Source of the DNA: a bacterium
GTDB lineage: Bacteria > Patescibacteriota > Patescibacteriia > Patescibacteriales > GWC2-42-12
Direction: 5' to 3'
DNA: 48,894 bases
NCBI GenBank assembly: GCA_030649205.1
Contig: JAUSGE010000028.1
Span: 1 to 48,894 of the forward strand
The translations under genes and the position numbers were made by a program. The stretch's first letter is position 1; each line of letters begins with the position of its first letter. The notes under the pieces are model-generated. The model was not told the origin of the DNA and did not search any database. It worked only from the letters and a program-made list of their open reading frames with translations. Shown here piece after piece: positions 1-48,894 of this stretch.

Positions 1-110
1 TTACGGGCGGCATCAGCCTGGCTTCGCCCCTTATCAAACATTTTTCCGGCTTTAAGCCGAACGCGTTCTTTGTCTTTGCGAGACAATGAAGATTTATGCG
101 AGTATTTCAT
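1..110 (-). CDS. Transposase N-terminus (HTH, IS630-like), cut by window edge
   Basis: Only the first 36 codons are inside the window; the ATG is at 110 and the frame is open to base 1. The peptide is basic and contains DKGRSQADAAR, the shape of the first helix-turn-helix of IS630-type and related transposases (G-x-S-Q-x-x-A-A-R). By family knowledge this domain binds the element's ends before a DDE catalytic domain, which would lie off-window. It runs divergently from the SEC-C/SLATT genes, and its start lies about 40 bases from the point where the SEC-C gene is decapitated, so the element end probably falls near 110-150. It could also be a stand-alone HTH regulator; the missing part decides. 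Confidence 0.5.
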   Translation of the reverse strand, partial: MKYSHKSSLSRKDKERVRLKAGKMFDKGRSQADAAR

Positions 111-154
111 ATGCCTTCATTATAGCACAAAGAATTAACTAGGTTAAGTATTAA

Positions 155-367
155 GTGTCAGTAGGTCATCTAGAATTATATGCCGAAGGATATATTGGTA
201 TTGGAAAGCTAAAGGAAAAAATTTTTATAAAAAAATTGTATGAGTTAAAAAAACAAAAAGGTCACGATAAATGTTTTTGCGGAAGTGACAAAAAAATTAG
301 GGATTGTCATGAATTAATTTACAAGGCAATCTATAAATTGAAAAAAGAATTATATGGACAAAATTAA
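155..367 (+). pseudogene. C-terminal remnant of a SEC-C motif protein
   Basis: The frame opens directly after a stop codon (TAA at 152-154) with only a GTG at 155 and no SD site, so this is probably the 3' end of a longer gene. It encodes about 70 aa with the SEC-C metal-binding signature C-x-C-x8-C-H (CFCGSDKKIRDCH), the zinc-binding tail found on SecA and many accessory proteins. It overlaps the following SLATT gene by 14 bases, the spacing of a translationally coupled operon. The likely history is that the transposase element to the left removed the 5' part. The missing domain, which would define the partner of the SLATT effector, cannot be read. A functional small protein starting at GTG is the alternative. 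Confidence 0.5.
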
Positions 368-905
368 TCTTCAAGTTATTAGAGAATCTTTCGGCAGGGT
401 TGCGTGGTCTCATAAGACGCACGAAAAGGCAGCAGAGATAGAAGAAAGAAGGGCTAAAAAAGTAAAATGGATAAATGTTGTTTTAACTTTTTTAACTTTC
501 TTGTCTTTTTCTACAAGTATGGTTTTTCCCGCAGAGGCATGGTCAGTATATATTGCCGTAGTTTTATCTGCGCTTACTCTTGCTTTTAATTTTTATTTAT
601 TGAGCTTTAATCCAGAAAAAATTGCTGAGCAGCATAGATATGTTGCTAAAGAATTATGGGGAGTAAGAGAAAAATATGTTAATTTTATTGCAGATATTGT
701 AAACAAAAAAATAAGTAACGAGGATATAGTTACGAGAAAAGATCAATTCATTAAGGATTTAAAGATTATATATAAATTTGCTCCCCAAACAAACCCAGAA
801 GCGTATGGTGAGGCAGATAATGCTTTAAAAAATAACGAAGAACTCACATTTTCCAATGAAGAAATAAATAGATTTTTACCTAAAGAGCTACATATAATAG
901 AATAA
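354..905 (+). CDS. SLATT-domain two-TM membrane protein (predicted defence effector)
   Basis: 183 aa. An N-terminal helix with RVAWSHKTHEKAAEI is followed by two close hydrophobic segments (about residues 40-60 and 64-86) and a long helical, charged C-terminal half. This order and the SHKTHEKAA-type motif match the SLATT family (SMODS/SLOG-associating 2TM effectors), predicted from genome context to form membrane pores or channels when a partner senses infection and makes a nucleotide signal. The gene overlaps the SEC-C remnant upstream, so the sensor half of the system may have been lost. It is much more AT-rich than the ribosomal genes to the right, suggesting horizontal transfer. A hairpin terminator follows. 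The family call is by motif recognition only; the subfamily is not assigned. Confidence 0.75.
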   Translation: MDKINLQVIRESFGRVAWSHKTHEKAAEIEERRAKKVKWINVVLTFLTFLSFSTSMVFPAEAWSVYIAVVLSALTLAFNFYLLSFNPEKIAEQHRYVAKELWGVREKYVNFIADIVNKKISNEDIVTRKDQFIKDLKIIYKFAPQTNPEAYGEADNALKNNEELTFSNEEINRFLPKELHIIE

Positions 906-920
906 TACATCTGAAAAACA

Positions 921-946
921 AAAAACGGGTCTGCACGCCCGTTTTT
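921..946 (+). terminator. Rho-independent terminator after SLATT gene
   Basis: The stem AAAACGGG / CCCGTTTT with an 8-base loop ends in a T run, 15 bases after the SLATT stop codon. Confidence 0.8.
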
Positions 947-1068
947 ATAATTTAAATCGTTTTCGTAGCGTAGCGGAGAAAACACCTTATTACCCCTCTT
1001 TAATTAATTAAAAAACAAAATTGAATTCTTTTTAAGAGTTAGGGCGTAGCCCTAAAAGAAAAACATAT

Positions 1069-1263
1069 ATTTCAGCTAACGTTCGCGTGTATCTGAAGTT
1101 TTCATCCCGATTAAACTGGATAAATTTGATTATCAGACACACTCTTTTTAAATGTAACTCCACCCAAATCCTCATCAAACTAAGGGATGAAAATTTGGGC
1201 GGAGGAAAATTGGCACTCCTTAAGGATTTAATTGATGCCAATTTTCCATAGCCAGATACACGC
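1069..1263. repeat. Hairpin-dense non-coding block
   Basis: The 946-1318 interval holds no convincing gene. Three inverted repeats are directly visible: GCGTGTATCTG (1086-1096) with its exact complement at 1253-1263; 17-base arms at 1160-1176 and 1186-1202 with two mismatches; and 12-base perfect arms at 1204-1215 and 1236-1247 (GGAAAATTGGCA). The outer pair brackets the other two. The left edge (ATTTCAGCTAA, 1069-1079) resembles the XerD arm of the dif-like site at 1726. It could be a recombination site, an integron attC-like structure, or a structured RNA. Confidence 0.6.
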
Positions 1264-1264
1264 T

Positions 1265-1737
1265 GTTATGTGATGTAGACAGAAATTTCTTCTTCTTTAA
1301 TGTATATTTTTTGGCAATTTATTTTCGGCGAGATTCCAACCACTCCCCATAAAGCTCATCAATCTTTTTTGCCCTCTTGGCCGCCTCAAGAACTTTTTCT
1401 TGATCGCCACCCTCAAGAGCTTTAACAATATCATCTGGCTTCATTGAAAAACCACGAGAGTCATCGAGATAACGACCAACCCACTCACTTCCAGAGTCTA
1501 AATGTTTATGTAGATCTGTCCAGTCTGGGAATGCTTCCTTTACCTTGGCTACGAAATCTGCCGAATAACCTTCTTTGTGCTCTTGAGGCGGCACCTCGCC
1601 TTTAAATTTTTCTGACATAGTTTTTCCTTTAGTTATAAATAATACTTAAATTATATCACAAGCTATGTTCGACCTGAAATAAATTGCCAAAAAAATCTTA
1701 AAAAATAAAAAAGGAATTTCTGGCTATTTCACATAAC
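1265..1737. mobile_element. 473-bp module with ~58-bp inverted repeats carrying one gene
   Basis: Bases 1265-1322 and the reverse complement of 1679-1737 are imperfect copies of each other. The outer 23 bases match at 20 positions (starting GTTATGTGA) and the inner 16 bases are identical (TTTTTTGGCAATTTAT). The module encloses a single 99-aa minus-strand gene. The outer tips are XerD-arm-like, and the right tip forms half of the dif-like site at 1726-1753. Candidate explanations are a dif module (gene between inverted Xer sites), an integron-like cassette, or a MITE with cargo. No recombinase is encoded inside. Confidence 0.6.
1319..1618 (-). CDS. Small unknown cargo protein (99 aa)
   Basis: 99 aa, charged and probably mostly helical, starting MSEKFKGEVPPQEHKEGYSADF and ending in basic residues. 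There is no signal peptide or membrane segment. An AAAGGA site sits just before the ATG at 1618, so translation is plausible. I do not recognise a family. The stop codon lies inside the left inverted repeat of the module, so the gene is the module's only cargo. Its GC content is higher than that of the SLATT gene, suggesting a separate origin. It may be a small accessory protein (defence, antitoxin-like or adaptor), but nothing in the sequence settles this. Confidence 0.6.
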   Translation of the reverse strand: MSEKFKGEVPPQEHKEGYSADFVAKVKEAFPDWTDLHKHLDSGSEWVGRYLDDSRGFSMKPDDIVKALEGGDQEKVLEAAKRAKKIDELYGEWLESRRK

Positions 1738-1753
1738 TACTTATATGCGAACT
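1726..1753 (-). other. dif: XerC/XerD dif-like recombination site
   Basis: Read on the minus strand, an 11-base arm AGTTCGCATAT, a 6-base centre and an 11-base arm TTATGTGAAAT give the 11-6-11 plan of bacterial dif. From memory of E. coli dif, the XerD arm matches at 10 of 11 positions and the XerC arm at 8 of 11. It lies between the accessory island and the ribosomal operon. It could be the chromosome dimer-resolution site or a mobile copy used for insertion. A weaker, inverted half-match is at 1249-1276. Confidence 0.55.
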
Positions 1754-1854
1754 TATTGAATTAATATTTAAAATTAGGCAAATAGAAAAGAGATTATGCG
1801 TACTTTAATTATACAGCAAACCCTTTAAAATTGGCAATAACAAAATATACAAAA

Positions 1855-1886
1855 GACACTCGGTGTCCAGTCGGACACCGAGTGTC
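1855..1886 (-). terminator. Terminator of secE-nusG-rplK-rplA
   Basis: A perfect 14-bp stem (GACACTCGGTGTCC with its complement, 4-base loop) is followed on the minus strand by TTTT, 23 bases after the rplA stop. The same stem recurs after mtaB at 14671-14702. Confidence 0.85.
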
Positions 1887-1908
1887 TGTCTGATGAGAGA
1901 TAATTAGT

Positions 1909-2580
1909 TTACGCCGCGACTTTTATGCCCGGGCCCATGGTTGAAGTGATAGTGATATTTTTCAAGTAGATGCCTTTGGAGCTGGCCGGTTTGGCCTTTT
2001 TTAACGCGTCCAGGATGGCCTGAAAATTTTCCGTGAGTTTAGGCGCGTCAAAGGAAATTTTGCCGATAGCCACATGCACATTGCCCGAGTCATCGTTTTT
2101 TAAGCTGACTTTGCCTTTTTTAAGCGCCTGGACCGCTTTGGCCGGATCAAGAGTGACGGTTTCATTTTTCGGCGACGGCATTAAGCCGCGGGTGCCTAAA
2201 ATTTTGGCGATTTGCGCCAAAGTTTTCATCATGGCCGGTTCGGCCACGGCTACCTGAAAATCGGTTTTTTCGGTTTTTTTAATTTCCGCGATCAGTTCTT
2301 CGCCGCCGACAAAATCCGCGCCCGCGGCCAAAGTTTCTTTTTCTTTAGCCGGCGTAACAAAGGCCGCGATTTTAATGGTTTTGCCGGTGCCGTGGGGCAG
2401 GGGAACGGCTACCCTGACTTGCTGTTCGCCTTTCTTAGCGTCAATACCTAATTTAAAATGCGCCTCAACCGAAGAATCAAATTTGGTTTTGGACAATTTT
2501 TTGGTTAAGTCAATCGCTTCCGCGATGCTGTAACTTTTGGCTTGATCGTATTCAACTGTCTGTTGTTTTTTCATATTCAT
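1909..2580 (-). CDS. rplA: 50S ribosomal protein L1
   Basis: 223 aa, normal length for bacterial L1, part of the mobile L1 stalk that helps release tRNA from the E site. The conserved block GTRGLMPSPKNETVT is present (family GxxGxMPxPKxGTV), as is the C-terminal ITITSTMGPGIKV segment. It follows rplK with a 4-base gap and is last in a secE-nusG-rplK-rplA operon ending at the terminator at 1855-1886. L1 classically represses its own operon by binding the mRNA; no obvious L1 target hairpin was identified here. The start is MNMKKQQ at 2580; the second Met two codons in is an alternative. Confidence 0.97.
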   Translation of the reverse strand: MNMKKQQTVEYDQAKSYSIAEAIDLTKKLSKTKFDSSVEAHFKLGIDAKKGEQQVRVAVPLPHGTGKTIKIAAFVTPAKEKETLAAGADFVGGEELIAEIKKTEKTDFQVAVAEPAMMKTLAQIAKILGTRGLMPSPKNETVTLDPAKAVQALKKGKVSLKNDDSGNVHVAIGKISFDAPKLTENFQAILDALKKAKPASSKGIYLKNITITSTMGPGIKVAA

Positions 2581-2584
2581 GAGA

Positions 2585-3010
2585 TTAGTTCTTTATTTCC
2601 ACTCCCATTTGCCTGGCCGTGCCGGCGATTATTTTCATGGCCGCTTCAATATCGTTGGCGTTAAGGTCGGGCATTTTAATCAGCGCGATTTCTTTCAGTT
2701 GCTCTTTGGTAATCCGGCCAACTTTTTCCGTCAAAGGCTTGCCCGAGCCTTTGGGGATTTTAGCGGCCTTTTTTATCAGTTCCGCGGCTGGCGGAGTTTT
2801 TAAGATGAAAGTGTAAGTTCGGTCGTCATAAACCGTAATTTCCACCGGCGTGATGTCGCCCATTTTATCTTTTGACCTGTCGTTAAAGTCTTTGCAGAAT
2901 TGCGCGATATTCAGGCCATGCTGGCCCAAGGCCGGACCGACTGGCGGCGCCGGATTGGCTTGGCCGGCCGGAATCTGCAATTTGATTTTGGTTAATATTT
3001 TTTTCGCCAT
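2585..3010 (-). CDS. rplK: 50S ribosomal protein L11
   Basis: 141 aa, standard length. The N-terminal domain [24 protein letters not shown] carries the proline-rich GTPase-centre motif, and the C-terminal RNA-binding domain has the family's GSGKP and GTARQMG segments. L11 binds the 23S rRNA GTPase-associated region and supports factor-dependent translation and stringent sensing. It is cotranscribed with nusG upstream, although a 98-base gap holding a palindromic repeat separates them, and with rplA 4 bases downstream. Confidence 0.98.
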
Positions 3011-3013
3011 AGT

Positions 3014-3100
3014 TAAGTTTTTAGTCGGTCAGTTTTCGGTTATAATTCGGCAGAAGCATTTAATGCAATTATCCATTAAAAACCGATGACCAATAACTGA
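3014..3100. repeat. Palindromic repeat between nusG and rplK
   Basis: Imperfect inverted arms around 3014-3045 (TAGTCGGTCAGTTTTCGGTTA) and 3075-3105 (AACCGATGACCAATAACTGACTAAC) form a long AT-rich hairpin. The same family (AGTCGGTTAG...ACTGACTAAC) recurs between dnaB and ebfC at 9661-9718. It lies inside an operon, so it may lower distal transcription or act in RNA processing. Confidence 0.6.
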
Positions 3101-3108
3101 CTAACTGA

Positions 3109-3654
3109 TTATATTTTTTTTATTTGTAAAAAGTCCAGTTCAATCGGAGTTTCTCGGCCGAACATGGAAACTGATACTTTGACCTTTCCTTTAGCCTCGT
3201 CAATATCCATTACCTTGCCTTCCAGATTTTTAAACGGACCGTCAATAATCCGCACCGGCGAGTTAATTGAAACGTCAATTTTAAATTTAGGCTCTTCCAC
3301 GCCCATGCGCTTCTGCAAATCTTTTATTTCCGCTTCAGCGACCGGCGTGGGAATAGTGCCGGTGCCGATGAAACCGGTGACATTGGGCGTATTCCTGACT
3401 ACGTACCAAGAGTCGTCGGTCACGACCATTTCCACCAAGACATAGCCGGGAAAAATTTTTTCTTCAACGATTTTTCGCTTGCCGTTTTTAATCTTAATTT
3501 TCCTCTCGGTCGGGATTAAAATATTAAAAATTTTATCCTCCATGTCCATGGATTCAATTCTTTGCTTTAAATTTTGCGAGACGTTTTCCTCGTAGCCGGA
3601 GTAAGTGTGCAAAACGTACCAGCGCCGCCCCTGATTTAATGTTTGTTTGGCCAT
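3109..3654 (-). CDS. nusG: Transcription termination/antitermination protein NusG
   Basis: 181 aa, a normal two-domain NusG. The NGN domain begins RRWYVLHTYSGYEENV and includes FPGYVLVEM and WYVVRNTPNVTGFIG; the C-terminal KOW domain includes GPFKNLEGKV. NusG binds RNA polymerase, raises processivity and links transcription to Rho or the ribosome. It follows secE by 4 bases, as in most bacteria. Confidence 0.98.
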   Translation of the reverse strand: MAKQTLNQGRRWYVLHTYSGYEENVSQNLKQRIESMDMEDKIFNILIPTERKIKIKNGKRKIVEEKIFPGYVLVEMVVTDDSWYVVRNTPNVTGFIGTGTIPTPVAEAEIKDLQKRMGVEEPKFKIDVSINSPVRIIDGPFKNLEGKVMDIDEAKGKVKVSVSMFGRETPIELDFLQIKKI

Positions 3655-3658
3655 ACAG

Positions 3659-3844
3659 TTATTTAGTTATTAAAAATTCCAGGCCTTTGGTGAAAATCAA
3701 ATCCAATAGGCCTAAAAATACAGCCAAGCCAAGACTGACAAGAACTACCAGCAAGGTGTAATTATAAGTTTCTTTTTTAGTCGGCCAGGTGACTTTCTTC
3801 ATTTCTTCAATTGAGGCCCTTAAATATTCAATAATTTTATTCAT
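3659..3844 (-). CDS. secE: Preprotein translocase subunit SecE
   Basis: 61 aa single-TM SecE. An amphipathic N-terminal helix (YLRASIEEMKKVTWPTKKET, with the family's W-P-T/S signature) is followed by one TM segment at about residues 29-50. SecE clamps SecY in the translocon. It is first in the operon with nusG, and a consensus promoter lies 63 bases upstream. Confidence 0.95.
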   Translation of the reverse strand: MNKIIEYLRASIEEMKKVTWPTKKETYNYTLLVVLVSLGLAVFLGLLDLIFTKGLEFLITK

Positions 3845-3906
3845 AAATGTGATGCGTCTATTCTATTTAAAAAACAGCCCTGGCGGGCGGTGTTAGTTAT
3901 GGTTAT

Positions 3907-3935
3907 ATATTACATAATTCTTAAATTGGTGTCAA
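3907..3935 (-). promoter_or_regulatory. Sigma-70-type promoter of secE operon
   Basis: On the minus strand the -35 box TTGACA (3935-3930), a 17-base spacer and the -10 box TAATAT (3912-3907) give a near-consensus promoter. The predicted start is near 3900, leaving a leader of about 55 bases. Confidence 0.85.
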
Positions 3936-3969
3936 GGGTTGGAGGAATTTAGGGGAATGTGGTATAATA

Positions 3970-4165
3970 AAAATGCAAAATCCTAAATTCTAAACTCTAA
4001 ATCCTAAACAAATTCCAATGACCAAAATCACAAATTCTAAACAAACGCTATTTGTATTTTGTTTGGAGCATTTGAATTTAGGATTTAGAATTTATTTATC
4101 TGGCTTTGCCAGATCTGGCGTAGCCAGAGAGTTTAGATATTAGTATTAGGATTTAGAATTTAATA
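3970..4165. repeat. AT-rich palindromic repeat element
   Basis: Tandem variants of CCTAAATTCTAAA lie on the left (3979-4010) and the inverted form TTTAGGATTTAGAATTT on the right (4076-4095, again 4144-4162). A TGGCTTTGCCAGATCTGGCGTAGCCAG insertion (4100-4130) forms its own hairpin. No gene is seen. It fills the divergent gap between secE and the next gene and is likely a non-autonomous repeat. Confidence 0.65.
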
Positions 4166-4170
4166 ACATT

Positions 4171-4536
4171 ATGTTTTCCGATAACTTCATCTTGTATTCA
4201 GGAAAAATTATTGTTGAATTGATATATGATGTCGCGTACTTCCCCCTCTGGTGGTATTGGCGCGGATTTTTTAATTTGCTAATAAGCCTGAAGAATTTTT
4301 TGGTTGATAAGCAAAGATCATTGGCGCTCCTGGTTTGGCTGAAAAATATTTTCCGCCCCATGTACGGCCAGTTTGATTGGCAGGGCATGCTAGTGAGTTT
4401 TTTTATGCGCCTGGCGCAAATTATTTTTAGAAGCCTGGCGCTGCTGTTTTGGCTGATCGCGGCCGCGGGCGTGGCGCTGGCTTGGCTGATTTTGCCGCTG
4501 TTCGCGGTTTATGAAATCATTTTGCAGTTAATTTAA
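4171..4536 (+). CDS. Small membrane protein next to Clp-like ATPase
   Basis: 121 aa with about three hydrophobic segments (residues about 15-40, 44-55 and 82-119), rich in Trp and aromatic residues near the interfaces. I do not recognise a family. It lies 69 bases before the membrane-anchored Clp-like ATPase on the same strand, so the two may form one unit at the membrane, for example as a partner or adaptor. There is no SD site. A TTTAAT sits 6 bases before the ATG, so a leaderless start is possible but weak because it falls in repeat DNA. Function unknown. Confidence 0.75.
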   Translation: MFSDNFILYSGKIIVELIYDVAYFPLWWYWRGFFNLLISLKNFLVDKQRSLALLVWLKNIFRPMYGQFDWQGMLVSFFMRLAQIIFRSLALLFWLIAAAGVALAWLILPLFAVYEIILQLI

Positions 4537-4538
4537 CC

Positions 4539-4595
4539 CCCGCCAGTCTACAAATCAGCTATGAATAGCACAAATAAGATTTGTAGATTGGCGGG
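4539..4595 (+). promoter_or_regulatory. Hairpin overlapping ribosome binding site of Clp-like gene
   Basis: Arms of 18 bases (4539-4556 and 4578-4595, one mismatch, outer bases CCCGCC/GGCGGG) fold over a 21-base loop. The right arm runs into GGGAG (4593-4597), the SD site for the ATG at 4606. This supports 4606, not the in-frame ATG at 4561 in the loop, as the start. The hairpin may limit translation or simply be a repeat. Confidence 0.6.
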
Positions 4596-4605
4596 AGAAA
4601 AAAGT

Positions 4606-7341
4606 ATGGCAAGCGAACAAAATAATAAAACTGATATTCAATTTATAACTTGTCCAGCTTGCAATGGCCTAGGCTGCGATCATTGCCGCGGCAAGGGAGT
4701 GATGGCTTTTTACGGCGGCCGATTTTATTACAGCGACCTACAGCTCTCCGCGCCGATTATAAAACTGAAGCATTTAAAAAACGGCTTGCATTTAGTCTTA
4801 AATTCTTTGTCTTTCGCCATCGGCTTAATCGGCTTAGCGGCTTTGGCTTATTGGATTTATCAGGCCAGCTTAAGCCCGCAGAGCTTCGGCGCTTTTGCTT
4901 TTTGGCGCGCGAAAAGCTTTTATATATTGCTATTTTGGTTTAGTTTGCTGGCGGATATGTTTGTGGTTTATCGTTTGGGCCGTGAAGAAGCCGCCAGGCA
5001 CAAAATAAAAAAGATAAAATACGGCGAAACGGTTAGCGGCGTTTTGCCTGACAATTGGTCGGAGCTTAATAGCGTGAAGAGCAAATATAAAATAGAAGTA
5101 TCAGGCGGCTTCAGTCCGGCGGCCGACAGAATCGCGGAGCGGGCGTTTCTTTTAGCCGACCGCGCGGGCCAGGGCCAAGTCAGGCCGCTTCATTTATTTT
5201 TTAGCTTGCTGAAAGACCCGGGAGCGGCCGCGGTTTTTTTTCGCTTGAACGCTGATTCATCAGTCTTGGCCGCTCAACTGAAGAATCAGCTGCTTAAGCT
5301 GGCCGCTGGCGGGGGGCGGACGGCTATGTCCGCGGAGGTAAAGGAAATAATTCTCTCAAGCTATGTCGGAGCGGTGATTTTGGGACAAAAAAAAGTTGAG
5401 CCTATTCACTTTATTTTGCCAATTTTAGATCGGGATAAAAATATTTCCGAATTGCTTTATGACTTGAATATTGATCGCGATAAAATTAATAATGTCATTC
5501 AGTGGTTCACGGTCAATGAAAAGCTGGCGGAAAATTACCGGCTCTATCGCCAGGCCTCCCGCTATAAACCGACCGGCGCTATGGACCGCGCCTATACGGC
5601 CGTGGCCACGCCGGTATTAAATCACTTCGCTTACGATTTGACGCTGGCGGCAAAACGGGGGCGGCTGGAATTATGCGTGGGCCGGGAAAAGGAAGTCAAG
5701 GCTATTTTCCAAGCTTTGGCCAGCGGCAAAAATGGAATTATACTCTGCGGCCCGGCCGGCGTGGGCAAGCAGATGATTATCGGGCAAATCGCGCGCGCCA
5801 TGGTGGAAGAAGACGTGCCTAAAATGCTTAAAGATAAAAGATTGGTGGAATTGGATATCGCTCGGCTGTTAAGCGGCACCGCGCCGGAGGAAGCCGAGCA
5901 GCGGCTCTTGGTTATTATTGATGAAGCGGCCCGCGCCGGCAATATTATTTTTTACATCAATAATCTGGAAAATATTATGGGGATTACCTCGGGCGGCGAA
6001 CAGAGCCTGGAATTATCTGAAGTTTTATCTAACGCTTTAAGCCGGCATAATATAATTTGCCTGGCCACCGCCACCGAAGAAAATTACGCCAAATATTTAG
6101 AAAATCGGCCGCTCGGGCAGGCTTTGGCCAAAATTGAAGCGGCCGAACCGGATAATAATCAGGCGATTCAGATGCTGGAAAGCAAAATCGGTTTTTATGA
6201 AGCTAAATTTAAAGTTTATTTTACTTATAACAGCATCGCCAAGGCCGTGGAATTAGCCGGCCGGTATATTCATGATAAGCATCTGCCGGCTAGCGCCGTG
6301 GAAATTATAGAGACAACCGCGGTAAAAGTTTCCCAAGGCAAGGGCCTGAACAGCTTGGTGGACATTGAGGATGTGGCCGAAGCGGTCAGCCAGAAGACCA
6401 AAATTCCTTTGACAAAAATTACGGCCAAAGAGAGCGAAGCTTTGCTTAACCTGGAAGAACGGATCCATAATCGCCTGGTCGATCAGGTTGAAGCCGTGGC
6501 CGCGGTGGCGGCCAGCTTAAGGCGCGCCCGAGCGGAACTGCGCGAAATCAAACGGCCAATCGCCAGCTTTTTGTTTTTGGGTCCGACCGGCGTGGGCAAA
6601 ACCGAACTGGCCAAAGCGGTGGCCGAATGCTACTTTGGCGGTGAAGACCGCCTGGTGCGGCTGGACATGAGCGAATATCAGCGGCCGGGGTCGGTGGAAA
6701 AAATGATCGGCTCGCCGGCCGGCGTTCGCGGCTATTTAACCGAAGCCGTGCGCCAGGCGCCGTTTTCTTTGGTCTTGCTGGACGAGCTGGAAAAAGCGCA
6801 TCCGGAAATTTTGAATTTATTTTTGCAGGTGATGGACGACGGCCGGCTGACAGACGGACAAGGCCGAACCATTGATTTTACTGACTGTATTATCATCGCC
6901 ACTTCCAATATCGGCGCGGTTTATATCCAGGAGCAGATTAAAGCCGGCGCAAAGCTGGATTTAATAAAACAAACGCTGATTAATGATCAGCTGAATAAAT
7001 ATTTAAAGCCGGAATTGATCAATCGTTTTGACGGCATTTCAGTGTTTAAGCCGCTGGGATTTAACGAGGTTGAAGAAATTACCAAATTAATGTTAAATAA
7101 AGTCAGGCGCATGCTGGAAGCCAAAGGCATCGGCTTGGAATATAGTCAGGCCGGTGTGAGCAGGCTGGCCGCCATGGGTTATGATCCGAAATTCGGCGCT
7201 CGGCCTCTCCGGCGGCTGATTCAGGAGAAAGTTGAAAATGAAATTGCCAATTTGGTTTTAGGAGATAGCCTGAAGAGAAGAGATACTGTGATAATTGACG
7301 GCGAGGCAAAAGTAAGCGTGAAACAGGGGAGGGAGCTGTAG
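4606..7341 (+). CDS. Membrane-anchored ClpC/ClpB-like AAA+ ATPase with degenerate D1
   Basis: 911 aa from the SD-supported ATG at 4606. Order: a cysteine module CPACNGLGCDHCRGKG (C16, C19, C24, C27; DnaJ-like CxxC pairs), two TM segments (about 65-90 and 108-130), a Clp-N-like helical region, AAA D1 (about 360-560) and AAA D2 (about 620-830) with a C-terminal Clp domain. D2 is intact: GPTGVGKT near 658, Walker B LLDELEKAH near 722, and arginine-finger region NRFD. D1 has GPAGVGKQ near 381 (Q in place of T/S) and FYINNLE near 448 (NN in place of the Walker B acidic pair), so it probably neither binds nor hydrolyses ATP normally. Clp ATPases unfold substrates for ClpP or for refolding; membrane anchoring suggests quality control of membrane or exported proteins. 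It is distinct from clpB in this window. Confidence 0.9.
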   Translation: MASEQNNKTDIQFITCPACNGLGCDHCRGKGVMAFYGGRFYYSDLQLSAPIIKLKHLKNGLHLVLNSLSFAIGLIGLAALAYWIYQASLSPQSFGAFAFWRAKSFYILLFWFSLLADMFVVYRLGREEAARHKIKKIKYGETVSGVLPDNWSELNSVKSKYKIEVSGGFSPAADRIAERAFLLADRAGQGQVRPLHLFFSLLKDPGAAAVFFRLNADSSVLAAQLKNQLLKLAAGGGRTAMSAEVKEIILSSYVGAVILGQKKVEPIHFILPILDRDKNISELLYDLNIDRDKINNVIQWFTVNEKLAENYRLYRQASRYKPTGAMDRAYTAVATPVLNHFAYDLTLAAKRGRLELCVGREKEVKAIFQALASGKNGIILCGPAGVGKQMIIGQIARAMVEEDVPKMLKDKRLVELDIARLLSGTAPEEAEQRLLVIIDEAARAGNIIFYINNLENIMGITSGGEQSLELSEVLSNALSRHNIICLATATEENYAKYLENRPLGQALAKIEAAEPDNNQAIQMLESKIGFYEAKFKVYFTYNSIAKAVELAGRYIHDKHLPASAVEIIETTAVKVSQGKGLNSLVDIEDVAEAVSQKTKIPLTKITAKESEALLNLEERIHNRLVDQVEAVAAVAASLRRARAELREIKRPIASFLFLGPTGVGKTELAKAVAECYFGGEDRLVRLDMSEYQRPGSVEKMIGSPAGVRGYLTEAVRQAPFSLVLLDELEKAHPEILNLFLQVMDDGRLTDGQGRTIDFTDCIIIATSNIGAVYIQEQIKAGAKLDLIKQTLINDQLNKYLKPELINRFDGISVFKPLGFNEVEEITKLMLNKVRRMLEAKGIGLEYSQAGVSRLAAMGYDPKFGARPLRRLIQEKVENEIANLVLGDSLKRRDTVIIDGEAKVSVKQGREL

Positions 7342-7350
7342 TATTATTAT

Positions 7351-7402
7351 TTCTACCCGGCTTTAGCCGGCGTTATTAAAGTCGGCTAAAGCCGGGTAGA
7401 AT
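7351..7402 (+). terminator. REP-like hairpin acting as terminator
   Basis: Inverted copies of TTCTACCCGGCTTTAGCCGGC / GTCGGCTAAAGCCGGGTAGAA are followed by a T run, directly between two genes. It belongs to the repeat family CGCCGGCTGAAGCCGGGTAGAA seen about ten times in this window. Confidence 0.75.
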
Positions 7403-7411
7403 TTTTTTTAA

Positions 7412-8440
7412 ATGCTGTATTATTTCCAAATTTTTATAATAACCTTGTTTTTGTCGGCCGCGCTGACTTGGCCGGTAATGAGGCTGGCGAAAAAGTTGAA
7501 CATCGTTGATAAGCCTGATCAGGAAAGAAAGTTTCACCACGGCCGCATTCCGTTGCTGGGCGGACTGGCCGTGTTTCTATCATTTTTTGCAGTTTTGTAC
7601 CTGGCGCGTGACGGATTGCTGTCCGGCAATCTGGAAATTAGGCAGTGGCTGGGGTTTTTTGCGGGCGGCTTATGGCTCATGATCGGCGGCTATTTGGACG
7701 ATAAATATAATCTGCAGCCGTCTCGCCAGCTAATCTGGCCGCTACTGGCTATTTTAAGCGTCATCGCCGGCGGCGTGGGAATTGAAAAAATTACCAATCC
7801 GTTCGGCGGTTTTATTTATTTAGGCGCGGGTTCGGCCATTTTGATCTCGCTTTGGCTAATGGGCATGATGTACACAACTAAACTTTTGGACGGCCTGGAC
7901 GGGCTGGTCAGCGGCCTGACGGCTATCGGCTCGCTCGTGATTTTTCTTTTTACCATGACCACGAAATATTATCAGCCGGATATCGGCCTGGCCGCGCTGA
8001 TTTTGGCCGCGGCCTGCCTCGGCTTTCTATTTTTTAATTGGCACCCGGCCAAAATATTTTTGGGCGAAGGCGGCTCATTGTTTCTGGGTTACGCCTTGGG
8101 AGTTTTGTCAATAATTTCCGGTGGCAAAATCGCCATTGCCTTATTGGTCATGGGCTTGCCGATTTTGGACGTGGTCTGGACAATCGTGCGCCGGCTGGCC
8201 GCGGGAAAAAATCCTTTTAAATTCGCGGATCGGAAGCATTTGCACTTTCGCCTGTTAAATTTGGGTTTAGGCGAGAGAATGTCGGTTTTACTGTTTTACG
8301 CGGTTTCCTTAATATTCGGCTTGAGCGCCTTGTTTTTGCAAAGCGTTGGCAAGGTTCTGGCTTTAGTTTTGCTCGGCAGTATTATGCTGTTAACAGTGTT
8401 TTTATTCGCTTATCTTGACAGGAAGAGGAAAATAGCTTAA
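7412..8440 (+). CDS. WecA/TagO-like undecaprenyl-phosphate sugar-phosphate transferase
   Basis: 342 aa with about ten TM helices, in the MraY/WecA superfamily (PNPT). It moves a HexNAc-1-phosphate from UDP-sugar to undecaprenyl phosphate, the first step of surface polysaccharide or teichoic acid assembly. Motifs seen: GGYLDDKYNL (DD at 96-97, Mg site), LLDGLDGL (D160, D163), NWHPAKIFLGEGGSLFLG and KHLHFRL, the WecA-type HxHxR cytoplasmic loop that argues against MraY. The usual D of the GDxGS motif is E here and the N of NxxDGLDGL is K. The polymer steps are encoded at 17-23 kb and 41.7 kb. The exact sugar is unknown. Confidence 0.88.
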   Translation: MLYYFQIFIITLFLSAALTWPVMRLAKKLNIVDKPDQERKFHHGRIPLLGGLAVFLSFFAVLYLARDGLLSGNLEIRQWLGFFAGGLWLMIGGYLDDKYNLQPSRQLIWPLLAILSVIAGGVGIEKITNPFGGFIYLGAGSAILISLWLMGMMYTTKLLDGLDGLVSGLTAIGSLVIFLFTMTTKYYQPDIGLAALILAAACLGFLFFNWHPAKIFLGEGGSLFLGYALGVLSIISGGKIAIALLVMGLPILDVVWTIVRRLAAGKNPFKFADRKHLHFRLLNLGLGERMSVLLFYAVSLIFGLSALFLQSVGKVLALVLLGSIMLLTVFLFAYLDRKRKIA

Positions 8441-8465
8441 TATTTTTATATTAAAGAAAAAATTT

Positions 8466-8771
8466 ATGAAGATTGCAATTATCAAAACCGGCGGCAAACA
8501 ATATAAAGTGGCCGAAGGTCAGAGCCTAAAAATTGAAAAAATCGCGGCTGAAGCTGGCGCGATTTTGAAGTTTCCTGCATTACTCAAGGCTGACGGCGAA
8601 AATTTGGAACTGGGCAAGCCGGCGCTGGGAGAAATTGTTGAAGGTAAAATTTTGGAGCAGGGCCGAGCCAAAAAAGTGCATGTCATAAAATTCAAAAACA
8701 AGACCAGGTATAAGAAGAACGTCGGCCACCGCCAGCCATACACGAAAGTGGAGATTACCAAAATACAATAA
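8466..8771 (+). CDS. rplU: 50S ribosomal protein L21
   Basis: 101 aa, normal length. It begins MKIAIIKTGGKQYKVAEGQ and ends with RYKKNVGHRQPYTKVEI, the classic L21 ends; it binds 23S rRNA. The usual partner rpmA (L27) is not adjacent. Its stop codon abuts the recR stop codon on the opposite strand (8771/8772) with no terminator between them, so convergent transcripts would overlap. Confidence 0.97.
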   Translation: MKIAIIKTGGKQYKVAEGQSLKIEKIAAEAGAILKFPALLKADGENLELGKPALGEIVEGKILEQGRAKKVHVIKFKNKTRYKKNVGHRQPYTKVEITKIQ

Positions 8772-9368
8772 TCACATCTCGTTTCTATACTTCAGCGCGT
8801 TGGTTAGAGTAATTTCATCCGCGTATTCAAGGTCAGCGCCCATGGGCAGGCCCTTGGCTAAGCGGGTGATTTTTATTTTATGAGGTTTTAACAGCTTGGC
8901 CAGATATAAGGAAGTGGTTTCGCCTTCTAGGTCCGGATTAAAAGCTAAAATGATTTCTTTGATTTTATTTTGCTTAAGCCGGTCCGCCAGCGGTTTAAGA
9001 TTGAGCTGCTCCGGCTTAACGCCCTCAATTGTATTAATGGTTCCGCCCAGCATAAAATACAAGCCATGATACTGTCCGGTTGCTTCTATGGCTAAGAGGT
9101 CGCGCGTGTCAGCCACCAGGCATAAGCTGGCGTGATCGCGTTTATGGTCAGAGCAAAGGCCGCACGGGTCGGCCTCGGCAATCGCCAAACAATTTCGGCA
9201 GACCGTGGTTTTTTCTTTCAGCTCGGCTATGGCCTGGGCAAAAGACTGGAGGCTGTCCGCGTGCTGGCTTAACAAATAAAAAACATACCGTTCGGCGGTT
9301 TTTGGCCCGACGCTCGGAAGCTGGCTAAAATGATATATTAAGTTTTGGATGGACTTTGGATAGCGCAC
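8772..9368 (-). CDS. recR: Recombination mediator RecR
   Basis: 198 aa from a GTG at 9368, a normal RecR length. A longer frame to 9485 runs through ebfC and its N-terminus does not resemble RecR, so I reject it. Features in order: N-terminal HhH region (LIYHFSQLPSVGPKTAER), C4 zinc finger (C57, C60, C69, C72) and Toprim domain (LCLVADTRDLLAIE and the acidic FNPDLEGE). RecR with RecO loads RecA at gapped DNA. It starts 4 bases after the ebfC stop, the common ebfC-recR pair. Confidence 0.95.
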   Translation of the reverse strand: MRYPKSIQNLIYHFSQLPSVGPKTAERYVFYLLSQHADSLQSFAQAIAELKEKTTVCRNCLAIAEADPCGLCSDHKRDHASLCLVADTRDLLAIEATGQYHGLYFMLGGTINTIEGVKPEQLNLKPLADRLKQNKIKEIILAFNPDLEGETTSLYLAKLLKPHKIKITRLAKGLPMGADLEYADEITLTNALKYRNEM

Positions 9369-9372
9369 AAAT

Positions 9373-9648
9373 TTAATTGAACCCTTGAATTCCTCCCATT
9401 TCCTGCACTTTTTTGGCCATGACTTTCTGCGCTCGCTTAATGGTTTCATTAACGGCGCCGGTAAGAAGGTTTTCCAGTTTGTCATGGGAAATTTCCGGGC
9501 TGATTGCCAGCCGGATTATTTCCATATTGCCGTTCATCACGATTTTAATGCCGCCTTTTTCGTACTCAACTGATTCCCCGGCCAAGGCGTTCTGCAAAGT
9601 TTTGGCTTGGGAGCGCAGGTCTCTGAATTGTTTAAGTTTGTTGAACAT
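9373..9648 (-). CDS. ebfC: YbaB/EbfC nucleoid-associated protein
   Basis: 91 aa in the YbaB/EbfC family. An N-terminal helix (LKQFRDLRSQAKTLQNALAGE) is followed by the beta sheet GIKIVMNGNMEIIRLAISPE and a C-terminal helix (INETIKRAQKVMAKKVQEM-like). It forms tweezer-like dimers that bind DNA. It lies directly upstream of recR, as in many bacteria. A palindromic repeat separates it from dnaB. Confidence 0.93.
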   Translation of the reverse strand: MFNKLKQFRDLRSQAKTLQNALAGESVEYEKGGIKIVMNGNMEIIRLAISPEISHDKLENLLTGAVNETIKRAQKVMAKKVQEMGGIQGFN

Positions 9649-9660
9649 GTTTGAAGAAGT

Positions 9661-9718
9661 TATCGGTTAGTCGGTTAGTTGGTTTTATAACCGGTAACTG
9701 ATAACTGACTAACTTATT
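9661..9718. repeat. Palindromic repeat between dnaB and ebfC
   Basis: Arms GGTTAGTCGGTTAGTTGGTT and AACCGGTAACTGATAACTGACTAAC form an AT-rich hairpin; it is the same family as the repeat at 3014-3100. Confidence 0.6.
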
Positions 9719-9720
9719 AA

Positions 9721-11112
9721 TTAGTATTCCGGCATATTTGAACCGGATTGGGCCATATTTTTAAAACTGACTGTATTTTCATCAAAGAATAAATCAATTT
9801 TTCCGGTTGGGCCGTTCCTATGTTTGGCCACGTGAATTTCCGCGCTATGCTTGTCTGATTCCGGCAGTTCGTCGTAATTGTAGCCGCGGTCGGCGGCTTT
9901 GCGGTAAATGAACATAACCACGTCCGCGTCCTGTTCAATGGAGCCGGACTCTCTTAAGTGCGCCAGCCTGGGGATGGCCGGCCGGGTCATTTCCACGGCG
10001 CGAGACAGCTGGGATAAAGCCAAGAGCGGAATGTTTAATTCGCGGGCGATGCCTTTAAGGCCGCGGGTAATTTCCGAAACTTCCTGCACGCGGTTATCGC
10101 CGTATTTGCCCCGGCCCTCCATCAGCTGGAGATAGTCAATAACTAACAGCCCCAAGCCCTTTTCCATTTGCAGGCGGCGGGCTTTGGCTCTGATTTCCAT
10201 GATATTGGAGCTGGCCGAATCATCAATGTAAATCGGCGCTTCGGATAACTGGCCCATGGCGTCGCCGATGCGGGAAAAATCATTATCCTCTTCTTTGTCC
10301 GATAATTTGCCGGTGCGCATGCGCCAGAGGCTGACGTTGGCCTGGGCGCAGAGCATGCGGTCAACCAGCTGTTCTTTGCTCATTTCCAAAGAGAAGATGC
10401 CGATCGGCGCCTTGCTCTTGATGGCGCATTGGCGGACGATGTCCAAAGCCAAAGAAGTTTTGCCCACGCTCGGCCTGGCCGCCAGGATGATTAGGTCGGA
10501 TTTTTGCATTCCGGCCAGAATGTTATCCAGATCGGAAAAACCGGTAGTCAGGCCGCGCAGTTTGCCGCTTTGCTTATGCAGTTCGTCAATCCGGTCAAAA
10601 GCATCGGTTAAAAGGTTGTCAATCGGCAAAAAAACGTTTTTTAAAAATTTTTGCGAGACGCCGAATAATTTTTGTTCGGCTTGGTCCAGAATTTTTTCAA
10701 TTTCTTCATCTTCATGATAGCCCAGCTCGGTGATTTCCGAAGCCGCAGTTAACAGCCGCCTTAAAGTGGCTTTGCGCTGGATGATATTGGAATAATGGAT
10801 GGCATGAGCCGAGGTGGCTACGGTGTTGCCCAATTCGGCCATGTAAGTCCGGCCGCCTACGCTTTCCAGCTGGTTTTTTTCTTCCAGCTTGGAAGTCAAG
10901 GTTAAGATGTCTATCGGTTCATGATGAGCGTAAAGATCGCGCATGGCCGCGTAGATGATGCCATGGCTGTCTTTGTAGAAATCTTCCGGCCTTAAAGTGT
11001 CGGCGATTTTAAAAATCGTGTCTTTATCAATTAATAAACAGCCCAGAAGCGAGCTTTCCGCTTCCAGATTTTGTGGCGGCAGTTTGGATATGGAAGATTG
11101 ATTGCTGGGCAT
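9721..11112 (-). CDS. dnaB: Replicative DNA helicase DnaB
   Basis: 463 aa, full length. The N-terminal primase-interaction domain includes PPQNLEAESSLLGCLLID. The RecA-like C-terminal domain starts near 186 (LTTGFSDLDNILAGMQKSDLIILAARP), with Walker A RPSVGKTS (213-220) and Walker B LLVIDYLQLM (about 322-331). It unwinds DNA ahead of the replisome as a hexamer. No intein is present. It lies upstream of ebfC-recR on the same strand. Confidence 0.98.
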   Translation of the reverse strand: MPSNQSSISKLPPQNLEAESSLLGCLLIDKDTIFKIADTLRPEDFYKDSHGIIYAAMRDLYAHHEPIDILTLTSKLEEKNQLESVGGRTYMAELGNTVATSAHAIHYSNIIQRKATLRRLLTAASEITELGYHEDEEIEKILDQAEQKLFGVSQKFLKNVFLPIDNLLTDAFDRIDELHKQSGKLRGLTTGFSDLDNILAGMQKSDLIILAARPSVGKTSLALDIVRQCAIKSKAPIGIFSLEMSKEQLVDRMLCAQANVSLWRMRTGKLSDKEEDNDFSRIGDAMGQLSEAPIYIDDSASSNIMEIRAKARRLQMEKGLGLLVIDYLQLMEGRGKYGDNRVQEVSEITRGLKGIARELNIPLLALSQLSRAVEMTRPAIPRLAHLRESGSIEQDADVVMFIYRKAADRGYNYDELPESDKHSAEIHVAKHRNGPTGKIDLFFDENTVSFKNMAQSGSNMPEY

Positions 11113-11127
11113 GGTTTATTTGATTTA

Positions 11128-11152
11128 TTTCTACCCGGCTTCAGCCGGCATT
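11128..11152. repeat. REP-like hairpin (TACCCGGCTTCAGCCGG family)
   Basis: One copy lies upstream of dnaB. The 313-base gap 11113-11426 holds this copy and the next one but no gene I can support. Confidence 0.7.
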
Positions 11153-11271
11153 TTATTTTTGGCCTATCTTCATCCTACACTGGCAAGCTCATTTTATCAA
11201 GGGCGAAAAGCGCTGATTTTTTAACTGGTCATGCACGGTTTTTCCACTGGAATGGCGAAAAATAATTTATT

Positions 11272-11295
11272 TTCTACCCGGCTTCAGCCGGAGTT
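11272..11295. repeat. REP-like hairpin, second copy
   Basis: TTCTACCCGGCTTCAGCCGGAG, same orientation as the copy at 11128 and about 145 bases away. Confidence 0.7.
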
Positions 11296-11426
11296 AATTA
11301 AGCGTCTTTACAAAATAAATGAATCATACTAATATTCAGTGAAGTTTAAAACGCCCTTTAAAATTTGGTTTTTTAGTTTTAGTTAAAGTCTTTTGGCAAA
11401 AATTAATAACAAAAAAGAGGAAGCCA

Positions 11427-12263
11427 ATGAAAAAGTCAATATCGGTTGTGCTGGTTGTTTTTATCTTATGGCTGGCGGTTCAAGCAGTTTATGCGGATGA
11501 GTCTGGTATGGAAGAGGTGTATATTTCAGTGATTCAGCGACAGCTGAAAGAAAGTTATGGGCTGCTTGATTCTATAAGCGGCTTTAGTAGTGATTTGCGC
11601 TTAATAGTTTCATTGTTGCTTGAACAGCCGGGCACAGATCTGATGCGGAAAGACAGTCTTAAGCAAATTAGCGGCCAGATCGGCAGTCTGGAGCTTAAAG
11701 GGCAAAAACAGACGGCATACTTAAATCACATGTTGATGATTTTTGAAACAGACAGTAAGAAATCCTTACGGCTGCCTGAACTGAAAGAAATTATGGCAAC
11801 TTTGTCAGATATCAATAATAATTATTTGGATCATTTGAAAAAGCTAAATAATTATTTTGAGAATCTGAATCCCTATAGCCAGATTTTTGCTGAATATCTG
11901 CTCACGAATATTACCCATTATTTGGGCATTATAAATGTAAGTAAGATATACCTTGAAAATTCAAGAGGCCAGATTAACGCGCTTAGGGCAACTGCTAGTT
12001 TATCGCCGGAAGATAAAAAACGGCTGGCCGAGCTGGAAGATAATGTAAGGCACGGCTTAAAAAGAGCCGCTGATACGTTTAATGATCTTTACGCTGTCAG
12101 CAAAAAATTGCAGCAAGCCAAGGATGATCGGGCGCCAATACATATCCGCAAAATGTTGGCTTGGTATGCTAATCTAACGGCTAGTGTACCTGATATTATA
12201 ACCGATCATAATAACGCGAACAGAGATCATGACGCGTTATTGATGAGAGGGAAATATAAATAA
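11427..12263 (+). CDS. Secreted helical protein of unknown function
   Basis: 278 aa. The N-terminal signal peptide (KKSISVVLVVFILWLAVQAV, probable cleavage after VYA) is followed by an almost wholly helical mature part with heptad-like leucine spacing and few aromatics. A clear SD (GAGGAAG) precedes the ATG. A terminator hairpin follows. I do not recognise a family. It is likely exported and coiled-coil or helical-bundle, possibly a surface or periplasm-like structural protein. Like the other exported genes here it uses a strong SD, unlike most core genes. Confidence 0.8.
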   Translation: MKKSISVVLVVFILWLAVQAVYADESGMEEVYISVIQRQLKESYGLLDSISGFSSDLRLIVSLLLEQPGTDLMRKDSLKQISGQIGSLELKGQKQTAYLNHMLMIFETDSKKSLRLPELKEIMATLSDINNNYLDHLKKLNNYFENLNPYSQIFAEYLLTNITHYLGIINVSKIYLENSRGQINALRATASLSPEDKKRLAELEDNVRHGLKRAADTFNDLYAVSKKLQQAKDDRAPIHIRKMLAWYANLTASVPDIITDHNNANRDHDALLMRGKYK

Positions 12264-12276
12264 CCATCTTTATAAC

Positions 12277-12308
12277 CAAGGGCGGACGCGAAGTTCGCCC
12301 TTTTTTTA
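12277..12308 (+). terminator. Terminator after secreted protein gene
   Basis: AAGGGCGGAC / GTTCGCCCTT stem followed by a run of T. Confidence 0.85.
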
Positions 12309-12319
12309 TTTAAGCTCGC

Positions 12320-12348
12320 TTGCCTTTTAAAAAAATATGTGTTATTTT
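12320..12348 (+). promoter_or_regulatory. Promoter of tRNA-Lys/tRNA-Thr
   Basis: TTGCCT, 17 bases, TATTTT, about 42 bases before the tRNA-Lys 5' end. Spacing is ideal and the boxes are moderate. Confidence 0.55.
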
Positions 12349-12389
12349 AATAATAACTAGCCTATCCGTTCGTACGGCTTTTTTGATTT

Positions 12390-12462
12390 GCGCTGTTAGC
12401 TCAGTTGGCAGAGCAGCTCCCTTTTAAGGAGAAGGTCACTGGTTCGAATCCAGTACAGCGCA
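12390..12462 (+). tRNA. tRNA-Lys (TTT)
   Basis: Full cloverleaf: acceptor GCGCTGT / ACAGCGC, D-loop TAGCTCAGTTGG, anticodon loop CTTTTAA with anticodon TTT, T-loop GGTTCGAATCC, discriminator A. CCA is not encoded. Confidence 0.97.
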
Positions 12463-12485
12463 CAGTTTTGTTTCTCATAAATTCA

Positions 12486-12558
12486 GCCGTCTTAGCTCAG
12501 CTGGTAGAGCAACGGTTTTGTAAACCGTAGGTCGTCGGTCCGAATCCGACAGACGGCT
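12486..12558 (+). tRNA. tRNA-Thr (TGT)
   Basis: Acceptor GCCGTCT / AGACGGC, D-arm TAGCTCAGCTGG, anticodon arm ACGGT-TTTGTAA-ACCGT giving TGT, T-arm with TCCGAAT, so the usual TTC is TCC at the first loop positions. Discriminator T; CCA not encoded. Probably cotranscribed with tRNA-Lys. Confidence 0.96.
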
Positions 12559-12602
12559 CAAAAACAATAAACATCAAAAAACAAAATTTTGGAGGATTAG
12601 TC

Positions 12603-13232
12603 ATGGGCTCTTTAAATAAGAAAGGCTGGTTTGAGCAAAATTCAGCGAATTTAATTACCTCGGTTAGATTGGTCTGCTCGTTTTGCATCATCTTTCTCGG
12701 CATCAACCGGCCGGAAATGATTGTCATTATGTTTTGTTTGATTTTAATGGCGACTATTTCTGATTTTTTAGATGGCCGCATTGCCAGAAGCAAAAAAATC
12801 GTCAGCACTTTTGGAGGATTTTTGGATCGGTTGGCCGACAAGCTGTTTATCTGCTCCGGTATTATAATTATTATCTGGCGGTACTGGCCAATCAACAATC
12901 TTCACCCTTTGGCCGAAATAGTTACCGAGGGAATCGGCGCTACCTTGATTTTATTGGAATTGATTTTAATTTCCAGCAGTATTGTTGGGATCATTTACAA
13001 ATTAAGCATAGCCTCCAATAAATTCGGCAAAATTAAGATGACGCTGGAATCAGCCGCTGTGATTTTTTGGTTTTTAGCTTTAATTTTAAACCGCTACTAT
13101 TGGTTTGACATGGAGCTGGCCATAATAATTATTAACGTGCTTCTTGCCCTGGCCGTGTTTTATGCGGTTAAAAGTTTGGGCGGCTATTATCAAAGATTTA
13201 CGGAGGGAATAAAAAAAGCGGTTGATAATTGA
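12603..13232 (+). CDS. CDP-alcohol phosphatidyltransferase (PgsA-like)
   Basis: 209 aa integral membrane enzyme with the exact CDP-alcohol phosphotransferase signature DG-x2-AR-x8-G-x3-D-x3-D (DGRIARSKK...GGFLDRLAD, about residues 57-79) and about five TM segments. The family transfers a phospho-alcohol from CDP-diacylglycerol or a similar donor; PgsA-like enzymes make phosphatidylglycerophosphate. The real substrate is uncertain because many CPR lack full lipid synthesis. It begins after a GGAGG SD, 45 bases after tRNA-Thr, and ends before a terminator. Confidence 0.88.
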   Translation: MGSLNKKGWFEQNSANLITSVRLVCSFCIIFLGINRPEMIVIMFCLILMATISDFLDGRIARSKKIVSTFGGFLDRLADKLFICSGIIIIIWRYWPINNLHPLAEIVTEGIGATLILLELILISSSIVGIIYKLSIASNKFGKIKMTLESAAVIFWFLALILNRYYWFDMELAIIIINVLLALAVFYAVKSLGGYYQRFTEGIKKAVDN

Positions 13233-13246
13233 ATCTGCTGACCATG

Positions 13247-13275
13247 CGGACTTCCTTGGGAAGCCCGCTTTTTTA
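13247..13275 (+). terminator. Terminator after PgsA-like gene
   Basis: GCGGACTTCC / GGAAGCCCGC stem with a T6 tail, ending just before the mtaB ATG. Confidence 0.8.
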
Positions 13276-13277
13276 AC

Positions 13278-14657
13278 ATGAAAAATTTAAAAGTAAAAAT
13301 TTATACCTTAGGCTGTAAGGTTAATCAATATGATTCGGGCCGGCTGGCCGCGGAACTGGAGTCGGCCGGTTTTGTGATAGCTAAAAAAGCGGCTGATCTG
13401 GCGATTATTAACAGCTGTGCCGTAACCAAGGCGGCTATGACAAAAAGCGGACGGATGATTAAGCTGGCCAGGAAAGAAAACCCGGAGGCCAAGGTGGTGC
13501 TGGTTGGCTGCTGGACAAGGGCGGGAAAGGATTTAGGTGAATTGGCGGGAGTGGATTTAGTTTTAAAAACCGCTGATGTAAAAAAAATTGTTCGTGAGAT
13601 TGCTTCGTCGCCTGATTACAGGCTCCTCGCAATGACAGAGAATGAGTCAAAGAGGTTGAACCTCCAATTTGGAGGTTCAACCTCTAGGGCGCGCTATTTC
13701 ATAAAAATCCAGGACGGGTGCGAGCAGTTTTGCGCCTATTGCATCGTGCCCTATACGCGAGGCAAACTGAAGAGCCGGGCGGAGCGGGAAGTGATAGATG
13801 AAATTAGGCAGGCGGCGGCTGGGTATGAGGAAATTGTTTTAAGCGGAATACATTTGGGGATGTATGGAAAAGATAGCACAACAAACAACGCACAACGCGT
13901 AACGCTAAAGAATCTGGATTCCCGCCTGCGCCCGCCTCGGCTTCGCTCCGGCCCGCCTAGACTCGGCGAGGCTGGCGAGACGGGCGGGAATGACAAAAAT
14001 AAAATGGCCGCTCGCAATGACAGTTTAGCGAGTTTAATAAAAAAAATTCTTAAAATACCTGGCTTAGGCAGGATCAGGTTAAGCTCAATTGAAATTACCG
14101 AAGTGTCGGATCAGCTGATTAAGCTGATGGCAAGGTCAGGAAAGATTTGCCGGCATCTGCATCTGCCTCTGCAGTCGGGCTGTGATAAGATTTTAAAATC
14201 AATGAATCGGCCATATGACACAAAATATTTTAAAAATAAAATTGCGCGCCTCAAGCGCGCCATGCCGGACATGGCCATTACCACGGACGTGATCGCCGGC
14301 TTCCCGGGGGAGACGGAAAAAGATTTTCGTGAGACGGAAAAATTTATTAAGCAAATTAAATTCAGCCGCCTGCATGTTTTTCCTTTTTCCGCGCACGCTC
14401 AAACTCCGGCCGCGAAAATGACCGGGCAAGTTGATAAAAAAACAAAAATTCGGCGCGCTGAAATCTTAAGACAACTGGGTGTGAAGCTGGCGGACGAGTA
14501 CAGAAAGAAGTTTAGAGGCCGGGAACTGGACGCGGTAGTGGAAAGGATTAATGGCCGTAAGTTAATCGGCAAGACTGAATATTACTTTGATGTTGAAGCT
14601 GAAATTAAGCAAAATAAAAATAATTTAATCGGAAAGATTGTTAAGGTAAAATTTTAA
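13278..14657 (+). CDS. mtaB: tRNA (N6-threonylcarbamoyladenosine-37) methylthiotransferase MtaB, repeat-invaded
   Basis: 459 aa; a usual MtaB is about 430. It adds the methylthio group to t6A37 of tRNA. The N-terminal UPF0004 cluster cysteines are in TLGCKVNQYDS, NSCAVT and VGCWTRAG; the radical SAM motif is DGCEQFCAYCIVPYTRG (CxxxCxxC); a TRAM-like C-terminus follows (GKTEYYFDVE). Two stretches are repeat DNA read in frame: residues about 105-136 (a GAGATTGCTTCG...CTCGCAATGACA REP plus a 14-bp palindrome) and about 201-249 (a GGATTCCCGC-type hairpin and another REP end). Both sit in likely loops between conserved motifs, and the frame and all catalytic residues survive, so the enzyme is probably active with disordered insertions. 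Confidence 0.92.
   Translation: MKNLKVKIYTLGCKVNQYDSGRLAAELESAGFVIAKKAADLAIINSCAVTKAAMTKSGRMIKLARKENPEAKVVLVGCWTRAGKDLGELAGVDLVLKTADVKKIVREIASSPDYRLLAMTENESKRLNLQFGGSTSRARYFIKIQDGCEQFCAYCIVPYTRGKLKSRAEREVIDEIRQAAAGYEEIVLSGIHLGMYGKDSTTNNAQRVTLKNLDSRLRPPRLRSGPPRLGEAGETGGNDKNKMAARNDSLASLIKKILKIPGLGRIRLSSIEITEVSDQLIKLMARSGKICRHLHLPLQSGCDKILKSMNRPYDTKYFKNKIARLKRAMPDMAITTDVIAGFPGETEKDFRETEKFIKQIKFSRLHVFPFSAHAQTPAAKMTGQVDKKTKIRRAEILRQLGVKLADEYRKKFRGRELDAVVERINGRKLIGKTEYYFDVEAEIKQNKNNLIGKIVKVKF
13591..13684. repeat. Two repeat elements inside mtaB (insertion 1)
   Basis: 13591-13635 is a REP copy of the family also intergenic at 20270, 27804, 35390, 41409 and 43221. 13652-13684 is a perfect 14-bp palindrome around AATTT (GAGGTTGAACCTCC). 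Both are translated. Confidence 0.85.
13880..14022. repeat. Repeat cluster inside mtaB (insertion 2)
   Basis: Contains an ACAACGCACAACGCGTAACG stretch, a GC-rich hairpin starting GGATTCCCGCC and closing GGCGGGAATGACA, and a CCGCTCGCAATGACAG REP end. All are in frame with mtaB. Confidence 0.8.
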
Positions 14658-14670
14658 GTTAGATAAATAA

Positions 14671-14702
14671 GACACTCGGTGTCCAGAGGGACACCGAGTG
14701 TC
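14671..14702 (+). terminator. Terminator after mtaB
   Basis: A 14-bp stem identical to the one after rplA (GACACTCGGTGTCC), loop AGAG, then TTTTATTTT. Confidence 0.88.
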
Positions 14703-14735
14703 TTTTATTTTTTATTAAGAAATTATTAAGAGATT

Positions 14736-14765
14736 TTGACAAAGACTAGGGAAAAGTGATAAGGT
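14736..14765 (+). promoter_or_regulatory. Promoter of lipoprotein/secreted protein operon
   Basis: TTGACA, 18 bases, TAAGGT, about 45 bases before the SD. The gene at 24425 has the same unusual -10 TAAGGT. Confidence 0.6.
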
Positions 14766-14815
14766 AGAGGATTAAAAAATGAACCTTAAAATAACGAATA
14801 TAATAGGAGGGCGAA

Positions 14816-15820
14816 ATGAAGAGTTTAATGCTGGGAGCGCTGATTTTGCTATTGGCGGCGGGCTGTGCCGGTACTAATGGGCATTTATCAAAATATGCCC
14901 TGACTGATCCGGCTGAAGGGATTTCCATTCCGCATCCGGTGGAAATGGAAAAAGCCGGAGTTAAGGCTTTTACCATTTTTACCGCTATTATGAGTCCGGA
15001 TTTGTGGACTGAAGCGGTGGCGGCCGGCGGAGTGTTTCCGATTCTGGGCTATCTGGATGACGCGGCCGATTTGTTCAAGGGCTATTGTTACCTGGCCAAC
15101 ATCAGCTGGTGGGGAGACTTTCTGCTCCAGTGCGTGTTTGCTTATAGCAAGTCTGAACTGGAAAACGCCAAGTTTGCGGTCTTTAATCGGGATGCGGGCT
15201 GGGCTTATCGGCTGGATGGGCAGGAGGAGGATTATGATTCAAAAAAATTTGAATCCGATGAAAATTACCGGAAAGATTTTTTTGAACTCGCCGGCCTGAC
15301 CTTTGGCCAGCTGGACGAACTTGCTATGGTCTACCTTCAGGAAAAAGGCGTTAAGCCTGGCAGGAATTCAGCTGGCGTGGAAGAAATTGTGGTTGGCTCG
15401 GAAAAGTGGCAAGCCTATAAAGCCGAGCTGGCTGTCCGCATGCCAAATAATTATAAGCTGGCTAACGGGCAAATCAGGGCTGGAACTTTGCCGCTGGAAG
15501 ACTTTCAGAACCTGGCAGTGGAAGACCCTGGTTTTACCGGCAGTCAAAGGTTTGTTAAAGACCTTAAACTGCCTCTGCTGGCTTTGCCATTGACTGGCAT
15601 TGCTTGGCCGGTGATGATTGGAGCTAATCTGGCATCGTCCGCCGTAATGGCGGGCGTGGATGACTCATGGTCAGGCTATTTCGGCCGGGCTAAAATTATT
15701 AGACATGACATGGCGCCGGCGTTTCGCCAGATTGTGGCAATTTATAAAGAATTGCTAAAAAGGCGGGACTTGGTAATCAGGCAAATGGAAAAAGAATTGA
15801 ATAGAGGAGAAAAAAGATGA
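14816..15820 (+). CDS. Lipoprotein of unknown function
   Basis: 334 aa with a lipoprotein signal peptide and lipobox LLAAGC (Cys at about residue 17). The mature part has hydrophobic patches (around FTIFTAIMSPDLW and the LPLTGIAWPVMIGANLASSAVMAGV segment near 260-285) that may be membrane-associated. A strong AGGAGG SD precedes the start. The stop overlaps the start of the next exported protein (ATGA), so the two are coupled. I recognise no family. It is probably anchored to the outside of the cell membrane and works with its neighbour. Confidence 0.82.
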   Translation: MKSLMLGALILLLAAGCAGTNGHLSKYALTDPAEGISIPHPVEMEKAGVKAFTIFTAIMSPDLWTEAVAAGGVFPILGYLDDAADLFKGYCYLANISWWGDFLLQCVFAYSKSELENAKFAVFNRDAGWAYRLDGQEEDYDSKKFESDENYRKDFFELAGLTFGQLDELAMVYLQEKGVKPGRNSAGVEEIVVGSEKWQAYKAELAVRMPNNYKLANGQIRAGTLPLEDFQNLAVEDPGFTGSQRFVKDLKLPLLALPLTGIAWPVMIGANLASSAVMAGVDDSWSGYFGRAKIIRHDMAPAFRQIVAIYKELLKRRDLVIRQMEKELNRGEKR

Positions 15821-16908
15821 AAAAAATATTATGTTCTGGAATAATGGTTTTGAGCTGTATGGTAACTGGCTGGTTTGCGAATGCTGATGACGACATTGAT
15901 CGGGCCAAGGCTTGGCTGGAAAAAAATAAATCGGCCAGGCAGGAACAGGCGGCTGTTATTGTTTTGCCCCAAGCCCAAGGTGAGCTTGGCGCCCGGCAGG
16001 ATGGAGATATGGATGAAGCCGCTGATTGGCTGCAACGGCAGCAAGAGCAGGGAAGTTCGGTTGAGCTGGCCGGAAAAAATGGCCAGCCTAAAGACCGGAA
16101 ATCTTATGCCGCTAACGATCAATTTGACCTGTTCATGAATGCCGGCGGCTGGCATTCCAGCGGCAACCCCAAGGTTAATGCCGGCCAGTACGCGCAGGGC
16201 AAGGCGCGCTATCGGCTTTTGAGTTACAGCTTGTTTGGCCAGCCAGCCGGTTTGGGCGGATTCGTGCTAGGCGAAACCGGATCAGGCCGTTCAGGGTCAT
16301 CGCCATTCAGTTGGAACAAAGTTGCTGTTGGTCCAAGCCATAAGATTTACGGCAAGGGTTGGGATGACTCTACTGATCTGGGCTGGGCCAGGCAGTGGGA
16401 TAAGAGTAAAAATGACAAGCAGACGACAGATTCAATCTACTTGTCAAATTACACCAATCTGGAACAGCGCCGCCGGGACGGTAAAAAATGGTTTCCCCAA
16501 ACTGAAGTGATATTATCGGCGAACATTCCCTATGACGCTGACAAGACAAGCGTCAGGAGCGGCAAAAGCCTGCCGGCTGACAATAAGTTCACAGCCGGCC
16601 TTGATGTCAGGCAATCAATCTACGATTTTGATTTTGAAAATCGTCAAAGACTAACGCCTGGCCTGTTGCTCGGCGGCGGCTTGGAAGCCAAAGACGGCGT
16701 TGGAAAAATTGGACCCTCTGTAAAATGGGGGGCTTTTGGCCAGGATATTCTGATCGCGGACGTTTTTTCTAAGTTTAAATCCGGCGTTCAAGGGTATCGC
16801 TGGTATGGCGCCTTGTTGCTGAATGTCGGCGGAGCCATTAAAGCCTATAAGGCTTCGCAAATCACCGAGCCCGGGCCGGAAGACCTGGGGTTTTACTCTG
16901 AAAAATAG
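15817..16908 (+). CDS. Secreted protein with beta-strand-rich C-terminal part
   Basis: 363 aa. A signal peptide (cleavage near WFANA) is followed by two related acidic segments (DDIDRAKAWLEKNKSARQEQ and GDMDEAADWLQRQQEQ), a linker, and a Gly/aromatic-rich second half with alternating hydrophobic strands (TPGLLLGGGLEAKDG, GPSVKWGAFGQDILIADVFSKF, YRWYGALLLNVGGA). That pattern resembles outer-membrane beta-barrel proteins, odd for a CPR cell without a known outer membrane. It overlaps the lipoprotein gene by 4 bases. Family not recognised; a soluble beta-sandwich is the alternative. Confidence 0.8.
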   Translation: MKKILCSGIMVLSCMVTGWFANADDDIDRAKAWLEKNKSARQEQAAVIVLPQAQGELGARQDGDMDEAADWLQRQQEQGSSVELAGKNGQPKDRKSYAANDQFDLFMNAGGWHSSGNPKVNAGQYAQGKARYRLLSYSLFGQPAGLGGFVLGETGSGRSGSSPFSWNKVAVGPSHKIYGKGWDDSTDLGWARQWDKSKNDKQTTDSIYLSNYTNLEQRRRDGKKWFPQTEVILSANIPYDADKTSVRSGKSLPADNKFTAGLDVRQSIYDFDFENRQRLTPGLLLGGGLEAKDGVGKIGPSVKWGAFGQDILIADVFSKFKSGVQGYRWYGALLLNVGGAIKAYKASQITEPGPEDLGFYSEK

Positions 16909-16920
16909 CACTTACAAAAC

Positions 16921-16993
16921 GCAGGCTGTTCGAAAATTATTTAACTCCGGCTAAAGCCGGGTAGAAAGTTAAAAAATTTTCCGGACAGCCTGC
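16921..16993. repeat. Nested hairpin with REP copy, probable terminator
   Basis: Outer arms GCAGGCTGTTCG (16921-16932) and CGGACAGCCTGC (16982-16993) bracket AAAATTATTTAAC / GTTAAAAAATTTT and a central REP (CTCCGGCTAAAGCCGGGTAGAA). Confidence 0.7.
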
Positions 16994-17033
16994 GCCCAAA
17001 TTTTGTTAAGCCGGCGATAGCTGGTATCCAATT

Positions 17034-17061
17034 CCGGATTCCTGCTTTCGCGGGAATGACA
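17034..17061. repeat. GGATTCC...GGAATGAC short hairpin repeat
   Basis: GGATTCCTGCTTTCGCGGGAATGACA; other copies are at 42410-42436, degenerate and inverted at 32311-32335, and inside mtaB. Confidence 0.7.
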
Positions 17062-17068
17062 AAATAAT

Positions 17069-17899
17069 ATGGAATACAAACAATTTATGAATTTAGTGAA
17101 GCAAAAAAAGCAAACGGTGATAATAATTACCGCTCTGTTTTTGCTGGCCGTGTCGCTGTTCACTTTTTTACAGCCTTTGCGCTACAGCGCCGCCAGCCGC
17201 CTGTTAGTGGTGCAAAATTACGGGCCAAACACGGACGCCTATAATATTTCCCGTTCCAACCAATTTATAAGCAACCTGCTGGCTCAAGTGGTTTATTCTG
17301 ATTCATTTTATGATCAGGTCATGGCTTCAGGCTATAAGATCAATAGAAATATTTTTTCCAGCGAGGTTAATAAAAGAAAAAAACAGTGGCAAAGCCTGGT
17401 CTCCACGCGAGCGATTGCCGATACCGGCATGATTGTTTTGAAAACTTACTATCAGGATAGGCACACGGCAGATTTGATCAACCAAGCGATTGGCTATACT
17501 TTAATGACCAAAAATAGCCAGTACCACGGTTTGGGCGACAGCGTAAAAGTTAAGCTGATTGATAATTCCGCCTTGTCTGATTGGCCGGTTAAGCCTAATA
17601 TGGTTTTAAATTTGCTGTTAGGCTTAATCGCCGGCTTGGCCGCGAGTTTATATTATATTTATTTATTTCCTAATCAGGCTGGGCGAGCGGTTGAGCCGAT
17701 GCTTGAAGCCGAGGCCGAACCGGCGATTGCTTATAGGCCGGCCCGGACCGCGCCGGTTTATACGCCGAGCCGAGCAATGGAGCCGGCGGAGGAAAATTTT
17801 CCGGCCGCGCCGGCCGTAGAGCAGGATATTGAGCAGGCCGGCGACGATGAATTTGAAGCCTATTTTAAAGGCGACATAAATAACGTTCTGCAAAAATAA
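17069..17899 (+). CDS. Wzz-like polysaccharide chain-length/co-polymerase protein
   Basis: 276 aa with TM1 near 20-38, an extracytoplasmic domain, and TM2 near 182-202 preceded by the proline-rich LSDWPVKPNMVLN segment typical of Wzz/CapA-type proteins. A long acidic, Pro/Ala-rich cytoplasmic tail follows (EAEAEPAIAYRPARTAPVY). There is no tyrosine kinase domain. The family sets polymer length with Wzy. It opens the polysaccharide locus; the Wzy-like gene follows at 18.9-20.3 kb on the other strand. Confidence 0.85.
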   Translation: MEYKQFMNLVKQKKQTVIIITALFLLAVSLFTFLQPLRYSAASRLLVVQNYGPNTDAYNISRSNQFISNLLAQVVYSDSFYDQVMASGYKINRNIFSSEVNKRKKQWQSLVSTRAIADTGMIVLKTYYQDRHTADLINQAIGYTLMTKNSQYHGLGDSVKVKLIDNSALSDWPVKPNMVLNLLLGLIAGLAASLYYIYLFPNQAGRAVEPMLEAEAEPAIAYRPARTAPVYTPSRAMEPAEENFPAAPAVEQDIEQAGDDEFEAYFKGDINNVLQK

Positions 17900-17906
17900 T
17901 ATTTAA

Positions 17907-18857
17907 ATGTTTATGGCTAAAAACAATCAAAGTAAAATCACAGTTTTAATTCCGGCTTACAATGTGGCCAAAACCATTAAGCGCTGCCTTAAATCGGCCC
18001 TTTGGGCCGATGAAATTTTAGTGGTGGACGGTTCGGCCGACGGCTTTAGCTTGGACAAAACTTCGGCTATCGCCCGAACCATGGGCGCGCGCGTGCTTAA
18101 ACATCGGTACGAATACAGCGCCAAGCAAAAGAACTGGGCCATTCCCAAAGCTAAATATAATTGGGTTCTGCTGTTAGATTCGGATGAAGTAATCACCGCT
18201 TCTTTAAGAGATGAAATCATTAAGCTAATAAATACGGCGGAGATAAATAATTATGATGGTTACGCCATCGGGCGCCGGCATTATTTTTTAGGCAAATGGC
18301 TGCGCTGGGGCGGCCGCTATCCTTTATATAATATCCGGCTGTTTAAGAAAACTTGCCGCTATGAAGACCGCGACGTGCACGCGCATATCATTTTGCCAAA
18401 GAGCCGGGTGAAAAAACTTAAAGGCGATATTACGCATTACAGTGATCCGAGTTTAGGCCATTTTTTTTCCAAATTTAACCGTTACACGGCCTACCAGGCC
18501 AACTACATGATTAGACTCAAAGGGCATCGGCGTAAAATTGAATGGAAAAAATTGTTCACTTATTATATCTACGCCAAGTCCATCATCAAAGACGTTTGGT
18601 ATTTTCTGCCCTTGGCGCCGGTTTTAAGATTTATCTACATGTATATTTTTCGCTTAGGCTTCCTGGACGGCCGTTACGGCTTTTTAATCGCTATGTTATA
18701 TTCGTTTCAGGATTATGTTTCCAAAACCAAATATCTGGAATTGCGCGGCCGCCAGCCCGGCTTTCGTTTTATGGCGCAAAAATTATTCATTAAAAAAATC
18801 GTGCCCGGAGGGTACGGCGGCGCGATCATGGATCGAGTAGGCGCGGCCGGCGATTAA
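17907..18857 (+). CDS. Family 2 glycosyltransferase
   Basis: 316 aa. An N-terminal GT-A fold begins ITVLIPAYNVAKTIKRCLKSALWADEILVVDG, with the metal-binding LLLDSDEVI motif near residue 92-97. The C-terminal half (LGHFFSKFNRYTAYQANYMI, then a hydrophobic helix near FLPLAPVLRFIYMYIFRLGFLDG) matches WaaE/KdtX-like GT2 enzymes. It probably adds a sugar to the lipid-linked oligosaccharide. It starts 7 bases after the Wzz-like gene. ATG 17913 is a possible alternative start. Confidence 0.92.
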   Translation: MFMAKNNQSKITVLIPAYNVAKTIKRCLKSALWADEILVVDGSADGFSLDKTSAIARTMGARVLKHRYEYSAKQKNWAIPKAKYNWVLLLDSDEVITASLRDEIIKLINTAEINNYDGYAIGRRHYFLGKWLRWGGRYPLYNIRLFKKTCRYEDRDVHAHIILPKSRVKKLKGDITHYSDPSLGHFFSKFNRYTAYQANYMIRLKGHRRKIEWKKLFTYYIYAKSIIKDVWYFLPLAPVLRFIYMYIFRLGFLDGRYGFLIAMLYSFQDYVSKTKYLELRGRQPGFRFMAQKLFIKKIVPGGYGGAIMDRVGAAGD

Positions 18858-20260
18858 GCGGCCGGCGTTTTTTTTAGGCCCAGCAGGCCGCCCAAGAGCG
18901 GCCAGATAATTATCTGAATAATGATTTTTTGCGACACAGATTCCGCGGCCGCGGCCGGCAGGAGCGCGATTAATAGCGCCAGCAGGCCGAAAGCGAGAAC
19001 CTTAAAATTTAACGTAAATACCCGGCCGCCGAAATTTATCGCGGTGTTTTTATCGGCCATACTTTTAAAGGCTTGAAAAGTATGATAAATAGCGCCGAAA
19101 GTGTAAATTATAAATATTATAAGGCCAATTAGGCCCAGCTCCAGAGTTTGCAATAAGTAGTCATTGTGCGGCAAGGAAATTCCGCCGCGCCAGGGTTTAG
19201 CGTTGTCAATTACGGTTTCCGCCGCGCCCGCGCCATAGCCCAGGAACGGTCTGATTAAAATTTGCTCAAAACTGACGCGCCAGATGTTCAGCCTGGCGGC
19301 GACGGAGCTGAACAGCGCGTTATCAAAAATTTCTAATAGGCGAAACTTGATATTATCAGAGGCCAGAAGGGTGATAGCGCCGGCCGGCAGGGCGGCCAGC
19401 AGGAATAAAATGATTTTTTTTTCTAAAAAAACCAGCAGTAGCGTGAAAACCGCCAGACTTACCCAGCTGGTCCGGGAATAAGTCATGACCAAAAAAAACA
19501 GCAGGCCGGCCAGGCAGAAAAAAATCAGTTTGCTGTTTTTAAGCCGCCGGTCAGCTTTGGCCAGATACCAGGAAGCCAACAGGCTGATGATTAAGAATAA
19601 AAATAAGCCTAAGGTGTTGGGGTGATCCAGGCCGCCGGTTAAGCGGCCCAGCGACGAGTCCGGTTCATAAAAGTAGCTGCCGGTGAATAATTGGCCGGCC
19701 GCCAGCCCTAGCGGTATAATGGATGACAAGATGGCGGCGAACAGCAGTTTTAAAAATGAACCATAGTCGGAAAAATGCGCGTAGGCGATCAGATACATTG
19801 AGAATGGCGCCAGCAGGTAAACCAATTCTATTAAACTGGTCCGCGGATCAACTGACCAGGAAATTGAAGCCGCGGCCAAAACTGACGCCAGCGCCAGAAT
19901 GTATTTTAAGGGCAAGGTTTTTAGCTCGCGCTTTTTTTCCGCCAAGGTTAATAAGCCGAATAAAATTAATAATAAATAAATAATTGACGCCGGATTCAGA
20001 TAGAAAGCGTAGTCATTTAAAAACGGCAGGTAATTAAAAATATTTATTTTCAGGTAGTTAAAATGATAAACCGCCGGCATGATTAAGATAATCAGTAAAA
20101 TCGCGTTTTGAAAGTTCACCGCGGCCAGCGCTAAAAACGCGGCCACGGCTAAAATCGCCAGCGGCAGGAAGTAGCCGTTGGACCAGTCCAAACCCAGGGA
20201 CAGAAAGGGGAGAGAGAGAAGTAAGATAATTGACAGGGTAATATAGATTTTTTTGGACAT
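18854..20260 (-). CDS. O-antigen ligase/polymerase-like membrane protein (Wzy/WaaL family)
   Basis: 468 aa from ATG 20260, with about 11-12 TM helices. The long loop between late TMs has the Wzy_C-type pattern RLNIWRVSFEQILIRPFLGYGAGAAE and LPHNDYLLQTLELGLIG, with the H typical of the PHNxYL motif. The family joins or polymerises lipid-linked glycan units outside the membrane. A 20-codon upstream extension to 20320 is repeat DNA and rejected. It converges on the GT2 gene, overlapping by 4 bases. Confidence 0.9.
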   Translation of the reverse strand: MSKKIYITLSIILLLSLPFLSLGLDWSNGYFLPLAILAVAAFLALAAVNFQNAILLIILIMPAVYHFNYLKINIFNYLPFLNDYAFYLNPASIIYLLLILFGLLTLAEKKRELKTLPLKYILALASVLAAASISWSVDPRTSLIELVYLLAPFSMYLIAYAHFSDYGSFLKLLFAAILSSIIPLGLAAGQLFTGSYFYEPDSSLGRLTGGLDHPNTLGLFLFLIISLLASWYLAKADRRLKNSKLIFFCLAGLLFFLVMTYSRTSWVSLAVFTLLLVFLEKKIILFLLAALPAGAITLLASDNIKFRLLEIFDNALFSSVAARLNIWRVSFEQILIRPFLGYGAGAAETVIDNAKPWRGGISLPHNDYLLQTLELGLIGLIIFIIYTFGAIYHTFQAFKSMADKNTAINFGGRVFTLNFKVLAFGLLALLIALLPAAAAESVSQKIIIQIIIWPLLGGLLGLKKTPAA

Positions 20261-20269
20261 ACTATTAAT

Positions 20270-20409
20270 CGTCATTGTGAGGAATGGAGCGGAGCGGAAT
20301 GACGAAGCAATCTCACGCATGAGAATATCAGTTAGAATTTTATCACTTTAATTTAAACTTGTTATTCGTGAGATTGCTTCGCCGCCAGTCGGCGGGCTCG
20401 CAATGACAG
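20270..20409. repeat. Inverted pair of REP elements upstream of the Wzy-like gene
   Basis: GTCATTGTGAGG...GACGAAGCAATCTCACG on the left pairs with CGTGAGATTGCTTCG...CTCGCAATGACAG on the right around an AT-rich centre (20321-20365). No gene lies in this gap. Confidence 0.85.
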
Positions 20410-20430
20410 TATTATAAATTAGCAAAAAAA

Positions 20431-21432
20431 ATGAAAATTGTCAAAGGTAAAAAATTGTTCATCGTCTGGGGCGCGGAAATGGAATTAAGCCGCCGTCTGG
20501 CTCGGGCATTGGGCGCGGAGGCGCGGCAAGTTTATTATAAAAAAATTTGGGGCGTTAATTTGCCGGCGCTTATCAGGTATCTGGCGCAAAGCGCGGCTAC
20601 TTTGCTTATTTTATTTAAGAACCGGCCGGAGGCGGTGATAGTCCAGAATCCGCCGGTGTTCGCGCCTCTGGCCGTCCTGCTCTATTGCAAATTGTCCGGC
20701 GCCAGATTCGCGATTGACTCGCACACAGCGGCTTTTTTAGATGATAAGTGGATAAAATTTTACCGGCTGTTTAAATTCGCGGCCAAGCGCGCTTGCTTAA
20801 ATTCCTGCCATAATTATAAAAATCTGGAAATTCTAAACAGCTGGGGGATTGAGCCGGCCTTGGCGATGCAATTTTTTAATCCGCGCTACGACCCGGCGGA
20901 GTTGGCGCATCCGATGCATGATGAATGTCTGGAGAAAGTCCTGACAACGAGCAAATTGCCGGTGATGATGGTGAACCGCTTTGCCGACGACGACGACTGG
21001 CAGACGGTTATTAAAACGGCCGAGTTAATGCCGGACGCTGATTTCTTCATTACCGGCGAGCCGCGGCGCCAGATTGGCAAGTCCGATAATGTTTTTTTAA
21101 CCGGCTACTTGGCGCATCAAGAATTTTTAAAATTGATGCGGCGCTGCCGCGTAATTTTGGCGCTAACCCTAAGGCCGGATACCGTGCTCTGGTCAATTAG
21201 AGAAATTATGGCATTAAACAAGCCGTTTGTCACGACCGACAGCGAAGTATCGCGGCATTATTTCGGGAAGATCGGCGTATTTGCCAAACCCGGCGCGCCG
21301 GAATTAAAAGAAAAAATTTTATCAGCCGCGGAAAATGAAGCTGATATAAAAAATAAAATTAAAATATTTTTGGAACACGATAAAAGCAGATGGGAGGATG
21401 AGATTGCCAATTATAAAAAATATATCAGCTAA
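20431..21432 (+). CDS. Glycosyltransferase, GT4-like (GT-B fold)
   Basis: 333 aa. Rossmann-like halves: an N-terminal domain with AVIVQNPPVFAPLAVLLYCKLSGARFAIDSHT, and a C-terminal domain with LPVMMVNRFADDDDWQTVIKTAELMPDADFFITG, NVFLTGYLAHQEFLKLMRRC and SIREIMALNKPFVTTDS, the nucleotide-sugar region of GT4 enzymes. It probably extends the surface glycan. There is no SD; TATAAA lies just upstream. It ends 3 bases before the radical SAM gene. Confidence 0.82.
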   Translation: MKIVKGKKLFIVWGAEMELSRRLARALGAEARQVYYKKIWGVNLPALIRYLAQSAATLLILFKNRPEAVIVQNPPVFAPLAVLLYCKLSGARFAIDSHTAAFLDDKWIKFYRLFKFAAKRACLNSCHNYKNLEILNSWGIEPALAMQFFNPRYDPAELAHPMHDECLEKVLTTSKLPVMMVNRFADDDDWQTVIKTAELMPDADFFITGEPRRQIGKSDNVFLTGYLAHQEFLKLMRRCRVILALTLRPDTVLWSIREIMALNKPFVTTDSEVSRHYFGKIGVFAKPGAPELKEKILSAAENEADIKNKIKIFLEHDKSRWEDEIANYKKYIS

Positions 21433-21435
21433 TTT

Positions 21436-22434
21436 ATGAGATTGGATTTATTGAAAAGATTTGTTTTTTCCAGCCCCAAGAAGCAAATTAATTTGCTAAA
21501 AAATTATTGGGCGTATTTTATCGGTTCGCCGCGCGTTGGCGGACTGCCCAGCCGCTTAATGATTGAACCGGCTAATTTTTGCAATTTAAAATGCCCAACT
21601 TGTCCGGTCGGCAACGGCGCGATTAAAAAGGCCAAAGGCGCCATGAGCCTGGAAAATTTTCAGAAGATTATAGATGAAGCCGGAGATTATTTGTATCATC
21701 TGACTTTATGGAATTGGGGCGAGCCGTTTTTGAATCGTGAACTGGCGCGGATGATTAAATGCGCCAGGCAAAAGAATATTTACGCGGTTACCAGCACCAA
21801 TGGGCACTTTTTAGATGAAAAGAGCTGCGCCGATTTGATTGATTGCGGATTAAATGAGCTGATTATCGCCCTGGATGGCTTGAGCCAGGAAACATTAAGC
21901 CAATACCGCGTTGGCGCTGATTTTAAAAAAATCGTTCAAGGCATAAAAAATTTAGTTGAGCTTAAAAAAGCCAAAGCCTCCCGCTATCCAATAATACAAT
22001 TGCAATTTATCGCCATGAAGCATAATCAGCCGGAAATTGGCAAATTAGAAGAATTCGGCCGAAGCTTGGGCGTGGACAAGGCAGTCTTAAAAACTTTTGG
22101 CTCGCAGCTGGACATGGGCCGTTTAAAAGAATTTGAGCCGACCGAAAAACAATTTTCCAGATACGCCCGGCAGGCCAAAAGAAAAAAATCGTGCCGTAAT
22201 ATTTATTTGGGCATGAATATAAATTATGACGGCACGGCCGTGCCTTGCTGTTATGATCCGCTGGAATCACAGGCTTTAGGCAATGTTTTTGCGTCTAGCG
22301 TTAAAGAAGTTTGGCAGGGCAAAAAATTTGAAAATTTTCGGCAAGCGGTGATCAAAAGTAAAAACGCGGTTTCCATCTGCGCCAACTGCGATTATAATGC
22401 CAAAATAAGGAAAAATATATATAATCGCGCTTAA
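21436..22434 (+). CDS. Radical SAM/SPASM protein
   Basis: 332 aa. The AdoMet radical motif CNLKCPTC (CxxxCxxC) is near residue 50, the WNWGEPFLN strand and TSTNGHFL follow, and a C-terminal SPASM-like cluster holds CCYDP...CANCDY. SPASM proteins use auxiliary Fe-S clusters to modify peptides, proteins or small molecules. Here it sits in a glycan locus next to a second radical SAM protein, so a sugar or surface-peptide modification is possible but unproven. Confidence 0.9.
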   Translation: MRLDLLKRFVFSSPKKQINLLKNYWAYFIGSPRVGGLPSRLMIEPANFCNLKCPTCPVGNGAIKKAKGAMSLENFQKIIDEAGDYLYHLTLWNWGEPFLNRELARMIKCARQKNIYAVTSTNGHFLDEKSCADLIDCGLNELIIALDGLSQETLSQYRVGADFKKIVQGIKNLVELKKAKASRYPIIQLQFIAMKHNQPEIGKLEEFGRSLGVDKAVLKTFGSQLDMGRLKEFEPTEKQFSRYARQAKRKKSCRNIYLGMNINYDGTAVPCCYDPLESQALGNVFASSVKEVWQGKKFENFRQAVIKSKNAVSICANCDYNAKIRKNIYNRA

Positions 22435-22450
22435 TCGCGCACGAAAAACT

Positions 22451-23479
22451 ATGATTACGCCGAGAGATTTGAACAGGTTAGCCAGGTATTTATACGCTAA
22501 ATATTTTATTATTTCAGTTCGCATAAGCGGTCGGAGTTTTGCCTGCCGGGCGCTGTCAGGGCAATGCGCCACAGGCAATAATCTGGCCATCTATTCGGAT
22601 TTACAGGTGGCCTGCAACTGCCATAATATTAACGGCCAGGCGGTTTTGGGCGATTTAAGAAAAAATACTTGGCCGGAAATTATTTCCGGCCAAAGAGCGA
22701 GAGATTTTAAAAAAATTTTATCCGGCGGCGGCCTGCCGCTGTCGGATTGTTCCCGCTGCAGCGATTTAATGATAATTAATAAAGCTCAAGCCGAGTCTTT
22801 TGCTTCTCAATCGGCAGCGCCGAATTCAATCATGGTAGAAAATACCGTTTTATGCAATTTGAACTGCCTTTCCTGCAACCGCCCCAGAGTTTATATGAAC
22901 AGACGGCAGACAAAAATGACGCTAAATGACATTAGAAAAATATCCAGTTTGATAAAAAAATATAATATTAAAAAAATTGATTATTTTAATTGGGGCGAGC
23001 CATTTTTGTCGCCGGACATAAAAGAGGAAATTCAGCTTATTAAACAAGAAAATCCGGGGGTATTGGCGGTTGTTTCCACCAACGGCACCCAGCTTCAAGG
23101 CCGTGAAAAAATTGAAGCCGCCTTGCTATTTGATCATATAATAATTTCCCTGGACGGGCCGGATAATAAAACGGTTAATTTGTATCAGCGAGGATCAAAT
23201 TTTGATTTAGTCTACAATAATATTCGCGGTCTTATTGCTGCCAGAAAAAAGACAGGCCGAAACAAGCCAATTATTGAGTGGAAATATGTTGTTTTCAGGT
23301 GGAATGACAGCGTTAAGTTAAGAGATAAGGCCATAGAATTAGCCCGAAGCGCCGGCCTGGATAAAATATCATTCTGGCATACGCTCTCTCCGATTTATGG
23401 TTTTTCCTGGAAATATTTTTTTAAGTATTTTACAAAAACCGGCAAGGTGGAGGAAATAGATTTTATTGACAGTAAATAA
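22451..23479 (+). CDS. Radical SAM protein with N-terminal SPASM-like cysteines
   Basis: 342 aa. Residues about 50-115 hold CNCHNING..VLGDLRKNTWPEI...C-S-R-C, which looks like a SPASM-type auxiliary cluster region. The AdoMet motif CNLNCLSC comes afterwards near 138-145, followed by YFNWGEPFLSPD and VVSTNGTQL. In its neighbour the order is reversed (radical core, then SPASM). The two genes are 16 bases apart and share the NWGEPFL segment, so they are paralogues with different domain order. Substrate unknown. Confidence 0.87.
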   Translation: MITPRDLNRLARYLYAKYFIISVRISGRSFACRALSGQCATGNNLAIYSDLQVACNCHNINGQAVLGDLRKNTWPEIISGQRARDFKKILSGGGLPLSDCSRCSDLMIINKAQAESFASQSAAPNSIMVENTVLCNLNCLSCNRPRVYMNRRQTKMTLNDIRKISSLIKKYNIKKIDYFNWGEPFLSPDIKEEIQLIKQENPGVLAVVSTNGTQLQGREKIEAALLFDHIIISLDGPDNKTVNLYQRGSNFDLVYNNIRGLIAARKKTGRNKPIIEWKYVVFRWNDSVKLRDKAIELARSAGLDKISFWHTLSPIYGFSWKYFFKYFTKTGKVEEIDFIDSK

Positions 23480-23483
23480 AAAA

Positions 23484-23525
23484 CCGGGGGCAGAAAATAA
23501 CTTGTGGTTATTTTTCCGCTCCCGG
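23484..23525. terminator. Bidirectional terminator between convergent genes
   Basis: CCGGGGGCAGAAAATAAC / GGTTATTTTTCCGCTCCCGG stem lies between the radical SAM gene and the lipoprotein gene. Confidence 0.7.
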
Positions 23526-23546
23526 CAAGGTCCCTTTGGTAAAGGG

Positions 23547-24425
23547 CTATGGATCGCATCTCTCCTTGCTCTCGCAATTAGCAAGGATTTGTCTGACATA
23601 CCGGCATGTTTCCGGGCCGGCCACTCCGTCAACTCTGATGTCCAACTTACGCTGAAATTCCTTAATGCCGTCGCGGCCGGAGTAGCCCCATTCTTCCAAT
23701 CGCTTAACACAAGCTGGGTTGGAATAGGTGGCTCGCGGTTTAGGCGCATGGGCTGTGGCTGGTGCTGGAGAGGCAGTCTGGTATATGACAGGTGGCGCCG
23801 CCGCAGGCTGGTAGTAGACTGGCGGTGGTGGAGAAGCTGGCCGCTGGACAACAATGGCTGGAGCTTGATATTGCGGCGCGCGAACCTGCGGCTGTGGGCA
23901 ACCCTCGCAAGGACTGCTTTCAATCAGCGTCCATCTGCCGCTGGCTAATGCCCAGCGCGCGTAATATGACGGCCCCCATTCCGGCAGTCCTTGTTTCGGC
24001 GGCAGGGCCAGCAAGCGTTCCCAGAATCTATTCATTTCATCTGAAGGCGGGTACTGGGAAAAAATATCCCGGGTGTACCCATTATAAAACGATGCTTGCC
24101 GAACATGGCCGCCCCAGCGTGGTGCGTACATTTGCTTGTAGGCCACCGATGGCTGGTCTTTGGTGTTACCGGCCGGGCAGTAGTCCTGGGGCGCGTCTGC
24201 TACCACGCCTGAATACTGTGCTGTTGGGGGGGCAGTGTAGGCCGGAGCCGATGATTGAACCAGACGAAGTCCCTTGGCCGGTACTCGTATGGCATCATCA
24301 GAGTGCTGTTGCGCAGCCGGTACTTGCTCCCATTGCTGTCGTGCATATGGTTGCTGTGAAGCGCAACCCTGAAAAACTGCTAAAACCGCTAAAACTGCCA
24401 AAAAAACTACCGTTGCTGTTTTCAT
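23547..24425 (-). CDS. Exported protein with PG-binding domain (probable lipoprotein)
   Basis: 292 aa from ATG 24425, which has an AGGAGGA SD; the longer start at 24458 is not favoured. A signal peptide ends at a weak lipobox FQGC. A Pro/Gln/Ala-rich linker region (PASPPPPVYYQPAAAPP) follows, then a C-terminal PG_binding_1-like domain (RLEEWGYSGRDGIKEFQRKL...VDGVAGPETCRYV). Two cysteine pairs may form disulfides. It is likely tethered outside the cell and binds peptidoglycan. It is divergent from the beta-propeller gene with promoters back to back. Confidence 0.82.
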   Translation of the reverse strand: MKTATVVFLAVLAVLAVFQGCASQQPYARQQWEQVPAAQQHSDDAIRVPAKGLRLVQSSAPAYTAPPTAQYSGVVADAPQDYCPAGNTKDQPSVAYKQMYAPRWGGHVRQASFYNGYTRDIFSQYPPSDEMNRFWERLLALPPKQGLPEWGPSYYARWALASGRWTLIESSPCEGCPQPQVRAPQYQAPAIVVQRPASPPPPVYYQPAAAPPVIYQTASPAPATAHAPKPRATYSNPACVKRLEEWGYSGRDGIKEFQRKLDIRVDGVAGPETCRYVRQILANCESKERCDP

Positions 24426-24536
24426 GCAACTTCCTCCTATTATATTGTTGAAATGCATTCAGGCTCCATAGGGTGAACCACTAGGGAGCCAACTATTAAA
24501 ATCCCGAAGTTATGAAAGACCGACTAAAGTTTTTAA

Positions 24537-24565
24537 ACCTTAGCAAAGGCAGGCGATTATGTCAA
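24537..24565 (-). promoter_or_regulatory. Promoter of PG-binding lipoprotein gene
   Basis: TTGACA (24565-24560), 17 bases, TAAGGT (24542-24537) on the minus strand. The leader is about 105 bases. Confidence 0.65.
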
Positions 24566-24624
24566 ACATTAAATTTATTTTAATATTAGCTTAATAATCG
24601 TGCTTTATAATAAATAGCATGCCA

Positions 24625-24653
24625 TTGACTTTTTAATCTTATCTTGCTAATAT
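24625..24653 (+). promoter_or_regulatory. Promoter of beta-propeller gene
   Basis: TTGACT, 17 bases, TAATAT on the plus strand, about 40 bases before ATG 24700; divergent from the promoter at 24537. Confidence 0.75.
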
Positions 24654-24699
24654 TAAATATAAATTAAGGTTGTTAGTTAATAACGACCTGACTGATTTA

Positions 24700-26007
24700 A
24701 TGAAAATACGTATGATTAGAAACTATAAAACAATTTGCGCGATAACTTTAGGCCTGGTCTTTGGTTTAGGCGCTTTTTGGCCTGCCAATATGGCCCAAGC
24801 CGCGCCGGACAAGCAATACCGTTCCGGACAAGTTATCACCATCAGCAATAAAAACTACTTAATTGCCAATAATAATGAGTTCGCGGAAATTTTGGAAATT
24901 ACAGCGGACAATAAATTGGCGCAAGCCAGCGAAGTGCACGGCCTGTCGGCGATTGAAGGTTTGTTCGCCGGCCGATCCGGCAATAAATATTTTTTAGTGG
25001 TAACTACCGGCCGCTATTTGTACCGTTATGACATCAGTAATCCGCGCGCGCCTAAAATAGAATTCAGGCGCGATTTGTTCGTTTTTAAGCGCGGGCAGTT
25101 CAGAATCGGTTCGGCGGACAGCCTGGCCGGCAATAAAGATTTTATTTTCGGCGCCGGCAGCAACGGCGTCAGGAGTTTTTTCCCGGATAATTTATTTGTT
25201 GATCAAATTTATACTTTTGACAAAAGCTATGGCCTGGCCGCTGGCGATTTTGAGCTGGCAGTCATAACCGAGAACCAGGGGATTGTCTATGATATAGCCA
25301 GCGGCGCTAAATTGATTGAAGTTAACCTGGAAAATAAGGATAAAATGAAGCGCGCGCCGGCGCTTGACAATGCCGGCAATGTTTATTTCCCCACGGACCG
25401 GGGGCTGGTTAAAATTAATTTTTTCAGCGGCCGGAAAACAACCTACGTTAATCCGGTTCCGCAGACTGAAACTTTCAGCTACGGCGCGGCAATCGCGGCG
25501 TCAGGCGATGTTTATTATGCCAACGGGCGCGGCATTACGGTTTTGGATAAAAATTTTAATAAGATTAAATTTTTAAATACTTCAAAAGCCAATTTCGGCG
25601 CCAATGCCTGGAGCGTTGGTTTGGCCCCGGCCAATTTCGGCGCGCGGGAAATTGCCGCCGGCTTAAATAAGTCGTCAATAATACTCCTGGACAAAAATTT
25701 AAAAGTTTTGGCGCAGTATAAATACAGAAAACTCTATCCGGATTTCATCACCACGGATTTAAAAATCGCGCCGTCAGTCAGTCTTGGCGCGGCCGGGCAG
25801 AAAATAAATTTACGGCTGTTCGGTTTTTGGCCGAATGAGACTGCAGCCATAACTTTCGGCCAAGCAGTCTATAGCCTTAAAGTTGATAATCAGGGCTATG
25901 CTTCGCTAGATTTGATTGTGCCTCGGCAAAATAGCCGACAGGCGATAATTCAGGCAACGGGCGCTGACTCCGGGTTTAATTATCAAACTGTATTCACGAT
26001 TTTGTAA
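24700..26007 (+). CDS. Secreted beta-propeller-like protein
   Basis: About 435 aa from ATG 24700; a TTG at 24670 extends the frame but is less likely. A signal peptide (LGLVFGLGAFWPANMAQA) is followed by repeated short beta-strand units of the type ...GNKYFLVVTTGRYLYRYDISNP, ...GVRSFFPDN and ...NVYFPTDRGLVKINFFSG, as in WD40/NHL-like propellers, then a C-terminal Ig-like domain (INLRLFGFWPNETAAITFGQAVYSLKVDNQGY). Probably a cell-surface or secreted binding protein. No catalytic motif is seen. Confidence 0.8.
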   Translation: MKIRMIRNYKTICAITLGLVFGLGAFWPANMAQAAPDKQYRSGQVITISNKNYLIANNNEFAEILEITADNKLAQASEVHGLSAIEGLFAGRSGNKYFLVVTTGRYLYRYDISNPRAPKIEFRRDLFVFKRGQFRIGSADSLAGNKDFIFGAGSNGVRSFFPDNLFVDQIYTFDKSYGLAAGDFELAVITENQGIVYDIASGAKLIEVNLENKDKMKRAPALDNAGNVYFPTDRGLVKINFFSGRKTTYVNPVPQTETFSYGAAIAASGDVYYANGRGITVLDKNFNKIKFLNTSKANFGANAWSVGLAPANFGAREIAAGLNKSSIILLDKNLKVLAQYKYRKLYPDFITTDLKIAPSVSLGAAGQKINLRLFGFWPNETAAITFGQAVYSLKVDNQGYASLDLIVPRQNSRQAIIQATGADSGFNYQTVFTIL

Positions 26008-26015
26008 AGTATAAT

Positions 26016-26048
26016 GAGATGGTTACAAAATAGTTTTGTAACCATCTC
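26016..26048 (+). terminator. Perfect 15-bp hairpin after beta-propeller gene
   Basis: GAGATGGTTACAAAA and its exact complement, loop TAG, 9 bases after the stop. No long T run follows, so termination is uncertain. A full SD consensus (AAGGAGGTGA, 26063-26072) with no fitting start lies 15 bases further on. Confidence 0.6.
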
Positions 26049-26168
26049 AATAAATAACAGCTAAGGAGGTGAAAAAAGTAAAGGATAGCTCTTAAAATTA
26101 AAGGAATGGCTCGTGGCTGTTCCATAATGATTTTTGGCAAGTGCAGTTTTTTAAGTGGAGGCAAGATA

Positions 26169-27341
26169 ATGTTTTTTAGAATCGCAATGTTGATGTTGAT
26201 ATTTGTAAGTTTGTCATTATCAGGCTGCAGCGGCGGAGGAGAAGGAGATGAAGAATTGGAAAACATACCCGCGCCCGGATTAGGATTAGCCGATAATTCA
26301 GAGCCGGTTTTAATAGCGCCTGTGTATCCGCGCAATAATGAAACAGGAGTGCCGCTTAACAGCCATGTTCGGGCGGTTTTATTGAGTAACCCTGATCCCT
26401 TAACCGTTAATTCTCAAAATATTAGGCTGGCACAAGCCGTTAGTCCTGTTGAGGCGACTGTGTCTGTGATTGAGAATATTATTGACATTCATTCGGCTGA
26501 CGCTTTATTGCCGAATGTTGTCTACACGGTGATAATTTCCGGTGTAAAAAATTTTAACGGTAAAACAATGCCGGCTCCGCTCGTCTGGACGTTTATTACC
26601 GGCGACGTTCTGGATTTAATACCGCCGTCGGTTGCGGCCATGTCGCCGGACAATGGAGCGATAGCTGAAATTGACGCCACTATTTTGGCAACCTTTGACG
26701 AGGCGGTTGATCGGCTTACCGTGTACAGCAACACCTTCAGGCTGATTGACAGCGACACCGGAGAAGTTATTTCAGGAGCAATAGGCGTGCGTGATAATGA
26801 TAAAGTCATCAGTCTTAAGCCCAGCACCAAATTGGTACGGGGCGGCCATTACCAGGTTTTGGTAGAAGGAATCAAGGATATGGCAGGCAACGTCAGCGTA
26901 ACTCCACCGGTGTGGAATTTCAGCATAACAGGTCCGGCAGTTACGACTGTCAATTTGGCAACCGCCGATTGGGTTTCATATTCAAAGGGCGGAAGCGCGC
27001 AGGCGGCCTTTAATAAAGTTGACGGAACAATCCAGGAGAATATTCCCGGAAATTCCACTGATGTGAGCGTAAGGTGGGCGCCGATGGTAATTGACAAAAC
27101 AAAAATTTACCATGTTAGTTTTTCCTGCAATTTTACTCCTGGTTTTTTAACAGTAGAAGTGCAATTAAAGCAGAATGGCGGAGCATATCATGCTTATAGC
27201 ACTGTCTCTGCTGCTTGCATTGCCGGTAAGGTCGCGATTGACCTAGTACCTGACGGCGATGACGCGGTCGGCAGGCTTAACTTTAATTTCGGCGCGTCCG
27301 CCGGCACCTATAATGTCGGCACAGTCAAAATTCGTTATTAA
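26169..27341 (+). CDS. Lipoprotein with two SbsA Ig-like (Big_5) domains
   Basis: 390 aa from ATG 26169 with a TGGAGG SD; the in-frame ATG at 26106 is 21 codons upstream. The lipobox LSLSGC is followed by Gly/Glu spacer SGGGEGDEELE. Two Big_5-type repeats follow: APVYPRNNETGVPLNSHVRAV...PLVWTFITGD and SVAAMSPDNGAIAEIDATILATFDEAVD...NFSITG. A C-terminal beta-sandwich (about 125 residues, ADWVSYSKGG...VGTVKIRY) looks like a carbohydrate-binding module. Probably a surface-anchored adhesion or glycan-binding protein. A strong terminator follows. Confidence 0.87.
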   Translation: MFFRIAMLMLIFVSLSLSGCSGGGEGDEELENIPAPGLGLADNSEPVLIAPVYPRNNETGVPLNSHVRAVLLSNPDPLTVNSQNIRLAQAVSPVEATVSVIENIIDIHSADALLPNVVYTVIISGVKNFNGKTMPAPLVWTFITGDVLDLIPPSVAAMSPDNGAIAEIDATILATFDEAVDRLTVYSNTFRLIDSDTGEVISGAIGVRDNDKVISLKPSTKLVRGGHYQVLVEGIKDMAGNVSVTPPVWNFSITGPAVTTVNLATADWVSYSKGGSAQAAFNKVDGTIQENIPGNSTDVSVRWAPMVIDKTKIYHVSFSCNFTPGFLTVEVQLKQNGGAYHAYSTVSAACIAGKVAIDLVPDGDDAVGRLNFNFGASAGTYNVGTVKIRY

Positions 27342-27378
27342 CCTTATTAACCTTGAATGTTTAATCAGTTTTTTTGCA

Positions 27379-27416
27379 GGCTCTTCGCATTAATACGCGA
27401 AGAGCCTTTTAATTTT
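27379..27416 (+). terminator. Terminator after Big_5 lipoprotein gene
   Basis: GGCTCTTCGC / GCGAAGAGCC stem with TTTTAATTTT tail. Confidence 0.9.
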
Positions 27417-27440
27417 ATGAAAAAGTTGTATGATACTAAT

Positions 27441-27842
27441 ATGACACTATACATCAATACTACTGAAGCAAAACATATGATAGTCGCGCTTAAGCAAGGG
27501 CGAGCGCTGATCGCCGAAAAAAAGGTTAAAGCTATGAGGCAAGAGGCGGAAAAGCTGCTGCCGGCGGTTAAGGCGCTGCTTAAAGCTGAAAAAATTGATT
27601 TAAAACAGCTTAAGAAGATTGAAGTGGAGAGCCGGGGAGGCTCATTTACTTCCTTGCGCATCGGCGTGGTTACGGCCAACGCGCTGGCGTACGCGCTGGG
27701 CGTACCGGTGGCGGGAAGCCAGAAGCCAGAAGTAAGAAGTAAGAAGTTAACTGCTGTGGAACCGATATACGACCGGGAACCGGAAATAACCAAGAAGAAA
27801 ATGAGATTGCTTCGTCGCCCTGGTACGGGCTCCTCGCAATGA
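27441..27842 (+). CDS. tsaB: TsaB-like protein, short CPR form
   Basis: 133 aa. It resembles the N-terminal half of TsaB, which with TsaD and TsaE makes the t6A37 modification of tRNA: LYINTTEAKHMIVAL strand pair, then the family motif GSFTSLRIGV...ANALAYALGVPV (usual GPGSFTGLR has become RGGSFTSLR). A full TsaB is about 220 aa, so the C-terminal ASKHA half is missing; I infer a lineage-specific short form. A TATGAT ends 6 bases before ATG 27441, predicting a leaderless mRNA; ATG 27417 is the alternative. The last 13 codons and the stop lie in a REP repeat (27804-27842). Confidence 0.75.
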   Translation: MTLYINTTEAKHMIVALKQGRALIAEKKVKAMRQEAEKLLPAVKALLKAEKIDLKQLKKIEVESRGGSFTSLRIGVVTANALAYALGVPVAGSQKPEVRSKKLTAVEPIYDREPEITKKKMRLLRRPGTGSSQ

Positions 27843-27845
27843 CAG
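27804..27845. repeat. REP element forming the 3' end of tsaB
   Basis: GAGATTGCTTCGTCGCCC...CTCCTCGCAATGACAGG; its TGA in CAATGACA supplies the tsaB stop codon. Confidence 0.85.
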
Positions 27846-27972
27846 GACATGTTTGTGGATAAAGTTGTTGATAACTGCGTGTTAAAATAATATTAAGAAA
27901 TTGTTAAAACATCCGCTAATAAACCGGCGGCTGTTTTTTTATAATTTTAATTTAATTTTAGCTTAAATTTTA

Positions 27973-28050
27973 GTGGGGCGAGCACATTGACAAATGGCTT
28001 TAAGTGGTGTATGATTACAGTATATTGGTAAATGGTGGTGAATTGTGGTG
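27973..28050 (+). promoter_or_regulatory. MraZ operator boxes
   Basis: GTGGGG at 27973, then GTGGTG at 28004, 28035 and 28045: offsets 31, 31 and 10, all near whole helical turns. MraZ is known to bind direct GTGG-type repeats before its own gene with about 10-base spacing. The boxes flank and overlap the promoter, so autorepression is expected. Confidence 0.7.
27987..28015 (+). promoter_or_regulatory. Promoter of mraZ division operon
   Basis: TTGACA, 17 bases, TATGAT; the predicted start is near 28022 with a leader of about 110 bases. A GTGGTG box falls inside the spacer. Confidence 0.85.
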
Positions 28051-28133
28051 AAACAAAAAGAAAAAAATAAAACAAAAAATAAAAACAAAAATTTTCTCTC
28101 GCTTTTTATGTTTTATTCATAAATACGCTTAAA

Positions 28134-28565
28134 ATGTTCATCGGCGAATACAGCCACAATCTGGACGACAAGGGCCGGGTAGCGGTGCCGGTTAAATTCC
28201 GCGCTGTTTTAAAAGATGGAGCGGTAGTGACCAAGGGATTGGATAACTGCCTTTTTTTGTACACTAAAAAAGAGTGGCAGGAACTGGCCGGCAAGCTGGC
28301 AAAATTGCCGATCAGCAAAGCCAATACCCGCGCTTTCGCCCGCCTGATGCTGGCCGGAGCCATGGACGTTGATTTTGATAACCAGGGACGCATCATGCTG
28401 CCGGAATACTTAAGGAAATTCGCCGGCCTGAAAAAGAAATTGATTATCGCCGGGCTATATGATCGTTTGGAAATCTGGGATGAAGAGGTGTGGAATAAAT
28501 ACAAGCGGGGCACGGAAAAAAAGAGCGCTGACATCGCCGAAGCGCTGGGAGAATTAGGAGTGTAG
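28134..28565 (+). CDS. mraZ: Transcriptional regulator MraZ
   Basis: 143 aa with two SpoVT/AbrB-type halves: MFIGEYSHNLDDKGRVAVPVKFRA and the second copy MDVDFDNQGRIMLPEYLRKFAGL, each with the family's D-x-x-G-R. MraZ forms a ring and represses the division/cell-wall cluster. It heads mraZ-rsmH-ftsL-ftsI here, with its own operator boxes just upstream. Confidence 0.97.
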   Translation: MFIGEYSHNLDDKGRVAVPVKFRAVLKDGAVVTKGLDNCLFLYTKKEWQELAGKLAKLPISKANTRAFARLMLAGAMDVDFDNQGRIMLPEYLRKFAGLKKKLIIAGLYDRLEIWDEEVWNKYKRGTEKKSADIAEALGELGV

Positions 28566-28574
28566 AAATTAACT

Positions 28575-28662
28575 CTTTTCACCTGGCTTTAGCCAGAGTT
28601 AAATAACGCCGGCTGAAGCCGGGTAGAAAAAGAAAATAACGCCGGCTGAAGCCGGGTAGAAA
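28575..28662. repeat. Three tandem REP-like hairpins
   Basis: A variant CACCTGGCTTTAGCCAG (28580-28596) and two copies of AACGCCGGCTGAAGCCGGGTAGAAA at 28604-28628 and 28637-28662; another copy at 28828-28852 lies before rsmH. Confidence 0.85.
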
Positions 28663-28679
28663 AATGAAAAATAAAAGTT

Positions 28680-28817
28680 ATGACAAAATTAAAACTTTGC
28701 CAAAAATCAAAAAAAAATTTTTTCAGCCTTCGCGTCCGGGTGGTTAGAGCGCCGCTGGTGGACAGCCAGGTGCTTAATGACATTTTAGCGCAGAGGCAAA
28801 AGGCGGTGGTGCTGTAA
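28680..28817 (+). CDS. Possible small protein between mraZ and rsmH (45 aa)
   Basis: An ATG-to-TAA frame of 45 codons, basic at the start (TKLKLCQKSKKNFF) and then LRVRVVRAPLVDSQVLNDILAQRQKAVVL, a sequence with the composition of real protein. It fills the gap between two repeat clusters in the division operon. There is no SD and no recognised family. It could be a decayed remnant or a lineage-specific small division protein. Confidence 0.35.
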   Translation: MTKLKLCQKSKKNFFSLRVRVVRAPLVDSQVLNDILAQRQKAVVL

Positions 28818-28861
28818 TCCATTTTTTTAACGCCGGCTGAAGCCGGGCAGAATTTATTATT

Positions 28862-29821
28862 ATGGAGTATCAACATACGCCGGTAATGCTAAATGAAATA
28901 ATAAAATATTTAGACCCCAAGCCCGGAGAAAATTTTATTGATTGCACCTTGGGCGGCGGCGGCTACACCATGGCGATAGCGAAGAGAATCCTGCCTACTG
29001 GAAAAATTCTGGCGATTGACCTTGATGAAGCTGCTATAAAAAACACCCAATTCCAAATTTCTAATTCCCAATTTCTAAACATAATTCTCGCCCATGACAA
29101 TTTTAAAAATATACAAAAAATTGTTGAAAAATATTTTTCACCGGCCGGCGGCTTTGATGGCATTGTATTTGACCTTGGCCTATCACGAGCTCAACTTAAA
29201 GATCGGACTAGAGGATTTTCTTTCGGTTTGGCTGACGCGCCGCTAGGCATGAATTTCGGCGGGCAGGCAGGGGAGTCGGCTGAAAATATCGTTAACAGCC
29301 GGAGCGCGGATGATCTGGCTGGAATATTCAGGGAATACGGCGAGGAAAAGTTTGCTTATAAGATCGCCATAGCAATCGTAAAACAAAGGCAAATTAAAAA
29401 AATACAAACTGCCGGAGAGCTGGTGAAAATAATAATGGATGCGGTTCCGAGAAAGCTTCAGCCAGCCAGAATCCACCCGGCCACCAAGGTTTTTCAGGCC
29501 CTGCGCATCGCGGTCAACCGCGAACTGGAAAATTTGCGCTCTGCCCTGCCGCAGGCACTGGCGCTGCTAAAACCTGGCGGCCGGCTGGCGGTTATTTCCT
29601 ATCATAGCCTGGAAGACCGGATCGTCAAGCAATATTTTAAACAGGAAAGCCGAGACTGCCTTTGCCCGCCGGCCATTCCCATCTGCCAATGCGGCCATCT
29701 GGCCCAGCTTAAAATAATAAATAAAGGAATTTTAAGGCCGACTGAGGAGGAGGCCTTAAACAATCCGAGTTCAAGAAGCGCCAAATTGCGCCTGGCCGTG
29801 AAAATTCACCCCGTTAAATAG
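28862..29821 (+). CDS. rsmH: 16S rRNA (cytosine-1402-N4)-methyltransferase RsmH
   Basis: 319 aa. Order: substrate pocket start YQHTPVMLNE, SAM motif FIDCTLGGGGYT (about 24-35), acidic LAIDLD, FDLGLSRAQL, family helical domain, SYHSLEDRIVK near 245, and C-terminal NPSSRSAKLR. It methylates C1402 of 16S rRNA in the ribosomal decoding centre. Residues about 61-74 (NTQFQISNSQFLN) come from a CCAATTCCAAATTTCTAATT repeat and are not part of the usual family; they lie after the SAM-binding loop. Second recognised gene of the division cluster. Confidence 0.96.
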   Translation: MEYQHTPVMLNEIIKYLDPKPGENFIDCTLGGGGYTMAIAKRILPTGKILAIDLDEAAIKNTQFQISNSQFLNIILAHDNFKNIQKIVEKYFSPAGGFDGIVFDLGLSRAQLKDRTRGFSFGLADAPLGMNFGGQAGESAENIVNSRSADDLAGIFREYGEEKFAYKIAIAIVKQRQIKKIQTAGELVKIIMDAVPRKLQPARIHPATKVFQALRIAVNRELENLRSALPQALALLKPGGRLAVISYHSLEDRIVKQYFKQESRDCLCPPAIPICQCGHLAQLKIINKGILRPTEEEALNNPSSRSAKLRLAVKIHPVK

Positions 29822-29874
29822 GCTTTGCCTCCCGCAGGGATTTAACGAGGTAAATAAAAATAAAAAGCCCCAAT

Positions 29875-30195
29875 ATGGAAAAAGAAAAATTTCAAGCTCT
29901 TAAAAAAAGATTTTTTAATTTTAAAAATTTAAATAAATTGCTGTTAGTATTTTTTATTATTCTAGGCGCGTATTATATTGCCCTGGCCAATAATTTATCA
30001 GTTAAGGGTTTTGCTTTGAGCGATTTAAAGCAGGAGAGGAATAAATTGTCCGACGCGAATAATAAGCTGGAACTTAAAGCCATGGCTTTAAGTTCATATG
30101 GCAATATCAGCCAAAGAATAAGCGGTTTAAAGATGGTGGCGGTCGGCAATATTGATTATATTAACGGCGCGAGCGGCTTGGTGGCTAAAAAGTAG
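29875..30195 (+). CDS. ftsL: FtsL-like division protein
   Basis: 106 aa: a basic cytoplasmic start, one TM helix (LLLVFFIILGAYYIALAN, about 23-40), and an extracytoplasmic coiled coil (LSDLKQERNKLSDANNKLELKAMALSS). Size, topology and position between rsmH and ftsI match FtsL, which with FtsB/FtsQ activates the septal synthase. Sequence identity is too low for a motif-based call. Confidence 0.75.
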   Translation: MEKEKFQALKKRFFNFKNLNKLLLVFFIILGAYYIALANNLSVKGFALSDLKQERNKLSDANNKLELKAMALSSYGNISQRISGLKMVAVGNIDYINGASGLVAKK

Positions 30196-30214
30196 GAGGA
30201 GAAACCAATAATTT

Positions 30215-32302
30215 ATGTCATTTTGGAAAAAAGGGCGGAAAAATTTAAATAAAGCAAATAATAGTCGCGTCAATTTGATAATCGCGATTATTTTTTTATC
30301 AGCCGCCTTGATTGTTTTTAAATTATTTTTTTTGCAAGTGGTTAATTATGGCTTATATCGTGATTTAGCGGCCAATCAGCATCAGATTTTCAGCCTGCTG
30401 GAACCGGAGCGGGGAAGAATTTTTATTCAGAATGACAGCCAAAGCGCGGCCAGCAATCTTTATCCGCTAGCCACTAATAAAAATTTTTATCAGCTTTTTG
30501 CCGTGCCGAAGAGCGTTAAAGAAGCGGATAAAATCGCCGGCCAGCTTTATTTATTTTTCAAGCAAGCCCAGGCGGAAAAAGAGGTTGATGAATTATTGGC
30601 CAGGGAAGAAGACGGTAAATTGCAAGCTCAAATAGATTTGCTGGGGGAGCTGAATCATGAGGCTAACCGGGCAAAGGCCAAAGAAATAATCGCTAACTGG
30701 AAAAAGCTGCAAGCCGATAAGCAATATGGAGAAATCAGGCAGGCCAGGCGGGCGGCGGAAATTTTGGCGCGCCAAACGGATATTACCAATAAGTATTTGA
30801 AAAAATTAAAAAAACCGGATGATGTTTATGAGCCGCTGGAGCAAAAGGTTGAAGAGACGATTCTAAAAAATTTTTATTTGGCGGTCAGCCAGCCGGCTGA
30901 AAATATAACCCTCGGCGATCTAGCCATTGAAAACAACTCGCTATTCATAATTAATCACGGCAAAAAAAAGGAACTTGCCATAGCGGGCATGGGTTTTTCT
31001 GAAAAATCATATCGTTATTATCCTGAAGAAAGCATTGGTTCAAATCTCCTGGGGTTTGTCGGCTTTTCCGGAGACAAACAACAGGGCAGATATGGCCTGG
31101 AAGAATATTTTGAACAAGAGCTGGCCGGCAAGCCTGGTTCTATCAAAGTTGAACGCGACGCCGCCGGCAAAGCGATAATTATTGATGATCGCGTCTATCA
31201 AAAGCCGGAAAGCGGCGTTGATTTGATATTAACCATCAATCGTTCCATCCAATTCATGGCTTGTAAAAAATTAAACGAAGCCGTCGCCAGGCATGGAGCC
31301 GATGGCGGCAGCGTTATTATTATGGAGCCGAAAACCGGCGCCATTTTAGCCATGTGCTCCAGCCCTGATTATGACGCCAATAACTATCAGGACGTTAAGA
31401 ATATCAAAATCTTGGTTAATCCGGCAATTTTCTCCCAGTACGAACCCGGCTCAATTTTTAAAATTATAACCATGGCCATGGCCCTAGATCAGGAAAAAGT
31501 TACGCCGCAAACTACTTACGTGGATACGGGCAAAGTCGTAATTGACAAATATACCATTGAAAATTCCGATCGCCTGGCCAATGGCGAGCAGAGCATGATT
31601 CAGGTATTGGACAAATCCTTGAACACCGGCGCGATTTTTGCCATGAGGCGGATTGGGCCGGATTTATTTGCCGATTATGTCAAGCGGTTCGGTTTTGGCG
31701 AAAAAACCGGTTTTGAATCCGAAGGCGAGAGCAAGGGCAGTATCAAAAATTTAATAAAAAAACCCGTGCGCGAACTAAACGCGGCCACGGCGTCGTTCGG
31801 ACAGGGCATAGCGGTTACGGCCTTGCAAATGATTTCCGCCTTTCAAACTATCGCCAACAAAGGAGTATTAATGAAGCCTTATGCGGTTAAAGAAATTGTT
31901 AAGCCGGATGGCAGTAGGATTGTAACCTATCCGACTCCCGTGAGAAGCGTAATTTCGGAGAAGGCCGCGACTTTAGTGGGCGGCATGATGGCAGACGTGG
32001 TGGAAAACGGGCATGGTAAAAGGGCGGCCGTACCCGGCTACTGGGTGGGCGGCAAAACCGGCACCGCTCAAGTTCCCAAAGCTGACGGCCGGGGCTATGA
32101 GCTTAATAATCATATTGGTTCATTTGCCGGTTTCGCGCCAATTGATGATCCAAGGTTTGTCATGCTGGTCAGGATCGACCATCCGCGCGACGTTGATTGG
32201 GCGGAAAGCTCGGCGGCGCCGCTGTTTGGCGAATTGGCCAGCTATATGCTAAACTATTGGCATGTGCCTAAGGAGAGAGCCGTTTCCTCTGGTAAAAAAT
32301 AA
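30215..32302 (+). CDS. ftsI: Peptidoglycan D,D-transpeptidase FtsI (PBP3-like)
   Basis: 695 aa class B PBP with an N-terminal TM (about 22-42), a pedestal region and a transpeptidase domain. Active-site motifs: S413-x-x-K (GSIFK), S468-L-N, and K614-T-G (GGKTGTAQV). It crosslinks septal peptidoglycan. An unusually long charged helical stretch (about 100-230: KEADKIAGQLYLFFKQAQAEKEVD...) lies between the TM and the body, possibly a coiled-coil insertion in the pedestal. Its length is above the usual 550-620. Last recognised gene of the division cluster. Confidence 0.95.
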   Translation: MSFWKKGRKNLNKANNSRVNLIIAIIFLSAALIVFKLFFLQVVNYGLYRDLAANQHQIFSLLEPERGRIFIQNDSQSAASNLYPLATNKNFYQLFAVPKSVKEADKIAGQLYLFFKQAQAEKEVDELLAREEDGKLQAQIDLLGELNHEANRAKAKEIIANWKKLQADKQYGEIRQARRAAEILARQTDITNKYLKKLKKPDDVYEPLEQKVEETILKNFYLAVSQPAENITLGDLAIENNSLFIINHGKKKELAIAGMGFSEKSYRYYPEESIGSNLLGFVGFSGDKQQGRYGLEEYFEQELAGKPGSIKVERDAAGKAIIIDDRVYQKPESGVDLILTINRSIQFMACKKLNEAVARHGADGGSVIIMEPKTGAILAMCSSPDYDANNYQDVKNIKILVNPAIFSQYEPGSIFKIITMAMALDQEKVTPQTTYVDTGKVVIDKYTIENSDRLANGEQSMIQVLDKSLNTGAIFAMRRIGPDLFADYVKRFGFGEKTGFESEGESKGSIKNLIKKPVRELNAATASFGQGIAVTALQMISAFQTIANKGVLMKPYAVKEIVKPDGSRIVTYPTPVRSVISEKAATLVGGMMADVVENGHGKRAAVPGYWVGGKTGTAQVPKADGRGYELNNHIGSFAGFAPIDDPRFVMLVRIDHPRDVDWAESSAAPLFGELASYMLNYWHVPKERAVSSGKK

Positions 32303-32310
32303 TCTTTTTC

Positions 32311-32335
32311 TTGTCATTCCCGCGGAAGAGGGAAT
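32311..32335. repeat. GTCATTCCCGC...GGGAATCC short repeat
   Basis: Inverted, degenerate copy of the short hairpin also at 17034 and 42410. Confidence 0.6.
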
Positions 32336-32343
32336 CCAAAAAC

Positions 32344-32514
32344 GGATTAATTTCCAAACTTACTCGCCTCCGGATGATTTTTGCCTCCCGGCACGCGCTA
32401 ATTATCCTAAATTTGCCGAACTCGTCCCGCCGTGGCGGGACTCAAACAGCGGCAAATTTTTAACGGATAATTCGCGCTAAAAATCAGTCGGCTCGTAAAT
32501 TTGGAAATTAATCC
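32344..32514. repeat. Large palindromic element, copy 1
   Basis: Outer arms GGATTAATTTCCAAACTTACTCG (32344-32366, given in part) and its near-complement ending 32514 enclose about 125 bases with nested pairs around CTCGTCCCGCCGTGGCGGGACTC. No gene is inside. Related copies are at 33332 and 33913. Confidence 0.7.
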
Positions 32515-32538
32515 CATATAATCATTAAATTATACTTT

Positions 32539-33288
32539 ATGAGACTAAAAAACAAAGTGGCGATTATCACCGGCGCCGGCTCCGGCATCGGCCGGGGAGC
32601 GGCTTTGGCGTTCGCGCGCGAAGGCGCCAAAGTGCTAGTGGCGGATTGGAGCGAGGCTGGCGGCCAGGAAACAGTAAAATTAATTAAAAAACAAAAAGGC
32701 TCTGCCATGTTCGTGAAAGTGGACGTGAGCAAAGCGGCTGACGCGGAAAGCATGGTGAAACAGTGCTTAACCGCGTATAAGCGGGTGGATATTTTGTTTA
32801 ATAATGCCGGCATCGTGAAAATGGGGACGTTGCATGAAACCGCGGAAGCGGATTGGGATCAGGTGATAAACGTTAATTTAAAAGGCGTGTTTTTGTGCTC
32901 CAAAGCGGTTCTGCCGCAGATGTTAAAGCAGGGCAAAGGTAAAATCGTTAATACGGCGTCCATTGCCGGCCTGGTAGGCTTTGATCAAATTGGTCCGTAT
33001 TGCGCTTCCAAGGGCGGCATTATCGCTTTAACCCGTGAAATGGCCGTGGAATACGCGTCCAAAAAAATTAACGTTAACTGCATCGCGCCCGGCATAATTA
33101 AAACCGCTATGACCAAGGATATGCTAAATGATCCGGCCGTGACTGCCGGCTTCGCGGCCAGTACGCCTTATCCGCGCTTGGGCGAACCTGAAGACATTGC
33201 TCTGGCCGCGGTCTATCTGGCTTCGAATGAATCCGATTTTGTTACCGGCATAGTGTTAGCGGTGGATGGGGGATGGGTGGCGAAGTAA
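32539..33288 (+). CDS. Short-chain dehydrogenase/reductase (FabG-like)
   Basis: 249 aa classical SDR. Cofactor motif TGAGSGIGRG (12-21), NNAG near 89, catalytic S (ASIAGLVG), YCASK (Y-x-x-x-K) and the PG-motif IAPGIIKTAM. It would reduce or oxidise a carbonyl/alcohol with NAD(P)H. The FabG role (3-oxoacyl-ACP reduction) is possible, but no other fatty-acid genes are nearby, so the substrate is open. It sits between large repeat elements with a TATAAT at 32517. Confidence 0.92.
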   Translation: MRLKNKVAIITGAGSGIGRGAALAFAREGAKVLVADWSEAGGQETVKLIKKQKGSAMFVKVDVSKAADAESMVKQCLTAYKRVDILFNNAGIVKMGTLHETAEADWDQVINVNLKGVFLCSKAVLPQMLKQGKGKIVNTASIAGLVGFDQIGPYCASKGGIIALTREMAVEYASKKINVNCIAPGIIKTAMTKDMLNDPAVTAGFAASTPYPRLGEPEDIALAAVYLASNESDFVTGIVLAVDGGWVAK

Positions 33289-33294
33289 TTTTTT

Positions 33295-33320
33295 TTCTAC
33301 CCGGCTTCAGCCGGCGTTAA
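33295..33320. repeat. REP-like hairpin copy
   Basis: TTCTACCCGGCTTCAGCCGGCGTTAA after a T run, directly behind the SDR stop; may act as its terminator. Confidence 0.7.
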
Positions 33321-33331
33321 AACATGCGGAC

Positions 33332-33600
33332 GGATTAATTTCTGAATCTACTCGCCTGCAAATGAGCGGCCGTGCTTGAAAAATTGTTTTATTGTTTAGG
33401 AGAAAATTTGGGCGTTTTCCGAAAACTGAAATACGATTCCTAACTCGCTGTCGCTCGCTTGAATAATTACATAATCGCTTCGCGGCTAACAGCAAATTTG
33501 CTACTGCGGAACTCGCCCGCCCTAGGCGGCCTCAAACAGTCCTCGCACGCAAATTTGCCATTAGCCGCTCGCTCAAATCTAAAATTTTTCATAAAAAATA
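33332..33600. repeat. Large palindromic element, copy 2 (diverged)
   Basis: Starts GGATTAATTTCTGAATCTACTCGC like copy 1, then a longer interior with AACAGCAAATTTGCTACTGCGG and CGCAAATTTGCCATTAGCCGCTCGCTC. The closing arm is weak. No gene is seen. Confidence 0.55.
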
Positions 33601-33644
33601 GGGGCGGAACGTGGTATATTTGATTATATACGCGTCCGCCCCCT
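33601..33644. repeat. Long hairpin, GGGGCGGA / TCCGCCCC
   Basis: Arms GGGGCGGAACGTGGTATAT and ATATACGCGTCCGCCCC, roughly 44 bases in all. It may end a transcript or be the 5' part of the structured region that follows. Confidence 0.65.
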
Positions 33645-33655
33645 TATGGATTACC

Positions 33656-33820
33656 TTAGTAGCCTCTTCTTTTTTTATCCTGGTCGGATAATGAGAAGGA
33701 AAAGGCCGTTGACGAGGGGACTGCCGACCAGGGAGTCTGACAGACCCTTTTCTCTTTTTTTTCTTCAATTTTTTCTTCCAATTTTTTTTCTTCTTTTTTT
33801 TGCAAAGTACTATCCTCCAT
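33656..33820 (-). CDS. Possible small Lys/Glu-rich protein, or structured RNA on the other strand
   Basis: Minus-strand frame of about 54 codons from ATG 33820: KKEEKKLEEKIEEKKEKR then a Ser/Pro/Thr tail. On the plus strand the same DNA folds: CCTGGTCGG (33679 area) pairs with CCGACCAGG (33726 area), followed by a GGGAGTC-TGACA-GACCC hairpin and a T-rich run, like a small RNA with its terminator. Neither reading is decisive. Confidence 0.3.
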   Translation of the reverse strand: MEDSTLQKKEEKKLEEKIEEKKEKRVCQTPWSAVPSSTAFSFSLSDQDKKRRGY

Positions 33821-33912
33821 TTTTTTCTTAGTTTCTATAGCTGACCGCAATTTTTTACGTTAACGCAACGTAAATTGCAAGCCACCAATTAAGAACCAAA
33901 AATTGTTATTAT

Positions 33913-34074
33913 GATTAATTTTTGAACTTACGAGCAGACATATGATTTTTAGCCTGAATTTGCCGTTAAGAAAATGGCATGTTTGAGCGGAGCGAGTTTG
34001 CCATTTTTAGGTAAATTCAGGCGTGCCGAAAGGCAAAAATCATCCTGGATGCGAGTAAGTTCAGGAATTAATCC
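33913..34074. repeat. Large palindromic element, copy 3
   Basis: Outer arms GATTAATTTTTGAACTTACG and CGAGTAAGTTCAGGAATTAATCC, then inner arms ATGATTTTTAGCCTGAATTTG and TAAATTCAGGC...AAAAATCAT, then TGGCA/TGCCA around GAGCGGAGCGAG: an almost continuous hairpin about 160 bases long. Confidence 0.75.
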
Positions 34075-34088
34075 TTTTCTGATAAAAC

Positions 34089-34130
34089 CGGAGATTGCTT
34101 CGCTTCCCTCCGGTCGCTCGCAATGACAGA
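34089..34130. repeat. REP element copy
   Basis: GGAGATTGCTTCGCTTCCCTCCGGTCGCTCGCAATGACAG. Confidence 0.8.
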
Positions 34131-34136
34131 ATAAAA

Positions 34137-34166
34137 AAACAGCCCTTTTTTCAGGGCTGTTTTAAA
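34137..34166 (-). terminator. Terminator of the small peptide gene
   Basis: AACAGCCCT / AGGGCTGTT stem with T/A runs on both sides, so it can work in both directions. It lies 17 bases after the small peptide stop. Confidence 0.85.
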
Positions 34167-34182
34167 GTATTATTTACAATAT

Positions 34183-34257
34183 TCAAAAACAACCCCGGCA
34201 AGAGGACATCATCATGCTCATCATCATGTTCACTGATTGTCTCGGTTGGTTGTTCAT
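34183..34257 (-). CDS. Leaderless Met/Cys-rich micropeptide (24 aa)
   Basis: 24 aa: a polar start (NNQPRQSVN), then MMMSMMMSSCRGCF, i.e. six Met and a C-x-x-C. The unit is complete: a consensus promoter (34264-34292) whose -10 ends 6 bases before the ATG, the coding sequence, and a strong terminator, for a transcript of about 120 nt. The ATG would be base +1 of the mRNA. The Met/Cys pattern suggests metal (copper-type) binding, but no family is recognised. It might instead be a small RNA whose 5' end happens to read as a peptide. Confidence 0.6.
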   Translation of the reverse strand: MNNQPRQSVNMMMSMMMSSCRGCF

Positions 34258-34263
34258 GTTTAT

Positions 34264-34292
34264 ATATTAGGGTAAAATAGTTATTTTGTCAA
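34264..34292 (-). promoter_or_regulatory. Consensus promoter of the micropeptide
   Basis: TTGACA (34292-34287), 17 bases, TAATAT (34269-34264) on the minus strand. Confidence 0.85.
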
Positions 34293-34329
34293 GCAAATTT
34301 TAAAATTAATTTAATCTTAGCCGTTTTTG

Positions 34330-34401
34330 TAGCCCCACGGGGAATCGAACCCCGATTTCATGGATGAGAACCATGTGTCCTGACCATTAGACGATAGGGC
34401 C
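34330..34401 (-). tRNA. tRNA-Glu (CTC)
   Basis: Minus strand: acceptor GGCCCTA pairs with TGGGGCT (two G-U), D-arm TCGTCTAATGGTCAGGACA, anticodon arm CATGG-TTCTCAT-CCATG giving CTC, T-arm CGGGGTTCGATTCCCCG, discriminator A. CCA is not encoded. Confidence 0.95.
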
Positions 34402-34410
34402 AAATTTTTA

Positions 34411-34438
34411 ACTAACGCCGGCTGAAGCCGGGTAGAAT
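34411..34438. repeat. REP-like hairpin copy
   Basis: TAACGCCGGCTGAAGCCGGGTAGAA between tRNA-Glu and fmt. Confidence 0.8.
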
Positions 34439-34446
34439 AAAATTAA

Positions 34447-35382
34447 TTAACCCAGCACGCTGCCCATAAAATCTTTTTGGCCGCGCAGAAATTCCTGGCT
34501 GTCCAGAGCGGTTTTGCCTTCAAGCTGGAGTTTTTTTATAATTAGCGCGTTTTGGCCGCACTGCACGGCCAAGCCGCTGTTGTATTTAAAGGTTTTGCCC
34601 GGCTTATACGAACTGATTTCCAGCGGCTGGTTTTGCGCGGAAATAATTTTTACCTGCTTGCCATTCCACCAGGTCCAGGCCGCGGGCCAAGGCCACATGG
34701 CCCGAATAAATTTTTCCAAATAATCGGCCGGCTTGGTCCAATCAACCAGGCCGTCGCTCTTAGTTAAAGTTTTCGCGAAGCTGGCCAGGCTGGAATCCTG
34801 CGGCGCCGGAGAAATTTCTCCGGTTAAATACCGCTTAATGGCGTTCGCTAAAAAATCCGCGCTGGCGGCGGCCAATTTGGCGCGCAAGGTTTCCGCGGTA
34901 TCGTCCTCGGCGATGTTAAGCGGCGACTGCGCCAGAATAGGTCCGGTGTCCAAACCCTTATCCAGCTTCATTACTGTGATGCCGGTTTGCCGGTCGCCGT
35001 TCAGTATCGCGGCTTGAATAACGGCCGAGCCGCGGTATTTTGGCAGGAGCGAAGCATGCAAGTTTAAACAGCCGAATTGGGGAATGTTTAATATGTCTTC
35101 GGGAATGAGCTGGCCGTAGGCGGCCACCACGATTAAATCCGGGTTCTGCGATAATATTTTTTCCCTGATATCGCTGATAAATTGCGGCTGTAAAACCGCA
35201 ATGCCTTTTTCTTCGGCCTTAAGTTTAATGGGCGAGGCCGTGATAATTTGCCTGCGGCCGGCCGGCAGATCGGGCTGGGTGATAGTCAAAATTATTTCAA
35301 AATCAGGGTCGGACGCCAAGGCGGTAAAGGCGGGCAAACCAAAAGAGGAGGTGCCGATGAAGATTAGCTTGTATTTGTTCAT
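34447..35382 (-). CDS. fmt: Methionyl-tRNA formyltransferase
   Basis: 311 aa, standard length. The N-terminal formyltransferase domain has the active-site block NLHASLLPKYRGSAVIQAAIL and LDKGLDTGPIL; the C-terminal tRNA-binding OB-like domain starts near 205 (SDGLVDWTKPADYLEKFIRAMWPWPAAW). It formylates initiator Met-tRNA. It lies downstream of def on the same strand but is separated by a REP pair. Confidence 0.97.
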   Translation of the reverse strand: MNKYKLIFIGTSSFGLPAFTALASDPDFEIILTITQPDLPAGRRQIITASPIKLKAEEKGIAVLQPQFISDIREKILSQNPDLIVVAAYGQLIPEDILNIPQFGCLNLHASLLPKYRGSAVIQAAILNGDRQTGITVMKLDKGLDTGPILAQSPLNIAEDDTAETLRAKLAAASADFLANAIKRYLTGEISPAPQDSSLASFAKTLTKSDGLVDWTKPADYLEKFIRAMWPWPAAWTWWNGKQVKIISAQNQPLEISSYKPGKTFKYNSGLAVQCGQNALIIKKLQLEGKTALDSQEFLRGQKDFMGSVLG

Positions 35383-35389
35383 AGATTTG

Positions 35390-35500
35390 TCATTGCGAGC
35401 CCCGCGGATGCGGGGCGAAGCAATCTCACGAATGGTGAGTTTAGATTAAAATTTTTTGTTCGTGAGATTGCTTCGCTCCTTTCAGTCGCTCGCAATGGCA
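35390..35500. repeat. Inverted REP pair between fmt and def
   Basis: GTCATTGCGAGCCCCGC...CGAAGCAATCTCACG and CGTGAGATTGCTTCG...CGCTCGCAATGGCA. The right end is translated as the last codons of def. Confidence 0.88.
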
Positions 35501-35967
35501 TTTTTTTGTTTTTCTATGCTTATGGCTTTATCTATCAATAAGACTCCATCCAAGTGGTCAACTTCATGCTGGATTACCCGCGCCATCAGGCCTTGAGCTT
35601 CAAGCTTGATTTTTTTGCCAAATTTATCATAGTAGGCCAGAGTTATTTTTTTATGCCTTTTTACCTGGCCGTAGATTCCCGGGATGGATAAACAGCCTTC
35701 CTGGCCCAGCTCGCGCGAGAATGATTTTTTTGTGATCAGGGGATTAATCAGGCAGAAAGCGCCATCCTTGGCGTTGATTACCGCCAATCTGATATTGCGG
35801 CCGATTTGCGGCGCGGCCAAGCCGGCGCCGTCGGTAGCGGCCGTGGTTTTAATCATGGAGGAAATCAGGCTTTTAAATTCGCGCGAATTGATTTTTTTTG
35901 GATCAATTTCCTTTGATTTTTTCCTTAAAATTGGATTTGGCTGGGTAATTATTTTTAAGATTGGCAT
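35482..35967 (-). CDS. def: Peptide deformylase
   Basis: 161 aa. All three PDF motifs are present: GAGLAAPQIG (47-56), EGCLS (90-94, metal Cys 92) and HEVDH (134-138, metal His and catalytic Glu). It removes the formyl group from new proteins, the partner step to fmt. A TAATAT ends 6 bases before the ATG (35979-35974), predicting a leaderless mRNA. The last four codons (IASD) and the stop come from a REP element. Confidence 0.97.
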   Translation of the reverse strand: MPILKIITQPNPILRKKSKEIDPKKINSREFKSLISSMIKTTAATDGAGLAAPQIGRNIRLAVINAKDGAFCLINPLITKKSFSRELGQEGCLSIPGIYGQVKRHKKITLAYYDKFGKKIKLEAQGLMARVIQHEVDHLDGVLLIDKAISIEKQKNAIASD

Positions 35968-35973
35968 CTGATT

Positions 35974-36003
35974 ATATTAAGTATAAAGTATATATGATAT
36001 AAT
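35974..36003. promoter_or_regulatory. Back-to-back -10 boxes for two leaderless genes
   Basis: Minus strand TAATAT (35979-35974) serves def and plus strand TATAAT (35998-36003) serves the gene at 36010, each ending 6 bases before its ATG. The 42-base gap is too short for separate -35 boxes, so the two promoters overlap. Confidence 0.7.
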
Positions 36004-36009
36004 ATTATT

Positions 36010-36303
36010 ATGCAAATAGATAAGGGGTTGGAGAAAATAGGGGATTTGCTCAAGTTTAAAAAACAAAAGCCGCCGGCCTACGCCTGGCAGGATTTGGCTT
36101 TGCGCGTGATTAAAGAATTAGGCATCCCTGATTTTAAAAAAAGCGCGGTATTTAAAGTTTGCAAGCAAAATTCCTACTCAAAAATTTTGCTGGCCCTAAA
36201 CGATACCAAGGAATTATGCAAGCAAGGCGAATCGTGGAGGTACTTTTTTAAAGTTATTGAAGGAAATGATAAATTAGTAAAACAGCTTAAAATTCACGGT
36301 TAA
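36010..36303 (+). CDS. Small conserved-looking protein of unknown function
   Basis: 97 aa, basic, mixed helix and no TM: GLEKIGDLLKFKKQKPPAYAWQDLALRVIKELGIPDFKKSAVFKVCK. Codon usage and the clear -10 box argue for a real gene. I recognise no family. The spacing of basic and hydrophobic residues would fit a small nucleic-acid-binding or ribosome-associated protein, but this is only an impression. Its 3' end overlaps the MEMO-like gene by 30 bases, convergently. Confidence 0.75.
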   Translation: MQIDKGLEKIGDLLKFKKQKPPAYAWQDLALRVIKELGIPDFKKSAVFKVCKQNSYSKILLALNDTKELCKQGESWRYFFKVIEGNDKLVKQLKIHG

Positions 36304-37068
36304 ATACCCAACGCCGAAAGGCGCTTCGTAAGATAAAAGCTCGGGCTGGTGTTTCACGCCGTCTAAAATACCGAGTAAAATAACAATGGATTTTAAACCG
36401 CATTCTCCGGCTTGCGCGATTAATTCTCGATCAATTTTTAAAATTTCAGAGGTTTGCCCTTTAAGCAAATAGTCCATCAGTTTTTTGTCAAATTTCCTGC
36501 CTTTCGGGCTGTAGCCGGCCGGAGCGTTTTTAGCCAGTCGGTGCGACAAATCGCCTGAAGCCACCAAGGCGACGCGGCGGTCAGATTTTAGCAGTTCATT
36601 TTTTATCAGGCACCCGAAATTATAGTGGGCGTTTAAATCCAGCCCCGAACAGTAAAGCGGGATAATTTTTATTTTGGGCAGATGCCGCGTTAGCAAATAA
36701 AGCGGAATTGCCGCTCCGTGATCAAGCCGGGCTTCGCTCAAAAGCTGCAACGGTCCGCTGGCTTCCATTTTTTCTTTAATTTTATGGGCTAGGCCGATGT
36801 CGCCGGTTAGGCTGAACTTGGTCGCCAGATCGCCGAATTCCTCAAAATTTCCGTTAAACACCGGACATAAGTTAAGGGAAAAAGAGTTTTCCATCAGCCG
36901 CCCGTGAGGCGAAATAATAATGACAGTTTCCGGCTGGGAAACATATAAGTTTTCTTCCAGGCGCGAATAAGAATCCGCGGTGGATTTTAACCGCTGTAAA
37001 TTTTCTTTGCCGATAGTCGGGATAAGTATCGGCGGATGAGGCACAATGGCGGAAAAGACGATGGACAT
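36274..37068 (-). CDS. MEMO/LigB-like dioxygenase-fold protein
   Basis: 264 aa from ATG 37068; ATG 37083 would overlap the upstream stop. Putative metal-site motifs in order: IVPHPPIL, IISPHG, RLDHGAAIPL and SGDLSH, as in the class III extradiol dioxygenase LigB/MEMO family (AmmeMemoRadiSam protein B in many genomes). The radical SAM and AMMECR1 partners of that system are not adjacent; the two radical SAM genes at 21-23 kb are of another type. Function unknown; metal binding is likely. It is 4 bases after the secreted protein gene. Confidence 0.85.
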   Translation of the reverse strand: MSIVFSAIVPHPPILIPTIGKENLQRLKSTADSYSRLEENLYVSQPETVIIISPHGRLMENSFSLNLCPVFNGNFEEFGDLATKFSLTGDIGLAHKIKEKMEASGPLQLLSEARLDHGAAIPLYLLTRHLPKIKIIPLYCSGLDLNAHYNFGCLIKNELLKSDRRVALVASGDLSHRLAKNAPAGYSPKGRKFDKKLMDYLLKGQTSEILKIDRELIAQAGECGLKSIVILLGILDGVKHQPELLSYEAPFGVGYLTVNFKLFY

Positions 37069-37072
37069 AAAA

Positions 37073-38548
37073 TTATTTTTCAATTACCAATCCGCCTTTG
37101 GCGGCCGCTTCCGTGATCGGCGTTCCGGCGTCATACAGGTACAGCACTTGCGGCGGTACGATAATAATATTTTCCGTTTTATAGCCCAAATTTTTAAACA
37201 CCTTATCATCGGCAATTAGCAATTTTCTGCCTCCGGAAATTACGTAGGTATAAGGAGAATCTTTGGTTTTAAGCAATTCGCCGTCGCCAAACAGATATGG
37301 TTTAACGGTTTGATATTGCTCCAGTTCGGCCGTTTTAACTTTAATGATTTTTTTGTTTTTAAATTTGGCGGTTAAGAAAATTTTATCGGTTAGCGGCGCT
37401 TTGGCGCCGTCAATCACGTAGTAGACGCCGCCGGTTGTTTTATCTTGGAGTAGGGCGCCGGTCGGGTAAGTTGAAGTGGCGGTAATGTTGGCTCCGTTAG
37501 CGTAGACATTCAGGTCTTCCCAGCTCGCTTTAACCACCTCGTCCGGATTAAAACCCATTTTTCGGAAGGCGGACATTGAAGTGAAGCCTCGTTTTTTATT
37601 GTCAACTAATAAAAAAATAGTCCCTCGGGGCGATTTAACCAATGAGTATTGAGGAAATTTGATCGGCGCGCCAGCCGAATATTTATCCAAGTCCGATTTG
37701 CCGACTTTAATAATTTTGCCCGGGTCATAACGCGATAGCAAGGCGCCTTTAGAAAAGAAGGGGCGCTTGACTCCGTTTTCAATCAGCCAAACTCCGGCTT
37801 CGCCGTCAGCTTGCATAAGCGTTCCGTCCGGATAGAATCTGGTAAAATAGCGCTGCCAAATCTTGTAAAAATTATAATTGCCGTTGTAGACATGCGGCGT
37901 GTAGTTATAAAGCGCGGCCGTTGCCTGATTGGCCGGCGTAACGGTGATTGAGCCGCTGGAGACCACGCCGTAAGGATTGGTTAACGCGTATGTCTGGCCG
38001 GCTTTGTAGGTATAAAATTGCGGATTATCCATATAGTCCCTAAACTGCAAGGCCGCGGAATTTACCTGCTTGCCAAAGCCTTTCCAGCGCGAGTTGCAGC
38101 CGCCTGAATCAGGACAGCCGTAGCCGGCGGCCCAGTCAAGATGCGATTGGCTGGGCGACGGGCTTTCAATCAGGCTCTGTTCTTTTTGCAAAAGCACCAG
38201 CAGAAATCTGGGGTTAATGGTGATTTTCCTGCATTTGGCTTGCTTTTCTTCCACGGTTGGATTGTCGCTTAGAACCGCGCCGTCGCAGTCGTAGTTGTTC
38301 ACGGCCGCGTTATAAATGATTTCCGAAGCTTTTCTGGTTATTCCGCTGGCGTCGGAGCAGGAGTAATTAGCCAAATAGCTGTCCTTAGTTTCCAGGAAGC
38401 GCTGAATGTCGGCTAAATCCATGGAACTGTAGTTTAAGATTTCCTGATCGCTGATAATGTTATTGGGGTCAAAGCCCTGGGCGCGTGAAAAAGAGGGAAA
38501 TGAGAATAGAAATATAATTATTGCTATTAAAAAATATATTTTTTTCAT
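37073..38548 (-). CDS. Secreted cell-wall-type protein with repeated C-terminal modules
   Basis: 491 aa from ATG 38548, where a TATAAT ends 6 bases upstream (leaderless); the nine-codon extension to 38575 is rejected. A signal peptide (cleavage near SFSRA) precedes an N-terminal domain (about 30-235) containing LLVLLQKEQSLIES, LDWAAGYGCPDSGGC and ATAALYNYTPHVYNGNYNFYKIW, as in a family of exported actinobacterial proteins of lysozyme/transglycosylase character. Four repeats of about 55-70 residues follow, each with a G..WLIE/YVIDG..RP/KAPL pattern and a D-aspartate turn. Probably peptidoglycan- or surface-binding; enzyme activity not shown. Confidence 0.83.
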   Translation of the reverse strand: MKKIYFLIAIIIFLFSFPSFSRAQGFDPNNIISDQEILNYSSMDLADIQRFLETKDSYLANYSCSDASGITRKASEIIYNAAVNNYDCDGAVLSDNPTVEEKQAKCRKITINPRFLLVLLQKEQSLIESPSPSQSHLDWAAGYGCPDSGGCNSRWKGFGKQVNSAALQFRDYMDNPQFYTYKAGQTYALTNPYGVVSSGSITVTPANQATAALYNYTPHVYNGNYNFYKIWQRYFTRFYPDGTLMQADGEAGVWLIENGVKRPFFSKGALLSRYDPGKIIKVGKSDLDKYSAGAPIKFPQYSLVKSPRGTIFLLVDNKKRGFTSMSAFRKMGFNPDEVVKASWEDLNVYANGANITATSTYPTGALLQDKTTGGVYYVIDGAKAPLTDKIFLTAKFKNKKIIKVKTAELEQYQTVKPYLFGDGELLKTKDSPYTYVISGGRKLLIADDKVFKNLGYKTENIIIVPPQVLYLYDAGTPITEAAAKGGLVIEK

Positions 38549-38561
38549 GAAAAAATTATAA

Positions 38562-38650
38562 TATCCAATATCCAATAATCAATATTCATTGAATATTAAA
38601 ATATTTAAATATTGATTGGATATTGAACATTGATCATTGAATATTTTGTT
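38562..38650. repeat. AT-rich inverted repeat upstream of secreted protein gene
   Basis: AATATCCAATATCCAATAATCAATATTC on the left and its complement-like TTGATTGGATATTGAACATTGATCATTG on the right. The left arm includes the promoter region of the gene at 38548. Confidence 0.65.
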
Positions 38651-38717
38651 ATACCTTCATTATAATATACGAACCGCTTAAGGGCAAATGACAGATGAAA
38701 ATCAGCTAAAATAAAAG

Positions 38718-38770
38718 AAGTTTGATTTTTGTCAAACCTCTTTTTAACTCCGGCTGAAGCCGGGCGGAAT
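38718..38770 (-). terminator. Region after clpB: hairpin plus REP copy
   Basis: GAAGTTTGA...TCAAACCTC stem with T runs, then AACTCCGGCTGAAGCCGGGCGGAA. Either may stop clpB transcription. Confidence 0.65.
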
Positions 38771-38771
38771 A

Positions 38772-41399
38772 TTATTTTACTGTCATCAATATATTGTCTT
38801 TGACGCCCAGATCAATTTCCACTTTATCGCCTTCTTTTATTTTGCCTTCAATAATTTCCAGGGCCAGCTCGTCCAAGATTATATTTTGTATTACCCGTTT
38901 TAACGGCCGGGCGCCGTAGGTGGTGTCGTAGCCTTTGTCGGCCAGCATTTTTTTGACTTTGGCCGCGATTTTAATGTTGATGGCCTTATTTTTCAACCGG
39001 CGCTCCACCTTGGCCAATTCCAGATCAACGATTATCGCGAGCGACTCCTTGCTAAGATTTTTGAAAATCACAATTTCGTCAATTCGGTTTAAAAATTCCA
39101 GCTTAAAGTATTCGCGCAATATTTTATCAATTTTTTCTTTCATCTCGTCGGCGCGCAAATTGGCCGCTGTTTTTACGTCCGTGGTGTCGGAAAAGCCGAT
39201 GGAATATTCTTTAATCACCTCGTTGCCTAGATTGGAAGTCATGATAATGATGGTATTTTTAAAATTAACCACCCGGCCCTTGGCATCAGTTAATCGGCCG
39301 TCGTCCAGAATTTGCAGGAGGATATTAAAGAATTCAGGGTGCGCTTTTTCAATCTCATCAAACAGCACCACGCTATAAGGCCGGCGCCTGATTTTATCAG
39401 TCAGCTGGCCGCCTTCATCATAACCGACATAGCCGGGAGGCGAGCCGATCATTTTTGCCACCGAATGTTTTTCCATGTATTCGCTCATATCCAGCCTGAT
39501 CAGCGCGCTTTCATCGTTGAACATGAATTCGGCCAAAGCTTTGGCCAGCTCGGTTTTGCCCACGCCGGTCGGGCCGACGAATAGAAATGAGCCAATGGGT
39601 TTCTTCTCTTCGCTGATGCCGGCGCGGGAGCGGCGCAAAGCGTTAGCGACGGCTTTAATGGCGTCGTCCTGCCCGATCACCCGCTTGTCTAATACTTCTT
39701 CGGCCTTGCCTAATTTTTTAATTTCCGATTCCAGCATTTTCGCCACCGGAATGCCGGTCCAGCGCGACACTACTTTGGCGATATCCTCCTCATCAACTTC
39801 TTCTTTTAAAATTCTTTGGCCGGCGCTCTGGATTTTTACCAGTTCGCCTTCCTGTTTTTTCACATCCTGCTCCAGCGCCGGAATTTTTGAATATAAAATT
39901 TCCGCCACTTGCGCCAAGTCATCGCCGCGCCGTTCAATTATTTCCGCCTGGGCCTTAAATTCGTCAATTTCCTTTTTTGACTGCCTGATTTTAGCGATAA
40001 TATTTTTTTCATTTTGCCAGTGCAATTCCAGCTGATTGGCTTTTTCTTTAATTTGCGCCAATTTTTTGTTAATTTCCTTAAGTTTGGCGTTTTGCCGGCC
40101 TTCTTTTAAGAGGCCGGCTTTTTCTATTTCCAATTTTTTTATTTCATGCTTCATGGCGTCCAGTTCGTCCGGCGAGGAATCTATTTCCATGCGCAGGGCC
40201 GAGGTGGCCTCGTCAACCAAATCCACGGCTTTATCCGGCAAGAACCGATCCGTGATATAGCGGGAAGACAGTTTGGCCGCGGCGATCAGCGCGTCATCAG
40301 TGATGCGCACGCCATGGTGCACTTCATATTTTTCTTTAATGCCCCTTAAAATGGCGATCGTGTCTTCAATGGACGGCTCATTGACGTAAATGGGCTGAAA
40401 GCGACGTTCCAAAGCCGCGTCTTTTTCAATGTATCTTTGGAATTCCTTGGTGGTGGTAGCGCCCACAGCCCGTAATTCGCCGCGCGCCAAAGCCGGCTTA
40501 AGCATGTTGCTCGCGTCCATGGAGCCTTCGGAAGCGCCGGCGCCGACCAGCGTGTGCAATTCGTCAATGAATAAAATAATATTGCCGCCCTGCGATTTGA
40601 TTTCCTTTAAAACCGCTTTGAGCCGGTCTTCAAATTCGCCTCTGAATTTTGAGCCGGCCACTAAAGCGCCCAGGTCCAGGCTGATCAGCTCTTTGCCTTT
40701 TAAGGTTTCCGGCACATCACCGGCCACGATTCTCTGCGCCAGGCCTTCCACGATCGCGGTCTTGCCCGTGCCGGCTTCGCCGATCAGGACCGGGTTATTT
40801 TTGGTGCGCCGCGACAGCACTTGCATGATGCGCCGGATTTCTTCGTCGCGGCCGATGACCGGATCCAGTTTTTCCTGGCGCGCCTGCTCGGTTAAATTAA
40901 TGGCGTATTTTTCCAAAACGCGGAATTTTGATTCCGGCTCCGGATCGGTGATGGTTTGCGCGCCGCGCAATTTAGCCAAGATTTTTAAAACTTCTTCATA
41001 AGCCACGCCGGCGCTGATTAAAATTGACTGGGCTTTGGATTTTATGCCGATTAGTGAAAGAAACAGGTGCTCGGTGGAAATATATTCATCGCCGATAATG
41101 TCGGCTTCTTTTTTGGCGCGTTCTAAAATCATAGCCACCTCGGCCGTGCCTTGCACCGTGCCGATATTGGCGGCAATCGGCGTTTTGGGCAGGCCAGCTA
41201 TTATTTCATAAGCGCGTTTTTCAATCAGTTTAAAATCAATGTTTAAACGCTCCAGAATCGGCTTAACTAGGCTTTCGCTCTGCGCTAAAAGGGAAGCCAG
41301 AAGATGGATCGCTTCAATCTGTTGCTGGCCATGATCCTGGGCGATCATCTGGGCGTTGATAATGGCTTCCTGGGATTTATGAGTAAATTTGTCAAACAT
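38772..41399 (-). CDS. clpB: Disaggregase ClpB
   Basis: 875 aa, full-length. N-domain (about 1-145); D1 with GEAGTGKT and [14 protein letters not shown]; the long M-domain coiled coil (about 400-520) that marks ClpB; D2 with [26 protein letters not shown] and NRIDEIVIF. Both AAA domains look active, unlike the other Clp protein here. With DnaK it rescues aggregated proteins. It has a CIRCE element at the promoter, so HrcA repression and heat-shock induction are expected. An REP pair lies in the leader. Confidence 0.98.
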
Positions 41400-41408
41400 A
41401 TTTTTATT

Positions 41409-41517
41409 GTCATTGCGAGGAGCGTCAGCGAGGAAGCAATCTCACGGATGATGAGTTAGATAAAAGATTTGTGTTCGTGAGATTGCTTCGCTTCTTTCAG
41501 AAGCTCGCAATGACAGT
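41409..41517. repeat. Inverted REP pair in the clpB leader
   Basis: GTCATTGCGAGGAGCGTCAG...GAAGCAATCTCACG and CGTGAGATTGCTTCG...CTCGCAATGACAG, between CIRCE and the clpB ATG; it would be in the 5' UTR. Confidence 0.88.
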
Positions 41518-41526
41518 GATTATATT

Positions 41527-41553
41527 TTAGCAGTCTCTGCTTTGGAGTGCTAA
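41527..41553 (-). promoter_or_regulatory. CIRCE element (HrcA operator)
   Basis: TTAGCAGTC-N9-GAGTGCTAA on the plus strand, one mismatch from the consensus TTAGCACTC-N9-GAGTGCTAA. It overlaps the predicted transcription start of clpB. Confidence 0.92.
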
Positions 41554-41557
41554 ATTC

Positions 41558-41586
41558 AATATAATATGGAAATATTATTTTGTCAA
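41558..41586 (-). promoter_or_regulatory. clpB promoter
   Basis: TTGACA (41586-41581), 17 bases, TATATT (41563-41558) on the minus strand, directly before CIRCE. Confidence 0.88.
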
Positions 41587-41645
41587 GAAAACTGGAGTAA
41601 ATTTACAAATTAACCCTTAAAATTGCTAAAATACATTAGATTTAC

Positions 41646-41651
41646 TATAAT
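41646..41651 (+). promoter_or_regulatory. -10 box of WecG-like gene (leaderless)
   Basis: TATAAT ending 6 bases before ATG 41658, with TTGCTA (41623-41628) 17 bases upstream. Confidence 0.7.
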
Positions 41652-41657
41652 AGAGTC

Positions 41658-42386
41658 ATGGATAAGATTAATATATTAGGGGTAAATATTGCTAATGTTT
41701 CCAAAACAGAGGCGCTGGAAAAGCTGGAAGAATATTTAAAAGGGCAGAGACAGCATATGATCGTAACGCCCAATCCGGAAATTATTTTAGCGGCGGAGGC
41801 GGATCAGGAGCTGTTAAACATTATGAATGGCGCTGATCTGGCGGTTTTGGATGGCGCCGGTTTACAATTCGCGGCCTGGGCCATGGGGAGAAATTTACAA
41901 CGAGTGGCCGGCGCGGATTTATTAAAAGACATTTTGGCTATGGCGGAAGAACAGGGCAGACGAGTCGCGGTGTTTAACTGGGGCCGGGGATTGGCCAAGG
42001 CCGGTGAGATAAAAGCCGCTTTGGCTGATAAATTCCCTGGGCTGGAGGTGTACGTTGAAGACCTGGAGCGCGCCGCGGCCGCTGATTTGCAGTTAGCCAG
42101 ACAATTCGCGCCTGATATTGTTTTCTGTACTTTTGGCGCGCCTTGGCAGGAAAAATTTATTTATCATAACCTGCCAAATCTGCCCAGCGCTAAAATCGGC
42201 CTGGGCGTAGGCGGCAGTTTTGATTATTTGACCGGTAAACTGCCGCGCGCGCCGCTGTGGCTGCGCGCTATGGGCTTGGAATGGCTGTGGCGGCTCATAC
42301 TGCAGCCGCGAAGATGGAAAAGAATTTATAAGGCGGTAATCGTTTTTCCGGTTAAGTTTATTGTTTGGCTGGTAGTCAAAAAATAA
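41658..42386 (+). CDS. WecG/TagA/CpsF-family glycosyltransferase
   Basis: 242 aa. Family marks: INILGVNIANVSKTEALE start, VTPNPEIILAA, ADLAVLDGAGL, FCTFGAPWQEKFI, and GVGGSFDYLTGKLPRAP...GLEWLWRLILQPRRWKR. The family adds the second sugar (for example ManNAc) to undecaprenyl-PP-GlcNAc, the step after WecA. The WecA-like gene is at 7.4 kb. A leaderless start is predicted. Confidence 0.94.
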   Translation: MDKINILGVNIANVSKTEALEKLEEYLKGQRQHMIVTPNPEIILAAEADQELLNIMNGADLAVLDGAGLQFAAWAMGRNLQRVAGADLLKDILAMAEEQGRRVAVFNWGRGLAKAGEIKAALADKFPGLEVYVEDLERAAAADLQLARQFAPDIVFCTFGAPWQEKFIYHNLPNLPSAKIGLGVGGSFDYLTGKLPRAPLWLRAMGLEWLWRLILQPRRWKRIYKAVIVFPVKFIVWLVVKK

Positions 42387-42409
42387 TAATATGTTTGTGC
42401 AGCTAAATT

Positions 42410-42436
42410 CTGGATTCCCGCTTTCGCGGGAATGAC
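42410..42436. repeat. Short hairpin repeat copy
   Basis: GGATTCCCGCTTTCGCGGGAATGACA between two genes, ahead of the SD of the next. Confidence 0.75.
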
Positions 42437-42447
42437 AAGGGAAATAT

Positions 42448-43218
42448 ATGTTAAAATACACCCCGTCAAAAAACGCTTTAATAATCGCCAAACAATATTT
42501 AAAGCAGGAATTCAGAAAAATTTTCGCTGATGTTAAAGATGCCCAATTTTATAAAAAAATTGACAAATCAATTGATAATCTGGAAAAAAGAAGGGGAGAG
42601 ATATCGTTTTGGAATTTATTAGCCGCTATTTCAGAGGGCTGGAGATTAAATTCGGTTTTTACTATTTTGTCGGACGAAAAATTTCAATGGAAACTAAAAG
42701 ATATTCCGACCAACAAAATTTATTTAACCGGTATGTCACCTGTATTTGATAAATATGTAATAAAAAAATTTAATCATAGCCCGGAAGCCTTCGCTAAGGC
42801 CTGGAATAATAGTAAAATTATGAGGCAGGAACTTACTAAAGCTGGTCTGGCAGAGCATAAAAAAATAGATAATTCCCCCGTGTCAGTTTATAAATTAGCT
42901 GACAATTATCGCGTTTTTGATGGTATGCACCGAGTTTTACTAGCTTTAACGAAAAATCAGAAAAATATTAAAGCTTGGGTCGGTTACAAAATAAATGCAA
43001 AAGGCAAGCCGCTGATCAGCGCCAATCGCTGCTATTTTTTGTCAAATTTGTATAATCAAGCTAAAAGCAAGGACAAAAATTTAGAAAAATCAATCGTCAG
43101 AATTGGCAAGCAGATTAATAAAGATTACCGGAACGGCAAGGAAGTGCTCTTAAAAAGAATTATCGGCTGGTCGCATGACCAGAAAATAAAAAGTTTATTC
43201 GCGGAAATGATAAAATAA
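42448..43218 (+). CDS. Unknown protein with a ParB-like DGMHR motif
   Basis: 256 aa, basic and mostly helical. Around residue 160-180 it reads VYKLADNYRVFDGMHRVLLALTKNQ, where DGMHR resembles the DG.HR box of ParB/Srx-type domains (nucleotide binding or hydrolysis). The rest (helical start, IIGWSHDQKIKSLFAE end) is unfamiliar. A short SD-like AAGGG precedes the start. It could be a phosphotransferase-like or DNA-related protein. Function unknown. Confidence 0.75.
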   Translation: MLKYTPSKNALIIAKQYLKQEFRKIFADVKDAQFYKKIDKSIDNLEKRRGEISFWNLLAAISEGWRLNSVFTILSDEKFQWKLKDIPTNKIYLTGMSPVFDKYVIKKFNHSPEAFAKAWNNSKIMRQELTKAGLAEHKKIDNSPVSVYKLADNYRVFDGMHRVLLALTKNQKNIKAWVGYKINAKGKPLISANRCYFLSNLYNQAKSKDKNLEKSIVRIGKQINKDYRNGKEVLLKRIIGWSHDQKIKSLFAEMIK

Positions 43219-43220
43219 AT

Positions 43221-43332
43221 TGTCATTGCGAGGAGTCCGTACTCGGGCGGCGAAGCAATCTAAGGTTCAGCGGCAGGCGCGTGGATTTTTACCGGAGATT
43301 GCTTCGCCGCCCGCTGGCGGCTCGCAATGACA
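43221..43332. repeat. Inverted REP pair upstream of gltX
   Basis: GTCATTGCGAGGAGTCC...CGAAGCAATC and GGAGATTGCTTCGCCGCC...CTCGCAATGACAG. Confidence 0.88.
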
Positions 43333-43348
43333 GTAATGTTTTAATTTT

Positions 43349-44869
43349 ATGCCAAAAAATATTCGCTTGCGCTTCGCGCCATCACCGACCGGCTGGCTGC
43401 ATATCGGCAGTTTAAGGACCGTGCTGTTTAACTATTTAATCACAAAAAGCCTGGGCGGCGCGCTGATATTGCGCATAGAAGATACGGATCAAAAGAGGGA
43501 AGTGGCGGGGGCGGTGGAAAAATTAATTGATATTTTAGATTGGCTGGGAATTAAGTTTGACGAAGGGCCGCACATTGCAGGGGAATTTGGGCCGTACACG
43601 CAATCGCAAAGGCTGGAGATTTATAAAAAATATTCTGATGAACTGCTGGCGGCAGGAAAAGCTTACCGCTGTTTTTGCGCTGGCGAGAGACTGGATGATA
43701 TGAGGCAAAGACAGCAGGCGCAGAAACTGCCGCCGCGCTATGACCGGACTTGCCGCGATTTGCCGGAAACTGAAATTGAGCGCAAGCTGGACGCCGGCGA
43801 GAAATTCGTTATCAGGCAAAAAATGCCGCTGGAAGGTGAAATAATTGTTCACGATGAGCTGCGCGGCCAGATAAAATTTATGGCCGCTGATTTAGATGAT
43901 CAGGTGCTGATAAAATCAAACGGCATACCCACCTATCAGTTTGCCAGCGTGGTAGACGACCATTTAATGCAAATAAGCCATGTTCTGCGCGGCGATGAGT
44001 GGCTATCATCTTTCCCCAAAAATATATTATTATACCAGGCGTTCGGCTGGGAGCCGCCGAAGTTTATTCATCTGCCGCTGATTTTAAATAAGGGCGGAGG
44101 AAAATTAAGCAAGCGCCAAGGCGACGTGGCCGTGGAAGATTTCCGCGCTAAAGGCTATCTGCCCGAGGCGCTGTTGAACTTCGTGGCTTTGCAAGGCTGG
44201 CACCCCAAAGATGATCAGGAAGTTATGACTATGGAAGAGATGATTGAAAAGTTCAGAATAGAAAATTTGGGCATCAGTCCGGCCGTGTTTGACATAGAGA
44301 AATTGGATTATTTTAACGGCTGGTATATCAGGCATAAGACAGTTGAAGAACTTACAAAATTATGTTTGCCATTTCTGGCTGAAGCGGGGATTATTGAAGA
44401 ATTTTCAATTTTCAATTTTCAATTTTCAATGAAATTTAAAAATAAAAAAACTGGAAAAGAGATTAATTTTGAGTATATTAAAAAAGTCATTGCGCTGGAG
44501 CAGGAGAGATTGAAAAAATTGTCTGACATCGGCGAGGCGACCAGATTCTTTTTTGAGGATAAGTTTGAGTACGAGCCCGAGTTGTTAATTTGGAAAAAAA
44601 TGGACATGGCGCAAGTGAAAAATAATTTAGAGGAGATTCATCGGGCGCTGGAAAAAATTCCGGCCGGCAGCTGGACCAACGACAGTATTGAGGATGCCTT
44701 AATGGCGCACATCCAGGCCAGGGGCGGAAAAGTGGGGGAGTATCTCTGGCCAATGCGCGCGGCCCTGACCGGCCGCCAAGCCAGCCCGGGGCCGTTTGAC
44801 GTGGCCGAGGTTTTGGGAAAAGAGGGGAGTCTAAACAGAGTGAGATTGGCGGCGGATAAATTGGAATAA
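43349..44869 (+). CDS. gltX: Glutamyl-tRNA synthetase
   Basis: 506 aa class I synthetase. HIGH-type APSPTGWLHIGSLRT (10-24), the CFCAGERL insert, HVLRGDEWLSSFPKN, and KMSKS-type GGKLSKRQGDV near 250. It charges tRNA-Glu (possibly also tRNA-Gln in GatCAB organisms; no gatCAB here). Residues about 350-363 (SIFNFQFSMKFKN) are translated from four tandem AATTTTC units (44400-44427), an insertion not typical of the family. The unit length of 7 means any copy change would shift the frame. Confidence 0.97.
   Translation: MPKNIRLRFAPSPTGWLHIGSLRTVLFNYLITKSLGGALILRIEDTDQKREVAGAVEKLIDILDWLGIKFDEGPHIAGEFGPYTQSQRLEIYKKYSDELLAAGKAYRCFCAGERLDDMRQRQQAQKLPPRYDRTCRDLPETEIERKLDAGEKFVIRQKMPLEGEIIVHDELRGQIKFMAADLDDQVLIKSNGIPTYQFASVVDDHLMQISHVLRGDEWLSSFPKNILLYQAFGWEPPKFIHLPLILNKGGGKLSKRQGDVAVEDFRAKGYLPEALLNFVALQGWHPKDDQEVMTMEEMIEKFRIENLGISPAVFDIEKLDYFNGWYIRHKTVEELTKLCLPFLAEAGIIEEFSIFNFQFSMKFKNKKTGKEINFEYIKKVIALEQERLKKLSDIGEATRFFFEDKFEYEPELLIWKKMDMAQVKNNLEEIHRALEKIPAGSWTNDSIEDALMAHIQARGGKVGEYLWPMRAALTGRQASPGPFDVAEVLGKEGSLNRVRLAADKLE
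44400..44430 (+). repeat. 7-base tandem repeat inside gltX
   Basis: Four AATTTTC units plus a partial fifth (AAT), in frame between gltX catalytic and anticodon-binding parts. Confidence 0.9.
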
Positions 44870-44886
44870 ATAAAAATATTTGAGTA

Positions 44887-44915
44887 TTGACTTGCCTAAT
44901 TTTTTATGATAAAAG
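44887..44915 (+). promoter_or_regulatory. Possible promoter of HTH/sigma operon
   Basis: TTGACT, 17 bases, TAAAAG; the leader is about 60 bases before the SD GGAGGT. Confidence 0.5.
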
Positions 44916-44981
44916 TTAAACAGTTTTTGTTTTAAATTAGCAGTTTATAAACGCTAGCACCTTAAAAATGGAGGTTAAACA

Positions 44982-46034
44982 ATGGACAGAAAAGAAATAG
45001 AAGATTGCAGTATCCCGGATTATATCTGGCAGTTGTGCAGTAACATCGTTGAGCTTTTGCTCAATGAAATGCTACACGGGCGAGATCAGAAGGCGATCAG
45101 ATATTATGCCAATGAATTTAGCCGCGTAGGCGAAGTTTTTTTTAGTCCGCAACAGGAGCTGAAAACGCCGACTGAATTAATGGACGCGGCAGAGACGGAA
45201 GAAACTATAAGCGTTGTTGATGATAGCACATGGATTTTTTCTACCGCTGTGCCGGAGCCGATGCTTGAGCTTGAAAAAAAGACAAAGAAAAGCCGGGGGA
45301 AAGTAAAACTAAATCACCTGTCAAAGGTTAAGGTGCTTACTGGCCGTGAAAGGCAGATTATTAATTTAGTTATGCTTAACGGCCAGGCGCCGGCGGATAT
45401 GGCGAGTCTGGTAAATGTTATGTCCCCGAATATCACGAAAAGGCAGTTAGGGGTAGCGATTGGCCGGTGCAGCCGCGCTTTACGAGGTGGCTTTAAAAAG
45501 CTGAAAGTTATCTTGCGGGACGGTTCTGCTCACGAAACAGACCGGGAGCTTGTTCAAAAAATTGAAGCTGAATTTCCCGCTTTTGCCCAAAATTTTGAAA
45601 ATCTGGCTAAGAAAATGTTTGAAAAGTACGGCGTGAAAATGCCAGCTGATTGGGGAGAACCGCTTATTGTTTCTGTCGCTATATTGCCGACGGCGACTGC
45701 TCCGGTTCAGCCATTAGGAATCCAGCCAGAGCCACCGATTTTAATTCCGCCTGAAAAACAGAGTGGAAACAACGGCCATAAACTGCCTTTTCCCAAAGAA
45801 GAATGGGCGCAGTTGATTCATATTGCCTTATTAGTTGGCGATCCCAGCCTTGATTCCGATACGGTCGCGACCAAGACTAAACTTTCGCCTGACATGGTGC
45901 CGGCGATGTTGCAGGGAGCTTTAAATATTTTGCGGCAAAATTGGGTGACGCCAGAGAATGAAGAAACCGCCGCCTTTGTCAGCGCCGTAAAACAGAGGGT
46001 GCCTAAAGAAATAATGGATAAAATAATGGGGTAA
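44982..46034 (+). CDS. HTH-type protein upstream of sigma factor
   Basis: 350 aa. The central region LTGRERQIINLVMLNGQAPADMASLVN...AIGRCSRALRGGFKKLK (about 118-175) resembles sigma region 4/LuxR-type HTH; a second helical unit FPKEEWAQLIHIALLVGDPSLDSDTVATKTKLSPDMV lies near 270-305 after a Pro-rich linker. No signal peptide or TM. It has a strong GGAGG SD and is 34 bases before the sigma factor, so they are cotranscribed. It may be a regulator or anti-/co-sigma factor. Family not recognised. Confidence 0.75.
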   Translation: MDRKEIEDCSIPDYIWQLCSNIVELLLNEMLHGRDQKAIRYYANEFSRVGEVFFSPQQELKTPTELMDAAETEETISVVDDSTWIFSTAVPEPMLELEKKTKKSRGKVKLNHLSKVKVLTGRERQIINLVMLNGQAPADMASLVNVMSPNITKRQLGVAIGRCSRALRGGFKKLKVILRDGSAHETDRELVQKIEAEFPAFAQNFENLAKKMFEKYGVKMPADWGEPLIVSVAILPTATAPVQPLGIQPEPPILIPPEKQSGNNGHKLPFPKEEWAQLIHIALLVGDPSLDSDTVATKTKLSPDMVPAMLQGALNILRQNWVTPENEETAAFVSAVKQRVPKEIMDKIMG

Positions 46035-46068
46035 AACTTGGAACAGCTTTAGAGAGGAGGTGATAAAC

Positions 46069-47442
46069 ATGGAGCAGTTTAATCAGCTTCTTGAGCTAGA
46101 AGCTAAACTGAAAGCCTGCCGCCTGTCTGATCAGCAAAGAACCTTAATGCGTTCCTTGCTCGGCTTTAATGGGGAATCGCTATTGAGCTTTGAGACTTCC
46201 GCGCGCCGGGCTTGGCCGGGAATGGAGAGCGTAAGCGATAGCATTTTATTATCCAGAGCCAAAGCATTCCGCGGCCAGTCATTGGAAAAAATTCAATCGG
46301 CCTTGACCCTGTCCAAATCCGCCTTTATGATGCTGGGTTTTTTGGATCGTTTCTATAAGGAATTAGAGACTAATTTTCCGGCTTTGGATTACGCGGAGAT
46401 TGAATCTTTGGCGCTGGGACGCGGGCGGAGCAAAGGCAAGCGAGTCAATGGGAAAAAACCAGGCAATAATGAAATTGAAATGCCCATAAAGAGCTTGGGC
46501 CGTTTGCCTTTAGATCTGCCGCCGCATTTGGCCGAGGAGTTAAGAAGGAAGCGCGGGGAAGACATGAGTCAGGCCATGTTCAGAATTTTCAAGCTGTACA
46601 GCCAGACCGAAAATGGTGAAGGGGAAATGATCTTTAAAGGTCTGATTGAGCTGAACATCCCTTTCGTTTTCAAGCTCTCTCGCAAATATGAGTGGCGTTT
46701 CAAGCACGATCCGGCTCTGCAGTTTTTTGACCTGATACAAGCCGGAGTGGTCGGGCTGATAGAGGCGATTAAACGCTACGATTATACGCGAGGCTTTACT
46801 TTTGCCAGTTATGCCCAGTGGTGGATTAATCAGGCATTCAGGATATTCATTGCTGAGGCGGGTACGGTTAGAGTGCCGATAAAAACCAAAGATAATTTGT
46901 ACAAGATTTTTAAAAATAATGACCGGTTGCGCAGGTCGCTTGAGCGAGAACCGACTGAAGAGGAGACGCAGGCAAGCCTTGGAGAAGAAATCAATGTGTC
47001 CGATGCGATTATTAAAGACGCGATGTTAGTGGCTAAAAGGATTTCTTTTGATGAGGCGTTCTCGCCCGATGCTGACCCTGATGTTAGGGCGAAACTTGGC
47101 GCACTGCCGCCAGATAAGGTGGATGAAGCGGCAGGAATTACCGTGGCTTCAAGCAACTCAAACGGTTCTGGCGAAGCCAACATTGACGACCTTGATTTCA
47201 AAGCCAAAATCAGGGAGTTGATTTTGGCGCCCAAACTTAGCGCGCAGGAGCAGGAGGTTTTAAGGCTGCGATTTTTCGGCGAAAATGATGATGGAGACGG
47301 CCTGACGCTGGATCAGATCGGCCGGATCATGAATTTTTCCCGGGAGCGCATAAGGCAAATTGAGACAAAAGCCAAAAACAAACTTCGCGCGGGCGAAACC
47401 GGTAAACGGCTTCGCGAACTAAGACCTAATTTATCAGATTGA
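46069..47442 (+). CDS. Sigma-70 family RNA polymerase sigma factor (divergent)
   Basis: 457 aa from ATG 46069, chosen because a full AGGAGGTGAT SD lies at the right distance; GTG 46060 overlaps that SD. Residues 1-125 form an extra helical domain with an HTH-like LSDQQRTLMRSLLGFNGES start similar to the upstream protein. Region 2 follows: LIQAGVVGLIEAIKRYDYTRG and FTFASYAQWWINQAFRIFI (about 215-265), then region 3 (LRRSLEREPTEEE) and region 4 (LSAQEQEVLRLRF...LTLDQIGRIMNFSRERIRQIETKAKNKLR). It directs RNA polymerase to promoters. Region 1.2 is weak, so it may be an alternative rather than the main sigma. Confidence 0.88.
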   Translation: MEQFNQLLELEAKLKACRLSDQQRTLMRSLLGFNGESLLSFETSARRAWPGMESVSDSILLSRAKAFRGQSLEKIQSALTLSKSAFMMLGFLDRFYKELETNFPALDYAEIESLALGRGRSKGKRVNGKKPGNNEIEMPIKSLGRLPLDLPPHLAEELRRKRGEDMSQAMFRIFKLYSQTENGEGEMIFKGLIELNIPFVFKLSRKYEWRFKHDPALQFFDLIQAGVVGLIEAIKRYDYTRGFTFASYAQWWINQAFRIFIAEAGTVRVPIKTKDNLYKIFKNNDRLRRSLEREPTEEETQASLGEEINVSDAIIKDAMLVAKRISFDEAFSPDADPDVRAKLGALPPDKVDEAAGITVASSNSNGSGEANIDDLDFKAKIRELILAPKLSAQEQEVLRLRFFGENDDGDGLTLDQIGRIMNFSRERIRQIETKAKNKLRAGETGKRLRELRPNLSD

Positions 47443-47470
47443 GGCGGCAAAAAATAAGGCCGCCTCTTTT
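47441..47470 (+). terminator. Terminator after sigma factor gene
   Basis: GAGGCGGC / GCCGCCTC stem overlapping the stop codon, then TTTT. Confidence 0.9.
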
Positions 47471-47490
47471 CATTTTCTGAAAAATTATGG

Positions 47491-47496
47491 TATAAT
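47491..47496 (+). promoter_or_regulatory. Extended -10 promoter of M23 peptidase gene
   Basis: TGGTATAAT (extended -10), ending 6 bases before ATG 47503. It makes the in-frame ATG 47497, which touches the box, an unlikely start. Confidence 0.75.
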
Positions 47497-47502
47497 ATGA
47501 AC

Positions 47503-48723
47503 ATGCGCAGATTCATTAAATTTATCGCGCCAATTATTATATTAGGGCTGTTTTTTAATTTAGCCACAGTGAGTTTTAGCCAAAATAATCAGGATAATCC
47601 TGAAGTAAAAGATTTAAACCAGCAGATCCAGGATAAAAAAGACCGGATAAAAAAAATGCGGGATCAGCAGGAGATTTACAGCCAGGCGATAAAGCAAAAA
47701 CAGGCGCAAAAAGCCAGTCTGGCCAATCAGCTGGCAATTTTAGAAAATCGGCTGGCTCAAGCCGCTCTGGATATTGACGGGGCGCAGACCGAGATTGACC
47801 GGAATAATCTGGAAACCGAGAAAATAAACGTTGAAATCAGCGATAAAGACGCGCAGATTTTGCGCCAAAAAGAACATATTGCCTTAGTGGTTAGGCTGGT
47901 GCAAAAGCAAGATGATAAGTCCAGTTTGGAAATATTGGCGCTTAACGGAACTTTGAATGATTTTGTCAGCCAAGTCCAATACCTGGCGGACATTAATAAA
48001 GAAATCGGCCGGAGCCTTGACAGTTTAAAGCAGTACAAAGCGGATTTGGAAAATCAGCACAAGAATTTAAGCGATAAAATGAAAGAGCTGATTGGCCTAA
48101 AGGCAGATTTGGAAGGGAAAAAAAATAATTTGGCCGGCGAACAGCAGACAAAAATAAATATATTAGATCAAACTAAGTCCTCGGAAAGAGAATATCAAAG
48201 GCTGTTGAAGCTGGCCAAGCAGGAGCAACTGCAAGCCGAGTCTGACATTACTAATTTGGAAAAAATAGTCAGAGCTAAATTACAAAAAGCATCAGGCAGA
48301 CAGCTGGTATTTAACGATGCCGGCTTTATTTGGCCGGTAACGAAGAATACCATTACCGCTTATTTTCATGATCCTGATTATCCGTTTCGCTATATTTTTG
48401 AGCATCCGGCGGATGATATCAGAGCGCCTCAAGGGTCAACCGTTCGCGCCGCGGCTTCAGGCTATGTGGCTATCGCCAAGGACGCCGGCTTGGGCTATAG
48501 CTATATCATGGTAATCCATGGCAACGGACTGGCTACGGTCTACGGCCATGTGTCAAAAATATTTGTCAGCCCGGATGAATACGTGGTGCAAGGGCAGACT
48601 ATTGCTTTAAGCGGCGGCATGCCCGGCACCCGAGGAGCGGGCAGGCTGACCACCGGAGCGCACCTGCATTTTGAAGTGCGCTTAAACGGCGTGCCGGTTA
48701 ATCCGCTGGAGTATTTGCCGTAA
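47503..48723 (+). CDS. Secreted M23 (LytM) peptidase-like protein with coiled coil
   Basis: 406 aa from ATG 47503. A signal peptide (FIAPIIILGLFFNLATVSFS) is followed by a coiled coil of about 220 residues (EVKDLNQQIQDKKDRIKKMRDQ onward) and a C-terminal LytM domain. Zinc-site motifs: H-x-A-x-D (HPADD, where the usual G is A), the central HGNGLATVYGHV, and HLHFE. EnvC/NlpD-type proteins of this plan cut peptidoglycan or activate amidases during cell separation. The zinc residues appear complete, so activity is possible. Confidence 0.92.
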   Translation: MRRFIKFIAPIIILGLFFNLATVSFSQNNQDNPEVKDLNQQIQDKKDRIKKMRDQQEIYSQAIKQKQAQKASLANQLAILENRLAQAALDIDGAQTEIDRNNLETEKINVEISDKDAQILRQKEHIALVVRLVQKQDDKSSLEILALNGTLNDFVSQVQYLADINKEIGRSLDSLKQYKADLENQHKNLSDKMKELIGLKADLEGKKNNLAGEQQTKINILDQTKSSEREYQRLLKLAKQEQLQAESDITNLEKIVRAKLQKASGRQLVFNDAGFIWPVTKNTITAYFHDPDYPFRYIFEHPADDIRAPQGSTVRAAASGYVAIAKDAGLGYSYIMVIHGNGLATVYGHVSKIFVSPDEYVVQGQTIALSGGMPGTRGAGRLTTGAHLHFEVRLNGVPVNPLEYLP

Positions 48724-48759
48724 ATTTTTTTATGTCATGCCAAGCGCGACTTGGCGTAG

Positions 48760-48840
48760 TTGGCTCCATAGTCCCGCCAGGGTTGTGGAGTCGCAAATGG
48801 CATTAACGGCTCCATAGGGCTGACGCCACTATGGAGCCAA
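48760..48840. repeat. Palindromic repeat near right edge
   Basis: Perfect 12-base arms TTGGCTCCATAG and CTATGGAGCCAA, with a second GGCTCCATAG inside, after a GCCAAGCGCGACTTGGC hairpin (48740-48756). A related GGCTCCATAG...GGGAGCC stretch lies at 24464-24490. Confidence 0.75.
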
Positions 48841-48864
48841 GCGGAAGGTGTTAGAATATTTTTT

Positions 48865-48894
48865 ATGACTAAGCTTCATATAATAAATAGGCGG
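48865..48894 (+). CDS. Possible start of next gene, cut by window edge
   Basis: ATG at 48865 with ten open codons (TKLHIINRR) to the edge; TAGAAT is 7 bases upstream. Too short to identify. Confidence 0.3.
   Translation, partial: MTKLHIINRR

Follow-up and report, generated by a model that had tools for sequence, protein, structure and literature searches.

A putative attI-type docking site and first gene cassette beside rplA in a CPR genome, and the Xer-like recombinase associated with such arrays

Downstream of rplA in the window (the whole 48,894-nucleotide stretch analysed, which is contig C26 of a draft genome of 1.22 Mb in 50 contigs, a small size that, like the small genomes of its relatives, agrees with the CPR label) lies what is very probably, at roughly 88%, an attI-type docking site followed by the first cassette of an integron-like system. 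As judged from sequence, this system is common in these CPR bacteria and resembles an integron with a dif-like attI and an Xer-like integrase that is devoid of the I2 insert; it appears to function like an integron in its anatomy but falls outside the canonical definition of IntI. Its anatomy, orientation, boundary rule and association with one type of recombinase can be read directly from the genomes compared. Bacteria capture genes chiefly through integrons, a platform whose descent from Xer recombinases is held to depend on the gain of I2. If our reading is true, the I2-less enzymes that head attC arrays in many CPR genomes would make the I2-gain step directly testable, and the arrays would offer a route of gene exchange to reduced, host-dependent bacteria.

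Anatomy of the site beside rplA

On the minus strand, positions 1753-1726 form a 28-mer with an 11-6-11 layout, AGTTCGCATAT-AAGTAG-TTATGTGAAAT, and the sequence TTATGTGATGT on the plus strand at 1266-1276 is identical to its right arm at 9 of 11 positions. Both had been recorded in a preliminary description of this DNA, as an Xer site and an inverted copy of its XerD arm, together with an inverted similarity of ~58 bp around a single 99-aa gene, and these observations hold. The two repeat ends align over ~60 bp with 79% identity (blastn, E 1.9e-7), reach a local score of 58 where 1000 dinucleotide shuffles reach at most 30, and contain a perfect 18-bp arm pair (1307-1324 and 1677-1694), with one 99-aa ORF between them. 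The general picture drawn there also stands, namely an Xer-type recombination site at the border of a mobile module whose ends are inverted repeats and whose cargo is a single gene. Its likening to the pdif modules of Acinetobacter, in which a gene lies between two inverted XerC/XerD sites, was given up: no XerC arm was found beside the plus-strand half-site (4 of 11 matches at 1249-1259, by eye), so there are not two inverted Xer sites. Instead, the two inverted "XerD arms" are the start and the R'' end of one cassette, and we read the 28-mer as an attI-type site, not as dif. The features are as follows, where C42 denotes a second contig of the same genome:

1909-2580, minus: rplA, the host gene adjoining the attI-type site (ORF and Pfam)
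1754-1777, minus: leader of the attI-type site, CTAATTTTAAATATTAATTCAATA, base-for-base equal to that of the C42 site and similar to leaders in relatives
1737-1753, minus: constant (platform) part of the attI-type site, AGTTCGCATATAAGTAG, the same on C42 next to the recombinase; AGTTCGCATATAACTTG in relatives
1726-1736, minus: start of cassette 1, TTATGTGAAAT (the earlier XerD arm), which varies among attI copies
1080-1736, minus: gene cassette 1, spanning 657 bp with TT at one end and the G preceding the next cassette at the other, delimited by the G/TT rule of consecutive cassettes in relatives
1679-1737, minus: 5' terminal inverted repeat of cassette 1 (alignment), a general cassette feature
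1319-1618, minus: 99-aa cassette gene, an ORFan
1265-1324, plus: 3' terminal inverted repeat of cassette 1 with the R'' box at its end (alignment)
1074-1271, minus: attC-type site overall, found by the attC scan, folding far better than shuffled sequence (z -6.1 and -6.3), and one of the 11 sequences of the R1 alignment
1265-1271, minus: R'' box of the attC, ACATAAC
1253-1262, minus: L'' box, CGTGTATCTG, followed by the variable hairpin region
1086-1095, minus: L' box, CAGATACACG
1074-1080, minus: R' box, GTTAGCT, where cassette 2 begins
1-1079, minus: cassette 2, start and body, opening with TTAGCTGAAAT at 1079 and cut by the contig end
354-905, plus: SLATT_4 2TM effector gene (Pfam PF18186, E 1.3e-51; PADLOC 2TM effector)

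A terminator-like hairpin (1854-1887) comes after rplA. The start of cassette 1 (1726-1736) is complementary to the R'' box at 1265-1271 and, in an excised circle, would form an R' box (G+TTATGT). The 99-aa protein matched no Pfam, NCBIfam or PADLOC family, had no relative among 117 related genomes and yielded no viral relatives; its gene is passenger cargo, without relatives as is usual for cassette ORFs. The leader of cassette 2 is similar to the first cassette of another genome (G024, L047), and the SLATT_4 gene runs antisense to the array, either within cassette 2 or in an insertion into it. Two further ORFs were seen in this part of the window. In the stretch 155-905, a 70-aa ORF that has a weak SEC-C motif and is similar to PADLOC "E2" proteins in their tail runs into the beginning of the SLATT_4 gene, and is possible defence cargo of cassette 2; and at 1-111 (minus) an ORF start, MKYSHKSSLSRKDKERVRLKAGKMFDKGRSQADAARK, cut by the contig end, looks by eye like the N-terminus of an IS630-type transposase.

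Cassette boundaries, complementary ends and predicted folds of attC-type sites

As in integrons (IntI/attI/attC, and the sedentary chromosomal kind), the cassettes consist of a gene plus an attC with R''-L''-L'-R' boxes, are joined between G and TT, and carry an R'' that is complementary to their own start. Across 48 consecutive cassette pairs, R'' agreed with the cassette's own start at 3.1 of 4 variable bases on average (23 perfect), against 2.1 for the start of the next cassette and 1.9 for permuted starts. In an excised circle the start joins the end and prolongs the attC stem, which accounts for the 58-bp inverted repeat: the predicted fold of the circle form of cassette 1 reaches -64.7 kcal/mol (z -10.4), that of the array form of its attC -46.5 kcal/mol (z -5.1). 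For canonical cassettes about six complementary bases suffice, whereas the cassette ends here are complementary over up to ~70 bp. Such long complementary ends are general in this system, with a median start/end alignment score of 33 for own ends and 14 for mismatched ends, and with 21 of 34 cassettes above the 95th percentile of the mismatched-end controls.

These ends could also belong to modules that have long inverted repeats at their termini (TT...AA, with inverted R boxes) and move alone, the attC hairpin being a separate element or a shared part of the platform. The 58-bp repeat and the frequency of long complementary ends are compatible with this, as is a 127-bp unit that precedes different hairpins at C42 and on another contig of the same genome, C49. 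However, an attC hairpin stands between successive modules, and an attI copy has a module immediately behind it with no hairpin in between, as expected for an insertion of attI x attC type; the own-start rule is equally predicted by integron circles. We consider it unlikely that the modules generally travel in this way. The 127-bp unit itself is non-coding and near-palindromic, has sharp ends (GTT and AAC), and its two copies (G000:C42:28-154 and G000:C49 at ~142.2-142.4 kb, L210) are 97% identical. It deviates from the rule of gene plus attC, and the different hairpins behind it are not predicted by simple cassettes of a body plus its own attC, so that modules with inverted R boxes at their borders may at times move on their own.

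The attC sites fold with pairing of the R and L boxes, as in integrons. Eleven of them gave a gap-free alignment in which 96% of cells are paired and 10 of 17 pairs show double changes, a covariation count that is inflated, and circular if taken alone, since these R1 sequences were selected by stem length. The independent evidence for the attCs consists of their orientation (see below) and of matches to the covariance model R1, which were found in 46 of the 78 genomes of the order and, at E <=1e-5, in 57 of 380 genomes of the phylum. The window attC scores 29 bits with R1 through an alternative inner left arm, because its hairpin region is long. The textbook core GCCTAAC...GTTAGGC occurs in two genomes (G011 and G044), and some sites have GTTAGGC, whereas GTTATGT, GTTGTGC and GTTAGCT lack the strict GTTRRRY core of integrons, from which most R' cores depart. 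A conserved 2-nt bulge is located in the L' arm; in canonical attCs the extrahelical bases lie on the L'' side. Across genomes, CCCAAATTT is a recurring motif of the variable hairpin region of attCs at many loci.

We infer from this architecture that the recombinase would excise a cassette as a circle via the folded single-strand attC, that the stem of this attC would be lengthened by the complementary ends in the circle, and that the circle would be inserted at attI between G and TT.

Copies of the attI-type site

At up to three mismatches the 28-mer occurs exactly twice in the 1.22-Mb genome (a reversed-pattern control gave 0). The second copy, at 143-170 of C42, has 43 bp in common with the window site, made up of the 24-bp leader and AGTTCGCATATAAGTAGTT, and stands ~60 bp upstream of the gene of a 284-aa tyrosine recombinase that is transcribed away from it. 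Related recombinases are preceded by a like leader and AGTTCGCATATAACTTG, and the bases that follow GTT differ among genomes (ATGT, GTGC, GTAC, AGAC, AGCT and AGGC). A left half that stays constant beside a right half that varies is how attI looks once different cassettes have entered; the exchange point in the window would lie between 1737 (G) and 1736 (TT). The proposal that the site serves as a landing zone is supported. A supposed third dif-like site on C42, at 12-39, turned out to be an attC that the contig end truncates to its left half.

The preliminary description had suggested looking for the site beside rplA in related genomes, and downstream of rplA it is absent in 9 of them, so that the copy in the window, an attI without integrase, is specific to this lineage. 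No integrase is adjacent to it, its array runs off the contig, and the C42 enzyme presumably acts on it in trans. Like CALIN and integrase-less attI sites, the window cassettes lie away from an integrase gene. The window copy differs in having an attI with its leader; a CALIN is defined by at least two attCs without an integrase, and one complete attC is present here before the contig end cuts the array. Attaching C42's attI to rplA by a misassembly at the contig end would explain why array and contig ends coincide on both C26 and C42 and why the two contigs have 43 bp in common; yet their right halves and flanks differ, and attI-like sites away from a recombinase also occur in other genomes (G011, G017, G026 and G040), some of them deep within long contigs (G040:C13 and G017:C28), which makes an assembly artefact improbable. 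The exact 18-mer has four scattered matches in the collection of genome contigs. One of them is L008 (JAUWQV010000006.1, labelled Methanocellales), which matches the attI core exactly at 588, has an attC-like hit of 37.6 bits at 2354, and may be a misbinned CPR contig or a cross-domain cassette.

The recombinase and its place among known systems

The association of these arrays with one type of recombinase was assessed across genomes. attC sites were present in 24 of 26 recombinase-positive genomes and in 22 of the 52 without the recombinase (Fisher p 2e-5). In an adjacency list compiled by hand from tables and limited to nearby attCs, the tabulated sites number 67 and are spread over 36 contigs that carry the recombinase; every one of them is on the upstream side of the recombinase and divergent from it, with a median distance of 1.5 kb for the nearest. 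Both on C42 and in relatives the integrase is adjacent to attI with the array on the divergent side; an attI beside a divergent tyrosine recombinase, followed by one-gene cassettes, is also the layout of integrons.

The C42 recombinase scores 245 bits for the XerA/"integron integrase" family NF040815 (cut-off 220) and 219.5 bits for the canonical IntI family TIGR02249 (cut-off 265). XerA acts on dif, whereas the CPR recombinase, which resembles XerA-type enzymes in exceeding their family cut-off, heads cassette arrays. Aligned to IntI4 (2A3V), it shows a gap opposite chain residues 179-239, and relative to IntI1 it is shorter by 31 and 10 residues in the part around I2; the catalytic residues of the recombinases are invariant. 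In a tree, two supported clades hold the CPR recombinases; these clades and IntI are separated from the two housekeeping Xer proteins included, and the tree gives no resolved branching order among IntI and the CPR clades. The only other tyrosine recombinase of the genome, on C5, scores as a housekeeping Xer. An enzyme without the I2 helix would have to recognise folded attCs in some other way; candidate features for this are the long stem formed by the cassette ends and the 2-nt bulge conserved in the L' arm. One variant was noted, the recombinase at G219:C5:2393-3307 (L200), which has ~20 additional residues at the I2 position that are unlike canonical I2.

Ordinary IntI, encoded in the genome or by a host, might instead move these as canonical cassettes, with the I2-less recombinase as an unrelated neighbour. 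The attC layout is indeed that of known integrons, and the G219 enzyme matches the IntI profile unsplit, to which it is nearest, yet its extra stretch (translation read by eye) is unlike the IntI1 insert. Against this, no canonical IntI above the cut-off was found in any of the 78 genomes of the order or the 55 attC-bearing genomes of the phylum (133 in all), the conserved attI adjoins the I2-less gene, and the adjacency, orientation and co-occurrence described above tie the attCs to that same gene, which leaves ordinary IntI a very improbable agent. Most improbable of all is the chromosomal dif of the preliminary description, acted on by the housekeeping Xer and joined by a dif-module-like insertion: despite the 11-6-11 layout, the dif-like arms and the housekeeping-like Xer of this genome, the site is not single and conserved, as a dif at the terminus would be, having two copies, one by a dedicated recombinase, a right half that varies with the cassette and no counterpart after rplA in 9 relatives, its second half-site has no XerC arm, and attC hairpins follow. 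GC skew along the window, one contig of a 50-contig draft, is mostly positive.

The attI-type reading places the system close to several known ones. It shares the 11-6-11 site, the dif-like arms and an Xer-type recombinase with Xer/dif and pdif modules, and differs from them in the variable right half, the dedicated recombinase, the folded attCs and the absence of a second full Xer site. It differs from integrons in an integrase without the I2 insert, a helix that cassette capture is stated to require and that is not known from other proteins (PMC7790495), and in its host phylum, since the phyla listed with integrons in a review do not include CPR (PMC8618304). Archaeal integrons likewise lie outside the classical phyla, but their IntIs carry the IntI-specific domain (PMC9668308), which the CPR recombinases lack. 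Searches that demand this domain, as in the method of that study, would miss the present arrays as complete integrons, and a groundwater survey with IntegronFinder kept complete integrons only (PMC12259885). In open PMC texts we found no description of CPR integrons or of I2-less integrases; subscription papers and preprints lay outside this search. On balance, we lean towards the view that CPR/Patescibacteria hold a widespread integron lineage with an I2-less Xer-like integrase, folded attCs, a dif-like attI and long complementary cassette ends, which may either survive as an intermediate between Xer/dif and IntI/attC or have solved single-strand cassette capture independently.

A compact example of such an array is found in a single-contig genome (G393), where the array runs from the recombinase through a 96-aa ORF, an attC, a methyltransferase-like gene and an attC, and continues with a NUDIX-like gene, an attC, a hydrolase-like gene and an attC (gene names by eye). 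This locus (G393:C1, L198), in which a reductase-like gene was also seen by eye, would make a good model locus.
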